Of a DNA stretch of 64,000 nt, positions 1-64,000 are shown in pieces; the stretch's first letter is position 1, and every line of letters begins with the position of its first letter. The notes beneath the pieces were generated by a model. The model was not told where the DNA came from. It ran no database searches and saw nothing but the letters and a program-made list of their open reading frames with translations. The stretch is from Roseateles saccharophilus. GTDB lineage: Bacteria; Pseudomonadota; Gammaproteobacteria; Burkholderiales; Burkholderiaceae_C. The position numbers and the translations under genes are program-made. The stretch is from positions 1-64,000 of the forward strand of contig NZ_SMBU01000012.1 of the NCBI RefSeq assembly GCF_004342485.1. The letters run 5' to 3'.

Positions 1-1
1 C

Positions 2-79
2 GTGCGCTACATCTGCCAGCGCATCGCGCCGTCCATTGCCCCTTCGCCGCCGCTCAACGCGCTGCCAGCGACGGGGTAA
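2..79 (+). CDS. 3' end of an unidentified gene (partial)
   Basis: The window opens inside an open frame that reads 25 residues (ending NALPATG) to a TAA at 77-79. The rest of the gene lies before the window. The composition (Tyr, Ile, Cys, Gln, then a Pro/Ala-rich tail) looks like a normal protein C-terminus, but the piece is too short to name. It could also be a chance open frame. It ends about 130 bases before the inverted copy of the tRNA 3' end. Confidence 0.35.
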   Translation: MRYICQRIAPSIAPSPPLNALPATG

Positions 80-170
80 CTGCCGGATCTAGGTTCAGCG
101 GGGACTCGGTCACCTCCGGCGACCCCGGCGGCCGGCGCCGCGCCAGCGCGACGCCTTCGTCGCGGCGTCG

Positions 171-189
171 GACAAGCCACCGGCTTGTC
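171..189. repeat. Small hairpin in the gene-free stretch 80-211
   Basis: GACAAGCC and GGCTTGTC form a perfect 8-bp stem around a 3-base loop. No T-run follows on either strand, so it is not a clear intrinsic terminator. Nothing else recognisable lies between 80 and 211. Confidence 0.4.
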
Positions 190-211
190 CTCGGTCCCCG
201 ACGACTCGCCC

Positions 212-277
212 TTCGAGTCCTCTCCTGGGCACCAAAGCAAAAAGGCCATCGCTTTCGCGATGGCCTTTTGCTTTGTT

Positions 278-300
<23 letters not shown>
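212..300. repeat. Long inverted repeat mirroring the 3' end of tRNA-Leu
   Basis: The 23 bases at 278-300 (T-arm 3' part, acceptor strand and CCA of the tRNA on the minus strand) recur exactly, inverted, at 212-234. Between the arms sits the terminator stem, so 212-300 is almost one continuous palindrome, interrupted only by a short extra GTTT-like insertion near 275-278. The copy at 212-234 has no tRNA body in front of it on the plus strand. It is therefore a tRNA 3'-end remnant, from a former convergent tRNA gene, an inverted duplication or an integration scar. Confidence 0.8.
240..269 (-). terminator. Bidirectional intrinsic terminator behind tRNA-Leu
   Basis: AAAAGGCCATCGC and GCGATGGCCTTTT pair around a TTTC loop. 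Read on the minus strand the stem is followed by a run of five T, directly downstream of the tRNA 3' end. Read on the plus strand it ends in four T, so it could also stop transcription coming from the left. Confidence 0.8.
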
Positions 301-362
<62 letters not shown>

Positions 363-416
363 TTTCAGGGAGGCCGGACTATAGCCCAATTTTTGGCCTC
401 CCCCGGCGAAGTCGAC

Positions 417-1928
417 TCAGATGTCGAACTTCACGCCCTGGGCCAGCGGCAGCTCGCTCGAATAGTTCACGGTGTTGGTCGTGCGGCGCATATAGGCCTT
501 CCATGCGTCGGAGCCGCTCTCGCGGCCACCGCCGGTCTCCTTCTCGCCGCCGAAGGCGCCGCCGATCTCCGCGCCCGACGTGCCGATGTTGACGTTGGCG
601 ATGCCGCAGTCGCTACCGGCCGCGCTCATGAAGGCTTCGGCCTCGCGCAGGTCGGTCGTGAAGATGGCCGAGGACAGGCCCTGGGGCACGCCGTTCTGCA
701 GCGCGATGGCTTCTTCCAACGTGCGGTACTTCAGCGTGTAGAGGATGGGCGCGAAGGTCTCGTGGCAGACGACCTCGGTCTGCGCCGGCATGCGCACCAG
801 CGCCGGTGCGGCGTAGAAGGCTTCGGGATAGCGCTCGGCCAGCGCACGCTCGCCGCCACTGACCTGGCCACCCTGCTCGCGCGCCGCCTTCAGCGCGGAC
901 TGCATCGCGTCGAAGGCCTGGGCGTCGATCAGCGGGCCGATCAGCGTGCCCTGCTCCAGCGGCGAGCCGATGGGCAACTGGGCGCGGGCGCGCTCCAGGC
1001 GCTCGACGAGGGCGTCGTGAATGCTCTCGTGGGCGATGACGCGACGCGTCGTCGTGCAGCGCTGGCCAGCCGTGCCGTAGGCGCCGAACAGGATGCCGCG
1101 CACCGCCAGGTCCAGGTCGGCGCTGGGCGTCACGATGATGGCGTTGTTGCCGCCCAGCTCCAGCAGGCAACGGCCGAAGCGCGCCGCCACGCGCGGGCCG
1201 ACGGCGCGGCCCATGCGGGTGGAGCCGGTGGCGCTGACCAGCGCCACGCGGGCGTCGTCAACAAGCGCTTCGCCGACGTCGGCGCGGCCGATGATCAGCT
1301 CGGACAGGCCGTCCGACGCGGCATGGCCGGCGGCGCGATAGGCCTTCAGCGCGCGCTCGAACAGGGCCTGCGTGGCGAGCGCGGTCAGCGGGGTCTTCTC
1401 GCTCGGCTTCCACACGCAGGCGTCGCCGGCCACCAGGGCCAGGGCCGAGTTCCAGGCCCAGACGGCGACGGGGAAATTGAAGGCCGAGATGATGCCGACG
1501 ACGCCCAGCGGCAGCCACTGCTCCATCATGCGATGGCCGGGGCGCTCGCTGGCGATGGTCAGACCATGCAGCTGGCGGCTCAGGCCGACGGCGAACTCGC
1601 AGATGTCGATCATTTCCTGGACTTCGCCCAGGCCTTCGCTGGTGACCTTGCCGGCTTCGACCGAGACGAGCTGGGCCAATTGGGCCTTGTGCGCACGCAG
1701 CTCTTCGCCGAACAGCCGCACGAGTTCGCCGCGCTTGGGCGCCGGCACGACACGCCAGGCCTTGAAGGCCTCGTGGGCGCGGCCGACGGCCGCCTTCATG
1801 TCGGCGGCGCTGGCCGTCGGGATCTGGGCCAGCAGGCCGCCGTCGATGGGCGAGCGCACGCTCAGGTCGCCGCCGGGCGGCAGGTGGACGCCCAGGGCGT
1901 CGAGGAGGGAGAGGGTCTGTTGCTTCAT
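417..1928 (-). CDS. amaB: Aldehyde dehydrogenase, ALDH7 type (2-aminoadipate semialdehyde dehydrogenase)
   Basis: This 503-residue NAD(P)-dependent aldehyde dehydrogenase belongs to the ALDH7/antiquitin group, which oxidises 2-aminoadipate 6-semialdehyde (or its cyclic imine) to 2-aminoadipate in lysine breakdown. Visible hallmarks are ELGGNNAI around the general-base region, GQRCTTTRR with the catalytic cysteine, and the C-terminal block from GIANVNIGTSGAEIGG through KETGGGRESGSDAWKAYMRR, which is characteristic of ALDH7. It lies directly behind a saccharopine dehydrogenase-like gene, which supports the lysine assignment. The upstream ATG at 1937 is also possible: the GAGG ribosome-binding sequence overlaps the stop of the upstream gene, 3 bases from 1937 and 12 from 1928. 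Neither spacing is ideal, so the start is uncertain by three residues. Confidence 0.9.
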   Translation of the reverse strand: MKQQTLSLLDALGVHLPPGGDLSVRSPIDGGLLAQIPTASAADMKAAVGRAHEAFKAWRVVPAPKRGELVRLFGEELRAHKAQLAQLVSVEAGKVTSEGLGEVQEMIDICEFAVGLSRQLHGLTIASERPGHRMMEQWLPLGVVGIISAFNFPVAVWAWNSALALVAGDACVWKPSEKTPLTALATQALFERALKAYRAAGHAASDGLSELIIGRADVGEALVDDARVALVSATGSTRMGRAVGPRVAARFGRCLLELGGNNAIIVTPSADLDLAVRGILFGAYGTAGQRCTTTRRVIAHESIHDALVERLERARAQLPIGSPLEQGTLIGPLIDAQAFDAMQSALKAAREQGGQVSGGERALAERYPEAFYAAPALVRMPAQTEVVCHETFAPILYTLKYRTLEEAIALQNGVPQGLSSAIFTTDLREAEAFMSAAGSDCGIANVNIGTSGAEIGGAFGGEKETGGGRESGSDAWKAYMRRTTNTVNYSSELPLAQGVKFDI

Positions 1929-1942
1929 GACGAACATTGTCC

Positions 1943-3037
1943 TCAGGAGATGGATTCCACCTGGCGGGACTGTTGATACGCCGAGCCGAAGCGGTTGGCA
2001 AGGAAGTCGGGCAGCCTGACCTCCTCCTGGCGGATGAAGCCCTTCTGCGGCAGCTTGCCCGAGCGGAACAGGTCCACCGCGGCGCAGATGCCGGCGGCCG
2101 TCGTGATCTGGATGGCGCTCAGCGGCTGGGCGCCGTCGCGCGTGGCGAAGATCTTGCGCGCGAACACCTCCTGCAGCAGCACGCCGTTCTTCATGCCGGA
2201 CACCGTCACGAAGACGAGGACCACGTCCTGCATCGTCGCCGGCATGCTCTTGCGCATGATGTCCTTCAGATTGCCCTGATCGCCCTTCAGGCCCAGGTCG
2301 CCGAGCAGGAACTGCATCAGGTCGCGGTGGCCGGGGTAGCGCACGGTCTTGTAGTCGAGGTTGCGCACTTTGCCCGCCCAGGTCTCGCACAGCGTGCCCA
2401 GACCGCCGGAGGTGTTGAAGGCCTCGTACTCGGTGCCGTCCAGGCTGAAGTGCTCGAGGCCCTCCAGCGGCAGCGCGGCGATGGTCTCGCCGTCGTGGAT
2501 GGACTCGCAGGGGTGGCAATACTCGTTGATGAGACCGTCGACCGACCAGGTCAGGTTGTATTTCAACGCATTGGTCGGGAAGGCCGGCAGCGCGCCGACG
2601 CGCATCTGCACGTCGCGCACCGCGTCGAAGCCGCTGGCCAGGTGGTGGGCCACGATGCCGATGAAGCCCGGCGCCAGGCCGCACTGCGGCATGAAGGCGG
2701 TCTTGGCGCCCTTGGCCATTTCCTTGATGGCCTTGGTGGCGGCCACGTCCTCGGTCAGGTCGAAGTAGTGGCAGCCGCATTCCAGCGCCAGCTCGGCGGC
2801 AGTGATGGCCAGGTGGTAGGGCAGCGCGTTGACGACGGCATCCTTGCCGCGCAGTTGGGCCGCCAGCGCGGCGCGGTTGTCGCTGTCGACCTCGGCGGTG
2901 GCGATGCCCTCGTCGGCCAGCGTCTTCAGATAGCCGGGGTTCTTGTCGAGCACGGTGACCTGGTAGTCGCCGGTGGCGTGCAGCAGGCGGGCGATGGTCT
3001 GGCCGATGTGGCCGGCGCCGAGCAGGGCGATCTTCAT
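1943..3037 (-). CDS. Saccharopine dehydrogenase-family enzyme (lysine catabolism)
   Basis: The 364-residue protein opens with a Rossmann motif (MKIALLGAGHIGQTIARLL) and continues with the saccharopine dehydrogenase NADP-binding and C-terminal domains (CGLAPGFIGIVAHHLA, NTSGGLGTLCETWAG). Family members oxidise saccharopine or lysine to 2-aminoadipate 6-semialdehyde, exactly the substrate of the ALDH7 enzyme encoded 5 or 14 bases downstream, depending on the start chosen. The two genes therefore look like a two-step lysine-oxidising operon. A lysine 6-dehydrogenase role and a saccharopine-cleaving role cannot be separated from sequence alone. The gene is divergent from an Lrp/AsnC regulator, with repeated palindromic half-sites in the shared promoter region. 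Confidence 0.85.
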   Translation of the reverse strand: MKIALLGAGHIGQTIARLLHATGDYQVTVLDKNPGYLKTLADEGIATAEVDSDNRAALAAQLRGKDAVVNALPYHLAITAAELALECGCHYFDLTEDVAATKAIKEMAKGAKTAFMPQCGLAPGFIGIVAHHLASGFDAVRDVQMRVGALPAFPTNALKYNLTWSVDGLINEYCHPCESIHDGETIAALPLEGLEHFSLDGTEYEAFNTSGGLGTLCETWAGKVRNLDYKTVRYPGHRDLMQFLLGDLGLKGDQGNLKDIMRKSMPATMQDVVLVFVTVSGMKNGVLLQEVFARKIFATRDGAQPLSAIQITTAAGICAAVDLFRSGKLPQKGFIRQEEVRLPDFLANRFGSAYQQSRQVESIS

Positions 3038-3091
3038 GGGAGGCTCCGTCGAAAGAGGGTTGTCGTTGGCGCGGACTCTAGGCAGGAGCGA

Positions 3092-3146
3092 CGACGAAAT
3101 AAAGCACTACTCCGACGAAATCAATTGATTATTAGACGTTTCGTCG
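3092..3146. promoter_or_regulatory. Candidate Lrp/AsnC operator array in the divergent promoter
   Basis: CGACGAAAT occurs at 3092-3100 and again at 3113-3121, exactly 21 bp (two helical turns) apart. Its inverse TTTCGTCG lies at 3139-3146. The segment between is AT-rich (around 3118-3135), unlike its surroundings, and probably contains the promoters of both divergent genes. Helically phased repeats in front of an lrp-like gene are what an Lrp octamer would bind. This is inferred from position and symmetry. Confidence 0.55.
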
Positions 3147-3161
3147 CGATGATTCGCCGAT

Positions 3162-3635
3162 ATGGATGAAACACAGGTAAATCCCGCCCTCCCCGGCGCC
3201 ACGCCCGACGACCTCGACCGCCGGCTGATCCTGCTGCTGCAGGCCAATGCCCGCGAGAGCACGGCCCTGCTCGCGCGCAAGCTGGGCGTGGCGCGCACCA
3301 CCGTCGTCGCGCGGCTGGCCCGGCTGGAGGCCAGCGGCCGCATCGTCGGCTACACGGCGCGGCTGGGCGGGGACGAGGCCGGCCGCAGCGTGCAGGCCTT
3401 CGTCGGCATCACGGTGAGCCCCAAGGCCGGGCGCGAGGTGGTCAAGCGCCTATCAGAGCTGCCCGAATTGCGCCAGCTCGCCAGCGTCAGCGGTGAATTC
3501 GACTACATGGCGCTGCTGCGCGCCGACACTACGGCCCGGCTCGACGCGCTGCTCGACGAGATCGGCGAGATCGACGGCGTGCTGCGCACCAACAGCTCGG
3601 TCGTGCTGGCGCTGCGCGTCGACAGACAGACCTGA
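3162..3635 (+). CDS. Lrp/AsnC-family transcriptional regulator
   Basis: This 157-residue regulator has an N-terminal winged HTH (about residues 18-75, DLDRRLILLLQANARESTAL then LARKLGVARTTVVARLARLE) and a C-terminal RAM effector-binding domain (about 80-155). Lrp-type proteins bind an amino acid and control genes for its metabolism. Being divergent from the lysine-degradation pair, it most likely controls that pair and itself through the repeats at 3092-3146. The length is normal for the family. The next gene, nnrU, follows after 18 bases. Confidence 0.9.
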   Translation: MDETQVNPALPGATPDDLDRRLILLLQANARESTALLARKLGVARTTVVARLARLEASGRIVGYTARLGGDEAGRSVQAFVGITVSPKAGREVVKRLSELPELRQLASVSGEFDYMALLRADTTARLDALLDEIGEIDGVLRTNSSVVLALRVDRQT

Positions 3636-3653
3636 CCCCAACGGAGACTCTCG

Positions 3654-4226
3654 ATGACCTGGCTTGCCCTCGGCCTCGCCCTTTTCCTCGGCATCCACCT
3701 GACCCGCGCCGTCGCGCCCGCCTGGCGCGAGGGCCGCATCGCCCGCCTCGGCGACAAGGGCTGGAAGGGCCTCTACACCGCGGTGTCCCTGGCCGGCTTC
3801 GGGCTGATCCTGTGGGGCTTTTCGCAGGCGCGCCAGCAGCCCGTCCTGTTGTGGCCGCGCATCCCCGGCATCCACCACGCGACGGCGGCGCTGATGCTGG
3901 TGGCCATGGTCCTGCTGGCCGCGGCCTATGTGCCGCGCAACCACCTGAAGGCCAGGCTGCAGCACCCGATGACGCTGGCGGTCAAGGTCTGGGCCTTCGC
4001 CCACCTGATCGCCAACAACAGCCTGGCCGACGTGATGCTGTTCGGCAGCTTCCTGGTCTGGTCCATCCTCGTCTTCCGTGCCGCGCGGCGCCGCCCGGCG
4101 CCGGTGTCGCCGCCGCCGACCGTGGCAGGCACGGCGGCCACCGTCGTCGTCGGCGTCGCGCTGTGGGCCTTGTTCGCCTTCTGGGCGCACGCAGCCTGGC
4201 TGGGCATCGCGCCGCTGGGCCGGTGA
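3654..4226 (+). CDS. nnrU: NnrU-family membrane protein
   Basis: This 190-residue integral membrane protein has about five hydrophobic segments and the NnrU-family pattern (GDKGWKGLYTAVSLAGFGLI, AYVPRNHLKARLQHPM, WAFAHLIANNSLADVMLFGS). NnrU was described as required for nitric oxide/nitrite reductase activity in alphaproteobacteria and is related to the heme-containing zeta-carotene isomerase, so a heme or membrane-redox role is likely. Its exact reaction is unknown. It follows the lrp gene but more probably belongs functionally with the denitrification genes further right. The C-terminal Pro-rich stretch (RRRPAPVSPPPTVAG) links the last two membrane segments. Confidence 0.85.
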   Translation: MTWLALGLALFLGIHLTRAVAPAWREGRIARLGDKGWKGLYTAVSLAGFGLILWGFSQARQQPVLLWPRIPGIHHATAALMLVAMVLLAAAYVPRNHLKARLQHPMTLAVKVWAFAHLIANNSLADVMLFGSFLVWSILVFRAARRRPAPVSPPPTVAGTAATVVVGVALWALFAFWAHAAWLGIAPLGR

Positions 4227-4392
4227 AGCGGCGGCGATCCGCGCCACCGACGCAGCGGCCGCCGGCGCGACCACGAGCGCTGGGCACGGGTCAGGCCCTG
4301 ACAACCTCAAACCTGGGGATCAGCCGGGCAGGCCGTCTTGTCCCGGCCCGGGCCCGCGGCCATGATGCGCCGATCAATCAGGAGGAACAGCC

Positions 4393-6648
4393 ATGGCCAG
4401 CCCGGCAAGAAAAAGCAGGCCCGCAGCGGCAGCACCGGCGATCCACGACAACGCGCCCAAGCCCACGCTGGACGCCCGCCCCGACCGGCTCGACCTGCGC
4501 GACCTGCCCTACCGCCCGCCGCTGCGCTCCCTGCCCGGGCGCTGGCCGCTTGATTCGGACCTGAAGAAGCTGCTGCCCGCCTATGTGAAGGCCGGCCGCA
4601 TCCTGAACCAGGGCAACGAGGGCGCCTGCACCGGCTTCGGCCTGGCCTGCGTGACCAACTACCTCTACTGGCTGCGCCACCTCGACACGCCGCGCAGCAA
4701 GGCGCCGCCCCTGGTCAGCCCGCGCATGTTCTACGAGCTGGCCAAGCTCTACGACGAATGGCCCGGCCAGGACTACGAGGGCTCGTCCTGCCGCGGCGCG
4801 CTCAAGGGCTGGCACAAGCATGGCGTCTGCAGCTGGGACCTCTGGCCCTACCCGATCGACAAGAACAACGCCGGCGTGTTCGTGCGCCCGTCGCCGGGCT
4901 GGGACGAGGACGCGACCGGCCGGCCGCTGGGCGTCTACTACCGCGTCGACAAGAAGAGCGTCGTCGACATACAGGCCGCCATCTACGAGATCGGCGCTGT
5001 CTATGTGTCCGGCTCCGTGCACGACGGCTGGGGCCTGGACGCCACCGTCATGCCCGCCAACCATGGCCAGCTGCCACGCATCAAGCGCATGGCGCGCAAG
5101 ACCGGCGGCCACGCCTTCGCGCTGGTCGGCTTCAACGAGCATGGCTTCGTCGTGCAGAACAGCTGGGGCAGGGGCTGGGGCGCGAGCGGCTTCGCCATCC
5201 TCGGCTACGAGGACTGGGTCACCAACGGCACCGACTGCTGGGCCGTGGCCCTGGGCGTGCCGCAGGATCTCTCCGACCTGCGCGCCGCCCAGGCCGATGC
5301 CAAGCCCGCCGGCAAGACGGCTGCCAAGGCAGCGCCCGCCGCCAGCGGCTTTCGCGTCGCGGCAGGCTGCGGCCTGGCCGAGGTCGGCGCGACGCTGCGC
5401 GTCGAGGACAACCCGCGCGACGACCCCTGGCCCTTCAACCATGTCTTCGCGCACCAGCCCTACCAGCCGCTGCGCACGACCGCGGCCTACGCCCACACCC
5501 TGGTCTCCGGCAACGACGGCCAGCTGATGTCGACCGACTTCACCCGCGCGCGCGCCGACCGCGAAGGCCTGGCGCGGGAACTCGTCGTCGAGCGGCCGAT
5601 GGGCTGGCTGAAAGCCGGCGGGGCCGGCAAGCAGAGCAAGACCCTGAAGCTCGCCGTCTATGCCCATGGTGGCCTGAACTCCGAGAACGACTCCATCCAG
5701 CGCATCCGCGTGCTGGCGCCCTACTTCCTCGCCAACGGCATCTACCCGCTGTTCTTCACCTGGAAGACCGGCCCCGGCGAGACGCTGGCGGACATGCTCG
5801 AGGACCTGAAGCACCGCGTCATCGGCGGCGGCAACGACGACCGCAGCGCGGGCGTGCTCGACCAGCTCCGCGAGGCCGCCGCCGAAGCCAAGGACCGCGC
5901 CGTCGAGGCCGTGGGCCACCAGTTCGCGCGCGGCGTCTGGAGCGAGATGCGCGAGAACGCCGCGGGCGGCGGCGTGGCCGGCCATGCGCTGGACCTGGCC
6001 GCGCACATGCTGCGCGAACTGCGCGACACGCTGGCCAAGGGCGGCAAAGCGCTGGAGGTCCACCTCATCGGGCATTCGGCCGGCTCCATCCTGCTCGGCC
6101 ACCTGCTGGACCGCCTGGCCGGCGCCGACGTCGTCAAGGTCGCCAGCTGCGAGCTGCATGCCGCCGCCTGCTCCAGCGGCTTCGCGGTGCAGCACTACGG
6201 CGCGGCCCACAAGGCCGGCGTGCTGCCGCTGCAGGCCTTGCGCCTGAACGTGCTGACCGACGCCAACGAGCGCGCCGATGGCCTGCCCAGCGCCGAGCGC
6301 GACATCTACGGCAAGAGCCTGCTCTACCTCGTGTCGCGCGCGCTGGACGACATCCGCAAGCAGCCCCTGCTCGGCATGGAGCGTGCGCTGATGAAGCCCG
6401 ACCCGGCCTGGGTCGACGACCAATGGGCCGGCCCGCCCAATGCCGACGTCGCCGCCTGGCTCAAGCTCTGGCCCGGCGGCGCGCTGCTGAACAAGGTCAC
6501 GGCGCCCAAGGTCCGCACGACCAAGACCGGCGACCAGATCGACGCCAGCCATGGCAGCTTCGACAACAACATCGACGTGATGACGGCCACGCTGGAGCGC
6601 ATCCGCGGCAGTGCCGTCGTCGCGCCGATGGAGTGGCTGGACTACTGA
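4393..6648 (+). CDS. Papain-like (C1) cysteine peptidase fused to a GHSAG serine hydrolase-like domain
   Basis: This 751-residue protein has two apparent catalytic modules. Residues 25-290 are papain-like: a bacterial C1 lead-in (DRLDLRDLPY), the oxyanion Gln73 and catalytic Cys79 in QGNEGACTGF, His240 in GGHAFALVGF and Asn256 in QNSWGRGWG. A linker rich in Ala/Lys follows (about 300-315). Residues 415-751 resemble an alpha/beta hydrolase: VYAHGGLNSE after a central strand (about 422-431), the nucleophile elbow GHSAG with Ser562, and a late candidate acid/base in SHGSFDNN. No signal peptide or membrane segment is obvious, so the protein appears cytoplasmic. AGGAGG at 4380-4385 sets the start. 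The gene has its own 166-base upstream gap and no clear partner. The substrate is unknown. Confidence 0.8.
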   Translation: MASPARKSRPAAAAPAIHDNAPKPTLDARPDRLDLRDLPYRPPLRSLPGRWPLDSDLKKLLPAYVKAGRILNQGNEGACTGFGLACVTNYLYWLRHLDTPRSKAPPLVSPRMFYELAKLYDEWPGQDYEGSSCRGALKGWHKHGVCSWDLWPYPIDKNNAGVFVRPSPGWDEDATGRPLGVYYRVDKKSVVDIQAAIYEIGAVYVSGSVHDGWGLDATVMPANHGQLPRIKRMARKTGGHAFALVGFNEHGFVVQNSWGRGWGASGFAILGYEDWVTNGTDCWAVALGVPQDLSDLRAAQADAKPAGKTAAKAAPAASGFRVAAGCGLAEVGATLRVEDNPRDDPWPFNHVFAHQPYQPLRTTAAYAHTLVSGNDGQLMSTDFTRARADREGLARELVVERPMGWLKAGGAGKQSKTLKLAVYAHGGLNSENDSIQRIRVLAPYFLANGIYPLFFTWKTGPGETLADMLEDLKHRVIGGGNDDRSAGVLDQLREAAAEAKDRAVEAVGHQFARGVWSEMRENAAGGGVAGHALDLAAHMLRELRDTLAKGGKALEVHLIGHSAGSILLGHLLDRLAGADVVKVASCELHAAACSSGFAVQHYGAAHKAGVLPLQALRLNVLTDANERADGLPSAERDIYGKSLLYLVSRALDDIRKQPLLGMERALMKPDPAWVDDQWAGPPNADVAAWLKLWPGGALLNKVTAPKVRTTKTGDQIDASHGSFDNNIDVMTATLERIRGSAVVAPMEWLDY

Positions 6649-6736
6649 CGCGCGGGCGACGGTTGGAGATGTCCGTTTCCGGCCGGCGCGCCGCCGGGCG
6701 CGCCACCAGAATGGGCCATCACTCCAGGAGATGGCC

Positions 6737-7168
6737 ATGGCCTCCATCCACCGCGACATCCTCATCCACGCCCCCGCCACCGCCCTTTGGGACGCCTTGC
6801 TCGACATCGGCGCGCTGCACACCCGCCTCGCACCCGGCTTCGTCACGCACTGCGAGATGGACGGCGACGCCGCGCGCCAGATCCGCTTCGCCAACGGCGT
6901 CGAGGCTCGCGAACTCATCGTCACCGTCGATGGAGCCTCGCGCCGCCTCGTCTGGTCGGCCGCGGGCGGGCGGCTGACGCACCACAACGCCTCGGCCCAG
7001 GTCTTCGATGAAGGCGGGACGCATTGCCGGGTCGCCTGGATCGCCGACCTGTTGCCCGATGCGATGGCGCCGGCCATCACCCGGATGATCGAGGCCGGCC
7101 TGCTCGCCATGAAGACGCATGCCGAGCAGCAGGCCGAGACGCTCGCCGCGGCCGGTGCAAAGCCCTGA
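6737..7168 (+). CDS. SRPBCC (START/polyketide cyclase-like) superfamily protein
   Basis: This 143-residue protein has the helix-grip pattern of SRPBCC ligand-binding domains: IHRDILIHAPATALWDALLD at the N-terminus, a run of beta strands, and a long C-terminal helix (AITRMIEAGLLAMKTHAEQQ). Such proteins bind small hydrophobic ligands, and no specific ligand can be read here. AGGAG at 6726-6730 gives proper spacing for ATG 6737. The in-frame ATG at 6731 abuts the ribosome-binding site and is less likely. The glyoxalase gene follows 18 bases later, so the two are probably cotranscribed. Confidence 0.75.
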   Translation: MASIHRDILIHAPATALWDALLDIGALHTRLAPGFVTHCEMDGDAARQIRFANGVEARELIVTVDGASRRLVWSAAGGRLTHHNASAQVFDEGGTHCRVAWIADLLPDAMAPAITRMIEAGLLAMKTHAEQQAETLAAAGAKP

Positions 7169-7186
7169 CGCCCCGACAATTCGGCC

Positions 7187-7621
7187 ATGAAATACCTGCA
7201 CACCATGGTCCGCGTCCATGACCTGGACGCGTCGATGAAGTTCTACCGCGACGCCCTCGGCCTGCGCGAGGTCAGGCGCTCCGAGCACGAGGCCGGCCGC
7301 TTCACCCTCGTCTATCTCGCCGCACCCGGCGACGAGGACGCCCAGATCGAGCTGACCTACAACTGGCCCGACGCCAGCGGCCAGGTCGAGGCCTACGGCG
7401 GCGGCCGCAACTTCGGCCATGTGGCCTATGCGGTGGACGACATCTATGCCACCTGCCAGCGGCTGGCCGACCAGGGCGTGACGATCAACCGCCCGCCGCG
7501 CGACGGCCGCATGGCCTTCGTGCGCTCGCCCGATGGCATCTCCGTCGAACTGCTGCAGGCCGGCCCCGCGCTCGCCCCGGCCGAGCCCTGGGCGTCGATG
7601 CCCAACACCGGGGCCTGGTGA
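7187..7621 (+). CDS. gloA: Lactoylglutathione lyase (glyoxalase I)
   Basis: This 144-residue single-domain glyoxalase I converts the hemithioacetal of methylglyoxal and glutathione to S-lactoylglutathione. The four expected metal ligands are visible: His5 ([10 protein letters not shown]), the Glu in QIELTYNW, the His in NFGHVAYAV and the Glu in SVELLQ. The short form without the extra loops of the Zn enzymes fits the Ni-dependent bacterial class. The extended Pro/Ala-rich tail ([15 protein letters not shown]) is slightly longer than in E. coli GloA. It is convergent with the sensor kinase gene, 7 bases away. Confidence 0.92.
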
Positions 7622-7628
7622 ACCCCCG

Positions 7629-8789
7629 CTAAAAGACCACCTCGGCCCTGAGCCCGCCCTCGGGACGGTTGCCGAGCACCAGCACGGCGCCCTGCCGGCG
7701 CACCAGCTGCTGCGCGATGTACAGGCCCAGACCCGTGCCGCCGGTGGCGCGGTTGCGCGAGCCCTCGACGCGGCGGAAGGGCTGGCGCACGCGCTGCAGT
7801 TCGGCCTCGGGGATGCCGGGGCCGTCGTCCTCGACGACGAGGCGCGTGACGCCGGCCGACAGCGCCACGCTCACCCTCGCGCTGCCGGCATAGCGCAGCG
7901 CATTGCCGACGAGGTTGTCGATGACGCGGCGCAGCGCCAGCGGGTCGGCCGCCACGACCGCGGCCGGCCCCTCGAAGTTGACGGCGGCGCCGGTCTCGGC
8001 GAGGTCGTCCACGGCCGACTGGGCCAGGGCCGACAGGTCGACGCGCCGGGCCGGCGCCGCATCGGCCGGGCGGAAGACCTCGATGACGCTCTCCACCAGC
8101 CGGTTCATCTCGCGGATGTCGTCCACGCAGCGCTCGCGCACGCCGGCCTCGACCTCGCCCGTCTCCAGCCGCAGGCGCATGCGCGTCAGCGGCGTGCGCA
8201 GGTCGTGGGAGATGGCGGCGATCATCAGGCCGCGCTCCTCGAACTGGCCGCTCAGCTCGGCGGCCATGCGGTTGAAGACGGCCGCGGCGTCGCGCACCTC
8301 GCACGTGCCCTCGTCCTCATGCAACCGGGGCGCGGGCCGGCCCTGGGCCAGCGCGGGCGTCAGCCGCTGGGCCGCGCTGACGAGGCGGCGCACCGGCAGC
8401 GCCAGCCAGCGCGAGCCCCACCAGGCCGCCAGCGCGATGACGAGCAGGCGCACGCCGTAGTCGAGCAGGCCGGTGCGCCAGGGCAACGAGGGCGGCAGAG
8501 ACGGCGCGAGCGGCAGATGCCAGGCCATGCCCGGCGGGCCGTGCGGCTCATGCTCCTCGTGCCCGCCCGGCTCATGGGGCCGCCGCGGGCCCTCGCCGAA
8601 GCCCTCCGGCGGCGGCATCGGTGGCCCGCCGTCCTCGGCATGCGGGGCCGGCCGCTCGTGCGTCCCGACCGGGCCGTGCAGGGTCTGCGAGGCCAGCATC
8701 CAGGCGCTGACATGGCTGAGCACCAGCGCCCCCCACATCAGCAGGAACAGGCGCAGGCCCAGGCGGTCCCAGTTCTTGCGCTTCAGCAT
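7629..8789 (-). CDS. Sensor histidine kinase (EnvZ/RstB-like) with a His-rich periplasmic loop
   Basis: This 386-residue membrane kinase has two membrane segments (about 11-35 and 112-130) enclosing a periplasmic loop with at least eight histidines and many Pro/Glu (residues 38-91). A HAMP-like segment, the H-box SHDLRTPLTR with His195, and an HATPase with NLVGNALRYA, DDGPGIP and GGTGLGLYIA follow. The His-rich loop suggests metal-ion sensing, which is inference only. The start overlaps the response-regulator stop by 7 bases (ATGCTGA), so the two are translated as a pair. Confidence 0.9.
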   Translation of the reverse strand: MLKRKNWDRLGLRLFLLMWGALVLSHVSAWMLASQTLHGPVGTHERPAPHAEDGGPPMPPPEGFGEGPRRPHEPGGHEEHEPHGPPGMAWHLPLAPSLPPSLPWRTGLLDYGVRLLVIALAAWWGSRWLALPVRRLVSAAQRLTPALAQGRPAPRLHEDEGTCEVRDAAAVFNRMAAELSGQFEERGLMIAAISHDLRTPLTRMRLRLETGEVEAGVRERCVDDIREMNRLVESVIEVFRPADAAPARRVDLSALAQSAVDDLAETGAAVNFEGPAAVVAADPLALRRVIDNLVGNALRYAGSARVSVALSAGVTRLVVEDDGPGIPEAELQRVRQPFRRVEGSRNRATGGTGLGLYIAQQLVRRQGAVLVLGNRPEGGLRAEVVF

Positions 8790-9493
8790 GGCACCACCTC
8801 GGCGTCGAACAGATAGCCCTCGCCGCGCACGGTGCGGATCAGCGCCGGCTCGCGCGCCGTGTCGCCGAGCTTGGCGCGCAGCCTGGACACGGCCAGGTCG
8901 ATGCTGCGGTCGTTCACCTTCACGCCGGGCGCGCGGGTCATCTCGATGAGCTGGTCGCGGCCGAGCACGCGGCCCGGGCGCTGCACGAAGGCCGCGAGCA
9001 AGCGGAACTCGGCGCTGGACAGCGCGATGCCCACGTCATCGGCGCTCAGCAGCTGGCGCGCCAGGCGGTCGAAGCGCCAGCGGCCGAAGCGCAGCATGCG
9101 CGTGTCGTCCTGCAGCGCGCCGCCCCGGCTGGTACGCCTGACCAGGGCCTGCAGCCGCGCCACCAGCTCGCGCGGCTCGAAGGGCTTGGCCAGATAGTCG
9201 TCGGCCCCCAGCTCCAGGCCGATGACGCGGCTCATCGTGTCGCCGCGCGCCGTCAGCATCAGCACCGGCGGCGCGTCGGGCTGGGTGGAGAGCCAGCGCA
9301 GCAGGGCCAGGCCGTCCTCGCCGGGCAGCATCAGGTCCAGCACGATGACGTCGGCCTTGACCTGGGCCAGCAGCTGGCGCATCGCCCCGCCGTCCGCCGC
9401 CGCGTCGACCTGCCAGCCGAAACCCTGCAGATAGGCCGCCAGGCTGGTGCGGATCTCGGCGTCGTCATCGACGACGAGGCAATGTCCGTTCAT
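8783..9493 (-). CDS. OmpR-family response regulator
   Basis: This 236-residue regulator has a receiver domain (VVDDDAEIR acidic pocket, phospho-acceptor Asp53 in VLDLMLPGEDG, Lys in AKPFEP) and a C-terminal winged helix (SSAEFRLLAAF, DRSIDLAVSRLRAKLGD, IRTVRGEGYLF). It is the partner of the kinase encoded just downstream. The ATG at 9493 overlaps, as ATGA, the stop of the truncated dioxygenase-like gene upstream. All three genes form one operon, and translation of the regulator may be coupled to that odd first gene. Confidence 0.92.
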   Translation of the reverse strand: MNGHCLVVDDDAEIRTSLAAYLQGFGWQVDAAADGGAMRQLLAQVKADVIVLDLMLPGEDGLALLRWLSTQPDAPPVLMLTARGDTMSRVIGLELGADDYLAKPFEPRELVARLQALVRRTSRGGALQDDTRMLRFGRWRFDRLARQLLSADDVGIALSSAEFRLLAAFVQRPGRVLGRDQLIEMTRAPGVKVNDRSIDLAVSRLRAKLGDTAREPALIRTVRGEGYLFDAEVVPC

Positions 9494-9906
9494 GCGGCAA
9501 TTCCCACCTGCAGTCTGGCCACGTAGCCCGCGCCGACCGAACCGGCGATGCTGAAGATGCCGTCGCCGGCGGTGGCCTGCACGCCGCGCAGGTCGTTCTC
9601 GGCCGTCGCGCCGCTGGAGTACATGGAGTAGCGGCCCTCGGCATCGCATTGCCAGAGGTAGATGGCGTAGCCGGACAGGTCGGCGCAGGAGGCGTTGGCG
9701 TTCACGAGCTCGATGATGACCTGTGGCGGCACGCCCGTGGCGACACCGGTGGCGCCGGCGATGCTCGCGCGGATGTCGCTGCGCACGATGCCGCCCACCG
9801 TCAGCGCACCCGCGCCCAACAGCCAGCGCAGCGCGACGCGGCGCTCACGGGCCTGTTGCTGGAGGCGGCCGAGGTCGTGGGCCAGGCCCCGGTCGTGGTC
9901 GTGCAA
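9490..9906 (-). pseudogene. Internally deleted intradiol ring-cleavage dioxygenase-like protein
   Basis: About 138 residues from a TTG at 9906 read HDHDRGLAHDL at the N-terminus, then GGIVRSDIRASI, SGYAIYLWQCDAEGRYSMYS, AENDLRGVQ and a tail ending GYVARLQVGIAA. These blocks match, in order, predicted exported intradiol dioxygenases. Two stretches carrying the iron ligands are missing: the GPYPGD-type region before IVRSDI, and the GRWPHIHFE-type region after LRGVQ. The frame stays open across both gaps, so it is either an in-frame-decayed gene or a catalytically dead short protein kept as the first gene of the two-component operon. Its stop overlaps the regulator start (ATGA). The frame continues open upstream to 10074. 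The family comparison is from memory and would need an alignment. Confidence 0.6.
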
Positions 9907-10086
9907 TGCGTGCTCCGTCGGCTGGGATTGGAGCGATTGCAACGCCGCGATGTATCGAGGGAATCGGCAGATTGTGTCCGGCGCGAAACATTGGCCGGCC
10001 GGCTTCTGCCGGGGGCGTTTTCCACCCGGCGCACCGAGCCGACAGCATCCCCGCAAAGGCAAGCCGGCAGCCACCCAGCGCAGCCG

Positions 10087-10944
10087 CTAAACCGCCTTCT
10101 GCTCCAGCACGTAGTTGGCGCCGTCGTACTGCCCCAGCCGCTCGACGAGCAGCGGCAGGCACTCGGCCAGTTCGTCGTGCAGCGTGAACGGCGGGTTCGC
10201 GATGAACATGCCGCTGCCCAGCATGCCGAAGCCGCGCTCGTCGGCCTGGGTCACGGTCAGGCGCACGTGCAGCCAGCCTTTCTTGGCGGCGGCATCGGCG
10301 CTGGCCTTCAGGCGCGCCGCGAGCTGGGTGGACTCCAGCAATTGCAGCTGCGGGTACCAGACCATGACGACCGTGTCCGGCGCCCGCTCCAGCGCCTCGC
10401 GCAGCGCCGACAGCACCTTGGCGTAGTCGGTCTTGATCTCGTAGGGGGGGTCCATCAGCAGGGCCGCGCGGCGCGTCGGCGACGGCAGCTCGGCCTTGAT
10501 GGCCGCAAAGCCGTCGCGGTCGCTGACCTGGGTGTTGGGGCGGCTCTCGAGATAGCTGGCCAGGATGCGGTGGTCGGTCGGGTGCAGCTCGTAGGCACGC
10601 AGCCGGTCGGTCTCGCGCAGCACGAAGTTGGCGATGGCCGGGGAGCCGGGGTACTGGCGCAGCTGGCCGTCGGGGTTGAAGGCGCGCACCAGGCTCACAT
10701 AGTCGGCCAGCGGAGCGGGCAGCTTGTCGACGTCGTCATAGAGGCGGGCGATGCCGGTCGCGTACTCGGCGTTCTTCTGCGCATAGCGGCCCTCGACCGA
10801 GTAGCCGCCGGCGCCGGCATGGGTGTCGATCAGCGTGTAGGGCTTGTCCTTTTCGCCCATATAGCGCAGCACGCGGGTCAGCACGAGGTGCTTGAGGACG
10901 TCGGCATGGTTGCCGGCATGGAAGGCGTGGCGGTAGGCGAGCAT
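10087..10944 (-). CDS. rlmJ: 23S rRNA (adenine(2030)-N6)-methyltransferase
   Basis: This 285-residue RlmJ methylates A2030 of 23S rRNA with S-adenosylmethionine. The N-terminus MLAYRHAFHAGNHADVLKHL is nearly invariant in the family. The SAM site DTHAGAGGY and the catalytic DPPYE motif are present, and the C-terminal GSGMFIANPP block fits. The length is as expected. It is a housekeeping gene, divergent from nemA across a 147-base region that contains a TTGA-N6-TCAA box. Confidence 0.95.
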   Translation of the reverse strand: MLAYRHAFHAGNHADVLKHLVLTRVLRYMGEKDKPYTLIDTHAGAGGYSVEGRYAQKNAEYATGIARLYDDVDKLPAPLADYVSLVRAFNPDGQLRQYPGSPAIANFVLRETDRLRAYELHPTDHRILASYLESRPNTQVSDRDGFAAIKAELPSPTRRAALLMDPPYEIKTDYAKVLSALREALERAPDTVVMVWYPQLQLLESTQLAARLKASADAAAKKGWLHVRLTVTQADERGFGMLGSGMFIANPPFTLHDELAECLPLLVERLGQYDGANYVLEQKAV

Positions 10945-10970
10945 GGGGGGATTGTCGCCAAGCCCGGCCC

Positions 10971-10984
10971 TTGAGTTTCATCAA
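10971..10984. promoter_or_regulatory. Fnr/Dnr-type box upstream of nemA
   Basis: TTGAGTTTCATCAA differs from the Fnr consensus TTGAT-N4-ATCAA at one base. A plausible -10 (TATCAC, 11005-11010) follows at the spacing expected for a class II site, which would start a nemA transcript near 11018 with a leader of about 73 bases. The box could equally face rlmJ, but that start codon lies only 27 bases away. Confidence 0.6.
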
Positions 10985-11091
10985 GGCGCCGACATCTGCG
11001 CGGATATCACACTCCCCAGCAACCGCACGCCGCGCAGGGCTGAGCCTGCCTGCGTAGCCTGCGCGCCATCGTTTCTTCCGCCCACTCTCCC

Positions 11092-12180
11092 ATGACCACC
11101 CTCTTCGATCCCGTCCGCTTCGGCGACATCCAGCTGGCCAACCGCGTCGTCATGGCGCCTCTGACGCGCAACCGCGCGACGCAGCAGACGCCCCAGGCAC
11201 TGCATGTCGAGTACTACCGCCAGCGCGCCGGCGCCGGCCTCATCATCACGGAGGCGACCCAGATCCGCCCCGACGGCCAGGGCTATTTCGACACCCCCGG
11301 CATCCACAGCCCCGAGCAGGTCGCCGCCTGGAAGCAGGTGACCGACGCCGTGCACGCCGCGGGCGGCAGGATCGTCGTGCAGCTCTGGCATGTGGGCCGC
11401 ATCTCGCTGAAAAGCCTGCAGCCGGGCGGCCAGCAGCCGGTGTCGTCCACCCACCGCGCGGCCAAGACCCGCACCTACGCGGCCTATGGCGAGCTCGTGC
11501 CGACCGACGCGCCGCGCGCGCTGGAGACGCACGAGCTCCCGCAGCTGATCGCCGACTATGTGCAGGCCGCGAAGAACGCGATGGCTGCCGGCTTCGACGG
11601 CGTCGAGGTGCACGCCGCCAACGGCTATCTGCTCGACCAGTTCCTGCGCGACAGCGCCAACGACCGCAGCGACGAATACGGCGGCTCCATCGAGAACCGC
11701 GCGCGGCTGCTGATCGAGGTGATGACGGCCGTGGCCGGCGCCATCGGCGCGGGCCGCACCGCGCTGCGCCTGAGCCCGGTCACGCCCAGCAACGACATCG
11801 GCCAGGACAGCAACCCGCAGGCCCTGTTCAACTACGTGGCCGAGCAGCTCAGCCCGCTGAAGCTGGCCTTCCTGGAGGTCGTCGAGGGCGCCACCGGCGG
11901 CCCGCGCGACAACGCGCCCTTCGACTACGCGGCGCTGCGCCGCCGCTTCAGCGGCTCCTATATCGCCAACAACGGCTACGACCGCGCGCTGGCCCTGGAC
12001 GCCGTGGCCAGTGGCCGGGCGGACGCCGTGGCCATCGGCCGGCCCTTCATCGCCAACCCCGACCTGGTCGAGCGCATCCGCCACGACCTGCCGTGGGCCG
12101 CGCCGCAGAAGGAGAGCTTCTACGGCGGCGGCGCCGAGGGCTATACGGACTACCCCGCCGCCGAGCTGAAGCGGGCCTGA
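11092..12180 (+). CDS. nemA: Old yellow enzyme family ene-reductase (N-ethylmaleimide reductase type)
   Basis: This 362-residue FMN-dependent TIM-barrel enzyme reduces activated alkenes and often nitro compounds with NAD(P)H. It shows the family start (LFDPVRFGDIQLANRVVMAP), the substrate-binding His-x-x-Asn pair in VEVHAANGYLLDQFL, the DEYGGSIENRARLL signature and the phosphate-binding end of the barrel (GRADAVAIGRPFIANPDL). The Fnr/Dnr-like box 108 bases upstream suggests induction when oxygen is low or NO is present, which would suit a detoxifying reductase. That regulation is inference. Confidence 0.92.
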   Translation: MTTLFDPVRFGDIQLANRVVMAPLTRNRATQQTPQALHVEYYRQRAGAGLIITEATQIRPDGQGYFDTPGIHSPEQVAAWKQVTDAVHAAGGRIVVQLWHVGRISLKSLQPGGQQPVSSTHRAAKTRTYAAYGELVPTDAPRALETHELPQLIADYVQAAKNAMAAGFDGVEVHAANGYLLDQFLRDSANDRSDEYGGSIENRARLLIEVMTAVAGAIGAGRTALRLSPVTPSNDIGQDSNPQALFNYVAEQLSPLKLAFLEVVEGATGGPRDNAPFDYAALRRRFSGSYIANNGYDRALALDAVASGRADAVAIGRPFIANPDLVERIRHDLPWAAPQKESFYGGGAEGYTDYPAAELKRA

Positions 12181-12184
12181 GCCC

Positions 12185-12529
12185 ATGGGCAGGCTGCGGC
12201 CGGCCCAGGTCCCGGGCGGCAAGGCCGCCGCCATGCACGACCTGACGGCCGGCTTCGATGACGCCAACCCCGCCGCGCGCGTCTATCTCGAACCGACCTG
12301 GGCGCGGCCCGACATGGCCGAGGCCGATGCGCCCAAGCGGCCGGCCATCGCCGGCCTCGATGGCCGCCCCACCGGTACCGGCCGCGACCCGCCGACGCTG
12401 GGCAGCGGCGAGCAGGCCGCCATCGACCCCGGCATAGACGCGACGACGGCGCGCGCGTTGCAGCGCGTGGCCAGCGAGCAACTGGGCTTCAGCCCTGGAA
12501 AGCCCCCGGGTTCCGCGCCGGCCCGCTGA
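12185..12529 (+). CDS. Doubtful small ORF, no recognisable family
   Basis: This 114-residue frame starts 5 bases after nemA and overlaps the end of the convergent beta-helix gene by 41 bases. It is rich in Gly, Ala, Pro and Asp, with no motif, signal peptide or membrane segment. High-GC DNA often leaves such frames open by chance. It is listed because the 308-base stretch 12181-12488 otherwise holds nothing I can see. Confidence 0.25.
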   Translation: MGRLRPAQVPGGKAAAMHDLTAGFDDANPAARVYLEPTWARPDMAEADAPKRPAIAGLDGRPTGTGRDPPTLGSGEQAAIDPGIDATTARALQRVASEQLGFSPGKPPGSAPAR

Positions 12530-13619
12530 GCGCCACCGTGCCGTGCGGGTGGCGGTACTCGCGCGTCGGCGCGAGCTTCAGGCCACCGCCCTCGCCGGCC
12601 TCCTGCGCCCTGCCTCGCAGCGCCGAGTCCGGCTTGAGCCGGTAGTCGTCGCGTGCCGCCTGCACGAACTCGCTCCAGTCGGCGCTGAAGTTGGCACGCC
12701 GCGTCCAGTAGCCCTCGGCCGCCAGCTTAGGTCCGCCCACGAGCAGGTTGTTGGCCAGCACCACCTCGGCCTGCGGCGGCGTCACGCGCAGCCAGATGCC
12801 GCCGCTGGGCAGCTGGTCCACCAGCGTGTTGTTGACGAGGTAGAGGGCCTGCCTGGCCCAGGTCGCGCCCTCGACGCCGAAGGAGATCACGTGCGGGTTC
12901 TCCGTCGTCGAGCTCTGCACGATGAGGTTGCCCATGACGACGGCGACGCCACCGTTCGGGAACTCCAGCTCATAGCTGGCCCGCCCGCCGATCTCGTCGG
13001 ACAGGCGGTTGTAGAGGATGTGGTTCAGCGCCGCGCGGCTCTTCAGCAGATGGCCATGCAGGCCATGGTGGAAGTAGCTGCCCGTGACGGCCAGGCGCTT
13101 GATCGCACCGACGTAGAGGTTGTGCGTCTTGCCCTCGCGCGGCAGGATGGTGCCGAAGTCGCAGTCGACGATGTCGAGCTCGATGTCGTCCTGGTTGGCC
13201 GTCAGCAGGCCGTTCTCGTTGTCGCGGAAGCCGCAGTCCAGCAGCGTCAGCGAGCCGGCCTCCAGCCGGATGCCGGCGCCGTTGCGGTCCGGCACGGTGG
13301 CGCCGCTGAAGTCCAGGCCCTCGATGCGCATGCGCCGGCCCGTCGTCACGAACAGGCCCTTGCCCTGGGCGTGGGCGCCCGCGGCGACCAGGCTCACGCG
13401 GCCGCCGACGGCTCGCAGCGTCAGGTCGCTCTGCGTCCACACGGCGGCGTCGCCGACATAGTCGCCGGCGTCGATCTCGATCAGCATGCCGTCGCGCGCC
13501 TGGCGGGCCGCCGCGGCTAGCGACCTGACGGCCCGACGCGGGCCGACCTTCAGCACCGTGCCGGCATGCGCGGCCAGCGGCAGCAGGCCCGCGGCCGCCA
13601 GCAGTTCGCGGCGCCGCAA
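12489..13619 (-). CDS. Exported right-handed parallel beta-helix protein (Tat-type signal)
   Basis: This roughly 376-residue protein begins with a short Arg-rich leader (RRRELLAAAGLLPLAAHAG), a Tat-like signal ending in AHA. Repeating strand-turn units typical of right-handed beta helices follow (GSLTLLDCGFRDNENGLL, DIVDCDFGTIL, HILYNRLSDEIGG, NLIVQSS, LVNNTLVDQL, VVLANNLLVGG). Such proteins often bind or cleave polysaccharide, but no catalytic residues can be assigned. A TTG at 13619 with AGGGGG a few bases ahead is the likeliest start. A longer in-frame reading from an upstream ATG would run through the interspersed repeat at 13637-13729, which is probably not coding. Confidence 0.7.
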   Translation of the reverse strand: MRRRELLAAAGLLPLAAHAGTVLKVGPRRAVRSLAAAARQARDGMLIEIDAGDYVGDAAVWTQSDLTLRAVGGRVSLVAAGAHAQGKGLFVTTGRRMRIEGLDFSGATVPDRNGAGIRLEAGSLTLLDCGFRDNENGLLTANQDDIELDIVDCDFGTILPREGKTHNLYVGAIKRLAVTGSYFHHGLHGHLLKSRAALNHILYNRLSDEIGGRASYELEFPNGGVAVVMGNLIVQSSTTENPHVISFGVEGATWARQALYLVNNTLVDQLPSGGIWLRVTPPQAEVVLANNLLVGGPKLAAEGYWTRRANFSADWSEFVQAARDDYRLKPDSALRGRAQEAGEGGGLKLAPTREYRHPHGTVALSGPARNPGAFQG

Positions 13620-13636
13620 TACGGCAGCCCCCTGAA

Positions 13637-13729
13637 CTTGCGGGCCGAGCGCCGGGCCGCTCCCAAGCCGGCCCGCGCTGGCGATGTGCTCGCGGCTCAA
13701 CGCCGCGGGCATCGCCGTCCCCTCGGGGG
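13637..13729 (-). repeat. Interspersed intergenic repeat, copy 1
   Basis: These 93 bases starting CTTGCGGGCCGAGCG and ending CCTCGGGGG match the element at 27283-27374 with only about four substitutions and one indel. Both copies contain a GC-rich inverted repeat (GCTCGCGGC / GCCGCGGGC here, one mismatch) and both lie just upstream of a minus-strand gene in the same orientation. Confidence 0.85.
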
Positions 13730-13740
13730 CTGAGGCCGGA

Positions 13741-13767
13741 CACGGTGAGTCCAGTGGACTCGCCGTG
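13741..13767. repeat. Hairpin between the beta-helix and MOSC genes
   Basis: CACGGTGAGTCC and GGACTCGCCGTG pair around AGT (12-bp stem, one mismatch). It lies downstream of the MOSC gene on the minus strand and may end or protect that transcript, although no T-run follows. The rest of the gap (13768-13861) shows only a weak GGTCTGCAAGACC palindrome. Confidence 0.5.
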
Positions 13768-13861
13768 CCTGCCGAAGAGCTGCGGAGTAAGTCGCGGCGC
13801 GGTCTGCAAGACCGACCAGACTCGCTCGCGTACAGCGACGCGAGGTTGGGCGAGGGGCGCA

Positions 13862-14422
13862 TCATTTCCTCATCTTGGCCTTGAACAGCTCGACGATGCC
13901 GACCTCGCGCGGCCCCGGCAGCAGCTCGAAGGCCTCGCCGGCCGCAATGCTGCCCTCGCGCCGCACGGCCAGGTAGAAGCCGCACCAGCCGCTCTGGGCC
14001 ATCAACTTGGCCGCCTGGTTGAAACCCATGTGGGCGTTGAACTTGAAGCAGGGGAAGCGCGGCTCGGACACGACCAGCTCGCAGCCGGCAAAGCGCAGCA
14101 CATCGCCGATCCAGACCTTGCTTTCCAGCAGGCCGGCGAGCGTCAGGTTCTCGCCGCAGTCGCCTGGCTGCAGCGCGCCCGCCACCTTGGCCTGGCCACG
14201 CACCGTGGTCCAGAACTCGTAATGCTCCTGCGGGTAGGCGTAGACGGCCTTGGACAGGCCGCCGTGCACGCTGGGGTCGGCCTGCTCGTCGCCGTCCAGG
14301 CCGAGCGGGCCGACATTCACCGGCCCGCTGCGGGCACGCTTGCGGATGGCCGAGGCCAGGGATTGGCCATCGGTCGCGACGAAGTGCTCGGCACGGGCGG
14401 TGTTGACGCTGACGACTTGCAT
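13862..14422 (-). CDS. MOSC domain protein (YiiM-like)
   Basis: This 186-residue MOSC-domain protein belongs to the group related to YiiM, which use a molybdenum cofactor to reduce N-hydroxylated compounds. Visible features are the N-terminal strand MQVVSVNTARAE, DGDEQADPSVHGGLSKAVYAY, GENLTLAGLLESKVWIGDVL and the conserved cysteine region EPRFPCFKFNAHMG. The frame is open further upstream, but that part would run into the opposite gene's start. ATG 14422 gives the normal length. The substrate is not predictable. Confidence 0.8.
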   Translation of the reverse strand: MQVVSVNTARAEHFVATDGQSLASAIRKRARSGPVNVGPLGLDGDEQADPSVHGGLSKAVYAYPQEHYEFWTTVRGQAKVAGALQPGDCGENLTLAGLLESKVWIGDVLRFAGCELVVSEPRFPCFKFNAHMGFNQAAKLMAQSGWCGFYLAVRREGSIAAGEAFELLPGPREVGIVELFKAKMRK

Positions 14423-14501
14423 GCCCGCCATTGTCCGGGAGGCCGCAAGGGTGACCGAATCCCATCGGTCTAGACTCGGCCCGACTTTCGAAGGGAGCTG
14501 C

Positions 14502-15749
14502 ATGACTGCATTCGACAGTGGCACTAGGGTCTGGGCCAGCCTGGCTGTCGCACCGTCCAGCGATCTGATGTTCGTCGTGGGCGTGCTGCTGGCCGGCGCG
14601 CTGGCGGGCGAGTTCATCGCCGCGACGACGCGGTTGCCGCGGGTCGTCGGCTACACGCTGGCCGGCTGCGTCGCCGCGGCCCTGGGCCATGGCGTCACGA
14701 TGCCGCTGGGCGGCGCGGCCCAGGTGGTCTGCGACCTCGCGCTCGGCCTGCTGCTGTTCGAGATCGGCTGCCGCGTGCGCCTGCGCTGGCTGCGCCGCAA
14801 CCCCGGCCTCGCGGCCACCAGCCTCGCCGAGGCCCTGCTCAGCGCGGTGGCCGTGGCCCTGGCGCTGCGCCTCCTGAACATCGGCTGGCAGACGGCCGTG
14901 GCCTGCGCCATCCTGGCCATGCCGGCCCCGGCCGCCGTGGCGGGCCGCGTCGCGCTGGAGCTGGGTGCCGAGGGCCAGGTCACGCAGCGCGTCAACGTGC
15001 TGACGGCGCTGAACACGCTGTATGCCGTCATCGCGCTGGTGCTGATGCGCGCCTGGTGGGCGGCCGGCGACGGCGGCAGCCTGCCGCAGGCGCTGGCCGG
15101 CCTGTCCATCTCGCTGCTGACGACGCTGGGCCTGGCCACGCTGCTGGCCGTGGCCGTCTACCTCGTCGCGCGGCGGCTGGACCTGCGCAACGAGAGCGCC
15201 GTGTTGCTGCTGTTCGGCCTGGTCGCCTTCGCCATCGTCGCGGCCCGCGCCCTCGGCGTGTCGACGCTGCTGATGCCGCTGCTGGCCGGCCTGCTGCTGC
15301 GCAACACCGGCGAGCGGCCCTGGGTCTGGCCGCGCCACTTCGGCACCTCGGGCGGCGTGCTGGTGCTGATGCTCTTCGTCATCGTCGGCTCGGCGTGGAC
15401 GCCGCAGACGCTGCTCGCCGGCGGCTTCGCGGCGCTGGCCCTGCTGGCGGCGCGCTGTGCCGCCAAGACGCTGGCCATCGTCGCGCTGGCGCCCGCGGCC
15501 AAGGCAAGCTGGCGCCAGGGCCTGGCGCTGTCGATCACGATGACGCCGCTGTCGGCCACCGCCCTCGTCATGCTCAGCGAGCTGCTGCGCGCCGAGCCCG
15601 GCCTGGCGGCTGGCGTGGTGCCCATCATCCTGACCAGCATCGCCGTGCTGGAGCTGGCCGGCCCGATCGCCGTGCAACTGGCGCTGCGCCTGGCCGGCGA
15701 GCTGCCGCACGTGGCACAACGCGCCCCGCGCAACAAGGAGGGCCGTTGA
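14502..15749 (+). CDS. CPA2-type cation/proton antiporter-like membrane protein
   Basis: This 415-residue integral membrane protein has about 11-12 hydrophobic segments and the layout of the sodium/proton exchanger fold (KefB/NapA-like): [42 protein letters not shown] and a late [17 protein letters not shown]. There is no C-terminal RCK/TrkA nucleotide domain. The ion is unknown. Its stop overlaps the ybdK start by one base (TGATG), so the two genes are cotranslated. Confidence 0.75.
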
Positions 15750-16864
15750 TGAGCCTGGGCCTCTTCTCCAAATCGCAACCGCTGACGCTGGGCGTCGAGC
15801 TGGAGCTGCAGATCGTCAACAACGACGACTACGACCTCGCGCCCGTCTCGGGCGACCTGCTGCGGCTGATGAAAAAGCGCAGCATCCCCGGCGACGTGAA
15901 GCCCGAGATCACCAGCAGCATGATCGAGCTGTCCACCGGCGTCTGCACCGGCTACGGCCAGGCGTTGTCGGAGCTGGGCCAGATCCGGGACGCGCTGGTG
16001 GACTGCGCCGAGCGCCTGGACGTGAGCCTGTGCGGCGGCGGCACCCACCCCTTCCAGCACTGGACGCGCCGGCGCATCTTCGAGACGCCGCGTTTTCACG
16101 AGCTCTCTTCGCTGTACGGCTACCTGTCCAAGCAGTTCACCGTGTTCGGCCAGCATGTGCACGTGGGCTGCCCCAGTGCCGACGAAGCCCTGGTGCTGCT
16201 GCACGGCATGAGCCGCTTCATCCCCCACCTGATCGCGCTCGCGGCCTCGTCGCCCTTCGTGCAGGGCGAGGACACGGGCTTCGACTCGGCACGGCTGAAC
16301 TCGGTGTTCGCCTTCCCGCTGTCGGGCCGCGCGCCCTTCGTGCAGACCTGGGACGACTTCGGCGTGTTCTTCGAGAAGATGGCGCGCACCGGCGTCGTCT
16401 CGGGCATGAAGGATTTCTACTGGGACATCCGCCCCAAGCCCGAGTTCGGCACCATCGAGGTCCGCGTGCTGGACACGCCGCTGACCATCGAGAAGGCTGC
16501 CGCCCTGGCCGGCCTCATCCAGTGCCTGGCGCGCTGGATGACGGTGGAGAAACCGTTCAAGCTCAGCGAGGACGACTACCTGCCCTACACCTTCAACCGC
16601 TTCCAGGCCTGCCGCTTCGGGCTGGACGGCACCTTCGTCGACCCCGAGACCAGCGAGCACCGCGTGCTGCGCGACGACCTCAGCGCCGTGCTGGCGCGCC
16701 TGGACCCGCACGCCGGCGACCTGCAGGCCGAGGCCGCGCTGCAATATCTGCGCCGCGAGATCAACGGCGCCGGCAACGACGCCGCCTGGCTGCGCCAGCT
16801 CGAGGACGAGCACCGCCTGCTGCCCGAGGTCGTGCGCCGCGCGGCCCGGCGCTGGCACGGCTGA
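15749..16864 (+). CDS. ybdK: Carboxylate-amine ligase, YbdK/GCS2 family
   Basis: This 371-residue member of the glutamate-cysteine ligase type 2 fold has the start [20 protein letters not shown], the metal/ATP segment [17 protein letters not shown], the [10 protein letters not shown] strand and the [14 protein letters not shown] block. YbdK proteins show weak gamma-glutamylcysteine ligase activity in vitro, and their true substrate is open. The length is typical. It is coupled to the antiporter-like gene upstream. A GC palindrome at 16874-16891 lies just downstream. Confidence 0.88.
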
Positions 16865-16909
16865 GGGCACCGGGCCGGGGGATATCCCGGCGCTCATCTG
16901 CGAACAGTC

Positions 16910-16923
16910 TTGAAGCAGATCAA
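16910..16923. promoter_or_regulatory. Fnr/Dnr-type box upstream of the NirD/NirL-like gene
   Basis: TTGAAGCAGATCAA is one mismatch from TTGAT-N4-ATCAA. Its centre lies 46 bases before the ATG at 16963. A class II arrangement would therefore start transcription only about five bases ahead of that codon. Confidence 0.7.
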
Positions 16924-16962
16924 GGACGCTTCAGATCGCAGCGCCGAGCATTCAGGCTCACC

Positions 16963-17901
16963 ATGCCTGACTCATCGCCTCATGCAAGCTGCTGCGCCAG
17001 CCTGCGCCAAACCCTGCTGCAGGGTTGGCAGCAGACTTTCCCCCTGCATGCGTCGCCCTTCCGTCAGATGGCCGCGCGCAGCGGCTCCACACCGCGCGAA
17101 CTGCTGGGCGTCTGCCAGGAGCTGCACCGCAACGGCGCCCTGCAGAGCATCCAGCCCTGCTGGGGCGACGGCCTGCGCCGCGAGCGCTGGCGCTTCGCCT
17201 TCGAGCCCGTGGCCGACGGTGCGGCCCTGGCCGCGGCCCTGGCGGCGCTGCCGGGCTGCATCCGAGTCGAGCGCTGCGAGCCGCAACCCGGCATGCCCAC
17301 GCTGTGGGCCGAGATCGAAGCGCTGGACGAGGCCGCGCTGGCCCGCCAGCTGCAGCGCCTGCAGCACCAGCCCTCGGCCCGGCTGCGGCTGCCGTCGCCG
17401 CCCGCCGACACCAGCCTGACCTGCGACGACCCGCGGCTCGCGGAGCGCCTCGAGGAGGGTCTGCAGCTGTGCTCCCGGCCCTTCGCCGAATGCTCGCGCC
17501 AGCTCGGCTGCAGCGAGTACAAGCTGCTGGCCAAGCTGCAGGCCTGGCGACGCGGCCACCAGCTGCTCGGCCTGGCGCTGAAGCCCGCGCCCACCCGCGT
17601 GCCGCAGCCCGGCGTGCTGGCGCTGTGGAAGCACATCGAGCCCCCGGCCGCCAGCCTCGCCCGGCTGCAGGCCCATGCCAACGTCGACCGCCTCGTCAGC
17701 GCGCCCGGCATGGCCGCCTGGCCCTGGCGGCTGAGCCTGGTGCTGCTCGCCACGCCGCAGCTGGCCATGGACCAACTGCGCGAACTCGTCGCCGACGCGG
17801 GGCTGCGCATGCCCGACCAGCACGCGCGCCTGCAGATCGACCGGCCGCGCGACCAGGCCCTGCTCTTCCGCACCCAGGTCGCGGCTCAGCCCTGCGGGTA
17901 G
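16963..17901 (+). CDS. NirD/NirL-like tandem AsnC-type protein (possible siroheme decarboxylase relative)
   Basis: This 312-residue protein carries two AsnC-like HTH/ferredoxin-fold modules. The first starts near residue 18 (LLQGWQQTFPLHASPFRQMA), the second near 155 (RLAERLEEGLQLCSRPFAEC). The phrase pattern and pairing resemble NirD/NirL, which decarboxylate siroheme on the way to heme d1 for nitrite reductase NirS. The conserved His/Tyr-rich active-site phrase (HNLWF type) is poorly kept here (GMPTLWAEIEA; WPWRLSLVLLA), so activity is uncertain and a regulatory or other tetrapyrrole role is possible. No nirS or other d1 gene is in the window. The Fnr box upstream puts it in the anaerobic regulon. 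Its end overlaps the convergent dnr gene by 16 bases. Confidence 0.6.
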   Translation: MPDSSPHASCCASLRQTLLQGWQQTFPLHASPFRQMAARSGSTPRELLGVCQELHRNGALQSIQPCWGDGLRRERWRFAFEPVADGAALAAALAALPGCIRVERCEPQPGMPTLWAEIEALDEAALARQLQRLQHQPSARLRLPSPPADTSLTCDDPRLAERLEEGLQLCSRPFAECSRQLGCSEYKLLAKLQAWRRGHQLLGLALKPAPTRVPQPGVLALWKHIEPPAASLARLQAHANVDRLVSAPGMAAWPWRLSLVLLATPQLAMDQLRELVADAGLRMPDQHARLQIDRPRDQALLFRTQVAAQPCG

Positions 17902-18563
17902 GCGGCCAGGCGTTCGACGGAAGCGATGTGGATGCGGCGCCCCTCGACGGCGATCAGCCCCCCCTCTTCCAGCTCGCGCAGCACGCGCGAGAAATACTCC
18001 GGCGTCAGCGACAGCCGCGACGCAAGCGTGGCCTTGCTGACGGGCAGCTCGACCGTACAGGCACCGGGGCCGGCGGCGTCGCGCAGCAGATAGCCGATAA
18101 CGCGCTGCACGCCGGACTGCAGCGCATAGGCCTGCACGTCGGCCACCAGGCCGTGCAGGCGCCGGCTCAGGCCGGCCAGCATGCGCAGCGCCAGGCGCTG
18201 GTCCGCCGCCATCGCGCCGAGCACGGCCTCGCGCGGCAGCACCAGCAACTGGGTGTCTCCCAACGCCTGTGCATGCACGGGGCTGGGCCGGCCGAGGAAC
18301 ATCAGTGCCTCGGCGAAGCTCTGCCCCGCGGCGACCAGCTCGACGACCTTCTCGTTGCCATTGGGCGCGATCACGAAGAGCTTCACCGGCTGGCCGAGGT
18401 TGACGAAGAAGGCCCCGCAGGCATCGCCGGCGCGCAGCGCGAACGCGCCCTTCTCCAGCGTCTGCAGCCGCGCCGCTGCGGCGAGCTGCTGCAGCGAATC
18501 GGGGCCGGCCTCGCTGAACAGCGGCAATCGCTGCAGCCATCGCTGGGCAAGCTGAGCATCCAT
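17886..18563 (-). CDS. dnr: Crp/Fnr-family regulator, Dnr type
   Basis: This 225-residue protein has a cyclic-nucleotide-binding-like sensor domain (about 1-145) and a C-terminal HTH (LPVSKATLASRLSLTPEYFSRVL). The recognition helix carries the E-x-x-S-R pattern of regulators that read TTGA-N6-TCAA. It lacks the N-terminal cysteine cluster of Fnr, so it should not bind a 4Fe-4S cluster. The whole layout matches Dnr/NnrR, which sense NO through heme and activate denitrification genes. It is the last gene of moaA-nnrS-dnr, 4 bases after nnrS. It is the natural candidate to bind the six boxes in this window. Confidence 0.88.
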   Translation of the reverse strand: MDAQLAQRWLQRLPLFSEAGPDSLQQLAAAARLQTLEKGAFALRAGDACGAFFVNLGQPVKLFVIAPNGNEKVVELVAAGQSFAEALMFLGRPSPVHAQALGDTQLLVLPREAVLGAMAADQRLALRMLAGLSRRLHGLVADVQAYALQSGVQRVIGYLLRDAAGPGACTVELPVSKATLASRLSLTPEYFSRVLRELEEGGLIAVEGRRIHIASVERLAAYPQG

Positions 18564-18567
18564 CGCT

Positions 18568-19791
18568 TCAATCCGCCCTGCCGTCGGCTCGCGGCAGCCC
18601 CAGCCAGAACCCATAACGCAACGTCCAGGCAGCAACGACGCCCGCCCAGGCCAGCGCGGCCAGCAGCAGCGCGACACCGCCTCCCGGGCCCAGCGCCGCG
18701 GCCAGGCGCAGCAGCACGCCGAGCTGGAGCAGGCGATGGATGCGCCAGCCGATCCGGTCGATGGCGATCGGCCGGCCGCTGTGCCCGGCAACCACCCGCG
18801 TGGCCATCGCGACCAGCATGCAGCCCAGATAGCCGAGCGTGAAGGCATGCAGGGGTGCCGCCCCGAGGCCTGGCCGCCCAACGGCCTGCAGCCCGAGCGA
18901 CAGGGCCTGCAGCGCCAGGGCCAGGCCCAGCCAGGCGAAGCCGCCGCGCAGCATGGCCGGCAGCCGGCCGGCCTCGCCCAAGGCGGGCTGAGCCCGCCGC
19001 CAGCGCAGCACCAGTGCCAGTAGCGCCAGTGCGGCCAGCGCCAGCGGCAGGGCCAGCAGGCACGGCGGCAGCCAGGCCTGCTGGGCCAGGCCCATCAGCG
19101 CCGGTCCACCGAGCAGCAACAGCAGCTGCCGGCGCTCGCCCAGGGCCTCCAGCCGCGGCAGCGCGGCGGCCGCGAACAGCGGGATCATGCGGTGCCAGGC
19201 CAGCACGAAGACGGGTACGACGAAGGCCCACAGGCCGAGCTGCGTCGCGGCGCGCAGCTGCCCGGCATCACCCTGGACCAGCGCGCGGCAGGCCAGCAGC
19301 ATCGCGGCCACTCCCATCGCCCAGGCCGCCAGCATGCAGCGGGCGTGCAGGCGGCCGGGCACCCGGCTGGCGCGCAGCAGCGCCGCGAAGCTCAGGTACA
19401 GCCGCAGCCAGCCGACCGCCGCGAGCGCCATGCCGAAGGCCGCCAGCGGGCTGGCCAGATGCACGCCGAACAGCACGGCCACCCAGCCGGCACCGAACTG
19501 CAGCAGCGGCGCCAGCAGGACGTGCGCCTCGACGCCGGGCAGCGCCAGCCAGCGCGGCCCCGCGGTGAACAGGAAGCCCGCCATGAAGGCCGGCATGAAG
19601 CCCAGCGTGAACAGCAGGCCATGGGCCTGCACGGGCGGCACGGCCCAGCCCGGGGCCAGGCCCAGCGCCGACGCCGCCAGCACCGCCAGCCACCACAGCG
19701 CCATCAGGCTCATCAACCCGGCACCCATGGCGAAACCCAGCCGGTGCGGCGCGCCGAGCAGGCGCCGCGGGTCCCAGTGCTGCGGCCTCAT
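18568..19791 (-). CDS. nnrS: NnrS family heme-copper membrane protein (first copy)
   Basis: This 407-residue polytopic membrane protein with about 12 segments shows NnrS landmarks: HGLLFTLGFMPAFMAGFLFTAGPRWLAL, a mid-protein WHRMIPLFAAAALPR, HAFTLGYLGCMLVAMATRVVAGHSGRP. NnrS proteins bind heme and copper and protect cells against NO-related stress. It sits between moaA and dnr with 6- and 4-base spacers, so all three share one transcript. A second NnrS gene lies at 43970-45160. Confidence 0.88.
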   Translation of the reverse strand: MRPQHWDPRRLLGAPHRLGFAMGAGLMSLMALWWLAVLAASALGLAPGWAVPPVQAHGLLFTLGFMPAFMAGFLFTAGPRWLALPGVEAHVLLAPLLQFGAGWVAVLFGVHLASPLAAFGMALAAVGWLRLYLSFAALLRASRVPGRLHARCMLAAWAMGVAAMLLACRALVQGDAGQLRAATQLGLWAFVVPVFVLAWHRMIPLFAAAALPRLEALGERRQLLLLLGGPALMGLAQQAWLPPCLLALPLALAALALLALVLRWRRAQPALGEAGRLPAMLRGGFAWLGLALALQALSLGLQAVGRPGLGAAPLHAFTLGYLGCMLVAMATRVVAGHSGRPIAIDRIGWRIHRLLQLGVLLRLAAALGPGGGVALLLAALAWAGVVAAWTLRYGFWLGLPRADGRAD

Positions 19792-19797
19792 GCGGGC

Positions 19798-20889
19798 TCA
19801 GCCACCCAGCACATGCATGTCGGCGCGCTCGTGCTGCTCGGCCCGCAGCCGTTCACGCTGCTCAGAATAGGCATCGGCCCGCTGGGCCCAGATCGCTGCG
19901 AGCTGCTCCCGCAGCTCGGCTTCGCCGCCCTGGGCGCCGCGCAGCAGCGGGCGCAGGTCGTGGCCCCGGGCCGCGAACAGGCAGGTGTAGAGGCGGCCTT
20001 CGGCCGTCAGCCGGGCACGCGTGCAGTCGCCGCAGAAAGCGTGGCTGACGCTGCTGATGAAGCCGACCTCGCCGCCACCGTCGGCATAGCGCCAGCGCTG
20101 CGCCGTCTCGCCGCCACGCGTGGCCTGCAGCGGCAGCAACGGCCAGTGCGCGTGGATGCGCGCGCGCAGCTCGTCGCTGGGCAACACCTCGTCGAGCTTC
20201 CAGCCGTTGTGGCTGCCGGCGTCCATGAACTCGATGAAGCGCAGCACCATGCCGCTGCCCCTGAAGTGTTCGGCCAGCGGCAGCGCCTCGTCGTCGTTGA
20301 CGCCGCGACGCACCACCATATTGATCTTGATGCGCTCGAAGCCGGCCTGCGCAGCCACCTCCAGCCCGCGCAGCACCTCGGCCACCGGGAAGCCGACATC
20401 GTTCATGCGCTGGAACACCGCGTCGTCGAGGGCGTCCAGGCTGACCGTGAGCCGGCCCAGGCCGGCCTCGCGCAGCTCGCGGGCCTGGCCGGCGAGCAGG
20501 CTGCCGTTGGTCGTCAGCGCGAGGTCGGGCGGCGTGCCGTCCAGCGTGCGCAGGCGGCTCAGCTGGCGCACCAGCTCGGGCAGGTCGCGGCGCAGCAGCG
20601 GCTCGCCGCCGGTCAGGCGCAGAGTGCGCACGCCCAGGGCCAGGGCCTGGCGGGCGACCTGGGCAATCTCCTCGAAGCTCAGCAGATGTGCCTGCGGCTG
20701 GAAGCGATGGCCGGGGCCGAAGCGGCTGCGCGGCATGCAGTAGCCGCAGCGGAAGTTGCAGCGGTCGGTCAGCGAGATGCGCAGGTCGCGCCAGGGGCGC
20801 AGGCGCTGGTCGCGCAGCGCGCCGTCGGCCGGCTGCGACTGGGCCGCGCCGCGCGGCATCCAAAGCAAAGGGGCGGTCCTCGCGTCCAT
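19798..20889 (-). CDS. moaA: GTP 3',8-cyclase MoaA (molybdenum cofactor synthesis)
   Basis: This 363-residue radical SAM enzyme starts molybdopterin synthesis from GTP. The N-terminal cluster motif is LTDRCNFRCGYCMP, the C-terminal cluster is FCGDCTRARLTAEGRLYTC, and the protein ends in the Gly-Gly (VLGG) needed by MoaA. The cofactor is needed by NarG, encoded 11 kb away, and probably by the hydroxylase at 57859-60556. It leads the moaA-nnrS-dnr operon. No TTGA-N6-TCAA box is visible in the 142-base gap upstream (20890-21031), which shows nothing else recognisable. Confidence 0.95.
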   Translation of the reverse strand: MDARTAPLLWMPRGAAQSQPADGALRDQRLRPWRDLRISLTDRCNFRCGYCMPRSRFGPGHRFQPQAHLLSFEEIAQVARQALALGVRTLRLTGGEPLLRRDLPELVRQLSRLRTLDGTPPDLALTTNGSLLAGQARELREAGLGRLTVSLDALDDAVFQRMNDVGFPVAEVLRGLEVAAQAGFERIKINMVVRRGVNDDEALPLAEHFRGSGMVLRFIEFMDAGSHNGWKLDEVLPSDELRARIHAHWPLLPLQATRGGETAQRWRYADGGGEVGFISSVSHAFCGDCTRARLTAEGRLYTCLFAARGHDLRPLLRGAQGGEAELREQLAAIWAQRADAYSEQRERLRAEQHERADMHVLGG

Positions 20890-21031
20890 GCGGCGATTCT
20901 GGGTGGCGCAGCCGGCCCGCCCCATCCGGCCGTGGCAGGACGCAGGCACCCCCGACCTACTCCCTTCGGCGGACCCCCGCCTCGTCCGTCGGAGGCGCAC
21001 GCCGGCACGCGCCCGCGCTAATGTGGCGGCC

Positions 21032-21424
21032 ATGAACATCGAGCATTTCGACGACCTGCTGGCCATGGCCCGCGCTCAGACCCAGCCGCAGCGGCTGCTG
21101 ATGGTCTTCACCACGGCCGAATGCGAGCCCGACGCGACGCCCGCCCAGCGGGCCGCCCACGCGGCCGGCGAGGGTGGCGTGCTGCGCCCGCTGATGTGCG
21201 TGGACAAGGCGCCCGAAGAGCTCGCCGACTTCGCGGCCCTGGCCGCCGAGGCCCGTGATGCCGGCCCGCCGTGGAGCCTGTTGTTTACCGCGGCGCTGGC
21301 CGGCCGCACCAGCGCGAGCGAGATCCAGCGCATGCTGGACCTGCTGGTCAAGCGCGTCGAGGCCGGCGAGTTCGGCGGCCTGCTGCCCTTCAACCCGGCC
21401 GGCGAGGTGGTGCTGATCGGCTGA
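21032..21424 (+). CDS. Conserved small protein, sometimes labelled ribonucleotide reductase subunit alpha
   Basis: This 130-residue protein begins MNIEHFDDLLAMARAQ, then PQRLLMVFTTAECEPDA, PLMCVDKAPEEL and ends GLLPFNPAGEVVLIG. Related betaproteobacterial proteins carry the label ribonucleotide reductase subunit alpha, but nothing in the sequence resembles a reductase, so that name is probably carried over from neighbours. There is no motif, signal or membrane segment. It is followed 5 bases later by the DGC-domain gene, so the two are cotranscribed toward the nrd genes. Confidence 0.65.
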   Translation: MNIEHFDDLLAMARAQTQPQRLLMVFTTAECEPDATPAQRAAHAAGEGGVLRPLMCVDKAPEELADFAALAAEARDAGPPWSLLFTAALAGRTSASEIQRMLDLLVKRVEAGEFGGLLPFNPAGEVVLIG

Positions 21425-21429
21425 GCGCG

Positions 21430-21813
21430 ATGAGCGAACTGCCGCTGGTCTACGCCTGCTCGGGCTGCTCCAGCGCGGCCCAGCTCGCCAACCACCTGGC
21501 CGTGCGCCTGGACCGCAGCGGCGCGGCGGAGATGTCCTGCATCGCCGGCGTCGGCGGCGGCGTGAAGGCGCTAGTGCGAACCGCACAGCGCGCGGCCGAG
21601 AGCGGCCGGCCCATCCTCGCCATCGACGGCTGCCCGCTGGCCTGCGTGCGCGCCTGCCTGGCCCGCGTCGGCGTGACGGCCAGCACCGAGCTGCGCCTGC
21701 ACGAGCAGGGCGTGCGCAAGGTCCAGCATGGCGACTTCGACCCGGCCCAGGCCGAGGCGTTGCTCGCGCATTGCCGGGAGCTTCTCAGCCCCGCAGCTGC
21801 AGGCCCGGCCTGA
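21430..21813 (+). CDS. DGC-domain putative zinc-binding protein
   Basis: This 127-residue protein has the cysteine pattern of the DGC family: YACSGCSSAAQ at the N-terminus, MSCIAGVGGGV, then IDGCPLACVRACL containing the Asp-Gly-Cys that names the family. The cysteines probably bind zinc or another metal. Homologues are common beside anaerobic ribonucleotide reductase and denitrification genes, and their function is unknown. Its end overlaps the convergent nrdG gene by 29 bases. Confidence 0.8.
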   Translation: MSELPLVYACSGCSSAAQLANHLAVRLDRSGAAEMSCIAGVGGGVKALVRTAQRAAESGRPILAIDGCPLACVRACLARVGVTASTELRLHEQGVRKVQHGDFDPAQAEALLAHCRELLSPAAAGPA

Positions 21814-22492
21814 TCGCCCGCGCCTGGGCCAGCAGGGCCGGCGACGGCCAGGCCACGGGAGTTCGCAGCGCGCCCGACGCGTCGGGCAGGCGGGCCAGCT
21901 GCAACACATGGCGGGGCACATCAGCCAGCTCGCGCACGAGGCGCAGCAGGCCGACATCGTCGAACCAGTTCGGATGGACGGTGCTGCGGCACTCAAAGTC
22001 CAGGCCACTGTCCTGCAGCAGGGCCAGCGATTCGCGCACCGCGCGCAGGCCGCCGCGCCGGCCGGTGATGCGGTCGTGCAAGCCCGCGTCGCCGGGCGCG
22101 GCCTTGATGTCCAGCCCCACCCAGTCGAGCCGCGGCAGCAGCGCGGCCAGGCGGCGCGGCGCGAGGCCGGCCGTGTGCAGGCCGATGGCATAGCCGAGGC
22201 CGCGCAGTTCGTCGATGGCGGCCGGCAGGGCCGGGTCCAGCGTCGGCTCGCCGCCGCTGAAGACGACGCCGTCGAGCCGCCCCAGGCGGTCTTCCAGCCA
22301 GTCGCGCAGCGCCGGCCACCGCGGCCCGCTGCCCTCGCCCTTCGCCTGCAGCGCCGGGTTGTGGCAGTAGCCGCAGCGCCAGGGGCAGCCCTGCAGGAAG
22401 ACGACGGCCGCGAGCCGGCCGGGGAGGTCGACGCTGCTGAAGGGCTGCAGGCCGGCAACGGCCAGCGCGTCGGCGCTCACGACGGCACGCAT
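21785..22492 (-). CDS. nrdG: Anaerobic ribonucleoside-triphosphate reductase-activating protein (radical SAM)
   Basis: This 235-residue radical SAM protein has the cluster motif CPWRCGYCHNP near residue 36-46, followed by GVVFSGGEPTLDPALP (SAM site). It generates the glycyl radical on NrdD under anoxia. The start overlaps the end of the 59-residue glycyl-radical gene by 16 bases, so the activator and its presumed substrate polypeptide are translationally coupled. The group fits the NrdG variants with an N-terminal GLQPFSSVDLPGRLAAVVF lead. Confidence 0.92.
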   Translation of the reverse strand: MRAVVSADALAVAGLQPFSSVDLPGRLAAVVFLQGCPWRCGYCHNPALQAKGEGSGPRWPALRDWLEDRLGRLDGVVFSGGEPTLDPALPAAIDELRGLGYAIGLHTAGLAPRRLAALLPRLDWVGLDIKAAPGDAGLHDRITGRRGGLRAVRESLALLQDSGLDFECRSTVHPNWFDDVGLLRLVRELADVPRHVLQLARLPDASGALRTPVAWPSPALLAQARAIRPGLQLRG

Positions 22493-22656
22493 GCCTCCTC
22501 GAAGTGCACACGCTCGGCGAACTCGCCCTGCTTGCCGATGTTGAAGCTCGCGACGGGCCGGTGGTAGCCCATCACACGGGTCCAGACCTCGCAGCGCTGG
22601 CGTTCCTCGTCGCTCAGCGTGATGTCCTGTTCTTGGCGTTCGATGACAGCGTTCAT
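22477..22656 (-). CDS. Stand-alone glycyl-radical polypeptide of class III ribonucleotide reductase
   Basis: This is a 59-residue protein whose core RCEVWTRVMGYHRPVASFN, followed by GKQGEFAERV, has the form of the C-terminal glycyl-radical loop of NrdD; Gly30 in RVMGY would carry the radical. The large NrdD upstream stops right after its zinc motif, just where this segment would normally follow. It is a separate gene, not a simple frame break: it lies in a different frame, 11 bases downstream, and has its own AAGGA seven bases before the ATG, overlapping the nrdD stop. The radical domain therefore appears to be supplied in trans, comparable to YfiD/GrcA for pyruvate formate-lyase. It overlaps nrdG by 16 bases. 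Confidence 0.8.
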   Translation of the reverse strand: MNAVIERQEQDITLSDEERQRCEVWTRVMGYHRPVASFNIGKQGEFAERVHFEEACVPS

Positions 22657-22667
22657 GGGGATGTCCT

Positions 22668-24677
22668 TCAGGCGGGTTGGGGTTGGGATTCGCGCTGCTT
22701 GCGGGCGAGGCGTTCCTCGTCGCACTTGGGGCAGAACTCGTGGTGGCCGCTCAGATAGCCGTGGGTCGGGCAGATCGAGAAGGTCGGCGTGACGGTGACA
22801 TAGGGCAGGCGGTGGTGGCTCAGCGCGCGCCTGACCAGTTCGCGGCAGGCGGTGGCCGAGCTGATGCGCTCGCTCATATAGAGGTGCAGCACCGTGCCGC
22901 CGGTGTATTTGCGCTGCAGCTCCTCCTGGCGCTCCAGCGCCTCGAAGGGGTCGTCGGTGAAGCCGACGGGCAGCTGCGAGCTGTTCGTGTAATAGGGATT
23001 CGCGTCGGTGCCGGCCTGCAGGATGGCGGGCCAGCGGCGGCGGTCTTCCTTCGCGAAGCGGTAGGTCGTGCCCTCGGCCGGCGTGGCCTCGAGGTTGTAG
23101 AGGTGGCCGGTCTGCTCCTGGAACTCGACCATGCGCGCGCGCACATGGTCCAGCAGGCGCACGGCGAGCGCATGGCCCTCAGGCGCCGTGATGTCGCACT
23201 CACCGCGCGTGAAGTTGCGCACCATCTCGTTGATGCCGTTCACGCCCAGCGTCGAGAAGTGGTTGCGCAGCGTGCGCAGATAGCGCCGCGTGTAGGGGAA
23301 GAGGCCCTGGTCGATGAGGCGCTGGATCAGCTTGCGCTTGATCTCCAGGCTGTCGCGGCCCAGTTCCAGCAGGCGGTCCAGGCGGGTCAGCAGGCCGGCC
23401 TCGTCGCCAGCGAACAGATGCCCGAGGCGCGCGCAGTTGACGGTGACGACGCCGACCGAGCCGGTCTGCTCGGCCGAGCCGAACAGGCCGTTGCCGCGCT
23501 TGAGCAGCTCGCGCAGGTCCAGCTGCAGGCGGCAGCACATGGAGCGCACCATCTGCGGCTCCAGGTCGGAGTTCAGGAAGTTCTGGAAGTAGGGCAGGCC
23601 GTAGCGCGCCGTCATCTCGAACAAGGCCTCGGTGTTGGGATGGGCCCAGTCGAAGTCCTTCGTGATGTTGTAGGTCGGGATGGGGAAGGTGAAGACGCGG
23701 CCCTTGGCGTCGCCGGCCGTCATCACGTCGATGTAGGCGCGGTTGATGAGGTCCATCTCGGCCTGCAGCTCGCCATAGCAGAAGGACTGCTCCTCGCCGG
23801 CGATGACGGGCACCTGCTCGGCGAGGTCGGCCGGGCAGGTCCAGTCGAAGGTGAGGTTGGTGAAGGGCGTCTGCGTGCCCCAGCGCGAGGGTACGTTGAG
23901 GTTGTAGATCAGCTCCTGCAGGCACTGGCGCACCTGCTCGTAGCTCAGGCCATCCTTGCGCACATAGGGCGCCAGATAGGTGTCGAAGCTGGAGAAGGCC
24001 TGGGCGCCGGCCCATTCGTTCTGCAGCGTGCCGAGGAAGTTGACGATCTGGCCGACCGCGCTTGAAAGGTGCTTGGGCGGCCCCGCCTCCACCTTGCCCG
24101 GCACGCCGTTGAGCCCCTCGTGCAGCAGCGTGCGCAGGCTCCAGCCGGCGCAATAGCCGCTGAGCATGTCGAGGTCGTGGATGTGGATGTCGGCCTCGCG
24201 GTGGGCGCGGCCGACCTCGGGCGGGTAGACATGGTCCAGCCAGTAGTTGGCCACCACCTTGCCCGACACGTTCAGGATCAGCCCACCCAGGCTCCAGCCC
24301 TGGTTGGCGTTGGCCTGGATGCGCCAGTCGCGCTGCTGCAGGTATTCGTCCATCGTCGCCTGCACGTCGACCAGGGTCTGGCGCGCATCGCGCAGGCGGC
24401 GGTGCTGCTCGCGGTAGACGGTGTAGGCGCGCAGCGTGCGGCGCCAGCCGGCACCGAACAGCGTGGACTCGACGGCGTCCTGGATCTGCTCGATGCCGGG
24501 CAGGGTGTGGGCCATCAGCTCGGGCAGCACGCCGTTCTCGGTCAGCCAGCGCGCCTCGTCCTCGCCGAACTCCGCGCTGGCCCGGCCGGCGGCGGCCAGG
24601 GCCTGGGCGATCTTGCCGGCATCGAAGGCCTGGAGGCGGCCATCGCGTTTCAGCACCTGCTGGGGATAGAGGCTCAT
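22668..24677 (-). CDS. nrdD: Class III (anaerobic) ribonucleoside-triphosphate reductase, large chain without glycyl-radical tail
   Basis: This 669-residue protein makes deoxyribonucleotides without oxygen. An ATP-cone (about 1-95, QQVLKRDGRLQAFDAGKIAQ) is followed by the catalytic barrel, with the thiyl-radical region RSMCCRLQLDLRELL and GSVGVVTVNCARLGHL, and finally the zinc motif CPTHGYLSGHHEFCPKC. It then ends with a short polar tail. The usual RVCGY-type glycyl-radical loop is absent from this chain and is found instead in the 59-residue gene downstream. An Fnr/Dnr-type box lies 82 bases upstream. Confidence 0.93.
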   Translation of the reverse strand: MSLYPQQVLKRDGRLQAFDAGKIAQALAAAGRASAEFGEDEARWLTENGVLPELMAHTLPGIEQIQDAVESTLFGAGWRRTLRAYTVYREQHRRLRDARQTLVDVQATMDEYLQQRDWRIQANANQGWSLGGLILNVSGKVVANYWLDHVYPPEVGRAHREADIHIHDLDMLSGYCAGWSLRTLLHEGLNGVPGKVEAGPPKHLSSAVGQIVNFLGTLQNEWAGAQAFSSFDTYLAPYVRKDGLSYEQVRQCLQELIYNLNVPSRWGTQTPFTNLTFDWTCPADLAEQVPVIAGEEQSFCYGELQAEMDLINRAYIDVMTAGDAKGRVFTFPIPTYNITKDFDWAHPNTEALFEMTARYGLPYFQNFLNSDLEPQMVRSMCCRLQLDLRELLKRGNGLFGSAEQTGSVGVVTVNCARLGHLFAGDEAGLLTRLDRLLELGRDSLEIKRKLIQRLIDQGLFPYTRRYLRTLRNHFSTLGVNGINEMVRNFTRGECDITAPEGHALAVRLLDHVRARMVEFQEQTGHLYNLEATPAEGTTYRFAKEDRRRWPAILQAGTDANPYYTNSSQLPVGFTDDPFEALERQEELQRKYTGGTVLHLYMSERISSATACRELVRRALSHHRLPYVTVTPTFSICPTHGYLSGHHEFCPKCDEERLARKQRESQPQPA

Positions 24678-24758
24678 GCGCTACCTATGGTGTTTGCAGC
24701 TCCACAGCGGCGCTACATCTAGTGGCGCGCAGTGTGTTCAGCGCGGGCAGCGGCGTCC

Positions 24759-24772
24759 TTGAACCAAGTCAA
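24759..24772. promoter_or_regulatory. Fnr/Dnr-type box upstream of nrdD
   Basis: TTGAACCAAGTCAA keeps both TTGA and TCAA half-sites. The centre is 88 bases from the nrdD ATG, leaving a leader of about 47 bases for a class II promoter. The box overlaps the last codons of ubiT, so the nrd operon promoter is embedded in the end of the ubi operon. Confidence 0.7.
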
Positions 24773-25191
24773 GAAACGGGCGCACTCCACAGCGGCCCGA
24801 TGGCGTCCAGCGTGTTCTTCAGGATCAGGCCGTATTCGGTGTCGCCCTCCATGACCAGGGCACCGTCGAAGAACAGGCGATCGGCGTCGTCCTGGCCGCG
24901 CAGCAGCCGCCACAGCGCATCGGCGCGGGCACGCAGGCGCAACCGCGCCGCGCCGCCCTCCCCGGCCGCGCGAAAGCCCCGCTCGCCGAGAAGCAGCCGC
25001 ACGCGGGCGCCCAGCTCCTGCAGCTCGATCTCGACGGTCTGGCCCTGCAGGGCCTGGCGCTGCGACGCGTCCAGCCGCGGCAGCAGCAGGCGGTCCAGCA
25101 ACAGCGCCAGCAGCGTGGACGGCGGGCGGCTGGGCAGGCGGGCGACACGCTCGCGCCATTGGGCGGGCAGGCTGGGCAGCGTCGTGTTCAT
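24769..25191 (-). CDS. ubiT: UbiT, SCP2-domain lipid-binding protein of anaerobic ubiquinone synthesis
   Basis: This 140-residue protein with an SCP2-type lipid-binding fold (VEIELQELGARVRLLLGERG, ADRLFFDGALVMEGDTEYGL, the latter typical of YhbT/UbiT) follows ubiV with an ATGA overlap. UbiT with UbiU and UbiV allows ubiquinone to be made without O2, and UbiT is thought to carry the hydrophobic quinone intermediates. In a nitrate respirer this keeps quinol supplied to NarI and quinol-type NorB. Confidence 0.9.
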   Translation of the reverse strand: MNTTLPSLPAQWRERVARLPSRPPSTLLALLLDRLLLPRLDASQRQALQGQTVEIELQELGARVRLLLGERGFRAAGEGGAARLRLRARADALWRLLRGQDDADRLFFDGALVMEGDTEYGLILKNTLDAIGPLWSAPVS

Positions 25192-26084
25192 GCGGCTTCC
25201 TTCAAACCCGCCTCACGGCGCGCAAAGCCGTCCACCAGGCGGCCGGACAGAGGCAGCGCGCGCAGCTCGGCCAGCGCATCTGCGGCATCGGTACCCCGCG
25301 CGAACACCGCGTCGAAGAGCTCGACGACGCGGCCGAAATGCGCGCCACAAGGCGACAGCCGCAGCAGGCCCACGCCGGCCTCGCGCAGCGCCGCGCCGTG
25401 GCCGAGCAGGCATTGCAGCGCCGCGCTCTGCGTCTGGATGCCGTTGAGCGCGAGGAAGTCCTCGCCCTCCCCGGTCTTCAGCAGCAGGCCGTCGGCATCG
25501 TCGCGGCAGCGGAACTGGCAGTCGTCCTTCTGCAGCCGGTGGTGGCGGGCCGTGAAGCAGCGCGCCGAGAAGGCCAGCGGCAGGCGGCCAAAGCCCCAGA
25601 CCTCAGTCTGGATGGCCGACGGCGCCGGGTTGATGCGGCCCACCGCGTCCAGCGACAGCTCGACCGGCGCGACCCAGCGATCAGCGCCCAGCACCGCATG
25701 CTCGGCCAGCGCGGCGGCGTTGTAGATGTTGATGTGCGGGCCCAGCGTCAGCGGCCGGCGGCCCAGGCGCGACAGCACCTGCAGCGCGGCCGCGTCGCCG
25801 GCCTCGACCGGGAACTCGTCCTGCTCGCAGACGCGGCGCAGCGTGCGCAGCTCGGCCTCGCTCATGACCAGGGCCATCGTCGCCAGGCGCACCTCCTTGC
25901 CGGCCGCACGAAGCTCGCGGGCGATGGCCAGCCAGTCGTCGAACCTGATCTCGTTGCGCCGCGAGCAGACCAGCTCGCCGAGCACGATGCTGTGCACCGG
26001 CGCGTCGGCCAGGTCGGCATAGAAGTTCAGCAGCGCCTCGCGCGGCCACCAGTACAGCAGCGGCCCTACCGAAAGCTCGATCAT
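25188..26084 (-). CDS. ubiV: UbiV, U32-type O2-independent ubiquinone hydroxylase component
   Basis: This 298-residue U32-family protein has the cysteines expected to hold a 4Fe-4S cluster in UbiV: Cys40 (GELVCSRRNE) and the later group CFTARHHRLQKDDCQFRC. UbiU-UbiV add ring hydroxyls during anaerobic ubiquinone synthesis. ATG 26084 with GGAG six bases upstream gives the family length; in-frame ATGs at 26096 and 26108 are less well placed. The ubiU gene lies 136 bases upstream, with a structured spacer between. Confidence 0.92.
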   Translation of the reverse strand: MIELSVGPLLYWWPREALLNFYADLADAPVHSIVLGELVCSRRNEIRFDDWLAIARELRAAGKEVRLATMALVMSEAELRTLRRVCEQDEFPVEAGDAAALQVLSRLGRRPLTLGPHINIYNAAALAEHAVLGADRWVAPVELSLDAVGRINPAPSAIQTEVWGFGRLPLAFSARCFTARHHRLQKDDCQFRCRDDADGLLLKTGEGEDFLALNGIQTQSAALQCLLGHGAALREAGVGLLRLSPCGAHFGRVVELFDAVFARGTDAADALAELRALPLSGRLVDGFARREAGLKEAA

Positions 26085-26104
26085 CAAATACTCCATCAAT
26101 ACAT

Positions 26105-26220
26105 GCACGGCGCCCGGCGCGAGCCGGGCACCCCATCAAGCAGCCGCCGTGGAACCGGCTTTGCCGGGCCACTGGCGGCGCCCCTGGGGGGAGGCGCGCA
26201 GCGCCTACGGGGGGGTCTAT
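26105..26220 (-). repeat. GC-rich structured spacer between ubiU and ubiV
   Basis: This spacer carries several short inverted repeats (GGCGC/GCGCC around 26192-26204; CCCGGC/GCCGGG near its left end) and runs of six to seven C or G. It looks like the small intergenic elements scattered in Burkholderiales genomes. Only one copy is present here, and it interrupts an otherwise compact operon. Confidence 0.5.
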
Positions 26221-27261
26221 TCACCTCCAGGGCTTGTCGTAGGCGCCCAGCGTGTGCTGCTGGCCCTCGGCCCAGCGGGCGAGCTGGCCGTCCCAGGCCG
26301 GCTGCACGCTGTAGCGGCCGCGGCCCACATGGGCGGCCCAGGCGGTGTCGATGGCGCTGCGCCAGACCTTGGTGACCTCGGCCACATAGGCCGGGCTGCG
26401 CTGACGGCCCTCGATCTTGATCGCGCTGACGCCGGAGGCGATCAGCTGCGGCAGCAGGGCCAGGGTGTTGAGGCTGGTGGGCTCTTCCAGCGCGTAGTCG
26501 CGCGCCAATGCGCCGACCTCGAAGCGGCCCTTGCACAGCGTCGGGTAGCCGCGCGGCTCGCCGGGGCGGTAGTGGTCGATCAGCACGCCACCCAGGCGGG
26601 CACGCACGCCGTCCGCGGCCTCGTCCCAGCGCACCGCCGCGGGCGGCGAGCAGACGCCGGCCGTGTTGGGCGACTGGCCCGTCGCGTAGCTGGACAGCGC
26701 GCAGCGCCCCTCCACCATCACGCACAGGCTGCCGAAGCCGAAGACCTCGACCGGCACCTCGCAGTGCCGGATCAGCTGCTGCACCTGCTGCAGCGTCAGC
26801 ACGCGCGGCAGCACGGCGCGCTCGATGCCGTAACGCTCGCGGTAGAAGGCGATAGCCTCGTGATTGGTGGCCGAGGCCTGCACCGACAGATGCAGGCGCA
26901 CCTGCGGATGGCGGCGGCGCGCGTCGACCAGCACGGCGCTGTCGGCCACGATGAGGGCATCGGCGCCGAGCTCGGCGGCCTGGTCGACGGCACGCTGCCA
27001 GGGCGCCGTGTCGCGCGCATCGGCAAAGGTGTTCAGCGCCATCAGCACCTGGCGGCCCTGGCGGTGCGCGAGCGCCACGCCTTCGCGCACCTGGGCGGCG
27101 TCGAAGTTCAGGCCGGCGAAGTTGCGCGCATTGGTGGCGTCCTTCAGGCCCAGGTAGACGGCATCGGCACCGGCCTCGAGGGCCAGTTGCAGCGCGCGCA
27201 GAGAGCCGGCCGGGCAGACCAGTTCGGGCTTGCGTGACGGCGGGGAGTAATCAGCGGACAT
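26221..27261 (-). CDS. ubiU: UbiU, U32-type O2-independent ubiquinone hydroxylase component
   Basis: This 346-residue U32-family protein starts PELVCPAGSLRALQLALEAG and contains the UbiU cluster cysteines in GFGSLCVMVEGRCALSSY, NTAGVCSPP and PTLCKGRFEV. It partners UbiV in anaerobic ring hydroxylation of ubiquinone precursors. The start at ATG 27261 is chosen by alignment of the conserved N-terminus; an ATG at 27270 is also in frame, and neither has a strong ribosome-binding site. Between it and the DUF2249 gene lies the second interspersed repeat. Confidence 0.92.
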   Translation of the reverse strand: MSADYSPPSRKPELVCPAGSLRALQLALEAGADAVYLGLKDATNARNFAGLNFDAAQVREGVALAHRQGRQVLMALNTFADARDTAPWQRAVDQAAELGADALIVADSAVLVDARRRHPQVRLHLSVQASATNHEAIAFYRERYGIERAVLPRVLTLQQVQQLIRHCEVPVEVFGFGSLCVMVEGRCALSSYATGQSPNTAGVCSPPAAVRWDEAADGVRARLGGVLIDHYRPGEPRGYPTLCKGRFEVGALARDYALEEPTSLNTLALLPQLIASGVSAIKIEGRQRSPAYVAEVTKVWRSAIDTAWAAHVGRGRYSVQPAWDGQLARWAEGQQHTLGAYDKPWR

Positions 27262-27282
27262 CAGAGTCATACGATCTTTTGG

Positions 27283-27374
27283 CTTGCGGGCCGAGCGCCG
27301 GGCCGCTCCCAAGCCGGCCCGGTTGGCGATGTGCTCGCGGCTCGATGCCGCGAGCATCGCCGTCCCCTCGGGGG
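27283..27374 (-). repeat. Interspersed intergenic repeat, copy 2
   Basis: These 92 bases are about 93% identical to 13637-13729. In this copy the inner stem is perfect: GCTCGCGGC and GCCGCGAGC around TCGAT. It lies between the DUF2249 gene and ubiU, within a probable operon, in the same orientation to the minus-strand gene that follows as copy 1. Confidence 0.85.
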
Positions 27375-27423
27375 ACCGGCTGGGCACGCCCGCGTCCAGC
27401 GAGGCGCGACCGGCCGAGGGGTT

Positions 27424-27723
27424 TCAGGAACAACCGCCGCCGCCGCCGCAGCCGCAACCGCCGCCTTGCGGCATCGGGGCGGTGGCCTCGCCGGGCGCGG
27501 CGCGGCTGATGCGGATGCGCCAGTAGCCCGGATCGGCCTGCACCACCTGCCAGCCGAAGGTCTGCGGGCGGTAGGCGTGGAACTGCATCAGCAGGCCGCG
27601 CGGCTCGTGGTCGTTGACCAGTTCGAAGGCCTCGCCTTCGGCCAGCGCGTCGAAGCACTGGAAGGCGAGCTGGTGGCGCTGCGCGGGGGCGAGCGGGCGG
27701 AGGTCGTGGAGGGCGTTGTTCAT
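27424..27723 (-). CDS. DUF2249 protein with Gly/Cys-rich tail (ubi operon leader gene)
   Basis: This 99-residue protein has a DUF2249 fold (HQLAFQCFDALAEGEAFELVNDHEPRGLL, GWQVVQADPGYWRIRISR) followed by a tail of mostly Gly and Cys (GGGCGCGGGGGCS) that could hold a metal or cluster. The function of DUF2249 is unknown, although it is frequent near NO-related genes. It is the first gene behind the Fnr/Dnr box at 27760 and leads toward ubiU-ubiV-ubiT. A class II site there would start transcription almost at the ATG. A paralogue with a similar Cys-rich end leads the nor operon. Confidence 0.8.
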   Translation of the reverse strand: MNNALHDLRPLAPAQRHQLAFQCFDALAEGEAFELVNDHEPRGLLMQFHAYRPQTFGWQVVQADPGYWRIRISRAAPGEATAPMPQGGGCGCGGGGGCS

Positions 27724-27759
27724 GGGTCGTCAGCCTAGGGCTGGCGACCTCGGCCCGCC

Positions 27760-27773
27760 TTGAACCAGTTCAA
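27760..27773. promoter_or_regulatory. Fnr/Dnr-type box upstream of the DUF2249-ubiUVT operon
   Basis: TTGAACCAGTTCAA is a clean TTGA-N6-TCAA palindrome overlapping the stop codon of the carbonic anhydrase gene. A weak -10 (TAGGCT on the minus strand, 27732-27737) lies at class II spacing. Confidence 0.7.
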
Positions 27774-28459
27774 GACAGCGGCACGCCGCTGGCGCCCAGG
27801 CCGCTGTCGTCGTCGCCGAGAACATAGGGGCCGGTGCCGGCATGCTCGGCGCGCGAGGCCGGCACGAAGGCGCCGACGCCGACGTCGAAGACATGGACCT
27901 CGCCATCCTCGATGACGTAGTGCCAGCCGTGCAGCGTCAGCGCGCGCGCCTCAACGCGCTCGCGCACCATGGGGTAGTCCATCAGCCGCTCGAGCTGCAG
28001 CACGACGGCGCGCTGCTCGGTGCGGCGCATGACCTCGGGGCCGGGCTCGGCCACCGGCAACATGGCCTCGCGGCCGAGATCCAGCCAGCAGGCCAGGTTC
28101 TGCGCAGCGGCCGGCACCTCGCCGTAGAGGGCGCGGATGGCGCCGCAGTGGCTGTGGCCGCAGACGATGATGCGGCGCACCTGCAGGTTGAGCACGGCGA
28201 ACTCGATGGCCGCCGCGGTGCCGTGGAAGCCCTGGCTCTGGTCGTGGGGCGGCACGAAGGCGCCGACGTTGCGCACCAGGAAGAGCTCGCCCGGCCCGGC
28301 GCCGGTGAGCAGATAGGGGACGAGGCGCGAGTCCGAACAGCCGATAAAGAGTGTGAGCGGATGCTGGCCCTCGTCGACGAGATGGCGGAACAGCGAGCGC
28401 TGCTGGGGGAAGGCGTCTTCCTGGAAGCGGCGCAGGCGTTCGAGCAGCTCGTCGGGCAT
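27770..28459 (-). CDS. Beta-class carbonic anhydrase
   Basis: This 229-residue beta-carbonic anhydrase has zinc ligands Cys41 (FIGCSDSRLV, with the Asp43-Arg45 dyad), His102 and Cys105 in VCGHSHCGAI. It interconverts CO2 and bicarbonate in the cytoplasm. It is the last gene of the nar operon, 5 bases behind ppiC. Its tie to nitrate respiration is unclear; it may supply bicarbonate or buffer the proton uptake of nitrate reduction. Confidence 0.92.
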   Translation of the reverse strand: MPDELLERLRRFQEDAFPQQRSLFRHLVDEGQHPLTLFIGCSDSRLVPYLLTGAGPGELFLVRNVGAFVPPHDQSQGFHGTAAAIEFAVLNLQVRRIIVCGHSHCGAIRALYGEVPAAAQNLACWLDLGREAMLPVAEPGPEVMRRTEQRAVVLQLERLMDYPMVRERVEARALTLHGWHYVIEDGEVHVFDVGVGAFVPASRAEHAGTGPYVLGDDDSGLGASGVPLS

Positions 28460-28464
28460 GGAGC

Positions 28465-29214
28465 TTACTGAACGAGCGGGGACGTCGCCTGTTGCAACTC
28501 CACGCCCTGCAGCCGCGCGTCGGCCGCCAGCGTCTGCAGGTATTGACGCACCGCGCTGATCTGGTGGCGCTGGCGCATCTGCTGGGCCACGGCCTCGCGC
28601 ACCTGCTCGAAGGCGGGCAGGCGGCCGGGCTCGCGCGCATCGACGGCGACGATGTGCAGGCCGAAGCGGCTGTGCAGCAGCTGCGGCAGCACCCCGATCT
28701 CGCTGCGGCCGAACAGCTCGCGGGCGAACTCGGGCGCACAGTCGTCGGCGGTCAGCCAGCCCAGGCGGCCGCCGTCGGCGCCGCTCGGGCAGTTGGACAG
28801 GGTCTTGGCGGCCTCGGTGAAGGCAGCCGCGTCACTGGCGCGCAGCGCGATCAAGTGCCCCTCGGCATGCTGACGGAGCCTGTCCACGTCCACGCCGGGC
28901 GTGACGGCGAACAGCAGATGGCGCACCTGCACGCGCTCGCCCTGCGCGAAGTGGCGCGCATTGGCCTCGAAGTGGCGTCGGCAGGCGACCTCGTCGGGCT
29001 CGGGGCCGGCAAGCTCCTGCATCAGCAGGGCCTCGATGGCCGCGCTGGCGGCCTCGCTGACGGCGCCCTCGCGCGGTGCCGGGTCGTCCTCGGCCAGCAG
29101 GCCCAGTTCGATGGCACGCTGGCGCAACAGCTCGGTGCAGGCACGCTGGCGCAGCGCTTCCTCGTCCAGCGCCTCGTCGGCGGTGGCGATCGCGATGTCG
29201 TTGACGGTGACCAT
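28465..29214 (-). CDS. PpiC-type (parvulin) peptidyl-prolyl isomerase of the nar operon
   Basis: This 249-residue protein has an N-terminal helical region and a parvulin domain (about 115-215: VQVRHLLFAV, FTEAAKTLSNCPSGADGGRL, LPQLLHSRFGLHIVAV). No signal peptide is visible, so it should act in the cytoplasm, consistent with helping the cytoplasmic NarGHJ complex fold. It follows narI after 3 bases. A parvulin gene after narI is a recurring arrangement in betaproteobacterial and pseudomonad nar operons. Confidence 0.88.
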   Translation of the reverse strand: MVTVNDIAIATADEALDEEALRQRACTELLRQRAIELGLLAEDDPAPREGAVSEAASAAIEALLMQELAGPEPDEVACRRHFEANARHFAQGERVQVRHLLFAVTPGVDVDRLRQHAEGHLIALRASDAAAFTEAAKTLSNCPSGADGGRLGWLTADDCAPEFARELFGRSEIGVLPQLLHSRFGLHIVAVDAREPGRLPAFEQVREAVAQQMRQRHQISAVRQYLQTLAADARLQGVELQQATSPLVQ

Positions 29215-29217
29215 GGC

Positions 29218-29919
29218 TCAGCCTTGCTTGGGCAGGTTGAGGCGGCGCGAGCGCACCACCTGGTAGGGACGGAACACGTAGAACACCGAGGCCAGACCGC
29301 TCCAGACGTGCACGAGGCGGCTGAAGGGGAAGAGCAGGAAGATGGTCATGCCCAGCACCATGTGGACCTTGTAGGGCCAGGCCAGGGGCACGAGGCCGCT
29401 CGCGTCGGGGTTGAGCGTGACGATGCGCTGGGCCCAGTCCGACAGCACCAGCATGACCGAGCCATCGGCATGGTGCAGCGAGAAGGGCAGCGTGATGAGG
29501 CCCAGGCTGAGCTGCAGCCACAGGATCCACAGGATGGCCAGGTCGGTGCGGTGGCTGGTCAGGCGGATGCGCGGGTCGGTCATACGGCGCCAGATCAGCA
29601 TGGAGAGGCCGATGAAGCAGAACGTGCCGGCCACGCCGCCGGCGACGATGGCCAGCATCTGCTTGTTGGCCGGGCTGATGAAGTGCTCGTAGAGGGCGTG
29701 CGGCGTCAGCATGCCGGCCGTGTGGCCCACCATCAGGAACAGGATGCCGGCATGGAAGAGGTTGCTGGCCCAGCGCATGCCGCGCCCGCGCAGCAGCTGG
29801 GAGCTGTCGCTTTTCCAGGTGTACTGGTCGCGGTCGAAGCGCGCCAGGCTGCCCATCAGGAAGACGGCCAGGCAGATGTAGGGGTAGACGACGAACAGGA
29901 AGTTATGCAGGGCGTTCAT
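29218..29919 (-). CDS. narI: Respiratory nitrate reductase gamma subunit (cytochrome b)
   Basis: This 233-residue membrane subunit has five hydrophobic segments. It oxidises quinol and passes electrons through two b-type hemes to NarH. Candidate heme histidines are in NLFHAGILFLMVGHTAGM (about residues 55-70) and in the last segments (YKVHMVLGMTIF, FSRLVHVWSGL). The length is normal. Its ATG overlaps the narJ stop (ATGA). Confidence 0.95.
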   Translation of the reverse strand: MNALHNFLFVVYPYICLAVFLMGSLARFDRDQYTWKSDSSQLLRGRGMRWASNLFHAGILFLMVGHTAGMLTPHALYEHFISPANKQMLAIVAGGVAGTFCFIGLSMLIWRRMTDPRIRLTSHRTDLAILWILWLQLSLGLITLPFSLHHADGSVMLVLSDWAQRIVTLNPDASGLVPLAWPYKVHMVLGMTIFLLFPFSRLVHVWSGLASVFYVFRPYQVVRSRRLNLPKQG

Positions 29920-30608
29920 GCCTGGGCTCCCGGCTGGTGGGCGCTTTGCTTGCGCACGATGTGGATGGGTTGCGGCTGCTCGGGGCGGGACTGGCCGGCG
30001 CTGGAGCAGCCGCCGAAGGCCTCGGGCTCGGCCCAGGCCTCGTCGAGCTCGGGCTCGGGCGGGATGTCGACCCGCTCGGCGGCCTCGCCGGCCAGTTCGA
30101 GCACCGCGGCCAGCACGCTGGCGTAGGGGCTCTGGCGGCGCTGCAGCGCGCTGAAGATGGCGCGGTTGATGTGGGCGATCTCGGCCAGGAAATCGCGCGC
30201 CTCGCGGGAAGGCTGGGTGCTGGCGAACTCGAGCACGACGGCGAGATGGTCGGGAAGCTCGCCGGGCGCGAGGTAGAGGCCGGCGCGCTCATAGGTCTGC
30301 TGCAGGTCGACCATGGCCGGGCCGCGCTCGCGCGAGTCGCCGTGCACATGCTCGAACAGGTGCAGGGCGGTGCCGCGGCCGCGGTCGAAGAGGTCGACGA
30401 ACTCGGCCTCGACCGTGAAGGGGTCGGCCTGCTGCAGGCGCTGCAGCAGCGCGCAGAGCTCGTCGATGCGGGCCCCGGGCAGCGCGGCCTCAGCACGAAG
30501 GGCCTGCTGCAGCTCGGGCACGGCGGCACGGAACTCGGCGTCGGGGTAGCGCAGCAGCGCGGCGAGCACGCGCAGGCTCAAGGGGGAGTGGGTGGGCTTG
30601 TTGAACAT
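29916..30608 (-). CDS. narJ: Nitrate reductase assembly chaperone NarJ
   Basis: This 230-residue helical TorD/NarJ-family chaperone binds apo-NarG and is needed for cofactor insertion and membrane docking. Family pattern: LRVLAALLRYPDAEFRAAVPEL, FVDLFDRGRGTALHLFEHVHGDSRERGPAM, LYLAPGELPDHLAVVLEF. The C-terminal extension (after about residue 190) is Pro/Gln-rich and poorly conserved. It lies 14 bases after narH and is coupled to narI. Confidence 0.95.
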   Translation of the reverse strand: MFNKPTHSPLSLRVLAALLRYPDAEFRAAVPELQQALRAEAALPGARIDELCALLQRLQQADPFTVEAEFVDLFDRGRGTALHLFEHVHGDSRERGPAMVDLQQTYERAGLYLAPGELPDHLAVVLEFASTQPSREARDFLAEIAHINRAIFSALQRRQSPYASVLAAVLELAGEAAERVDIPPEPELDEAWAEPEAFGGCSSAGQSRPEQPQPIHIVRKQSAHQPGAQA

Positions 30609-30622
30609 CGTCGTCGCCCTCT

Positions 30623-32146
30623 TCAGATCGTCGCCTTGATGGGAATCGTCCGCTTCTTCTCCGAGCCGAACAGGCTGGTCTCGGTGACGCCCTCGGAGCA
30701 GCCGTTGCCAAAGCTGAAGCCGCAGCCGCCGCGCACATTGAAGGCGTTCTCGGCGTATTCGCGGTGCGTCGTCGGGATGACGAAGCGGTCCTCGTAGTTG
30801 GCGATGGCCATCACGCGGTACATGGCCTCGACGTCGGCGGGCAGCAGGCCCACCTGGTCCAGCACCGCGCGGTTCTCGATGCGGTCCACATGCTTGCCGC
30901 GCTGGTAGGCGCGCATGGCCAGCATGCGCTCCAGCGCCCGCTCGACGGGCCAGACGTCGCCGGCCGTCAGCAGGTTGGCCAGGTATTGCACCGGGATGCG
31001 CAGCTGGCGCACGTCGGGGATCTCGCCGTTGACGCCGAGCTGGCCGGCGTTGGCCGCCGCGCTGATGGGCGACAGCGGCGGCACATACCAGACCATGGGC
31101 AGGGTGCGGTACTCGGGGTGCAGCGGCAGGGCCACCTTCCAGTCCACGGCCATCTTGTAGACGGGGCTGTTCTTCGCCGCCTCCAGCCAGTTGTCGGGGA
31201 TGCCGTCGCGGCGCGCCTGGGCGATGACCTCGGGGTCGTGCGGGTCCAGGAAGATGTCGAGCTGGGCCTGGTAGAGGTCCTTGTCGTGGGGCGTGGCGGC
31301 GGCCTCGGCGATGCGGTCGGCGTCATAGAGCAGCACGCCCAGGTAGCGGATGCGGCCGACGCAGGTCTCGGAGCAGACCGTGGGCTGGCCGGCCTCGATG
31401 CGCGGGTAGCAGAAGATGCACTTCTCGGCCTTGCCGCTCTTCCAGTTGTAGTAGATCTTCTTGTAGGGGCAGCCCGACACGCACATGCGCCAGCCGCGGC
31501 ACTTGTCCTGGTCGATCAGCACGATGCCGTCTTCCTCGCGCTTGTAGATCGAGCCCGAGGGGCAGCTCGCGACGCAGGCCGGGTTCAGGCAGTGCTCGCA
31601 CAGCCTGGGCAGGTACATCATGAAGGTGTTCTCGAACTTGCCGTACATCTCCTTCTGCACGTCGTCGAAGTTCTTGTCGCGGCTGCGCTTGCTGAACTCG
31701 CCGCCGAGGATCTCCTCCCAGTTCGGGCCCCACTCGATCTTCTCCATGCGCTGGCCGGTGATGAGGCTGCGCGGGCGGGCCGTCGGCGCATGCTTCATCT
31801 CGGGCGCCGACTGCAGGTGGTCGTAGTCGAAGGTGAAGGGCTCGTAGTAGTCGTCGATCTCCGGCAGGTTGGGGTTGGCGAAGATCTTCATCAGGAGCTT
31901 CCATTTGCCCCCCTGGCGCGGCTCCAGCTTGCCGTCCGCCTTGCGGACCCAGCCGCCGTTCCACTTGTCCTGGTTCTCCCATTCCTTGGGATAGCCGATG
32001 CCGGGCTTGGTCTCGACGTTGTTGAACCAGGCGTACTCGACGCCGGGGCGGCTGGTCCAGACGTTCTTGCAGGTCACCGAGCAGGTGTGGCAGCCTATGC
32101 ACTTGTCCAGGTTCAGGACCATGCCGATCTGTGCGCGAATCTTCAT
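30623..32146 (-). CDS. narH: Respiratory nitrate reductase beta subunit (iron-sulfur)
   Basis: This 507-residue electron-transfer subunit has four ferredoxin-type cysteine groups: CIGCHTCSVTCKNVW near residue 16, then LCEHCLNPACVASCPSG, CRGWRMCVSGCPYKK (Trp in place of one Cys, as in the 3Fe-4S site of NarH) and KCIFCYPRIEAGQPTVCSETC. It connects NarI hemes to NarG in the cytoplasm. It is 17 bases behind narG. Confidence 0.96.
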   Translation of the reverse strand: MKIRAQIGMVLNLDKCIGCHTCSVTCKNVWTSRPGVEYAWFNNVETKPGIGYPKEWENQDKWNGGWVRKADGKLEPRQGGKWKLLMKIFANPNLPEIDDYYEPFTFDYDHLQSAPEMKHAPTARPRSLITGQRMEKIEWGPNWEEILGGEFSKRSRDKNFDDVQKEMYGKFENTFMMYLPRLCEHCLNPACVASCPSGSIYKREEDGIVLIDQDKCRGWRMCVSGCPYKKIYYNWKSGKAEKCIFCYPRIEAGQPTVCSETCVGRIRYLGVLLYDADRIAEAAATPHDKDLYQAQLDIFLDPHDPEVIAQARRDGIPDNWLEAAKNSPVYKMAVDWKVALPLHPEYRTLPMVWYVPPLSPISAAANAGQLGVNGEIPDVRQLRIPVQYLANLLTAGDVWPVERALERMLAMRAYQRGKHVDRIENRAVLDQVGLLPADVEAMYRVMAIANYEDRFVIPTTHREYAENAFNVRGGCGFSFGNGCSEGVTETSLFGSEKKRTIPIKATI

Positions 32147-32163
32147 TGCGTACTCCTCGCGTT

Positions 32164-35100
32164 TCAGGGGTTTTCGCCTTGCGACTGGTAGGCCGCGGCG
32201 AGGTGGTCGTCACGCGGGGTGTCGAGCCAGTCCACCTTGTTCATCTTGCGCACCACGACGAACTCGTCGCGGTTGGTGCCGATGGTTCCGTAGTAGTTGA
32301 AGCCGTAGCTGTACTGGGCGTAGCCGCCGATCATGTGGGTCGGCTTGGTGACGATGCGGGTCACCGAGTTGTGGATGCCGCCGCGCACGCCGGTGATCTC
32401 GCTGCCGGGCGTGTTGATGATCTTTTCCTGCGCGTGATACATCAGCGTCATGCCGGGGTTCACGCGCTGGCTGACCACCGCACGCGCCGCGATGGCGCCG
32501 TTGACGTTGAACAGCTCCACCCAGTCGTTGTCGGCGATGCCGGCCTTTTTCGCGTCGTCCTCGCTGAGCCAGATGACGGGGCCGCCGCGGTTCAGCGTCA
32601 GCATCAGCAGGTTGTCGCTGTAGGTGCTGTGGATGCCCCATTTCTGGTGCGGCGTGATGAAGTTCAGCACGATCTCCGGGTTGCCGTTGGACTTGATGCC
32701 CTGGATCTCGCCGGTCGTCTTCAGGTCCACCGGCGGGCGGTAGCTGGTGAAGCCCTCGCCGAAGGCGCGCATCCACGGATGGTCCTGGTAGAACTGCTGG
32801 CGGCCGGTCAGCGTGCGCCATGGGATCAGTTCGTGCACATTGGTGTAGCCGGCGTTGTAGGAGACCTTCTCGCTCTCCAGGCCGCTCCAGGTCGGCGAGC
32901 TGATGATCTTGCGCGGCTGGGCCTGCACGTCGCGGTAGCGGATCTTCTCGTCCTCACGGTGCAGGGCCAGGTGCTCGTGCTCGCGGCCGGTGAACTTGGA
33001 CAGCGCATCCCAGGCCTTCACGGCGACATGGCCGTTGGTCTCGGGCGCCAGCTGCAGGATGACCTCGCAGGCATCGATATCGCTGACGATGCGGGCGCGC
33101 CCGGCGGCGTCAACGCCATTCAGCTCGGCGAGCTGGGCGACCTCGGTCTTGGTGTCCCAGCCTATGCCCTTGCCGCCGTTGCCCAGCTTCTCCATCAAGG
33201 GGCCGAGGGCCGTGAAGCGCTCGTAGGTGGCCGGGTAGTCGCGCTCGACGACGGCGATATTGGGCGCCGTCTTGCCGGGGATGAGCTCGCACTCGCCCTT
33301 CTTCCAGTCCTGCACACCGAAGGGCTGGGCCAGTTCGGCCGGGGTGTCGTGCATCAGCGGCGACATCACGACTTCCTTCTCCACGCCCAGATGGCCCTTG
33401 CAGACCTCGCTGAAGGCCTTGGCGAAGCCCTTGTAGATCTCCCAGTCGGAGCGCGACTGCCAGACCGGGTCCACCGCCGCGGACAGCGGGTGGATGAAGG
33501 GGTGCATGTCGCTGGTGTTGAGGTCGTTCTTCTCGTACCAGCTGGCCGTGGGCAGCACGATGTCTGAGTACAAACAGGTCGTGCTCATGCGGAAATCCAG
33601 CGTCACGAGCAGGTCCAGCTTGCCCTGCGGCGCCTGTGCATGCCAGCGCACCTCGCGCGGCTTGGCGTCATCGGCGCCCAGGTCCTTGCCCTGCACGCCG
33701 TTCTCGGTGCCCAGCAAATGCTTGCAGAAATACTCGTGGCCCTTGCCGCTGGAGCCCAGCAGGTTGGAGCGCCAGACGAACATATTGCGCGGCCAGTTCT
33801 GCGGCGCGTCCGGGTCCTCGCAGCTGAGCTGCAGCGAGCCGTCGCGCAGGCCCTGCACCACATAGTCCTTGGGCGCCAGGCCCGCGGCCGCGGCGTCCTT
33901 GACGACCTGCATCGGGTTGGTCTTGAGCTGGGGCGCGCTGGGCAGCCAGCCCATGCGCTCGGCGCGCACATTGCAGTCGATCATGCTGCCGTTGAACTCG
34001 GCGCGCTCGGCCTCGGTGGCCAGCGGCGACAGCACCTCGTCGACGCCCAGCTTCTCGTAGCGCCACTGGTCGGTGTGGGCGTAGAAGAAGCTGGTGCTGT
34101 TCATCTGGCGCGGCGGGCGGATCCAGTCCAGCGCGAAGGCCAGCGCCGTCCAGCCGGTCTGCGGGCGCAGCTTCTCCTGGCCCACGTAGTGCGCCCAGCC
34201 GCCGCCGCTCTGGCCGATGCAGCCGCACATCATCAAGAGGTTGATGACACCGCGGTAGTTCATGTCGCAGTGGTACCAGTGGTTCATCGCGGCGCCGATG
34301 ATGATCATCGACTTGCCCTGGGTCTTGTGCGCGTTCTCGGCGAACTCGCGCGCGACGCGGATCACCTGGGCGCGCGGCACGCCGGTGATGGCCTCCTGCC
34401 AGGCCGGCGTGTAGGGGGCGTTGTCGTCGTAGCTCTTGGCGCCCGAGCCGAAGCCGCGGTCGATGCCGTATTGCGCGGCCTGCAGATCGAACACGGTGGC
34501 GACGATGGCTTCGCCGTCCTGCGTCTTCAGGCGCGTGGCCGGCACGCGGGCGCGGTGGCTGGCGCCGTCCTGCTGCGGGTTGGGCGTGAAGTGCTCGCTG
34601 GCGCTGCCGGCGAAATAGGGGAAGGCCACGTCGGCGAACTCATGCGCCTGCGCGCCGTCCTCGACCAGCGACAGCTTGAGCTTGACGTCGGCATTGCCCT
34701 CGGCCTCCTTGGCCTCCAGGTTCCACTTGCCGGCGTCGTCGCGGCCCTCGGCGCCCCAGCGGAAGCCGATGGAGCCGTTGGGCAGCACGAGGCGGCCGTC
34801 GGCGTCATAGGCCAGCGTCTTCCACTCGGGGTTGTTGCTCTGGCCCATCTGGCCTTGCAGGTCGCTGGCGCGCAGATAGCGCGTCGGCACGCGGGCCTTG
34901 CTTCCGTCGGCCAGGGTCTGCTCTTCCAGCAGCACCAGCAGCGGCAGGTCGGTGTAGCGGCGCGCGTAGTCGTCGAAGTAGGGGCTGCGCTGCTTGAAGT
35001 AGAACTCGTTGAGCGCGACATGGCCCATGGCCATGGCCAGCGCCGCATCCGTGCCCTGCTTGGGGTGCAGCCACAGGTCGGCCAGCTTGGCGACCTCGGA

Positions 35101-35955
35101 GTAGTCGGGCGTCACGGCCACCGTCTTCGCGCCCTTGTAGCGCACCTCGGTGAAGAAGTGGGCGTCCGGCGTGCGCGTCTGCGGCACGTTGCTGCCCCAG
35201 GCGATGATGTAGTTGCTGTTGTACCAGTCGGCCGATTCGGGCACGTCGGTCTGCTCGCCCCAGACCTGCGGGCTGCTCGGCGGCAGGTCGCAGTACCAGT
35301 CGTAGAAGCTCATGCAGACGCCGCCGATCAGGCTGAGATACCGGCTGCCGGCCGCATAGCTCACCATCGACATCGCCGGTATGGGCGAGAAGCCGATGAT
35401 GCGGTCGGGGCCATGCTGCTTGATCGTGTAGACATTGGCCGCGGCGATCAGCTGGTTGACCTCGTCCCAGGTGGAGCGCACGAAGCCGCCCATGCCGCGC
35501 AGATGCTGGTAGTCGCGCCGCGCCGCCTCGTCGGCCTGAATCAGCGCCCAGGCGTCCACCGGGCTCTTGGCGACGGCCAGGGCCTCGCGCCAGCACTTGA
35601 GCAGGCGGCCGCGCACCATCGGGTACTTCACGCGGTTGGCGCTGTAGAGATACCAGCTGTAGCTGGCGCCACGGGCGCAGCCGCGCGGCTCGTGGTTGGG
35701 CAGGTCGGCCCGCGTGCGCGGGTAGTCGGTCTGCTGGGTTTCCCAGGTGACGATGCCGCCCTTGACGTAGATCTTCCACGAGCAGGAGCCGGTGCAGTTC
35801 ACGCCGTGGGTGGAGCGCACGATCTTGTCGTGGGCCCAGCGGTTGCGGTAGGCATCCTCCCAGGTGCGGTCCTCGCCGGTGCTCACGCCGTGGCCGCCGG
35901 CGAAGACTTCCTTCGGCAGCTGGAAGGCGGTCAGTCGATCCAGAAAGTGGGACAT
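32164..35955 (-). CDS. narG: Respiratory nitrate reductase alpha subunit (molybdenum catalytic)
   Basis: This 1263-residue membrane-bound nitrate reductase catalytic subunit reduces nitrate to nitrite at Mo-bis-MGD in the cytoplasm. The N-terminal MSHFLDRLTAFQLPKE lacks a Tat signal, as expected. The FS0 cluster motif is STHGVNCTGSCSWK with a later PRGCARGASYSWYLY. The Mo-ligand region fits (YNSNYIIAWGSNVPQTRTPD). The C-terminus has the expected MIGGYAQYSYGFNYYGTIG block. ATG 35955 has GGAG six bases ahead. The reading frame stays open far upstream, through the neighbouring transporter gene in another frame, but this is not coding. Confidence 0.97.
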   Translation of the reverse strand: MSHFLDRLTAFQLPKEVFAGGHGVSTGEDRTWEDAYRNRWAHDKIVRSTHGVNCTGSCSWKIYVKGGIVTWETQQTDYPRTRADLPNHEPRGCARGASYSWYLYSANRVKYPMVRGRLLKCWREALAVAKSPVDAWALIQADEAARRDYQHLRGMGGFVRSTWDEVNQLIAAANVYTIKQHGPDRIIGFSPIPAMSMVSYAAGSRYLSLIGGVCMSFYDWYCDLPPSSPQVWGEQTDVPESADWYNSNYIIAWGSNVPQTRTPDAHFFTEVRYKGAKTVAVTPDYSEVAKLADLWLHPKQGTDAALAMAMGHVALNEFYFKQRSPYFDDYARRYTDLPLLVLLEEQTLADGSKARVPTRYLRASDLQGQMGQSNNPEWKTLAYDADGRLVLPNGSIGFRWGAEGRDDAGKWNLEAKEAEGNADVKLKLSLVEDGAQAHEFADVAFPYFAGSASEHFTPNPQQDGASHRARVPATRLKTQDGEAIVATVFDLQAAQYGIDRGFGSGAKSYDDNAPYTPAWQEAITGVPRAQVIRVAREFAENAHKTQGKSMIIIGAAMNHWYHCDMNYRGVINLLMMCGCIGQSGGGWAHYVGQEKLRPQTGWTALAFALDWIRPPRQMNSTSFFYAHTDQWRYEKLGVDEVLSPLATEAERAEFNGSMIDCNVRAERMGWLPSAPQLKTNPMQVVKDAAAAGLAPKDYVVQGLRDGSLQLSCEDPDAPQNWPRNMFVWRSNLLGSSGKGHEYFCKHLLGTENGVQGKDLGADDAKPREVRWHAQAPQGKLDLLVTLDFRMSTTCLYSDIVLPTASWYEKNDLNTSDMHPFIHPLSAAVDPVWQSRSDWEIYKGFAKAFSEVCKGHLGVEKEVVMSPLMHDTPAELAQPFGVQDWKKGECELIPGKTAPNIAVVERDYPATYERFTALGPLMEKLGNGGKGIGWDTKTEVAQLAELNGVDAAGRARIVSDIDACEVILQLAPETNGHVAVKAWDALSKFTGREHEHLALHREDEKIRYRDVQAQPRKIISSPTWSGLESEKVSYNAGYTNVHELIPWRTLTGRQQFYQDHPWMRAFGEGFTSYRPPVDLKTTGEIQGIKSNGNPEIVLNFITPHQKWGIHSTYSDNLLMLTLNRGGPVIWLSEDDAKKAGIADNDWVELFNVNGAIAARAVVSQRVNPGMTLMYHAQEKIINTPGSEITGVRGGIHNSVTRIVTKPTHMIGGYAQYSYGFNYYGTIGTNRDEFVVVRKMNKVDWLDTPRDDHLAAAYQSQGENP

Positions 35956-35966
35956 GCGTTTCTCCG

Positions 35967-37313
35967 TTAACAGGACAGGGGGGCGTTGCGACGGCCGTAG
36001 AACCACCAGCAGATGGCCATGCAGCTCAGATAGAACGCCAGGAAGCAATAGAGCGCGGCCTGGGGGCCGCCGTTCAGCGCGATCGCGCTGCCGAAGCTCT
36101 TGGGGATGAAGAAGCCGCCGTAGGCACCGACGGCCGAGCACAGGCCGAGCGCCGCGGCACCCCGGGCCTGTGCCTCGAGCAGCGAGCCGCGCCCGGCCTG
36201 GGCCTCGCGCACGAAGCCCAGCGGCACCATGCGGAAGGTGCTGCCGTTGGCGACACCGGCTGCCAGGAAGAGCAGCACGAAGCTGGCGATGAAGAGCGGC
36301 GCGCCGCCCCCCGCGCCGTTCAAGCCCAGGCTCGCGACCACGCCGCCGACGCCCAGGGCCATCGCGGCGAAACAGGCCAGGCTGATGCGCGCGCCGCCGA
36401 AGTCGTCGGCCGCCCAGCCTCCCAGCGGCCGCACCATCGCGCCGAGCAGCGGGCCGATCCAGGCCAGCTGCTGGGCCGCCTCCAGACCCGGGAACTGGCT
36501 GCGCAGCAGCAGCGGGTAGGCCGCGGCGAAGCCGATGAAGCTGCCGAAGCTGCCGAGGTAGAGCCAGCTCATCAGCCAGCTGTGGCGGCGCGTGAAGAGC
36601 TGGGCCTGCTCGGCCAGGCCGACGCCGTCGCCGGGCAGGTCGTCCATGCCAAGCCAGGCCAGCAGGCTGGCCGCAGCGATCAGCGGCAACCAGACGAGGC
36701 CGGCGTTCTGCAGCCACAGGCCCGCGCCCTGCGGCGGCAGGCCGAAGAGGTCCAGCGCGATGGCTGCCGGCACCAGCCACTGCACCAGGCCCACGCCCAG
36801 GTGGGCGAAGCCCGCGCCAAGGCCGAGGGCCACGCCCTGCTCGCGCGCCGGGAAGCAGGCGCTGATATGGGCCATGCCGCTGGCGAAGTTGGCGCCGCCC
36901 AGGCCGCACAGCAGGGCCAGCACGACCATCCACTCATAGGGCGTGGACGGGTCCTGCACGGCCTGCGCGACGCCGGCGACCGGGGCCAGCAGGCTGGCCG
37001 TGGACAGCGCCGTCCAGCGCCGCCCGCCGGCCCAGGACACCGCGAAGCCGTAGAAGATGCGCAGCGTCGCGCCGCACAGGGCCGGCAGCGCGCTGAGCCA
37101 GAACAGCTGGTTGGTGCTGTAGCGGAAGCCCGCCGCCGGCAGATAGACGACCAGCACCGACCAGAGCATCCACACCGCGAACGACAGCGCCAGCGCCGGC
37201 AGCGCGCAGCCGAGGTTGCGCAGGGCCACCTCGCGGCCACGGCTGGCCCAGAAATCAGGGTCTTCCGGATTCCAGCGCAACGGTAGGGACAGGGTCTTGG
37301 ACACGATGCTCAT
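35967..37313 (-). CDS. Third NarK-family nitrate/nitrite transporter
   Basis: This 448-residue MFS protein has 12 membrane segments, starting LRWNPEDPDFWASRGREVALRN, the NarK2-type N-terminus. The nitrate signature 1 region reads CGLGGANFASGMAHISACFP and signature 2 region GVANGSTFRMVPLGFV. It is shorter and more diverged than the neighbouring 537-residue NarK2, lacking part of the central and cytoplasmic loops. It probably exchanges nitrate and nitrite, but substrate preference may differ. It lies 11 bases before narG, so it is inside the nar operon. Confidence 0.88.
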   Translation of the reverse strand: MSIVSKTLSLPLRWNPEDPDFWASRGREVALRNLGCALPALALSFAVWMLWSVLVVYLPAAGFRYSTNQLFWLSALPALCGATLRIFYGFAVSWAGGRRWTALSTASLLAPVAGVAQAVQDPSTPYEWMVVLALLCGLGGANFASGMAHISACFPAREQGVALGLGAGFAHLGVGLVQWLVPAAIALDLFGLPPQGAGLWLQNAGLVWLPLIAAASLLAWLGMDDLPGDGVGLAEQAQLFTRRHSWLMSWLYLGSFGSFIGFAAAYPLLLRSQFPGLEAAQQLAWIGPLLGAMVRPLGGWAADDFGGARISLACFAAMALGVGGVVASLGLNGAGGGAPLFIASFVLLFLAAGVANGSTFRMVPLGFVREAQAGRGSLLEAQARGAAALGLCSAVGAYGGFFIPKSFGSAIALNGGPQAALYCFLAFYLSCMAICWWFYGRRNAPLSC

Positions 37314-37390
37314 GCTCCACGCCCGGCGCCTGCGGGGCCATCCATCGCCGGTCGGGTCGGGCCGGCGCGGAAGGACGAGGCGGGCGGGTG

Positions 37391-37418
37391 CGCCCATCGT
37401 TCTTTCGGACGATGGGCG
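37391..37418. terminator. Intercistronic hairpin between narK2 and the third narK gene
   Basis: CGCCCATCGT and ACGATGGGCG pair perfectly (10 bp) around TCTTTCGG. No T-run follows on the minus strand. It is more likely a processing or partial-attenuation stem than a full terminator, and could lower expression of the genes downstream of narK2. Confidence 0.55.
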
Positions 37419-37425
37419 GCGACGG

Positions 37426-39039
37426 TCAGGGGTTCTTGATTTCCGCGCCGCGGCGCAGGTAGAACCACCAGTTCAGCACCAGGCAGACGGCATAGAAGGC
37501 CGCGAAGCCGTAGAAGGCCAGCTGGGGCGTGCCGGCCTTGATCTGCTCGCCGATCAGCACCGGCGCGATGAAGGCGCCGTAGGCGGCGACGGCCGAGGTC
37601 CAGCCCAGCACGGGGCCGGCCTGCTGGCGGTCGAAGATGACGCCGACCGAACGGAAGGTCGAGCCGTTGCCGATGCCGCTGGCCGCGAACAGCAGCACCA
37701 TCAGGCCCATGAAGGTCGGGAAGTACTGCTCGGGCGTCGCCGAGCCATAGGCCTGCTGCATCACATAGCCGACCGCGACCGACGCGAACACCATCACGGC
37801 CGAGATGAGCTGGGTGACGATGGAGCCGCCGACCTTGTCCGAGATCCAGCCACCGACCGGCCGCACCGCGGCACCGACGAAGGGGCCGATCCAGGCATAG
37901 GCCAGCACGGTCGGGGCGTTCGGGTTGTTCAGCGTGTGCTGCATGACGCCGTTGGGGCCGGCCACATGGCTGATGCCGAAGATCACCTTCATCGCCAGCG
38001 GCAGCGCCATCGAGAAGCCGATGAAGGAGCCGAAGGTGACGATGTAGAGCGCCGTCAGGCTCCAGGTGTGCTTGTTCTTGAAGATCGCGAACTGCTTCTT
38101 CACGCCCTCCTTCATCTCGCCGAAGGCCGCCAGCCGCATGACGGTCAGCGCCATGATGATGTCCAGCGGAATCGCCACCCACATGCTCAGCAGGCCCAGG
38201 CCGGTGGGCTTGGGCAGGTAGAGCCAGAGCATGAAGATGGTCGGCACGAAGGCCAGCGTGTACAGATAGGTGATCTTGGCGAAGGCGACGAGGGGCGAGC
38301 CGGTGTCGGGCGACACGGTCTTGAGGTTGCTCATGCCGAACCAGCACAGCGCGCCCAGGGGAATGAGCGAGAACACCCAGGCGAAGCCGGCGTTCTGGAT
38401 CCAGGTCGGCGTGCCGGCGGCGATCTTGCCGAAGATCCAGCCGCTGTCCTTCAGCAGCAGCTCGGGCGCGCCACCCAGGGCGCCCAGCAGCGGCAGCGTC
38501 ATCACCAGCGGGATGACGATCTGCATCGTCGTCACGCCGAAATTTCCCAGGCCCGCGTTCAGGCCCAGGGCCGTGCCCTGCAGCCGCTTCGGGAAGAAGC
38601 CGCTGATGTTGGACATCGACGACGCGAAATTGCCGCCGCCCACGCCCGACCACAGTGCCATCAGCTGGAAGGCCCACAGCGGCCAGTCCTTGTGCTGCAG
38701 CACGATGCCGGTGCCGATGGCCGGGGCCAACAGCATGGAGGTGGTCAGGAAGATGGTGTTGCGCCCGCCGGCCAGCCGGATCAGGAAGGAGGCCGGGATG
38801 CGCATCGTGGCGCCGGCGATGCCGGCGATGGCGGTCAGCGTAAACAGCTCGGCCTGGCTGAACGGGAAGCCCAGGTTCAGCATCTGCACGGCAATGATGC
38901 CCCACATGCCCCAGACGGCGAAGCCGCACAACAGGGCCGGGATGGAGATCCACAGGTTGCGGTAGGCGATGGCCTTGCCGACCGTGTTCCAGAAGCCGTC
39001 GTCTTCCGGGCGCCAGTCGGCGATGTCGTTCTTGCTCAT
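37426..39039 (-). CDS. narK2: Nitrate/nitrite transporter, NarK2 type
   Basis: This 537-residue MFS transporter has 12 membrane segments and the extended central region of the NarK2 group. Signature 1 appears in GVGGGNFASSMSNISGFFP and signature 2 in GIGNGSTFRSVGVIF; the two substrate-binding arginines are expected in the helices near GATMRIPAS and GNGSTFRSV. NarK2 proteins exchange cytoplasmic nitrite for external nitrate. It lies 19 bases after narK1. Confidence 0.93.
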   Translation of the reverse strand: MSKNDIADWRPEDDGFWNTVGKAIAYRNLWISIPALLCGFAVWGMWGIIAVQMLNLGFPFSQAELFTLTAIAGIAGATMRIPASFLIRLAGGRNTIFLTTSMLLAPAIGTGIVLQHKDWPLWAFQLMALWSGVGGGNFASSMSNISGFFPKRLQGTALGLNAGLGNFGVTTMQIVIPLVMTLPLLGALGGAPELLLKDSGWIFGKIAAGTPTWIQNAGFAWVFSLIPLGALCWFGMSNLKTVSPDTGSPLVAFAKITYLYTLAFVPTIFMLWLYLPKPTGLGLLSMWVAIPLDIIMALTVMRLAAFGEMKEGVKKQFAIFKNKHTWSLTALYIVTFGSFIGFSMALPLAMKVIFGISHVAGPNGVMQHTLNNPNAPTVLAYAWIGPFVGAAVRPVGGWISDKVGGSIVTQLISAVMVFASVAVGYVMQQAYGSATPEQYFPTFMGLMVLLFAASGIGNGSTFRSVGVIFDRQQAGPVLGWTSAVAAYGAFIAPVLIGEQIKAGTPQLAFYGFAAFYAVCLVLNWWFYLRRGAEIKNP

Positions 39040-39058
39040 GTCTTGTCCTTTGCCGGGC

Positions 39059-40324
39059 TCAGCCGGCGACGTGGAACTCGGGTGCGTTGCGACCCATCAC
39101 TTCAGTACGGCGCACCTCGGTCCAGTACATCCAGATCAGCGAGACCCAGACGACGCCGTACATCAGCATGAAGGCGCTGGAGCGGATGCCGGTGAGGTCC
39201 AGCAGCGCACCGAACAGGATGGGCAGCACGAAGCCGCCGAGGCCACCGGCCAGACCGACGATGCCGCTGATGGCGCCGATGTTGCCGGGGTAGTCGTCAC
39301 TGATGTACTTGAAGACCGAGGCCTTGCCGAAGGCGAAGGCCACGCCCAGCACGGCCAGCAGCGCGGTGAAGGTGTAGACGTTCAGGCCGATGTGGAAGGT
39401 CCTGGCGCCGGCGATGGTCACGACGGTGAAGTCGGTCTGCGGGTAGCTGAGCAGGAAGAGGCAGATCCAGCTCACCCACATCACCCACCAGGTCACCTTG
39501 TGGGCGCCGTACTTGTCGGACAGCAGGCCGCCGATGGCGCGCAGCACGCCGCCCGGCAGGCTGAAGCAGGCCGCGAGCAGGGCCGCGACGCGGATGTCGA
39601 GGCTGAACTCGCCGACGTAGTACTGCACCATCCACAGCGCCAGCGCGACATAGCCGCCGAACACGATGCTGTAGAACTGGCAGTACTTCAGCACGCGCGG
39701 ATCCTTCAGCGCCTTGAGCTGCTCGCGGAAGCTGACGTTGCTGGCCACGAGGTGGGCCGGGTTGCTGTAGCTGAACAGCCAGAACAGCACGACGGTGCCG
39801 GCCATGATGGCCGCATAGACCTGGGGCACCATGGCCCAGCCGAAGCTGACCAGCAGCACCGGGGCGACGAATTTGTTGACGGCCGAGCCCGAGTTGCCGG
39901 CGCCATAGACGCCCATGGCCATGCCCTGGCGGCTCTTCGGGAACCAGCGCGCGACATAGGGCGTGCCCACCGAGAAGGAGCCGCCGGCCAGGCCGACGAA
40001 CAGGCCGATGACGAGGAAGTGCCAGTACTGCGTGGCATAGGCCATCAGCCAGATGGCGGGTACGGTGGCGGCCATCAGCAGGGCCATGACGATGCGGCCG
40101 CCATAACGGTCCGTCCAGATGCCCAGCGGCACGCGCACCAGCGAGCCGGTCAGCACCGGCATGGCGGTCAGCAGCCCGAACTCGGTCGCGTTGAGGCCGA
40201 GCTGCTTCTTGATCGGGATGCCGATGACGCCGAACATCATCCACACCATGAAGCAGACGGTGAAGGCCAGGGTGCTGACGATCAGCACCGACCAGGCCCT
40301 GCGGTCGATGGAGGCTGCGCTCAT
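39059..40324 (-). CDS. narK1: Nitrate transporter, NarK1 type
   Basis: This 421-residue MFS transporter has the shorter NarK1-type N-terminus (MSAASIDRRAWSVLIVSTLA). Signature 1 is in GLAGGSFSVGTPYVARWFP, with GNSGSAVNKFVAP and a late GIVGLAGGLGGFVLP. NarK1 is thought to import nitrate with protons, starting nitrate respiration, whereas NarK2 then exchanges it for nitrite. It is the first gene of the narK1-narK2-narK3-narGHJI-ppiC-carbonic anhydrase series. A hairpin covers its ribosome-binding site. Confidence 0.93.
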   Translation of the reverse strand: MSAASIDRRAWSVLIVSTLAFTVCFMVWMMFGVIGIPIKKQLGLNATEFGLLTAMPVLTGSLVRVPLGIWTDRYGGRIVMALLMAATVPAIWLMAYATQYWHFLVIGLFVGLAGGSFSVGTPYVARWFPKSRQGMAMGVYGAGNSGSAVNKFVAPVLLVSFGWAMVPQVYAAIMAGTVVLFWLFSYSNPAHLVASNVSFREQLKALKDPRVLKYCQFYSIVFGGYVALALWMVQYYVGEFSLDIRVAALLAACFSLPGGVLRAIGGLLSDKYGAHKVTWWVMWVSWICLFLLSYPQTDFTVVTIAGARTFHIGLNVYTFTALLAVLGVAFAFGKASVFKYISDDYPGNIGAISGIVGLAGGLGGFVLPILFGALLDLTGIRSSAFMLMYGVVWVSLIWMYWTEVRRTEVMGRNAPEFHVAG

Positions 40325-40332
40325 GCGGTTTG

Positions 40333-40353
40333 CTCCTCAGTGAACATGAGGAG
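40333..40353 (-). promoter_or_regulatory. Hairpin sequestering the narK1 ribosome-binding site
   Basis: On the minus strand CTCCTCA and TGAGGAG form a perfect 7-bp stem around TGTTCAC. The right arm contains the Shine-Dalgarno GGAG, 8 bases before the narK1 ATG (40324), and the left arm is its complement. The remaining gap to narL (40354-40451) holds GC-rich inverted repeats but no visible TTGA-N6-TCAA box. Confidence 0.65.
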
Positions 40354-40451
40354 ACTGTCCCGCGCGGCGGGCCTGCCGCCCATTCACCGCCAGACCAGCC
40401 GGGCACCGCCCGCTGGGAGGACGGCGGCGCCGGCCGCCTCGTCCTAAAGAA

Positions 40452-41117
40452 CTAGGCGCGTTGTTGGGTGACCAGCACCGCCGCCTGCACCCGCGAGTCC
40501 AGGTCGAGCTTGCGCAGCAGGTGCTGCACATGGATCTTCACCGTCGTCTCGGCGATGCCGAGCTCGCGGGCGATCTGCTTGTTGGAGTCGCCGCGGGCGA
40601 TCAGGTCGACGATCTCGCGCTCGCGCGGCGACAGCGTGGAGAGCGGGTCGGGCGGCGGCGCGGCGGCCGTGGAGGCGGCCTCGGCGTCGTGGCGGAAGGC
40701 CGTGGCCAGCTTGCCCGCCATCTCGGCGCTGAAGCTGGACACGCCGCGCGCCGCGCGCTCGATGGCCTGAGTCAGCTCCTGGTTGTCGGCCGTCTTCAGC
40801 AGATAGCCGCAGGCCCCGGCGCGCAGCGCGGCGCCGAGGTCGGCCTCGGATTCGCTCATCGTCAGCATCAGCACCTGGGCCGAAGGCGCCGCGGCCTTCA
40901 GCGCCGGCAGGGCCTGCACGCCCGACACGCCGGGCAGGTGGTTGTCCAGCAGCACGACCTGGGGCTGCAGCTCCGCGGCCAGGCGCTCGGCGCCACCGGC
41001 ATCGCCGGCCTCGCCGACGACCTGCAGCTGCGGCTGAGTCGCCAGCAGCGCGATCAGGCCGCGGCGGAACAGGGTGTGATCATCGACGACGAGCACGCGG
41101 ATGGGGGCGGCATTCAT
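40452..41117 (-). CDS. narL: Nitrate/nitrite response regulator NarL
   Basis: This 221-residue NarL/FixJ-family regulator has a receiver domain with the acidic pair VVDDHTLFRRG and phospho-acceptor Asp58 in VVLLDNHLPG, a short Ala/Pro linker, and a LuxR-type HTH (LSTLSPREREIVDLIARGDS, NKQIARELGIAETTVKIHV). Phosphorylated NarL activates nar promoters when nitrate is present. Its ATG overlaps the narX stop (ATGA). The narK1 gene follows after 127 bases, so narXL and the nar operon may be partly cotranscribed. Confidence 0.94.
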   Translation of the reverse strand: MNAAPIRVLVVDDHTLFRRGLIALLATQPQLQVVGEAGDAGGAERLAAELQPQVVLLDNHLPGVSGVQALPALKAAAPSAQVLMLTMSESEADLGAALRAGACGYLLKTADNQELTQAIERAARGVSSFSAEMAGKLATAFRHDAEAASTAAAPPPDPLSTLSPREREIVDLIARGDSNKQIARELGIAETTVKIHVQHLLRKLDLDSRVQAAVLVTQQRA

Positions 41118-42973
41118 GGATGCAGGGCCTCGGATTCGGGAAGCGAGATGCGCACCAGCGTGCCCCGCCCGGGTTGGGATTCGAGCGCCACGGCGGCGCC
41201 CACCTTGGCAGCACGCTCGCGCATGATGCGCAGGCCCACATGGCTGTCGTCCGGCACGTCGAGCACGGGGTCGAAGCCACGGCCGTCGTCGCGCACGTCG
41301 ATCTGCCAGTGCGGCTGGTGCCTCAGGCTCACCTGCACCTGGCTGGCCTGGGCGTGCTTGCGGATGTTGGACAGGGCCTCCTGCACCACGTGCAGCAGCT
41401 GCACCTGCACGTCGGCCGCCAGCGGCGCGCCATGGCCGGCGACCTCCAGCTCGGCCGGCACGCCGCTCTGCAGCCGGAACTTCTGCAGCGTCTGCTGCAG
41501 CGCGGGCAGCAGGTCGTCGCCGTCGGTGCGGGTGCGGAAGTGCATCAGCAGCGCGCGCACGTCGGCGGTGCTCTCCTTCAGGCCCAGCTCCAGCTCCTCG
41601 ACGAGGCGGGCCGCCACGGCGGCCTTGCCGCCCTGCTGGGCGTCCTTCAGCAACTGCAGCTGGATCTTCATGAAGGCCAGGCTCTGCGCGATGGAGTCGT
41701 GCAACTCGCGCGCCAGCATGCCGCGCTCCTCGGCGACGGCGGCCTCGCGCTGCATGGCCTCGTTGCGCAGTCCCTCCATCGCGCTGGCCAGGTGGCTGGC
41801 CATGCTGTCCAGCAGCTCGCGGTCGGCCCTGGCGGGCTGGGGCAGCTCGCGGAACAGCAGGTCGGCCTCGCCCATCACCCGCCCCTGCACCGTCAGCGCG
41901 ACCGCCGTCACGGCGACGAAACCCGCCTTGGTGCAGTGCGAGCCGTGATCGTGCTGCGCAGTGATGGGGATGACGCGGGCCTGGGCCCCGGGGCTGCCGC
42001 AATGGCATTCGCCCGGCGCCAAGCAGCGCTCGGCCTCCAGCATGGCCGGCGGCAGGCCCTGCGCCGCCAGCAGCACCATGCGCTGCTGGCTGGCGTCCAT
42101 CCAGCGCAGCATGATGGCGTCGGCGCCGGCGACGCGGCGCATGCGGTCGGCGAAACCGCTGGCCAGCTCGCGCGGCGACGCGGCCCCCGCGGCGAAGGCG
42201 GTGGCCTCGTAGAGCGCGGCCAGGCGCTGCTGCTCCTGGCGCAGGTCGGCGGTCTTAGCGCGCACTTCGTCCTCCATGCCGCGGTAGACGGCCTCCAGCC
42301 GCTGCGCCATGCGGTTGAAGCCGCGCGCCAGCTCGCCGAACTCGTCCTGCGAATCCTCGGCCACGCGCGCGCCCAGCGTGCCCTGCTCCAGCGCCTGCAG
42401 GCCGCGGCGCAGCCGGTCCACCGGCGCGAACACGACCAGATGCGAGGCGTACAGGAAGATCATCGCGGCGGCGATGGCGATGCCCACCAGCGCCAGCTGC
42501 ACGGTGGACAGCAGCGAGCTCCAGCCCGCCATGCGCGCCTCGACGGCATCGACGAGGACGTCGATGTGCTTCACCAGCGCCTCGGCCTGCGCGCCGGTGA
42601 GCACATGCAGGCCGCTGCCGGCCCTGAGCTGGCGCCAGGCCTCGCTCACCTGCGCGTAGGCGCGCAGCGTGCGCTCGTCGCGCGGCAGGAACAGCGGCCG
42701 GGCCGGGTCGCCATGCACCAGCAGCTCCAGCGAGGCGTCGTAGGCCTGCATCAGGGCCGGCAGCTCATCACCGGCACCGACGGCGCCCTGGTGGGCCAGG
42801 CGCCAGGTCTGCATGCGCAGCCGCCCCGCCTCGTTGACCGCGGCGGCGCCCCCCTCCAGCTGCCAGCCTATCCACAGCGTCAACCCGATGGAGGCCAGCG
42901 CGATGAACAGCAGCCCGGCCCCCAGGATGCCGACCTTGGTGGCAAGGCGCGCGCGATTCCAGCCCTTTGACAT
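41114..42973 (-). CDS. narX: Nitrate/nitrite sensor histidine kinase NarX
   Basis: This 619-residue kinase has two membrane segments (about 14-38 and 155-178). Between them, the periplasmic sensor contains the P-box-like NEAGRLRMQTWRLAHQ that binds nitrate. HAMP, a coiled linker and a GAF-like domain with clustered cysteines (ERCLAPGECHCGSPGA; SHCTKAGF) follow. Then come the HisKA_3 motif ARELHDSIAQSL with His425 and an HATPase (NIRKHAQA, DDGRGFD). It phosphorylates NarL. A promoter with Fnr box and CAGAAT -10 ends almost exactly at this ATG. ATG 42982 is also in frame. Confidence 0.94.
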   Translation of the reverse strand: MSKGWNRARLATKVGILGAGLLFIALASIGLTLWIGWQLEGGAAAVNEAGRLRMQTWRLAHQGAVGAGDELPALMQAYDASLELLVHGDPARPLFLPRDERTLRAYAQVSEAWRQLRAGSGLHVLTGAQAEALVKHIDVLVDAVEARMAGWSSLLSTVQLALVGIAIAAAMIFLYASHLVVFAPVDRLRRGLQALEQGTLGARVAEDSQDEFGELARGFNRMAQRLEAVYRGMEDEVRAKTADLRQEQQRLAALYEATAFAAGAASPRELASGFADRMRRVAGADAIMLRWMDASQQRMVLLAAQGLPPAMLEAERCLAPGECHCGSPGAQARVIPITAQHDHGSHCTKAGFVAVTAVALTVQGRVMGEADLLFRELPQPARADRELLDSMASHLASAMEGLRNEAMQREAAVAEERGMLARELHDSIAQSLAFMKIQLQLLKDAQQGGKAAVAARLVEELELGLKESTADVRALLMHFRTRTDGDDLLPALQQTLQKFRLQSGVPAELEVAGHGAPLAADVQVQLLHVVQEALSNIRKHAQASQVQVSLRHQPHWQIDVRDDGRGFDPVLDVPDDSHVGLRIMRERAAKVGAAVALESQPGRGTLVRISLPESEALHP

Positions 42974-43007
42974 GGCGCGCATTCTGTGCAGCCCAAACCG
43001 CCGGACC

Positions 43008-43021
43008 TTGATCTCGCTCAA
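43008..43021. promoter_or_regulatory. Fnr/Dnr-type box of the narXL promoter
   Basis: TTGATCTCGCTCAA has a perfect left half-site (TTGAT) and one mismatch in the right. On the minus strand CAGAAT (42981-42986) stands at -10 spacing, predicting a start at about 42974, that is at or next to the narX ATG. The box overlaps the stop codon of the DUF3079 gene. Confidence 0.75.
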
Positions 43022-43269
43022 GCTTCGGGACGATTCGCCTGCGTAGGCGTGGCCGCTGCGGAATCCTCGGCATGCGGCGCCGCCTGCGCCGGGGCCGGCG
43101 CGTTCGCGTCCAGGCCCCAGTCCATCCAGTCCTCGCCGAAAAGCTCGCTCGGATGCGGCGTGGCCAGCGAGCCGTTGCCGCACTGCATGGCGTCGGCCGG
43201 GCAGTAGCGGTCGCAGCCCCAGCAGATGCGGCCCGGGTTGGCCGGCTTGATCGGGAATTTCTTGGCCAT
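43018..43269 (-). CDS. DUF3079 small cysteine-rich protein
   Basis: This 83-residue protein starts MAKKFPIKPANPGRICWGCDRYCPADAMQCGNGS, the DUF3079 pattern (positions 1-34). Four cysteines in CWGCDRYCPADAMQC suit a zinc or Fe-S site. It continues with HPSELFGEDWMDWG and an Ala/Pro tail that looks unstructured. Function unknown; homologues are common in betaproteobacteria. It is the last gene of the nsrR-led cluster, 24 bases after the FmdE-like gene, and its end contains the narX promoter. Confidence 0.85.
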   Translation of the reverse strand: MAKKFPIKPANPGRICWGCDRYCPADAMQCGNGSLATPHPSELFGEDWMDWGLDANAPAPAQAAPHAEDSAAATPTQANRPEA

Positions 43270-43293
43270 GCTGCCCTGCCTCCTGCCGCTCGT

Positions 43294-43929
43294 TCAGGCC
43301 GCCAGCTCGCAGCCGTGCCGCAGCACCGGGCGCACCATGAAGACGGTGCGGTCGCGGCCATGCTCCAGCACCAGGGAGCGCACGCGCTGCTGCCACAACT
43401 GGCCCAGCTCGCCCTCCTGCGCCGGCGTCAGGCGGCCCGCGGACAGCAGGCCCACCAGCCGCTCCAGCTCGGGCGGGACCGGCAGCGACGCGGTGTCCAC
43501 GCCCACGTCCACCGCGGCATGGGTGTCGAGCCGCGTGAAGCGCAGCGCCAGCATCAGGTCGGGCTTGCTGCGGATCAGGCCGGCCCGGCTGAAGCGCCCG
43601 CCCAGGCCCTTGAAGCCGGAGCCACCGGCCGCGCCCGTGAGCATCTGCACCACCGTCGCGATGACGCCGCTGCTGCCCGAGCGCACGTCATCGCGGAACT
43701 CCACCTTGATGCCGCCGCGCTGCGGCTGCTCGCCCGGGTAGAGCTGCTCCAGCGCCAGCCAGGTCAGCCAGTAGGCCGAGGCCACGCTCACGCAGGAATG
43801 CCCCGTGAGCCTGACGGCGTCGCCGAAGCCGTATTCGAGGATGCCGTCCTCGGCGCAGCCCAGCACCCGGGCCAGTGGATCCTGCACCTTGAGGCGCGGG
43901 ATGTCGTCGAAATAGTCGGGCAGCTTCAT
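43294..43929 (-). CDS. FmdE-like protein of the nnr cluster
   Basis: This 211-residue soluble protein has a central segment, LTGHSCVSVASAYWLTWLAL, that resembles the GHLCPGLALGYR motif of FmdE (formylmethanofuran dehydrogenase subunit E) domains, which carry a metal-binding His/Cys pair. The preceding LGCAEDGILEYGFGDAVRL and following GIKVEFRDDVRSGSSGVIA fit the same fold. No methanofuran metabolism is expected here, so the role must differ; its setting suggests NO or nitrite metabolism. It lies 40 bases behind nnrS. The family call is from the motif only. Confidence 0.6.
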   Translation of the reverse strand: MKLPDYFDDIPRLKVQDPLARVLGCAEDGILEYGFGDAVRLTGHSCVSVASAYWLTWLALEQLYPGEQPQRGGIKVEFRDDVRSGSSGVIATVVQMLTGAAGGSGFKGLGGRFSRAGLIRSKPDLMLALRFTRLDTHAAVDVGVDTASLPVPPELERLVGLLSAGRLTPAQEGELGQLWQQRVRSLVLEHGRDRTVFMVRPVLRHGCELAA

Positions 43930-43969
43930 GGTCTGCTGTCGTCGGGATGGAAGTTGGAGAGAAGTCGGT

Positions 43970-45160
43970 TCAGCCTGGGCGGCCGTCGATGCGCGGGCGT
44001 GACAGCACGGGCCAGTAGCGCAGCGCGTACAGGCCGAAGCCCGCGGACCACAGCGCCGCCGAGGCCAGCGCCGCATGCACGATCTGGCCCGGCGCCGCCA
44101 GCGGCAGCAGCACGCGCACGGCCGCCGCCCCGGCCACCAGCAGGTAGCAGGCCACCTCGTAGCGGTCGGCCTTCAGCAGCCGCCCGGTGTGGCCGCGCGC
44201 GGTGCGCGTCATCATGCCGATGATGAGACCGCCCACGGCGCCCACCGTCAGCGCATGCGTGGCCACCGACGGCAGCACCCAGCCCAACTCGGCCGCGGCG
44301 CGCAGCAGCAGGTGCACGGGCACCCAGAGATAGGCCAGGTGCAGCACCCAGACGAGGGGCACCTGCAGCGTCCGCCACGGCCGCCACAGCGCCCAGCGCC
44401 AGGCCTGGGCCGCGCAGGCGACGAGGGCGATGCCGGCCAGCACCGCGCCGTGCAGCCCGAGCGCGTCGGCGGCCAGCAGCGCCAGCGTGGCGCCGAGCGC
44501 GGCCTTCTCGACCCGCTCGTCGCGCACCGCACCGGCGCCCGGCACGCCGTTGTTCGTGAACATCGGGATGACCCGCCCGCCCATGACGGACAGGATGAAG
44601 AGCACCACGTCCAGCGCCAGCTGTATGCCCAGCCAGCCGGGTACCGAGATGACGCCCAGCTGCGCCGCGTGCACGCAGGCCGCGGCCAGCGCCAGCAGCG
44701 CGAGCAGCCCGACGAAGAAGTAATTGCGCCGGTTCCTCGACTTGAAGAAGGGCACGGCCAGCGCCACCGCCGCGGCCAGCGGGAAGGTGACGTTGGCGGC
44801 GGCGGCCGCCACGGCATGGGGCGTCAGCACCAGCACGCGGGCGGCCAGCCACAGCGCCGCCAGCGCGCCCAGCGTCCAGCCGGTGGGCGTGGGCAGGTTG
44901 GTCCAGTTGCGCCCGGCCGTGAACAGGAAGCCGACGATCACGGCGAGCGTGAAGCCGAACAGCATCTCGTGGGCATGCCAGATCGGCCCGGCCAGATAGG
45001 CATGCGGCAGCAGGCCCGAGAACTGCAGCGCCCACAGCGGGATGGACAGCGCCGCGAACACGCTGGCCAGCAGGTAGAAGGGCCTGAAGCCCAGCGCGAA
45101 CAACGCGAAGCCCGCGGGTGCGGCCCGGGGCGGTTCTTCAATTCTCAGCAAGGGGTTCAT
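43970..45160 (-). CDS. nnrS: NnrS family heme-copper membrane protein (second copy)
   Basis: This 396-residue polytopic membrane protein has canonical NnrS motifs: LFALGFRPFYLLASVFAAL, GPIWHAHEMLFGFTLAVIVGFLFTA, MGGRVIPMFTNNGVPGA, ALTVGAVGGLIIGMMTRTARGHTGR. It is closer to the family norm than the copy at 18568-19791. NnrS protects against NO-derived iron-nitrosyl stress. It overlaps the upstream membrane-protein gene by 23 bases and is part of the nsrR cluster, so it is probably NO-responsive. Confidence 0.92.
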   Translation of the reverse strand: MNPLLRIEEPPRAAPAGFALFALGFRPFYLLASVFAALSIPLWALQFSGLLPHAYLAGPIWHAHEMLFGFTLAVIVGFLFTAGRNWTNLPTPTGWTLGALAALWLAARVLVLTPHAVAAAAANVTFPLAAAVALAVPFFKSRNRRNYFFVGLLALLALAAACVHAAQLGVISVPGWLGIQLALDVVLFILSVMGGRVIPMFTNNGVPGAGAVRDERVEKAALGATLALLAADALGLHGAVLAGIALVACAAQAWRWALWRPWRTLQVPLVWVLHLAYLWVPVHLLLRAAAELGWVLPSVATHALTVGAVGGLIIGMMTRTARGHTGRLLKADRYEVACYLLVAGAAAVRVLLPLAAPGQIVHAALASAALWSAGFGLYALRYWPVLSRPRIDGRPG

Positions 45161-46250
45161 GTGCAGGGTTCCGAGGGCGATGCTCGTGCCGTGCCCGCCA
45201 GACCAGGGCAGAGACGGCCAGCGTGAGCGCGAAGGCCGCGATGGCCAGCGCATTGCCGGCGGCGCCGGTGGCCTTCAGGCCCGGGTCGGCGAGGCCGCCC
45301 ACGAGGCGCAAGGCCAGCGACGCATGCAGCAGCAACAGCGGCAGGTAGAAGGGCCAGCCGAACGCCACCTTCACGCGGGTGACGGCCGGCAGGATGACGG
45401 GGGCATGGCCCAGCACCATGCTGAAGACGAAGCCCAGCGCGAGCGCATGCAGGGCGGCGTCGCGCCAGGGCTGGCCCAGCGCGGTACCGGCCCAGGCCAG
45501 GCCGGCGACGGCCAGCCAGGCATAGCCCGCCAGCAGGCAGACCGCCATATAGCGGCTCAGGCCCGCGGCGCGCACGGTGCGGCGCGCGATGTCGAAGGCG
45601 ATCAGCCAGGCCGCCAGCGCGAGCAGCGACAGGCCATAGAGCAGCCCCCCCCAGCCGGCGGCCAGGCCGGACAGCAGCGCACCGCAGGCCGCCGCGGCCA
45701 GGATGGCGACCAGGGCCGGGCCGGCACCGGCATGGCGGCGCATCAGCCGCGTCATCTCCAGCCGCTCGGCCGCGATGGTGAACACCAGGAAGCACAGCCA
45801 CAGCGGCACGACGGCACCGGCCAGCAGGCCCAGCGCCTGCAGCAGGCTGCCGGCGGCCCAGGCCAGCGCGCCGGCCAGCAGCAGCAGGGTGTGGGTGGCG
45901 CGCTGGCGCCCCACGACGACGAGGTTCACGCCGACGAAGGCCAGCGCGGCCACGGCCGCCAACCACGCTGCAGCGGCCGGCGCACCGCCGAGCGCGATCA
46001 GGCCGGCGGCACCCGAGGCCAGCGGCCCGGCGTAGGCCGCCGGATGCTTGACCGCCACGGCCCGCTCGATGCCGATGACCGTGCCCATGAAGGCGCAGAC
46101 CATCAGGAAGGCATGGCCGACGACCGCCGGGGCGCCCACGGGCACCGCGACGCCCGCGCGCACCAGGCCGCCGGCGATGCCGCTCAGCAGCGCCGTGGCA
46201 ACCAGGGCGGCGAAGGCCAGTCGCGGCAGCAGCGCGGGGGTGCGTCGCAT
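45138..46250 (-). CDS. NnrS-related polytopic membrane protein
   Basis: This 370-residue protein has about 11-12 membrane segments. GHAFLMVCAFMGTVIGIERAVAV and HALALGFVFSMVLGHAPVILPAV, with paired histidines in membrane segments, recall NnrS/heme-copper folds, but the usual NnrS motifs are missing. It is placed between the MIP18-like gene (9 bases) and nnrS (23-base overlap), so it is translated with them. A heme- or NO-related membrane function is inferred from context only. Confidence 0.65.
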   Translation of the reverse strand: MRRTPALLPRLAFAALVATALLSGIAGGLVRAGVAVPVGAPAVVGHAFLMVCAFMGTVIGIERAVAVKHPAAYAGPLASGAAGLIALGGAPAAAAWLAAVAALAFVGVNLVVVGRQRATHTLLLLAGALAWAAGSLLQALGLLAGAVVPLWLCFLVFTIAAERLEMTRLMRRHAGAGPALVAILAAAACGALLSGLAAGWGGLLYGLSLLALAAWLIAFDIARRTVRAAGLSRYMAVCLLAGYAWLAVAGLAWAGTALGQPWRDAALHALALGFVFSMVLGHAPVILPAVTRVKVAFGWPFYLPLLLLHASLALRLVGGLADPGLKATGAAGNALAIAAFALTLAVSALVWRARHEHRPRNPAHEPLAEN

Positions 46251-46259
46251 CGCCCGCCC

Positions 46260-46589
46260 CTACCAGCCCATGAAGGCCTTGGCCCGGGCGCTCATGCGGT
46301 CGGTCGTCCAGGGCGGCTCCCACACCAGCTCGACGTCGATGCGCAGGCCCTCGGGCACGACACGGTCCAGCTCGTTGCAGCTGTCGTCGACGATGACGTC
46401 GGTGGCCGGGCAGGCTGCCGACGTCATGGTCATCAACACCTTCACGCCGTCGGCCGTCACCGTCACGCCATAGACCAGGCCGACGTCGACGATGGACATC
46501 GCCACCTCGGGGTCCACCACGCGGCGCAGCGCCGCCAGGATGGGCTCTCGCAGTACCTCAGGGCCTTCGTAGGGATAGGGCTCGCTCAT
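46260..46589 (-). CDS. MIP18-family Fe-S cluster assembly factor (SufT/PaaD-like)
   Basis: This 109-residue MIP18 (DUF59) protein has the typical ILAALRRVVDPEVAMSIVDVGLV start, the conserved cysteine in MTSAACPATDVIVDD and the end WEPPWTTDRMSARAKAFMGW. Such proteins help load Fe-S clusters. Here it starts inside the nsrR stop (ATGA), so it may serve repair or maturation of clusters damaged by NO, including that of NsrR; that is inference. Confidence 0.88.
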   Translation of the reverse strand: MSEPYPYEGPEVLREPILAALRRVVDPEVAMSIVDVGLVYGVTVTADGVKVLMTMTSAACPATDVIVDDSCNELDRVVPEGLRIDVELVWEPPWTTDRMSARAKAFMGW

Positions 46590-47053
46590 GATGCCGCCTG
46601 GGTCGGCGCGAGGGTGGGCGCCATGAAGCGCAGCACCTGCACCAGCTCCTGCCGGTTGGCCGTGATGTCGGCCAGGGTATAGCGATCCAGCACGGCGTAG
46701 AAGGCCTGCACGGCCTCGGCCAGCACACCCTTGAGCCGGCACTGGCTCAGGATGGCGCAGTGGCTGTCCTCGGCCGAGAAGCATTCGGCCGGCAGGGCTT
46801 GGCCCTCGGTGTCGCGCACGACCTGGCCGACGCAGATGCGTTCTGCAGGCTTGGCCAGCGTCAGCCCGCCGCCCTTGCCGCGCACGGTCGTCAGCCAGCC
46901 GCACCGGGCGAGGTGGTGCACGACCTTGGTCAGGTGGTTGACCTTGATGTCGAAGGCCGCGCAGATCTCGCCCACCGTGGCCCGCCTCTCGGGCTCGGCG
47001 GCCAGGTAGATCAGCACGCGCAGGCTGTAGTCGGTGAAAGCGGTGAGCCGCAT
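46586..47053 (-). CDS. nsrR: Rrf2-family NO-sensing repressor NsrR
   Basis: This 155-residue protein has an Rrf2 winged HTH (MRLTAFTDYSLRVLIYLA, ICAAFDIKVNHLTKVVHHLA) and three cysteines at 91, 99 and 105 in ECFSAEDSHCAILSQCR that fit the Fe-S ligands of NsrR. NO destroys the cluster and lifts repression. A matching operator (ATGCAT-N5-ATGCAT) lies at the nor promoter, 2.7 kb upstream. Start ATG 47053 is set by the invariant N-terminus. It leads a six-gene cluster ending at DUF3079. Confidence 0.92.
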   Translation of the reverse strand: MRLTAFTDYSLRVLIYLAAEPERRATVGEICAAFDIKVNHLTKVVHHLARCGWLTTVRGKGGGLTLAKPAERICVGQVVRDTEGQALPAECFSAEDSHCAILSQCRLKGVLAEAVQAFYAVLDRYTLADITANRQELVQVLRFMAPTLAPTQAAS

Positions 47054-47093
47054 GGTTTCGATACTCTCGTTTCGGTGGTCCGTGACGCGCCGG

Positions 47094-47167
47094 CAATGGG
47101 CTTGCGGCATCCAGCCGCAAGCCCATTGCCCCCTCGCGAGGGGGCGGCCCAGCGTAACCGCTGGGCC
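47094..47167. repeat. Three consecutive hairpins between norB and nsrR
   Basis: Stem 1: a perfect 15-bp inverted repeat, CAATGGGCTTGCGGC / GCCGCAAGCCCATTG, with loop ATCCA. Stem 2: the 16-base palindrome CCCCCTCGCGAGGGGG at 47129-47144. Stem 3: GGCCCAGCG / CGCTGGGCC around TAAC at 47146-47167. They follow the norB stop by 12 bases and precede the nsrR promoter region (47054-47093). They probably end or protect the nor transcript, although no T-run is present. Confidence 0.75.
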
Positions 47168-47178
47168 GGGCCTGCATT

Positions 47179-49452
47179 TCAACGACCGCGGGCCGGGGCG
47201 GCGTCGACCGGCAGCCTGTCGGTTGCGCGGCGGCGCAGCAGGAACAGCGCATACACGGCGAGGAGCAGGGCACCCACCGCGAACACGATATCGCCCGGCA
47301 CGCGCAGCCACACCAGAGTCTCCATCAGCTTGGAGTGGATGACCTCGGGCGAGCGGGCGTACCACAGGCCGCGGGTGATGCTCTCATAGGCTTGGTAGAT
47401 GCCGGCCGGCAGCAGCGACATGAAGACCATCATCGCCAGGCCGATGTTCAGGCTCCAGAAGGCGGGCTTGAGGAAGCGGTCGGCGTGCAGCGCACGGTCG
47501 TAGAGGCCGCGCAGGCAGAACAGCATCAGGCCGATGCCCAGCATGCCGTAGACGCCGAACAGCGCCGCGTGGCCGTGGGCCGCCGTCATGTTCAGGCCCT
47601 GCACGTAGTACAGCGAGGCCGGCGGGTTGATGGCAAAGCCCAGCAGGCCGGCGCCGACGGTGTTCCAGAAGCCCACGGCGACGAAGGACATGATGACCCA
47701 CTTGTAGGCACCCAGCCAGGCCACGTTCTTCGAGCGGCGATAGGTCTGCAGCGCCTCCAGGCCGATCAGCGTCAGCGGCACCACTTCCAGCGCCGAGAAC
47801 ACGGCGCCGACGGCGATCACCGAGGTGGGCGTGCCGGTCCAGTAGAGGTGGTGCAGCGTGCCCAGGATGCCGCCGAACAGGAAGACGATGGTCTCCGCGA
47901 CGATGGCACGGTTGGCCGACGGTGCGCTCACCAGGCCGAGGTTGGTGAAGATCAGCGCGACGACGGCGGTGGCGAAGACCTCGAAGAAGCCCTCCACCCA
48001 CAGGTGCACCAGCCACCAGCGCCAGTACTCGACCATCGAATAGTGGGTGTGCTGTCCCCAGGCGAGCGAGGTGGCGTAGAAGCCGCCGATGCAGGTCGCC
48101 GACAGGAAGACCATCGCGATGAGGCCGCGGGTCTCGGACGGCTTCTTCAGCGCCGGCCACAGTGCACGGCCGAGCAGGAAGACCCAGAACAGCAGGCCGA
48201 CGAAGAGTAGGATCTGCCAGAAGCGGCCCATGCTCGTGTACTCCAGGCCCTGGTTGCCGAACCAGAAGCTGAAGTCGACGCCGAGATGCTGCAGCGTGCC
48301 CAGCCAGCCGGTGATCGTCGAGCCCAGCACGACGACGATGAGGGCCCAGAACAGCGCGTCCACGCCGAGCTTCTGCAGCTTGGGTTCACGCCCCGACAGC
48401 AGCGGCGCGACATACAGGCCCGTGGCCAGCCAGGCGGTGGCGATCCAGAACACGCCGATCTGGGTGTGCACGGTGCGGCTGATGGTGTACGGCAGGATCT
48501 GCGCCAGCGGCAGGCCGAAGAAGGACTGGCCCTCCACCGCATAGTGGGCGGTGATGGCGCCCATGCCGATCTGCAGCAGCATCAGCGCGATGACGATGAA
48601 GAAGTATTTGCGCGTGGCCTTCATCGACGGCGTGGCCTTGGCGCCCAGCAGCGGGTCGGCCTTGGGCACGACGGCGACGGTATCGCCCTCGTCGGCCTTG
48701 TGCAGCCACAGCATCGCCGCGATGCCGGCCAGCAGCAGGATGATGCTGGCCATCGACCACATCGCGGCCGAGGTGCTCATCGTGTTGCCGACCATGGGCT
48801 CATGCGGCCAGTTGCTGGTGTAGGACAGGCCGGCTTCGCCCGGGCGGTCCGTCGTCGCGGACCATGCGGTCCAGAAGAAGAACGCCGCCAGCGCCTTGCG
48901 CTGCTCGGCCTCGGGCAGGGCGCCGGCCGTCATCGCGTACTGGTCGCGCAGCTTCTCCAGCGCCGGGTCGGTGCCGAACAGGCCCTCGTAGTGCGCGGCC
49001 ACCTCGCGGATGACCTGGGCGCGCGCATCGGTGACGCGCACATCGCCGCTGGCGTCGTCATAGGTGTTGCGGCGCATCTCGTCGCGCACGGCCTGGTCGA
49101 CCGCGGCGCGCTGGACGTCGCTGACCGGCAGGCCGCCCTGCTGCTGCTCGGCCAGGCGCCTGGCCTGCAGGCCGACCGCCTCGCGGTGCAGCCAGTCGGC
49201 CGACCAGTCGGGCGCGACATAGGCCCCGTGGCCCCAGACGGTGCCGAGCTGCTGGCCGCCGGCGGACAGCCAGGCCTGCTGGCCGAGCTGGATCTGGTCG
49301 TGCGTGAACAGCACGTCGCCGTCCGCGCTGACCACCCGGTTCGGGATCGGCGGCGCCGACAGATAGATCTGCCAGCCCAGGTAGCCCAGGGCACCGAACG
49401 ACAGGACAAAGATCAGGCCCAGCCAACGCCAGAGCCTTTTTGTGGACTTCAT
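47179..49452 (-). CDS. norB: Quinol-dependent nitric oxide reductase (qNor)
   Basis: This 757-residue single-chain NO reductase reduces two NO to N2O with electrons from quinol. The N-terminal extension of about 220 residues (periplasmic, replacing NorC, e.g. DQIQLGQQAWLSAGGQQLGT) without a CxxCH heme motif marks the quinol type. The core shows heme and FeB ligands in SRTVHTQIGVFW, WVEGFFEVFAT (with the NorB-specific Glu), ILGTLHHLYWTG and MTAAHGHAALFG. It follows the DUF2249 gene by 34 bases under a Dnr/Fnr plus NsrR promoter. The gene is also called norZ in some species. Confidence 0.96.
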   Translation of the reverse strand: MKSTKRLWRWLGLIFVLSFGALGYLGWQIYLSAPPIPNRVVSADGDVLFTHDQIQLGQQAWLSAGGQQLGTVWGHGAYVAPDWSADWLHREAVGLQARRLAEQQQGGLPVSDVQRAAVDQAVRDEMRRNTYDDASGDVRVTDARAQVIREVAAHYEGLFGTDPALEKLRDQYAMTAGALPEAEQRKALAAFFFWTAWSATTDRPGEAGLSYTSNWPHEPMVGNTMSTSAAMWSMASIILLLAGIAAMLWLHKADEGDTVAVVPKADPLLGAKATPSMKATRKYFFIVIALMLLQIGMGAITAHYAVEGQSFFGLPLAQILPYTISRTVHTQIGVFWIATAWLATGLYVAPLLSGREPKLQKLGVDALFWALIVVVLGSTITGWLGTLQHLGVDFSFWFGNQGLEYTSMGRFWQILLFVGLLFWVFLLGRALWPALKKPSETRGLIAMVFLSATCIGGFYATSLAWGQHTHYSMVEYWRWWLVHLWVEGFFEVFATAVVALIFTNLGLVSAPSANRAIVAETIVFLFGGILGTLHHLYWTGTPTSVIAVGAVFSALEVVPLTLIGLEALQTYRRSKNVAWLGAYKWVIMSFVAVGFWNTVGAGLLGFAINPPASLYYVQGLNMTAAHGHAALFGVYGMLGIGLMLFCLRGLYDRALHADRFLKPAFWSLNIGLAMMVFMSLLPAGIYQAYESITRGLWYARSPEVIHSKLMETLVWLRVPGDIVFAVGALLLAVYALFLLRRRATDRLPVDAAPARGR

Positions 49453-49486
49453 GATGTTTCCTTCTCAAGTGCTCGATGTGTGCGGG

Positions 49487-49771
49487 TCAATGGCCGCCGC
49501 AGGAGCCGCAGCAACGGCCTTCGCCGTGCCCGCCGGCCGCGGCGCGTGCAAGCCGCGCGCGCCAGACGCCGTCGCCTGCCGGGCCGGCATCCCATGTGAA
49601 GGAGTTGGGCGACTCGCGCAGCAGCTGCATCAGCATGGGGTTGGGATCGCGGTCGTCGATCAGCTCGGCGACGTCACCGGGGCTCAGTCCCAGCAGGATG
49701 CCGTGGACGCGGTCCGGCCTGGATTCGGCGGCAAGGCCGCGCAGATCGACCGGGGTGGGTGGCTTGCTCAT
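49487..49771 (-). CDS. DUF2249 protein with Cys-rich tail (nor operon leader gene)
   Basis: This 94-residue protein contains a DUF2249 domain (PVDLRGLAAESRPDRVHGIL, LIDDRDPNPMLMQLLRESPN, WDAGPAGDGVWRARLAR) and ends GEGRCCGSCGGH, a short Cys/Gly/His cluster that could bind a metal. It is the first gene behind the NsrR operator and Fnr/Dnr box and precedes norB by 34 bases. A role in NO handling or in maturing the reductase is plausible but unproven. The paralogue at 27424-27723 has a comparable tail. Confidence 0.82.
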   Translation of the reverse strand: MSKPPTPVDLRGLAAESRPDRVHGILLGLSPGDVAELIDDRDPNPMLMQLLRESPNSFTWDAGPAGDGVWRARLARAAAGGHGEGRCCGSCGGH

Positions 49772-49788
49772 CGCCTGGGCTCCTAAAT

Positions 49789-49805
49789 ATGCATACAGAA
49801 TGCAT
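49789..49805. promoter_or_regulatory. NsrR-type operator at the nor promoter
   Basis: ATGCAT-ACAGA-ATGCAT matches the NsrR core (two ATGCAT half-sites 11 bp apart), with AAAT and GAAT flanks extending the dyad. It covers the start site predicted (about 49801) from the upstream Fnr/Dnr box, and so would block transcription when NsrR is intact. A -10 candidate, TAATAT on the minus strand, lies at 49808-49813. Confidence 0.82.
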
Positions 49806-49835
49806 GAATATTAGAGCCCGCGCTTTCGCGGGTGT

Positions 49836-49849
49836 TTGACGCACGTCAA
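49836..49849. promoter_or_regulatory. Fnr/Dnr-type box of the nor operon
   Basis: TTGACGCACGTCAA is a perfect dyad (TTGACG / CGTCAA around CA). Its centre is 41.5 bp from a start at 49801, the canonical class II distance, with TAATAT as -10. This is the best-formed promoter in the island. Confidence 0.8.
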
Positions 49850-49873
49850 ATCGCCGGCACCGCGAGGCGCCGC

Positions 49874-50245
49874 TCAGTTGGCCAGGTGGCTGCGCACGCA
49901 GGCCGCGAAGCTGCGCACGTCGATGGGCTTGACCAGATAGCCATCGCAGCCGGCGGCGCGAAAGCGCTGCTCGTCGCCCTGCATCGCATAGGCCGTGAAG
50001 GCAATGCAGGGGATGTCGGCCAGGCCGGGCGTGGCCTTGATGGCCCGTACGAGGGTCAAGCCGTCGGTGCCGGGCAGCTGGATGTCGACGAGCACGACGT
50101 CCGGCCGGCAGGCGCGCAGGCTGGCCCAGGCCGCGTCGGCATGCAGGGCCTCGTCGACGATGAATCCATCGGCCTCCAGCACATAGCGCGCCAGGTCGAG
50201 GTTGAGCTGGTGGTCGTCGACGACCAGGGCGCGTGCAAGGCTCAT
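49874..50245 (-). CDS. Single-domain response regulator
   Basis: This 123-residue stand-alone receiver has VVDDHQLNLDLARYVLEADG, the phospho-acceptor Asp in VLVDIQLPGTDGL, TAYAMQGDE and Lys in LVKPIDV. It has no output domain, so it acts by phosphotransfer or protein contact, like CheY/DivK. Its ATG overlaps the stop of the hybrid kinase gene (ATGA), making it that kinase's partner. Confidence 0.9.
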   Translation of the reverse strand: MSLARALVVDDHQLNLDLARYVLEADGFIVDEALHADAAWASLRACRPDVVLVDIQLPGTDGLTLVRAIKATPGLADIPCIAFTAYAMQGDEQRFRAAGCDGYLVKPIDVRSFAACVRSHLAN

Positions 50246-53200
50246 GCTTCGCCCTCCACCGTCTGGCGCCGGCCGCGGCGGTCCTGGCGGGCGGCGCGCA
50301 GCAGCGCGTCGCGCACCTCGGGCCGGGGCTCGCGGCGGCCATCGAGTGCGGCGGCCGAGCGGGCGAGCGCCTGGATGTCCTCGGCGCTCAGGATCAGCGA
50401 GGTCCAGACGATGACGGGCAGTTCGGCCCAGCGCGGGTCGCGGCGCAGTTCGTGCAGCACCTGGAAGCCGTCGACGCCGGGCATCATCAGGTCGAGCACG
50501 ACGGCGGCGGGCCGCAGCGCCGGCAGGGCCTGCAGGGCCTCGGCGCCGCCGGCCACGGCGATGGCCTCGATGCCGTGGCCGAGCAGGGCCGCGCACATCA
50601 GCTCGCGCGCCGCGGCCTCGTCGTCGACGACGAGCACCGGCCGCCCGGGCCCGAAGCGCTGGCGCAGCGGCACCAGGGCGCGCGCCAGCGCGGCGCGGCG
50701 CAGGGGCTTGGCCAGCACGTCGGACACCGGGAAGGCGACGCCAGCGCCCGCGGGCGCGTTGAGGGCCAGCGCCTTCACGGCGGCATGCATGGACGGCCCG
50801 CCGGTGCGCAGTGCGGCCAGCGTGGCCAGGCCGGGCGAGTCGGGCAGGGCCAGGTCGATGGCCAGCTCGGTGTAGCGGCGCTCGCGCGCCAGGCGCAGCA
50901 TCTCGGCGGCCGTCGCGGCCGTGTCGGCATTGACGCCGGCCTGGGCCAGCTCGCGGGCCAGGCCGTCGCGCAGCGGGTGGTCGCCGAGCGCGACGAGCTG
51001 CTGCGGGCCGGGCGCGTCGACATCGGCATCGCCGGGGCGGCGCGGCAGCACCGCGTAGAAGCAGCTGCCGCGGCCGGCCTCGCTGTAGACGCCGACGCGC
51101 CCCCCCTGGGCCTTGACGAGGCGGCGCGTCAGCGCCAGTCCCAGGCCCGTGCCCTGGTGGCGCTTGGTCAGCCCGTCGTCGAGCTGCTGGAACTCGACGA
51201 AGAGCTGGTCCAGGCGCTCGGACGCGATGCCGATGCCGCTGTCCTCGACCTCCAGCCGCCACAGCCGCGGGCCTTCGCCCAGCATGCGCAGCTCGACTCG
51301 GCCGCCGGCGGGCGTGAACTTGATCGCGTTGGACAGGTAGTTCAGCAGCACCTGCCTGAGCCGCGCGGGGTCGAGCACGAGGTCGCGCAGCTCGGGCGCG
51401 ATGACCGTCGTCAGGCTCAGGCCGCGCTGCCCGGCCAGCACGGCCACGGTGGCCATCACGTCGTCGACCAGGGCCGGCAGCGCGACGGGCTCGGGATGGA
51501 AGTCCATCTTGCCGGCCTCGATCTTGGACAGGTCGAGCACGTCGTTGATCATGTTCAGCAGATGGCGGCCGCTGCTGGCGATGTGCTGCAGCCATTCGCG
51601 CTCGCGCACCGGGTCCGGCGGGTGGGCGCCGATCGTCAGCAGGTCGGCGAAGCCGATGACGGCGTTCAGCGGCGTGCGCAGCTCGTGCGACATATTGGCC
51701 AGGAACAGGCTCTTGAGCCGGCTGCTCTCCTGCACGCGGCGGTTCTCGGCGGCCAGCCAGATGGCCTGCTGGCGGGCCTGTTCGGCGGTGCGCATCGCGG
51801 TCACGTCGGCGACGATGCCCACCAGCCGCGGGCTGCCGGCGTCGTCGCCCGTGACGCGGGCGTCCAGTCGCAGCCAGTGCATGCTGTCGTCGGGCCAGGC
51901 GACGCGGAACTCGGCATGCCAGGGCAGATGGCCTTCGGTGCGGGTCTGCAGCGCGTTCAGCGCGGCCTCGACCATCGCGCGGTCGTCGGCATGCACGGCG
52001 GCGAGCAGGCGCTCGCGGTCCCAGTCGCCGCCGGCGTCGGGCAGGCCGAAGCACTGGTCGTAGCGGCGCGAGCGGTGGATGCGGCCGCCCTCCAGCTCCA
52101 TCTCCCAGTCGCCGATGGCGGCGGACTCGAGGGCGAAGCGCAGCCGCGCCTCGCTCTGGCGCAGCGCGGCTTCGATCTGCCGCTGATGGGTCAGGTCGCG
52201 CGCCGACTTGACGGCGCCGATGACGCGGCCGGCCGCGTCGCGCAGCAGCGAGAACTGCACCGAGACCTCGATGCGCCGCCCATCGCTGGCGACGCGCACG
52301 GTGCGCTGCGGCGGCACCTGCTGCCCGCGGGCCAGCTCGGCGCGGATGCGGGCCTCCTCGGCCTCGCGCTCGGGCGGTACCAGCATCTGCACCGGCTGGC
52401 CGACGGCCTGCGCGGCCGTGTAGCCGAACATGCGCTCGGCGGCGGCGTTCCAGTTCGTGATCCGCCCGTCGAGGGACTTGACGATGATGGCGTCGGCCGA
52501 GGACTCGACGACGGCGGCCAGCCGGCGCACCTCGGCCTCGGCCTCGGTCAGCCGGCCGACGTCACGGAAGACGATGGCGACGCCACGCACGCGGCCGTCG
52601 GCATGCCGGGTCAGCTCGGCATGCACCTCGATGGGCCGTGCCGTGCCATCGCGGCCGATGCAGACGGCCTGGCGGCGGAAGGCACCGTCGCGCTCGCGTT
52701 CGCGCAGCAGCTCGATGGGGCTGCCGGGGTCGGCCGGCGCGCCGTCGCGCACGAAAACCTCCCAGACCGAGCGGCCCAGGGCCTCGGCGGCCGGCCAGCC
52801 GGTGATGTGCTCCGCGACGGGGTTCAGTCGCTTGACGCGGCCTGCCTCGTCGGTCGAGAGGAAGCCGGCATCGATGCTCGCCAGCGTCGCGGCCAGGTTC
52901 TGCTCGGCTTCGAGCAGATGGTCCTCGGCGCTGTGGCGGCGGTCCATCTCGCGGCGCAGAGCCTCGTTGGCGACACGCATCTCCTCCGCCGAGGGCAGGG
53001 CCAGCAGCTTGGGCATCAGCCGCCAGGCGACGCCGGCCGTCAGCACCGAGGCCAGCGCGGTGAAGACCTTGGCCGAGGTCTGCAGCCCGTAGTCGGGGCG
53101 CCAGATCGTCCAGACGTCCAGCACATGGGTGATGCCGCAGGCGAAGATGAAAATGGCGAACAGCGTCGCCAGGCTGCCGAGATTGACCTGCGGGCGCTGG

Positions 53201-53358
53201 CGCGCATAGCTCGCGATGACGAGGGGGATGGAGAAATAGGCCAGGGCGGTAGCCAGGTCGGCCCCCACCATGCTCCACAGCAGGCCCGGCGACCACTGGA
53301 AGCAGTAGCCGTGCGGCAGAAAGCCCGCCCGCGCGACGACTCCGGTCAGCTCGTCCAT
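50242..53358 (-). CDS. Hybrid histidine kinase with ethylene-receptor-like (ETR1-type) membrane domain
   Basis: This 1038-residue sensor has a membrane domain at about 1-110 with three helices that follows the ETR1 ethylene-binding pattern: PHGYCFQWSPGLLWSMVGAD, LAYFSIPLVIASY, and FAIFIFACGITHVLDVWTI. Asp34, Tyr41, Ile44-Pro45, Cys74 and His78 line up with residues that hold copper and ethylene in plant and cyanobacterial receptors. Three PAS domains (about 150-270, 275-395, 400-525), a HisKA with His558 in NMSHELRTPLN, an HATPase, a degenerate receiver and a second receiver (VLVVDDEAAARELM, VVLDLMMPGVDGF) follow. The ligand could be ethylene or another copper-bound small molecule. It is coupled to the receiver gene downstream. 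Confidence 0.88.
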   Translation of the reverse strand: MDELTGVVARAGFLPHGYCFQWSPGLLWSMVGADLATALAYFSIPLVIASYARQRPQVNLGSLATLFAIFIFACGITHVLDVWTIWRPDYGLQTSAKVFTALASVLTAGVAWRLMPKLLALPSAEEMRVANEALRREMDRRHSAEDHLLEAEQNLAATLASIDAGFLSTDEAGRVKRLNPVAEHITGWPAAEALGRSVWEVFVRDGAPADPGSPIELLRERERDGAFRRQAVCIGRDGTARPIEVHAELTRHADGRVRGVAIVFRDVGRLTEAEAEVRRLAAVVESSADAIIVKSLDGRITNWNAAAERMFGYTAAQAVGQPVQMLVPPEREAEEARIRAELARGQQVPPQRTVRVASDGRRIEVSVQFSLLRDAAGRVIGAVKSARDLTHQRQIEAALRQSEARLRFALESAAIGDWEMELEGGRIHRSRRYDQCFGLPDAGGDWDRERLLAAVHADDRAMVEAALNALQTRTEGHLPWHAEFRVAWPDDSMHWLRLDARVTGDDAGSPRLVGIVADVTAMRTAEQARQQAIWLAAENRRVQESSRLKSLFLANMSHELRTPLNAVIGFADLLTIGAHPPDPVREREWLQHIASSGRHLLNMINDVLDLSKIEAGKMDFHPEPVALPALVDDVMATVAVLAGQRGLSLTTVIAPELRDLVLDPARLRQVLLNYLSNAIKFTPAGGRVELRMLGEGPRLWRLEVEDSGIGIASERLDQLFVEFQQLDDGLTKRHQGTGLGLALTRRLVKAQGGRVGVYSEAGRGSCFYAVLPRRPGDADVDAPGPQQLVALGDHPLRDGLARELAQAGVNADTAATAAEMLRLARERRYTELAIDLALPDSPGLATLAALRTGGPSMHAAVKALALNAPAGAGVAFPVSDVLAKPLRRAALARALVPLRQRFGPGRPVLVVDDEAAARELMCAALLGHGIEAIAVAGGAEALQALPALRPAAVVLDLMMPGVDGFQVLHELRRDPRWAELPVIVWTSLILSAEDIQALARSAAALDGRREPRPEVRDALLRAARQDRRGRRQTVEGEA

Positions 53359-53432
53359 TGCACGCTCCCCAACCCCACGACAGCAGAGTTAGCCGGGCGA
53401 TTGTGATCCCGCTGCGTGGGATGACCCGGCCG

Positions 53433-53867
53433 TCAATGGGGCTTATTGCCGGCGCTCAGCACGTCGAAGCCGACGTAGCGGGCACTGAAGCGTGCATGGC
53501 CTTCGCGTGCGAAGGCGTCGGGTCCCAGTCGCCGGGCAGCAGTCGGGCGGCGAACTCCGGGCGGAAGCGGTAGACCCAGGCGGCCACGGCGCCGCCACCG
53601 TCCAGCATCACCTCGACGCGCACACGCTCGTACTCCCGGCCCTCGAAGGCATCCAGGCGCGCCAGAGCGTCGGCGTCGACATCACGGTAGAGGCACCCGC
53701 TCACCATGCCGCCCGGCGCCACCACCAGGCCAGGGTAATCCTGGCCGCGCACCGGATGGCGCGCGTGGCCCGCCAGCGAGGCGGGCTCGCTGACGAACGC
53801 GGCCGCAGACGCGGGCCATGATGTCGGCCCACATCAGCGAGCCGTAGGTGAAGCAGTGACGGGTCAC
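53433..53867 (-). pseudogene. Gamma-glutamylcyclotransferase-like (AIG2) gene with two compensating frameshifts
   Basis: The start is GTG 53867, whose GTGA overlaps the fba stop: [20 protein letters not shown] is the family N-terminus with the YGSLM substrate loop. Near 53800-53806 the sense shifts frame; the second frame gives AGHARHPVRGQDYPGLVVAP, GCLYRDVDADALARLDAFEG with the catalytic-type Glu, EYERVRV and LLPGDWDP. Near 53530 it returns to the first frame for FAREGHARFSARYVGFDVLS and the natural stop at 53433. The two shifts cancel each other, so the gene is either recently broken or carries two sequence errors. Unshifted reading gives truncated products. Confidence 0.75.
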
Positions 53868-54928
53868 TGAACCTTTTGCGCCAGCTCGCCGCGCGCGTAG
53901 GCGCCGGCGATGTCGACCAGCGTGCGCGCCTTGATCTTGGCGGCCTGGCCTTCGCAGCCGAACTCCATATAGCGCTGCTTGCAGATGGCCTTGGCGGCCT
54001 CGCGGGCGGGCTTGAGCCATTCGCGGGCGTCGAACTTGTCGGGGTTCTCGGCCAGGAACTTGCGCACCGCGCCCGTCATCGCGAGGCGGATGTCGGTGTC
54101 GATGTTGATCTTGCGCACGCCATGCTTGATGGCTTCCTGGATCTCCTCGACCGGCACGCCGAAGGTCTCCTTCATCTTGCCGCCGTACTGATTGATGATG
54201 GCCAGCAGGTCCTGCGGCACGCTGGACGAGCCGTGCATGACGAGGTGGGTGTTGGGGATGCGCGCGTGGATTTCCTTCACGCGGCCGATGGCCAGGATGT
54301 CGCCCGTGGGCTTGCGGCTGAACTTGTAGGCGCCGTGGCTGGTGCCGATGGCGATGGCCAGCGCGTCGAGCTGGGTGGCTTTCACGAAGACGGCGGCCTC
54401 CTCGGGGTCGGTCAGCATCTGGCTGTGGTCCAGCTTGCCCTCGGCGCCGATGCCGTCTTCCTCGCCGGCGTCGCCGGTCTCGAGGTTGCCCAGGCAGCCC
54501 AGCTCGCCCTCGACGGTGACGCCGACCTTGTGCGCCATCTCGACAACGCGGCGGGTCACGTCCATGTTGTAGTCGAAGGAGGACGGCGTCTTGCCGTCTT
54601 CCATCAGCGAGCCGTCCATCATGACCGAGCCGAAGCCCAGGTCGATGGCGCCGGCGCAGACCTTGGGGCTGGTGCCGTGGTCCTGGTGCATGACCAGGGG
54701 GATGTGCGGGTACATCTCGGCCGCGGCCTGGATCAGGTGCTTGATGAAGGGCTCGCCGGCATATTTGCGGGCGCCGGCCGAGGCCTGCAGGATGACGGGT
54801 GCACCGACCTCGTCGGCCGCGGCCATGACGGCCTGCACCTGCTCCAGGTTGTTGACGTTGAAGGCTGGGATGCCGTAGCCGTTTTCGGCGGCGTGGTCCA
54901 GCAACTGGCGCATGGAGACGAGAGGCAT
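53864..54928 (-). CDS. fba: Fructose-bisphosphate aldolase, class II (Calvin-type)
   Basis: This 354-residue zinc-dependent aldolase, class IIB, starts [20 protein letters not shown] and shows [18 protein letters not shown] (zinc His), [17 protein letters not shown] (catalytic Glu region), [12 protein letters not shown] and [14 protein letters not shown]. It cleaves fructose-1,6-bisphosphate in glycolysis/gluconeogenesis. GGGGA six bases ahead of ATG 54928 is the ribosome-binding site. The broken GGCT-like gene follows with an overlapping stop-start. It is divergent from the HTH-ATPase gene across 146 bases, which hold no clear palindrome. Confidence 0.96.
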
Positions 54929-55074
54929 GGGAATTCCCCGGTGGAGTTGAGAAATCTGGGCCGACTGCGACGCCAACCGTAGTTGGTAACCGCGTCGTAA
55001 CTGAGTGGGGATTCTATGGAGTCGCGGGCATGCCCCACCCCCATGGATGAGAGTAGCCACCACAATGCCCGGCC

Positions 55075-56094
55075 ATGACGCGCCTCGTCTTCGACCACCT
55101 CATCAACTGGATCACCGCCGCGGCCAGCGAGCATTCGCACGACCTGGTGGCCCATGTCGAGGAGCGCACCGGCGCCAGCCACCGCGCCGTGCTGTCGGCG
55201 CTGAAACGCCTGGTCGACGCCGGCTGGCTGGCCCGCAGCGGCACCGGCCGCCGCCCGGTATTCGCCCCCGGCAGCCTGCGCCAGGTGGCGCGCAGCTACA
55301 CCCTCTACGGGCTGCAGGAAGACCTGCCCTGGCAGCGCGACTTCGCACCCCATTTCGCGCTGCCCAAACACGTCGAACGCATGGTGCAGCACGGCTTCAC
55401 CGAGCTGGTCAACAACGCGGCCGACCACTCCGGCGGCAGCAGCGTCACCGTGTCGCTGCGCCAGACGCCCACGCATGTGCAGTTGCTGGTCAGCGACGAC
55501 GGCTGTGGCGTGTTCGACAAGATCTGCACCGCCTTCCAGCTCGAGGACAGCCAGCACGCGATGCTGGAGCTCAGCAAGGGCCGCCTGACCAGCGCGCCCG
55601 ACGCCCACACCGGCCGCGGCCTGTTCTTCAGCAGCCAGCTGGCCGACGTGTTCGACATCCACGCCAACAACACCGCCTACCAGCGCCGCGCCTGGGAGAG
55701 CAGCGGCTGGAAGAAGGGCCGCGCACTGCCGCGCCAGGGCAGCAGCATCTATATGGCCATCGCGCTGAACACGACGCGCACGCTGGACGGCGTCATGGCG
55801 GCCTGGAGCATCGCCGGTGACGGCATAGCCTTCGACCAGACGCGCGTGCAGCTGCGCCTGCTGGCCGGCGAAGGCCAGGCCCTGGACTCGCGCGCCGCCG
55901 CCCGCCGCGTCGGCTCGCGGCTGACGACCTTCAAGCGCGCGGAGATCGACTTCGACGGCGTGACCGACGTGGGCCACGGCTTCACGGACGAGCTGTTCCG
56001 CGTGTTCGCCAGGGCCCATCCGCAGATCGAACTGGTGGCGGTGAACGCAACGCCGCGGATAGCGGCGCTGGTGCAGAGCGCGCGGGCGGGCTAA
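55075..56094 (+). CDS. HTH - GHKL ATPase - DUF4325 (STAS-like) protein
   Basis: This 339-residue three-part protein has a winged-helix-like N-terminus (about 5-70: [33 protein letters not shown]). An HATPase_c domain (about 95-225) follows, with the N-box [13 protein letters not shown]1 [10 protein letters not shown] and G2 [13 protein letters not shown]-terminal DUF4325 segment (about 260-335: [31 protein letters not shown]) completes it. The pairing recalls anti-sigma kinase and STAS antagonist modules combined in one chain. There is no phospho-accepting His box, so it is not an ordinary sensor kinase. It has no operon partner; the convergent pirin gene overlaps its stop codon. Confidence 0.82.
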
Positions 56095-56993
56095 GGCTTT
56101 CTGAGCGCCGGCACCGGCGGCACCGGGATGCGCGGGCCGACATAGCCCTTGACGACGCCGAAGCGGCCGCCATCCTCGCGCGCCCAGTCGGCCGCCCAGG
56201 CCTGCATCTCGGCCGGCTCGCGGCCGACGAAGTTCCACCACAGCAACGGCGGCTGGGCCCAGGGCTCGCCGCCGAGCAGCAGCAGGCGCGTGGCCGCCGC
56301 GCAGCGCAGCTCGACCGCCTCGCAACCCGCGCCGACGTAGAGCAGCGTGCCCGGCCTGACGGTCTCGACCGCATCGTGGCCGGCCGGGCTCACATCCACC
56401 TCGCCCTCGAGCAGCATGAAGCCGTGCTCGAAGCGGGCATCCAGCGCCAGCGTCGCGCAGGCCGGCCCGGTGGCCGCCAGGTCCACGCCCAGCAGCGGCG
56501 TGAAGCTGGGCACCGGCGAGCGCCGGCCGGCGAGTTCGCCGACCAGCACGGTCGCGTCCCAGCCCTCGCCCAGCGCGGCCCGCGGCAGGTCGGGGAAATG
56601 CTGGAAGCTCGGAGCCCTCTCGCGTTCGGCATCGGGCAGCGCGATCCACAGCTGCGCGAGGTGGATGCGGTCGGACAGCGACTCCTCGCTGTGCGAGATG
56701 CCGTGGCCGGCCGTCATCAGGTTGACCTCGCCGGCACGCAGCACCTGCTCCGAGCCCAGGCTGTCGCGGTGCCGGATCTCGCCTTCGATCATCCAGCTGA
56801 AGGTGGCCAGCCCCGTGTGCGGATGCGGGCCGACGTTCATGCGCTTGTCGCGCGGCAGCGTGGCCGGGCCGGCATGGTCGGCGAAGCACCAGGCGCCAAC
56901 CGTGCGGCGCCCCTTGTTCGGCAGCGAGCGCTGGATGGGCAGGCCGCCGACATCGCTGACGTGGCTCTCGATGCGCTCGACGAAGACGCTCAT
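56091..56993 (-). CDS. Pirin family protein
   Basis: This 300-residue bicupin has the pirin N-terminal motif (RDKRMNVGPHPHTGLATFSW, where the His residues bind the metal), GEVNLMTAGHGISHSEE and a C-terminal half ending in a conserved WWNFVGREPAEMQAW. Pirins bind iron and some act as quercetinases or redox sensors. It overlaps the FMN reductase gene upstream by 4 bases, suggesting a shared stress-related operon. Confidence 0.92.
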   Translation of the reverse strand: MSVFVERIESHVSDVGGLPIQRSLPNKGRRTVGAWCFADHAGPATLPRDKRMNVGPHPHTGLATFSWMIEGEIRHRDSLGSEQVLRAGEVNLMTAGHGISHSEESLSDRIHLAQLWIALPDAERERAPSFQHFPDLPRAALGEGWDATVLVGELAGRRSPVPSFTPLLGVDLAATGPACATLALDARFEHGFMLLEGEVDVSPAGHDAVETVRPGTLLYVGAGCEAVELRCAAATRLLLLGGEPWAQPPLLWWNFVGREPAEMQAWAADWAREDGGRFGVVKGYVGPRIPVPPVPALRKP

Positions 56994-57544
56994 GACGACC
57001 TCCTGCCGACAAAGCCGACAAAGCCCTGCACGAACTGGCCAAGTTGCTCGCGCACTCTGTCGTCGACGAGATGGCCGTCGGCATCGAAGACCGTGCCGGC
57101 CCGCGACACCATCAGCCGTCCGGCCATCCAGAAGTCGCAGCCGAAGGCCCGCAGCACCGACAGCAGCGCATCCTGCGACTGCACGGTGCCGAAACCGCCG
57201 GGCGTCGCGCCGACCAGGCCGGTGGGCTTGCCGCCGAACAGCTTCGTGCCCTCGCCGCTGGGGCGCGACAGCCAGTCAAGCCCGTTCTTCAGCACGCCGG
57301 GGATGCCGTTGTTGTACTCGGGCGTGCCGATCAGCAGCGCATCCGCCGCACGGATGGCCTCGCGCAGCGTGGTGACCGCCTCGGGGATGCCCTGGGCCTC
57401 GACGTCGCCGTCGTACAGCGGGATGCCATGCAGCGTGCGCAGCTCGATGCTGACTCCCGCGGGCGCCATGCCGGCGGCGGCACGCAGCAGGGCCGTGTTG
57501 TAGGAGGCGCGACGCAGCGCGCCGCTCAAGGCGATGATCTTCAT
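56990..57544 (-). CDS. NADPH-dependent FMN reductase (chromate/quinone reductase type)
   Basis: This 184-residue flavodoxin-like reductase has the FMN phosphate loop ALSGALRRASYNTALLRAA, the TPEYNNGIPGVLKNGLDWLS signature of the NAD(P)H:quinone/chromate reductase group and FGGKPTGLVGATPGGFG. It reduces quinones, azo compounds or chromate using NAD(P)H. ATG 57544 is preferred to the in-frame ATG at 57556. It is followed by pirin with an ATGA overlap. Confidence 0.92.
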   Translation of the reverse strand: MKIIALSGALRRASYNTALLRAAAGMAPAGVSIELRTLHGIPLYDGDVEAQGIPEAVTTLREAIRAADALLIGTPEYNNGIPGVLKNGLDWLSRPSGEGTKLFGGKPTGLVGATPGGFGTVQSQDALLSVLRAFGCDFWMAGRLMVSRAGTVFDADGHLVDDRVREQLGQFVQGFVGFVGRRSS

Positions 57545-57645
57545 GGAGCCCCTCATGGCAATGAGACGGCCATGATGCCAGGACGCATGGGCAACTTGCC
57601 CGTCATAGGATGACGGCCTGCCCGACTCGAAACAGCGATCCCACG

Positions 57646-57855
57646 ATGCAGCACCGCTTCACCCTGCCCGACATGAGCTGCGGCCATTGCGTCGCGGCCA
57701 TCACCGAGGCCCTGAAGACCGCCGACGCCCAGGCTGAGATCCAGGTCGACCGCGAGGCCAGGACGGCCGAGGTGGGCAGCGCCCTGCCCCGCGAGGCCCT
57801 GGCTGCGGCGCTGACCGAGGCCGGCTACCCGCCGGCCCCGGCAACGCCGGCCTGA
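57646..57855 (+). CDS. Heavy-metal-associated (CopZ-like) copper chaperone
   Basis: This 69-residue HMA-domain protein has the metal site DMSCGHCVAAITEAL and the usual beta-alpha-beta continuation (AEIQVDREARTAEVGSAL, LAAALTEAGYPP). It probably carries Cu(I). An upstream in-frame ATG at 57610 would add 12 residues, but ATG 57646 gives the normal domain start. No copper ATPase gene is adjacent. It ends 3 bases before the convergent molybdenum hydroxylase gene. Confidence 0.88.
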   Translation: MQHRFTLPDMSCGHCVAAITEALKTADAQAEIQVDREARTAEVGSALPREALAAALTEAGYPPAPATPA

Positions 57856-57858
57856 AGC

Positions 57859-60087
57859 TCAGGCGAAGCGGAAGGGCAGCTCGCGCTGGCGCTGGCCTGT
57901 CAGCCGGGCCACCGCATTGGCGAGTGCCGGCGCCAGCGCCGGCAGGCCCGGCTCGCCCATGCCCTTGGGCGGGTCGTTGCTGGGCACGATGCTGACGGTC
58001 ATCACCTTGGGCGCGTCCGGCATGCGCGGCATGGCCACGTCCTGGAAGTTGCCCTGCTCCACCACGCCGTCCTTGAACGTGATGCGGTGGGTCGGCATCG
58101 TCGTGCCCAGCGCCATGATGGCCGCGCCCTGCACCTGGGTCTCGACCGCGCGCGGGTTCACGCAGAGGTTGCAGTGCACGCCGGCATGCACCTCCTCCAG
58201 CACCGGCCGGCGGTCCTTGCCCTTGCCCTTCAGGCTGGCGACGACGACGTAGGCGACGACGGACTCGAAGCTCTCGTGCAGGGCCACACCCCAGGCCTGA
58301 CCGGCCTTGAGCTTGCGCTTGCCATAGCCACTCTTGTCGACGGCGGCCTGCAGGGCCTGGCGGTGGCGCTCGGCCTTGGCGTTGCCCTCCATCAGCTTCA
58401 TGCGATAGGCGACCGGGTCCTGCTGCGTCGCGAACGCGATCTCGTCCACCAGCGTCTCCATGACATAGGCCGTGTGCGTCGAGCCCACCGAGCGCCACCA
58501 CAGCACCGGCACGTTGACGTCGGGATGGTGGACGCTGAGGTTCATCGGCAGCTCGTAGGGCTCGCGCATGCCCTCGATGCTGGTGCCGTCCACGCCCTTC
58601 TGGTAGCCGAAGCCTTCCAGCGGCGAGCCCTTCAGGATGCTCTGGCTGACGATGCGGTGCTGCCAGCCGACGACCTTGCCGGCGGCGTCGAAGCCGATCT
58701 CGGCACGGTGCACGGTCATGGGCCGGTAGTAGCCGGCCTTCATGTCGTCCTCGCGGCTCCAGATCACCTTGACCGGCATGGGCTGGCCCGCCTGGGCGAG
58801 GGCCACGGCCACAGCCGCCGCCTCGCGCGGCCATTCGGTCGCGGGCGTCGCGCGGCGGCCGAAGCCGCCGCCGGCCATCAGCACGTGGATCTGCACCTGC
58901 TCGGGCTTCAGGCCCACGGCCTTGGCCAGGTTCATCGCGTCGATGCCGGGCATCTGGGACGCGTAGTAGAAATCGCAGCGGTCGGCCTTCAGGTCCACCG
59001 TGCAGGCCAGCGGCTCCATCTGGGCGTGGTTGAGGTAGGGGAAGACGAAGTCCGCGACGATCTTCTTCGGCGCCTTGCTCCAGGCGCTGGCGTCGGCTTG
59101 CAGCTCGGGCTTGGGTGCCGGCGTGCCGGGCGTCCTGGCCAGCGCCAGGTACTGGGCCGTCAGCGCCGCCGTGTCGGGCTTGGGCGTGCCGGCCAGGTCC
59201 CAGGCTATCTTCAGCGCATCGCGGCCCTTCTTGGCGGCCCAGTAGCCGCTGGCGACGACGGCCACGCCCTGGCCGCCGCGGTCCAGCGTCACCGGCAGCA
59301 CGGCCTTGACGCCCTTGACCTTCAGCGCCTCGCTGCTGTCGAGCTTCGCGACCTTGCCGTTGAAGACCGGCGGGCGCTGGATGACGGCCACCACCATGCC
59401 GGGCAGCTGCACGTCCATGCCATAGGCCTGGGTGCCGGTGCTCTTGGCCTTGGCCACGGTCAGCGTCGTCGGCTGGCCGATGCGCCTGAAGCTCTTCGGG
59501 TCCTTCAGCGTGACGGCCTCGGGCACCGGCAGCTTCATCGCCGCGTCGAAGAACTCACCATAGCCGGCACTCCTGCCGCCGCCGCTGATGACGCCGTTCT
59601 CGGCCTTCAGCGACGAAGCCGGCATGCCCCAGCTCTGGGCCGCGGCCGCGACCAGCATGGCCTTGGCACGCGCGCCGAGCTCGCGGTACTGCTGGTAGCT
59701 GTTCTTCACCGAGTTGGAGCCGCCGGTCAGGTGGATGCCGAACAGCGGGTCGACGTACTCGCCCTTCTGGTCGCCGAAGCCGGTGCGGACCTGGGACCAA
59801 TCGGCGTCCAGCTCCTCGGCGCAGATCATGGCCAAGCCGGTCTCGATGCCCTGGCCCATGTCCATGCGGTTGCACAGGATGGTGGTCGTGCCGTCTTTCG
59901 CGATGTTGACGAAGGCCAGCGGCTGCTCGGTCGGCCTGGAGCCGGGCCTGGCCTTGGCGTCCTGCGCCACGGCGATACCGGGAAGGAGCGCCAGGCCGAC
60001 GGCGCCGCCGACGGTGGTGGTGACGAAGGCGCGGCGGCTCAGGCCGCGACCGCTCACTATTTGATCGATGCGTTGCGGGTTCAGCAT
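57859..60087 (-). CDS. Molybdopterin-binding subunit of a xanthine dehydrogenase-family hydroxylase (IorB-like)
   Basis: This 742-residue protein carries a Tat signal at about 15-42 (SRRAFVTTTVGGAVGLALLP, then AVAQ), so the enzyme is exported folded. The body is the large subunit of the isoquinoline 1-oxidoreductase/membrane-bound aldehyde dehydrogenase group: NRMDMGQGIETGLAMICAEE, TGGSNSVKNSYQQYRELGA, VLMAGGGFGRRATPATEW, WWRSVGSTHTAYVMETLVDE and GEPGLPALAPALANAV (active-site Glu). It pairs with the 2Fe-2S subunit encoded 10 bases upstream. The substrate (aldehyde or N-heterocycle) cannot be decided. GAGGAGG lies just before the ATG. Confidence 0.9.
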   Translation of the reverse strand: MLNPQRIDQIVSGRGLSRRAFVTTTVGGAVGLALLPGIAVAQDAKARPGSRPTEQPLAFVNIAKDGTTTILCNRMDMGQGIETGLAMICAEELDADWSQVRTGFGDQKGEYVDPLFGIHLTGGSNSVKNSYQQYRELGARAKAMLVAAAAQSWGMPASSLKAENGVISGGGRSAGYGEFFDAAMKLPVPEAVTLKDPKSFRRIGQPTTLTVAKAKSTGTQAYGMDVQLPGMVVAVIQRPPVFNGKVAKLDSSEALKVKGVKAVLPVTLDRGGQGVAVVASGYWAAKKGRDALKIAWDLAGTPKPDTAALTAQYLALARTPGTPAPKPELQADASAWSKAPKKIVADFVFPYLNHAQMEPLACTVDLKADRCDFYYASQMPGIDAMNLAKAVGLKPEQVQIHVLMAGGGFGRRATPATEWPREAAAVAVALAQAGQPMPVKVIWSREDDMKAGYYRPMTVHRAEIGFDAAGKVVGWQHRIVSQSILKGSPLEGFGYQKGVDGTSIEGMREPYELPMNLSVHHPDVNVPVLWWRSVGSTHTAYVMETLVDEIAFATQQDPVAYRMKLMEGNAKAERHRQALQAAVDKSGYGKRKLKAGQAWGVALHESFESVVAYVVVASLKGKGKDRRPVLEEVHAGVHCNLCVNPRAVETQVQGAAIMALGTTMPTHRITFKDGVVEQGNFQDVAMPRMPDAPKVMTVSIVPSNDPPKGMGEPGLPALAPALANAVARLTGQRQRELPFRFA

Positions 60088-60097
60088 GACAGCCTCC

Positions 60098-60556
60098 TCA
60101 AGCGAGCTTGGCCGCGGCCGCGTGGATGGCGGCGCGGATGCGGGTGTAGGTGCCACAGCGGCAGAGGTTGCCGGCCATGGCCGCGTCGATCTGCGCGTCG
60201 GTGGGCTTTTTGTTGCCGCGCAGCAGGGCGACGGCGCTCATGACCTGGCCGCTCTGGCAGTAGCCGCACTGCGCCACGTCATGCTCGACCCAGGCGGCCT
60301 GCACGGCCTGGCCGACCTTGTCGCCGGCAAGGCCCTCGATGGTCGTGACCTGGGCGCCGGCCACGGCGGAGACCGGCATCATGCAGCTGCGCACCGGCGT
60401 GCCGGCCACATGCATCGTGCAGGCGCCGCACTGGGCCGCGCCGCAGCCGAACTTGGCGCCGGTCAGCTGCAGCTCCTCGCGCACCGCCCACAGCAGGGGC
60501 ATGTCGGGGTCGGCGTCCAGCGCGACGGCGCGACCATTGACGTTCAGGTTGATCAT
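60098..60556 (-). CDS. 2Fe-2S subunit of a xanthine dehydrogenase-family hydroxylase (IorA-like)
   Basis: This 152-residue small subunit has a plant-type 2Fe-2S motif (KFGCGAAQCGACTMHVAGTP, then SCMMP) and the second, helical cluster domain (QCGYCQSGQVMSAVALL, NLCRCGTYTRI). It passes electrons from the molybdenum subunit encoded downstream, probably to a cytochrome acceptor, as no FAD subunit gene is present. No signal peptide of its own is seen, so it likely travels with the Tat-targeted partner. Confidence 0.93.
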   Translation of the reverse strand: MINLNVNGRAVALDADPDMPLLWAVREELQLTGAKFGCGAAQCGACTMHVAGTPVRSCMMPVSAVAGAQVTTIEGLAGDKVGQAVQAAWVEHDVAQCGYCQSGQVMSAVALLRGNKKPTDAQIDAAMAGNLCRCGTYTRIRAAIHAAAAKLA

Positions 60557-60616
60557 GAGAGCCTCCTGGGGTGGAAGCCGGCGACTCTAGCCAGAAGCTC
60601 TATCCATGCAATTCAC

Positions 60617-62983
60617 TCAGGCTTTGGCGTACTTGGCCAGGGCCTGCAGCAGCGCGGCCAGGCTGAGCGGCTTGGTCAGATGGGCATCGCAGCCGGCCTG
60701 CAGGGACTGCTGCACGTCGGTGTCGAAGGCATTGGCCGTCAGCGCGACGATGGGCATGCGCGGCCGCCCTTCGGAGGACTCGATGGCCCGCCAGCGGCGC
60801 GTGGCCGCGAGCCCGTCCAGCACCGGCATCAGCATGTCCATCAGCACGAGGTCGAAGTCCTGGCTGCGCAGCGCGGCCAGGGCCTGCTCGCCGTCGCGCA
60901 CGCGTGTAATGCGGTGGCCCAGCGGCTGCAGCATGCCCTCGATGACGAGCACGTTGACGTCGTTGTCCTCGGCCAGCAGCAGCGCCAGCGGCCGGCCCGG
61001 CGCGACGCGCTCGGCGCGCGGCGGGGCCAGGTCGGCCTGCGGCGCGGGGGTATCGGGCAGGTCCAGCGTCACCTCGAAGCGGCTGCCCTCGCCCGGGCGG
61101 CTGCGCACGCCGACCTCGCCGCCCATCAGCCGCGCGAGGCTGCGCGTGATTGACAGGCCCAGGCCGGTGCCGCCGAACTCGCGTTCGATGCTGGCGTCGG
61201 CCTGCGCAAAGGGCTGGAAGATGCGCTCCAGCCGCTCGGGCGCGATGCCGATGCCGGTGTCCTTCACGCTCAGGGCGACCAGGCCGGCGGCATCGCGCGA
61301 CAGCTCCACCGTCACGCCGCCGGCCTTCGTGAACTTGATCGCGTTGCCGACGAGGTTGTTGACGATCTGCGCCACGCGCTGCGGGTCGCCCAGCACCCAG
61401 CCTGTGGCCTCGGGGCGCGCGAACAGGCGCAGCCACAGGCCCTGGCTCTGGGCGCGCTCGCGCAGCAGCTCGAGCTGCAGTTCGACCAGGTCGACGAGGT
61501 TGAAGGCGTGGGCGACCAGCTCGAGCCTACCGCTCTCGATGCGGGCGTTGTCCAGCAGGTCGTTGATCAACGCGAAGACCTGGCGGCCGGCGTGGCCCAG
61601 CACTTCGACGTAGTGGGCCTGGTCGGGCTTGAGCGGCGAGCGGGCCAGGATGTCGGAAAAGCCCAGCACGGCGTTCATCGGCGTGCGCATCTCATGGCTG
61701 ACCTGGGCCAGCAGCTCGGTCTTGGCGCGGCTGCGGGCCTCGGCGAGCTCGCGCTCGCGGGTCAGCTCGCGCTCCCGCGTCAGGGCCCGGCGGCGCTGCT
61801 CCAGCGCCGAGGCCAGCAGCACCAGGCACAGCGCATACAGCGCCGGCGCGACGGTGGCCAGCCAGCCGGCCCGCGTGGCGGCCCAGGCGACCAGCAGGAT
61901 CAGCGCCAGCGCGAGCACCGCCACGGGCGCCTGGCGCCTGAAGCCCAAAGGCAGCGCGGCGCAGGCCAGCAGCAGCGCGCCCAGGGCCCAGGCCGGCGCG
62001 CCGCGGTCGCGCAGCACGAGGCCGGGCTCGGCGCCCAGGGCCTCGAACACGGCGGCGTTCAGCGCCATGCCGCTGAGCCGGCCCTGGGGTGTCATGACCT
62101 CGTCCGCAAAAAAGGCGCTGCTGCCGACAAACACGCTGCGGCCGGCCAGTTGCCTGGCCAGCCCGGTATCGTCGACCTCGCCCAGGGCCGCCCGCATCAG
62201 GCGCTGCCAGGAAATGCGCGCCAGCTCGCCACCGTTCAGCGGCAGGCGCAGGCGCAGCCGGCCCTGTTCGTCCACCGGCCAGCGGCGCGCACCGGCGACC
62301 AGCTCGCCGGCCTCGACGCGCCAGCCGGTGGCGCCGTCGGCCCGCAGCCGCGCGGCCAGGGCCAGGCTGGGCAGGCCGCGGCCCCGCACCTGGTGCAGCA
62401 GGGGCAGCTGGCGCAGCAGGCCGTCGTCGTCCAGCGCGACCGAGATGAGGCCCAGGCTGCCGGGCAGGGTCAGGGCGTCCAGCAGCGGGTCGGACGGCGC
62501 CGTCAGCCCGGCCCAGGAAAGGCCGGCCGGCGCGGCGCCCACGCGCCGCAGCGCCGCCGCTTCGGGCGGCGTGGCCCCGGCCAGCTCGACGCCGGCGCGC
62601 TGCTGCGGCGCGAGGCCAGCCGCGGCCAGCACCGTCGGCAGGTTGCCGGCAAGGGCCTCGGCGAAGCGGGCGTCGCCCTCGCGCGGGCCGGCGAAGACGA
62701 TGTCGATGACGACGAGGCGGGCTCCGGCCTGGCGCAGATAGTCCAGCATCAGCGCATAGACCTCGCGCGAGTACGGCCACTCGCCCAGCGGCTCGCGCAG
62801 CGCTCGCAGCGAGGCGTCGTCGATGTCGACGATGACGCTGCCGGGCTCGGCGGCCGGCGCGGGCGCCGCGGCGCGCACGAGGGCGTCGCCCAAGACCCGG
62901 TCGACCCGCGGCTGCACGCCCAGCAGGCTCAGCAGAGCCCAGAGCACGAGCGCTCCGGGCAGGGCGAGCCCGGGCCAGCGCAT
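60617..62983 (-). CDS. Hybrid histidine kinase with extracytoplasmic CHASE2 domain
   Basis: This 788-residue sensor has an N-terminal membrane segment and a CHASE2 domain (about 45-310: SVIVDIDDASLRALREPLGE, ARLVVIDIVFAGPREGD, VFVGSSAFFADEVMTPQG). Three further membrane segments (about 335-400), a short coiled coil of ELTRERELAEARSR type, HisKA with His430 in QVSHEMRTPMNA, an HATPase (NLVGNAIKFT, DTGIGI, GGTGLGLSI) and a C-terminal receiver (LLLAEDNDVNVLVIEGML, VLMDMLMPVLDG) follow. It starts inside the stop of the FecR-type gene (TGATG), so the two are coupled. The signal is unknown. Confidence 0.9.
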   Translation of the reverse strand: MRWPGLALPGALVLWALLSLLGVQPRVDRVLGDALVRAAAPAPAAEPGSVIVDIDDASLRALREPLGEWPYSREVYALMLDYLRQAGARLVVIDIVFAGPREGDARFAEALAGNLPTVLAAAGLAPQQRAGVELAGATPPEAAALRRVGAAPAGLSWAGLTAPSDPLLDALTLPGSLGLISVALDDDGLLRQLPLLHQVRGRGLPSLALAARLRADGATGWRVEAGELVAGARRWPVDEQGRLRLRLPLNGGELARISWQRLMRAALGEVDDTGLARQLAGRSVFVGSSAFFADEVMTPQGRLSGMALNAAVFEALGAEPGLVLRDRGAPAWALGALLLACAALPLGFRRQAPVAVLALALILLVAWAATRAGWLATVAPALYALCLVLLASALEQRRRALTRERELTRERELAEARSRAKTELLAQVSHEMRTPMNAVLGFSDILARSPLKPDQAHYVEVLGHAGRQVFALINDLLDNARIESGRLELVAHAFNLVDLVELQLELLRERAQSQGLWLRLFARPEATGWVLGDPQRVAQIVNNLVGNAIKFTKAGGVTVELSRDAAGLVALSVKDTGIGIAPERLERIFQPFAQADASIEREFGGTGLGLSITRSLARLMGGEVGVRSRPGEGSRFEVTLDLPDTPAPQADLAPPRAERVAPGRPLALLLAEDNDVNVLVIEGMLQPLGHRITRVRDGEQALAALRSQDFDLVLMDMLMPVLDGLAATRRWRAIESSEGRPRMPIVALTANAFDTDVQQSLQAGCDAHLTKPLSLAALLQALAKYAKA

Positions 62984-64000
62984 CAGAGCAGCGGCACCAG
63001 CACGAGCGGCAGCAGCCAGAGCCAGCGCGGGTAGGGCTGCTCGATCATCTGCGTCTGCCCCCAGGGGCTGGCCGCACCCGCGGCGTTGAAGGCCCGCGCA
63101 CGCAGGAAGTACTTGCCGGGCGAAGGCTTGGGCATCACGAGCTCGGGCTTGTCGGTCGAGAAGCGCTGCACGTCGGCGCCGTCGAAGGCCTCGGTCTTCG
63201 CCCACTCCAGCTCGTAGCGCGCGACGCCCTCGTCCGCGCGCCAGCGCAGCCGGAGCTGGTCGCCGTCCACCCGCGGCTCGGCCGGCGGCGGCGCGGGCGG
63301 CGGCGGCTTGATCTCGAAGCGCTGCGGGTCGCCGAAGGGGCCGGCATGGCCGTTCGCCTCGACGGCGGCGATGCGCCAGTGGTAGAGGCCATCCGGCAAT
63401 TTCGCGTCGTAGCCCGCCGCGTCGATGGGCGGCTGCAGGGCCAGGTCCTTGAAGCCGGCATCGCGCGCGATCTGGAGGCGCACGCCGGGCGCTGCCGTGT
63501 TGCGGCTCCAGGCCAGGTTGATGCCGCCGCTGTAGCTGACGGCGCCGTCGGCCGGCGCCTGGATGAAGGGCGGCTCGGGGCGGGCCTGCAGATGGATCTC
63601 GGCATCCGCCGCGGCGCCTTCCTGGCCACGGACGTCGATGCCGCGCAGGCGCAGCGTGTAGTCGCCATCGGGCAGCTCGCGTGCCTCGGGCCAGGCGGCC
63701 ACGGGCTCGGTCACGCGCGCGTCCAGCAGCAGGCGTTCGAAGTCGCCCTTGGCGTAGAGCTGGGCGCGCCAGGCCACGGCGCCGGCCGGCGACGCTGTCC
63801 AGGCCAGGCGCAGCGGCAGGCGCTCGGCGGTGCGCGGCAGCGTGGTCAGGTCGGGCGCCGGCAGCAGCGGCGCGACGCTGCGCGCCGAGCCTTCGGCCAG
63901 CAGGCCCTGGCCGCTGGCGACATTGGGGCCGAGGCCGTCGGCATGCACCGCGCCACTCAGCACCTGCATGCGACTCTGCGCGCCGGCCGTCTGCACGCGG
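62983..64000 (-). CDS. FecR-domain/fibronectin-like exported protein (3' part)
   Basis: This is the C-terminal part of at least 338 residues; the 5' end lies beyond the window. The first part (MQVLSGAVHADGLGPNVASG, QGLLAEGSA) looks like the end of a FecR-like domain. Several Ig/FnIII-like repeats follow with recurring WR, YxLR and AxxG patterns (LPDGDYTLRLRGIDVRGQEG; LPDGLYHWRIAAVEANG; SPGKYFLRARAFNAAG). The chain ends in a hydrophobic stretch (WLWLLPLVLVPLL) that may anchor it in the membrane. FecR-like proteins next to CHASE2 sensors are a common pairing, suggesting a shared envelope-sensing role. Confidence 0.75.
   Translation of the reverse strand, partial: RVQTAGAQSRMQVLSGAVHADGLGPNVASGQGLLAEGSARSVAPLLPAPDLTTLPRTAERLPLRLAWTASPAGAVAWRAQLYAKGDFERLLLDARVTEPVAAWPEARELPDGDYTLRLRGIDVRGQEGAAADAEIHLQARPEPPFIQAPADGAVSYSGGINLAWSRNTAAPGVRLQIARDAGFKDLALQPPIDAAGYDAKLPDGLYHWRIAAVEANGHAGPFGDPQRFEIKPPPPAPPPAEPRVDGDQLRLRWRADEGVARYELEWAKTEAFDGADVQRFSTDKPELVMPKPSPGKYFLRARAFNAAGAASPWGQTQMIEQPYPRWLWLLPLVLVPLL

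Follow-up and report, generated by a model that had tools for sequence, protein, structure and literature searches.

A class III ribonucleotide reductase with a predicted separate glycyl-radical subunit and stand-alone copies of its gene in viral records

In a 64,000-nucleotide stretch of the Roseateles saccharophilus genome (hereafter the window), we found a class III ribonucleotide reductase (RNR) that very probably carries its glycyl-radical loop on a separate small subunit, of which phages would supply extra copies. Enzymes of this class supply anaerobes with DNA precursors. As shown in Table 1, the catalytic chain NrdD, the small open reading frame (ORF) and an activase gene extending to 21785 belong to one gene set. 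NrdD ends in ...CPTHGYLSGHHEFCPKCDEERLARKQRESQPQPA*, and the small ORF starts 11 nt past this stop in a different frame; its Shine-Dalgarno sequence overlaps the nrdD stop codon by one base, and its 3′ end overlaps nrdG by 16 nt. These observations bear out the preliminary description, which had NrdD stopping just past its zinc motif and the RVMGY loop encoded 11 bases downstream in another frame, with its own ribosome-binding site and an overlap with nrdG. The window holds six palindromes of the form TTGA-N6-TCAA, which we take to be the FNR consensus, against 0.07 expected; the one preceding nrdD is a candidate anaerobic promoter element.

Table 1. Features of the split nrdD locus and its neighbors in the R. 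saccharophilus window
Feature	Position	Strand	Basis or remark
nrdD, loopless catalytic chain of class III RNR, 669 aa	22668..24677	-	NF006126, PF13597, PF03477; stop codon 22668-22670
Separate glycyl-radical subunit, 59 aa, RVMGY	22477..22656	-	PF13597 columns 531-562, E 2.8e-8; ATG 22656-22654, stop at 22477, Gly30 codon 22567-22569
Shine-Dalgarno AAGGA of small ORF	22664..22668	-	sequence; 7 nt before small-ORF ATG
nrdG2-type radical SAM activase, 235 aa	21785..22492	-	TIGR02495, PF04055
Candidate anaerobic promoter element, FNR-type palindrome TTGA-N6-TCAA	24759..24772	.	81 bp before nrdD start
ubiT, anaerobic ubiquinone gene (neighbor, context)	24769..25191	-	NF047962
ubiV (context)	25188..26108	-	NF047965
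ubiU (context)	26221..27387	-	NF047963

The large chain scored above the curated cut-offs (given second) of NF006126 (1111.6 bits; 548), TIGR02487 (454.5; 326.35) and PF13597 (570.3; 26.2), the last match covering columns 2–531 of the Pfam NRDD family. It carries an ATP-cone at residues 7–93 (PF03477, 58 bits), a barrel with an MCCR finger loop, and the zinc motif. MCCR and the Cys/His/Cys/Cys residues of the zinc site (Cys636, His639, Cys649 and Cys652 in relative L085) were invariant across a 43-row alignment; the latter are metal-site ligands by sequence, and binding is predicted. A split class II RNR (NrdJab) was rejected as the identity of this locus, as the large chain belongs to the NRDD family and class I/II RNR profiles matched residues 6–111, in the ATP-cone region, only. 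The activase matched TIGR02495 at 166.4 bits (cut-off 131.15) and PF04055 at 62.2 bits, as expected of a dedicated radical SAM activase.

The small protein covered columns 531–562 of Pfam NRDD (33.3 bits; cut-off 26.2) and consists of the radical loop plus a short N-terminal extension; this loop aligned with that of single-chain NrdDs. A second glycyl-radical motif in the large chain would contradict a separate radical site, and a Pfam search found none there: columns 532–562 matched the small ORF only. No further NRDD gene was found in the R. saccharophilus genome, in which the large and small ORFs are the only NRDD matches. Because the family is divided across these two ORFs, the genome holds just these two matches and relatives repeat the arrangement, the division is not a chance one. 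The radical motif was present in 235/235 loci with a loop match, a set in which 11 loops are continuous with NrdD in a single open frame (10 if L112, discussed below, is left out) and one locus is counted twice. The 33-codon core of the small gene is under purifying selection, with pN/pS of 0.138 over 64 independent bacterial pairs and 0.169 over 20 viral pairs. Of 138 adjacent split loci examined, 137 had a start, and in all 137 the chosen ATG was preceded by a Shine-Dalgarno-like motif, which the choice of start favored. RefSeq names the small ORF simply nrdD.

A structure was predicted with AlphaFold2 for the two parts tethered as one chain, with the stop read through. With single-chain relatives in the alignment, the model reached a mean pLDDT of 86.2, with 77–91 for blocks in residues 691–730, although the single-chain rows may have biased the loop into place; with split-type rows alone, the loop fell below a pLDDT of 50. 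In a Foldseek search of the tethered model, which returned no residue-level ranges, the best 36 PDB matches were all class III RNRs (query TM 0.54–0.66). A search of solved structures with the small protein gave no match.

We surveyed relatives for the same split, as had been suggested from the window, and found it in 22/24 NRDD-bearing genomes of a family sample (150 genomes), 28/38 of a class sample (369) and 76/95 of an order sample (300). These counts, made after loop rows were completed and in-frame junctions checked, come from overlapping samples and are not additive. A pattern search for relatives, with patterns that hold parts of the radical motif, matched at least 583 genome stretches, at least 580 of which encode a relative; 80 loci were listed. 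As judged from these sequences, the split is fixed in a large clade rather than being a local oddity. The nrdDG locus of Cupriavidus necator H16 is split. In some genomes the two genes are far apart: G523 has the small gene together with nrdG at a distance of 9 kb from nrdD, G668 has this pair on a different contig, and in G570 the small gene and nrdD are on separate contigs. A small gene parted from nrdD yet adjoining nrdG was seen in G523, G668 and four named-genome loci; in G578, where the small gene also lies away from nrdD, no NrdG was found within the 9 kb examined. As a separate observation, the large gene of Thiothrix fructosivorans lies in two pieces and is unannotated.

On the trees, the split maps to one origin followed by several re-fusions. 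Three changes were needed with the first two sequence sets, and five after the inclusion of three joined plasmid genes. As branch support is uneven within the split clade, these figures are what the trees require, and the number of re-fusions is not firm. The trees exclude L125 and other partial chains on account of their short length. In Acidiphilium, Actinomyces, group f218 and L024, the parts stand in the same order after re-fusion. L125 has NrdD joined to a tandem pair of loops; the two differ at 15 third codon positions but encode the same residues. We did not count L112 (Massilia sp. H-1) as a fusion: despite its joined appearance, NrdD is broken into three pieces there and NrdG into two.

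Copies of the small gene without NrdD were found in viral records, on two Allochromatium plasmids and in prophage-like regions. The viral search matched 220 stretches, 206 of which encode a relative; 80 loci were listed, near-identical rows included, and 50 records were searched whole, of which 49 contained the loop and lacked NrdD. Some of the viral small genes adjoin head, terminase or tail genes, and no terminase match was found in 31 of the 50 records. The radical motif was kept in 79/79 viral stand-alone copies (76 RVMGY and 3 RCMGY), a count biased by the motif being part of one of the two search patterns. All of these viral copies come from uncultured IMG/VR records, many of which are fragments. 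Among 50,697 records of named phages, the 59-residue query matched two: ANMV-1 virus, where the match is annotated as RNR, and MT835493, in which the loop match follows the large-chain match by 3 nt. A viral-copy query at E up to 10 matched 10 records; the one inspected, from a Gordonia phage, spanned an annotated gene start and was dropped as a chance match. Neither query yielded a copy in this cultured-phage collection that could be called stand-alone.

These data bear on several other explanations of the locus. It is very unlikely that one gene has been broken by a sequencing error, or that programmed frameshifting or stop readthrough joins the ORFs into a single-chain NrdD. The ORFs are just 11 nt apart in the window, and some relatives do have genuinely joined forms, yet the same division recurs in dozens of genomes. 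The small ORF shares the frame of nrdD in 30 of the 137 adjacent split loci, against offsets of 1 and 2 in 47 and 60, and the gaps range from −41 to 549 nt, where frameshifting would call for a fixed offset and a short overlap. In 18/18 further in-frame junctions at least one stop separates the parts, and RefSeq gives the small ORF its own CDS in all five of the inspected records that carry it separately with a gene table. Stand-alone copies speak against joining as well. Frameshifting that unites both ORFs, one of the findings that would have refuted the preliminary description, is thus excluded as a general rule by the three offsets, the spread of gaps and the distant genes.

Another explanation, which we consider possible though somewhat doubtful, is that a neutral fission of the gene was retained by chance, as with split NrdJ, and that the small protein is an obligate subunit which stays permanently attached and is never exchanged. 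A single deep origin with repeated re-fusion would fit such a history, as would genes that are mostly adjacent with short gaps, and the available text of PMC4520616 provides split class II NrdJa/NrdJb as a precedent; the stand-alone viral, prophage-like and plasmid copies and the tandem-loop fusion suggest instead that extra radical loops are useful. The phage-borne proteins could also be decoys or inhibitors of host NrdD and not working cofactors, since they stand alone and their contact with the host is only putative. We think this improbable, because a decoy needs no glycine, whereas the motif is retained in all 79 copies (with the bias noted above) and the residues are under purifying selection. 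That the small protein is a YfiD/GrcA that repairs pyruvate formate-lyase (PFL) and lies beside nrdD by accident is scarcely credible. The logic is similar, in that the 59-residue ORF and its viral and plasmid copies are small stand-alone proteins with little beyond a glycyl-radical site, but PF13597 was the sole match in the small protein, PF01228 (Gly_radical) matched neither it nor anything in its own genome, so that this genome yielded no PFL or GrcA, and the neighbor is an NrdD without its own loop. As far as PF01228 detects, a GrcA/PFL role is rejected for this genome.

In the mechanism that we propose for the separate radical subunit, the small protein would dock in the NrdD barrel at the site of the C-terminal loop of an ordinary NrdD, and NrdG2 would abstract a hydrogen from its Gly30. 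The glycyl radical would then generate a thiyl radical on a finger-loop cysteine, with reduction proceeding as in other class III enzymes. According to the accessible part of PMC3019208, oxygen destroys class III RNR through cleavage of the chain at its radical glycine. Because the radical would sit on the 59-residue chain, oxygen cleavage would destroy this chain only, leaving a large catalytic chain that a new copy could set working again. The preliminary suggestion of a radical site supplied in trans stood in part: the loop protein is separate, conserved and under selection, and in genomes with 9 kb between the genes, or with the genes on separate contigs, it can only act in trans. Its cheap replacement after oxygen cleavage, as for YfiD, is plausible by analogy, and the peptide on which NrdG would act may be the free or the docked one. 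Phages, prophages and some plasmids with a lone small gene may, most simply, feed new radical subunits to host NrdD during infection. Such a spare-part role is plausible from analogy and from the stand-alone copies in uncultured records, the viral ones being the strongest point in its favor. We give an even chance to the broader reading that the radical subunit is exchangeable and that viruses of many anaerobic and denitrifying bacteria carry an autonomous copy that plugs into the loopless NrdD of the host; such a copy would be the first radical cofactor to serve as a spare part beyond PFL, and one on which the main enzyme has evolved to depend.

With single-chain class III RNRs (T4, Escherichia coli, Prevotella copri and Thermotoga maritima), the split enzyme shares the family, predicted fold, finger loop, zinc-site residues, ATP-cone (in many) and an RVxGY-type radical loop; it differs in having the loop encoded by a gene of its own, with the break between zinc motif and loop. 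YfiD/GrcA and phage T4 Y06I are likewise small glycyl-radical proteins of bacteria and a phage, activated by the activase of the partner enzyme (available passages of PMC8683613), whereas here the protein is of the NRDD and not the Gly_radical family and its partner is an RNR. Because the main enzyme has also lost its own loop, the part looks obligate and not just a means of repair. In Pseudomonas aeruginosa, the class II NrdJa/NrdJb gene is also in two, both parts being needed in vivo, but it belongs to another RNR class, and NrdJb is described in the accessible text as serving cysteine thiol-disulfide exchange (PMC4520616); in our reading NrdJb holds no radical. Phage nrdD genes in pieces through introns, inteins or fragmentation (phiAS4 and Lactococcus phage 949) are, where the available part of PMC3653736 explains them, intron- or decay-related, and none described there isolates the radical loop.

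In the titles, abstract openings and passages covered, which include few subscription journals, we recognized no published description of a separate NrdD radical loop. The portion available of Crona et al. 2015 calls split NrdJ the only split RNR in a non-viral organism (PMC4520616), so the split class III case seems to have been overlooked, with its genes in many genomes. In the accessible text of Andorfer et al. 2021, spare parts are validated for PFL only and may exist for other glycyl-radical enzymes (PMC8683613). Split NrdD is a direct candidate for such a system beyond PFL, in the tractable C. necator H16 and Paracoccus denitrificans; NrdDG of the former is reported, in the part of PMC2864759 available, to be essential for complete denitrification. 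A natural enzyme whose radical glycine sat on a 59-residue subunit that can come off would allow the installation, exchange and repair of the radical to be studied with two clean proteins. If the viral copies are functional, an RNR radical subunit would be an auxiliary viral gene.

The preliminary description had placed the glycyl-radical loop (RVMGY, with Gly30) of a class III ribonucleotide reductase (RNR) in a separate ORF, in another frame than nrdD, with its own ribosome-binding site and overlapping nrdG. This was borne out by the coordinates listed below, by an AAGGA that precedes the small-ORF ATG by 7 nt, and by the division of the Pfam NRDD family, of which columns 2–531 match the large chain and columns 531–562 the small chain, both above the family cut-off. 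By homology the large chain (1111.6 bits against NF006126; NrdG activase, 166.4 bits against TIGR02495) belongs to the class III RNRs, yet it lacks the same-chain radical glycine of that class. No further NRDD match was found in the genome of the window, and the loop columns occur in the small chain alone, which RefSeq labels 'nrdD'. The same genome holds two class I/II RNR large-subunit matches. Neighboring nrdD are ubiT, ubiV, and ubiU, and the window contains 6 FNR-type TTGA-N6-TCAA sites versus 0.07 expected; judged from these sites, it looks like an anaerobic-respiration island.

Positions of the features in the window and of related loop genes, with phage-family (PHROG) neighbors of viral loop genes
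Feature	Position	Strand	Remarks
nrdD	window 24677-22668	minus	669 aa; C-terminal end shortly past zinc motif
Small ORF	window 22656-22477	minus	59 aa; starts 11 nt past nrdD, different frame
Cys22 of small protein	window 22591-22593
nrdG (activase)	window 22492-21785	minus	16-nt overlap with small ORF
FNR-type palindrome	window 24759		81 bp upstream of nrdD
FNR-type TTGA-N6-TCAA sites	window 10971, 16910, 24759, 27760, 43008, 49836
Extra loop copy of genome G414 and its neighbors	L277:4803-4991 and 7215-9965
Stand-alone loop genes, Allochromatium plasmids	L313:2460-2645 and L083:3986-4195
PHROG neighbors			major head protein (L184); terminase (L189, L231); portal (L189); tape measure (L178)
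PHROG neighbors (continued)			tail fiber (L200, L208, L232); replication genes (L202); HNH endonuclease (L242)

A survey of homologues, based on PF13597 and counting the genome of the window, showed that the split recurs in overlapping family, class, and order samples. PF13597 matched 24 of 150 genomes in the family sample (22 split, 1 partial, and 1 joined, G126, with an E. coli-like NrdD), 38 of 369 in the class sample (28 split and 7 joined, with 3 matches partial or weak), and 95 of 300 in the order sample (76 split and 17 joined, with 2 matches partial or weak). The 76 comprise 71 loopless chains with a separate loop match and 5 in-frame cases with a single stop between the parts; at 18 further junctions with both parts in one frame number, 1–2 stops separated them in every case. 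In the phylum sample, 57 of 398 genomes matched, and in 12 of these the loop matched separately, elsewhere or in a different frame. Because the remaining 45 were mostly in one piece, the split is a mark of the NF006126-type clade and not of class III RNRs at large. The small protein is also encoded by 29 plasmid records (by coordinates, 22 split and 5 joined), two of which had the small gene without the large one among the matches listed. Among named organisms, split loci occur for example in Cupriavidus necator H16, Sulfuricurvum kujiense, and Thiothrix fructosivorans, the last with the large gene itself in two pieces. As far as we searched the literature, a separate NrdD radical loop is undescribed.

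Frameshifting that joins both chains would offer another explanation. A start was found in 137 of 138 adjacent split loci, and among these 137 the frame offsets 0/1/2 numbered 30/47/60, with gaps between nrdD and the small gene of −41 to 549 nt, depending on the start chosen; NrdG matched within the fetched stretch in 135 of the 138. The small gene and nrdG lie side by side 9 kb away from nrdD in one genome (G523) and on another contig in a second (G668), and nrdD and the loop are on separate contigs in a third (G570). In G578 an opposite-strand ORF separates nrdD from the small gene, which lies 2.2 kb downstream, and NrdG was not matched within the 9 kb stretch retrieved; 4 of the best 80 named-genome loci (L122, L132, L133, L153) have the small gene and NrdG without NrdD in the fetched stretch. 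With all three offsets, varied gaps, and distant genes or other contigs, a fused translation product therefore cannot be the general rule.

Every one of the 235 loci where the loop matched carries the radical motif; 70 of these loci had been found by NRDD-family genome searches and not by motif patterns. The pN/pS of the 33-codon core was 0.138 for 64 independent bacterial pairs and 0.169 for 20 viral pairs. A Cys 8 residues N-terminal to the radical glycine was kept in 227 of the 235; at this position (Cys22) the joined loci L023, L024, and L046 have Thr and joined L022 has Cys.

Loop genes also stand alone. In IMG/VR, relatives of the small protein are encoded in 206 of the 220 stretches that matched the search patterns, and matches to NrdD and NrdG were both absent from 79 of the best 80 of these loci (flanks up to 4 kb). 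When 50 of the 80 records were searched whole, 49 matched in the loop columns only (one, G818, with a second, weak match at columns 486–538) and one also had a split NrdD; terminase matched in 19 of the 50, including the NrdD-bearing record, and records may be fragments. At 11 viral loci, 16 of 20 ORFs neighboring the loop gene matched a PHROG; L243 and L165 had no match among the scanned ORFs. The best-matching PHROG for the small protein itself is phrog_4132 (function not assigned), with 179 positions and the loop at 115–157. In some viral loop ORFs (L220, L221, L234) the N-terminal part is longer and contains Cys. When the large chain served as the seed, 29 viral loci were found; the viral single-chain NrdDs of L285, L286, L288, L289, L291–L294, L299, L302, and L305 carry past the radical loop a C-terminal stretch with a CPNCK, CHNCK, or similar motif, which looks redoxin-like.

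Additional copies occur in genomes with a split nrdD: next to an integrase and a tail fiber assembly gene (G756), next to RecE, RecT, and an RNR gene matching phage RNR large subunits (G414), near ORFs matching phage families mostly of unknown function (G767), and on another contig (G591, G684). Plasmids of Allochromatium vinosum and A. tepidum carry the small gene with no nrdD or nrdG nearby.

A relative, L085 (NrdD 96% identical to that of the window over 629 columns), was folded as one chain, the single TGA between its in-frame genes being read as Trp. With 37 split-type rows, mean pLDDT was 74.8 and the loop was not resolved; with 43 rows, including 13 natural single-chain viral NrdDs, it was 86.2, and blocks covering 691–730 reached 77–91. 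The PDB entries that matched it best (query TM 0.54–0.66) were the class III RNRs from P. copri, S. thermophilus, T. maritima, and T4. Modeled as one tethered chain, the prediction agrees with a small chain that sits where the usual loop does.

A tree of 151 large chains, trimmed before the zinc motif and loop, required three changes between split and joined, as did an IQ-TREE analysis of 57 rows including viral members; adding three joined plasmid genes raised this to five. The most parsimonious scenario is a single fission with later re-fusions (group f218, locus L024, Acidiphilium cryptum, Actinomyces oris), and the re-fused genes place the loop shortly after the zinc motif. Sulfuricurvum, Omnitrophota, and one actinobacterial MAG fall inside the split clade. 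In the Alphaproteobacteria MAG SZUA-601, left out of the trees, two tandem radical loops are fused in frame to NrdD via a linker (L125:1375-1700); their proteins are identical over 37 residues, and at the DNA level there are 15 differences, all synonymous and all in third codon positions.

The small protein could be a permanent subunit of the reductase or, by analogy, an exchangeable part, for which YfiD (GrcA), the spare part of pyruvate formate-lyase (PFL), and its T4 counterpart Y06I provide a model in passages of PMC8683613. Membership in the GrcA family was rejected, as the genome of the window has no PFL/GrcA radical-domain match; the small protein may nevertheless work like GrcA. In passages of the C. 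metallidurans CH34 genome paper (PMC2864759), NrdDG is given as Rmet_5137 and Rmet_5139, and complete denitrification by C. necator H16 is said, citing Siedow 1999, to require NrdDG. The CH34 small gene adjoins its nrdD and is presumably Rmet_5138, the number skipped in that listing. The split is real, widespread within its clade, and old, and because NrdDG is reported to be essential for complete denitrification in H16, whose locus is split, a class III RNR split in this way is very probably functional in vivo.
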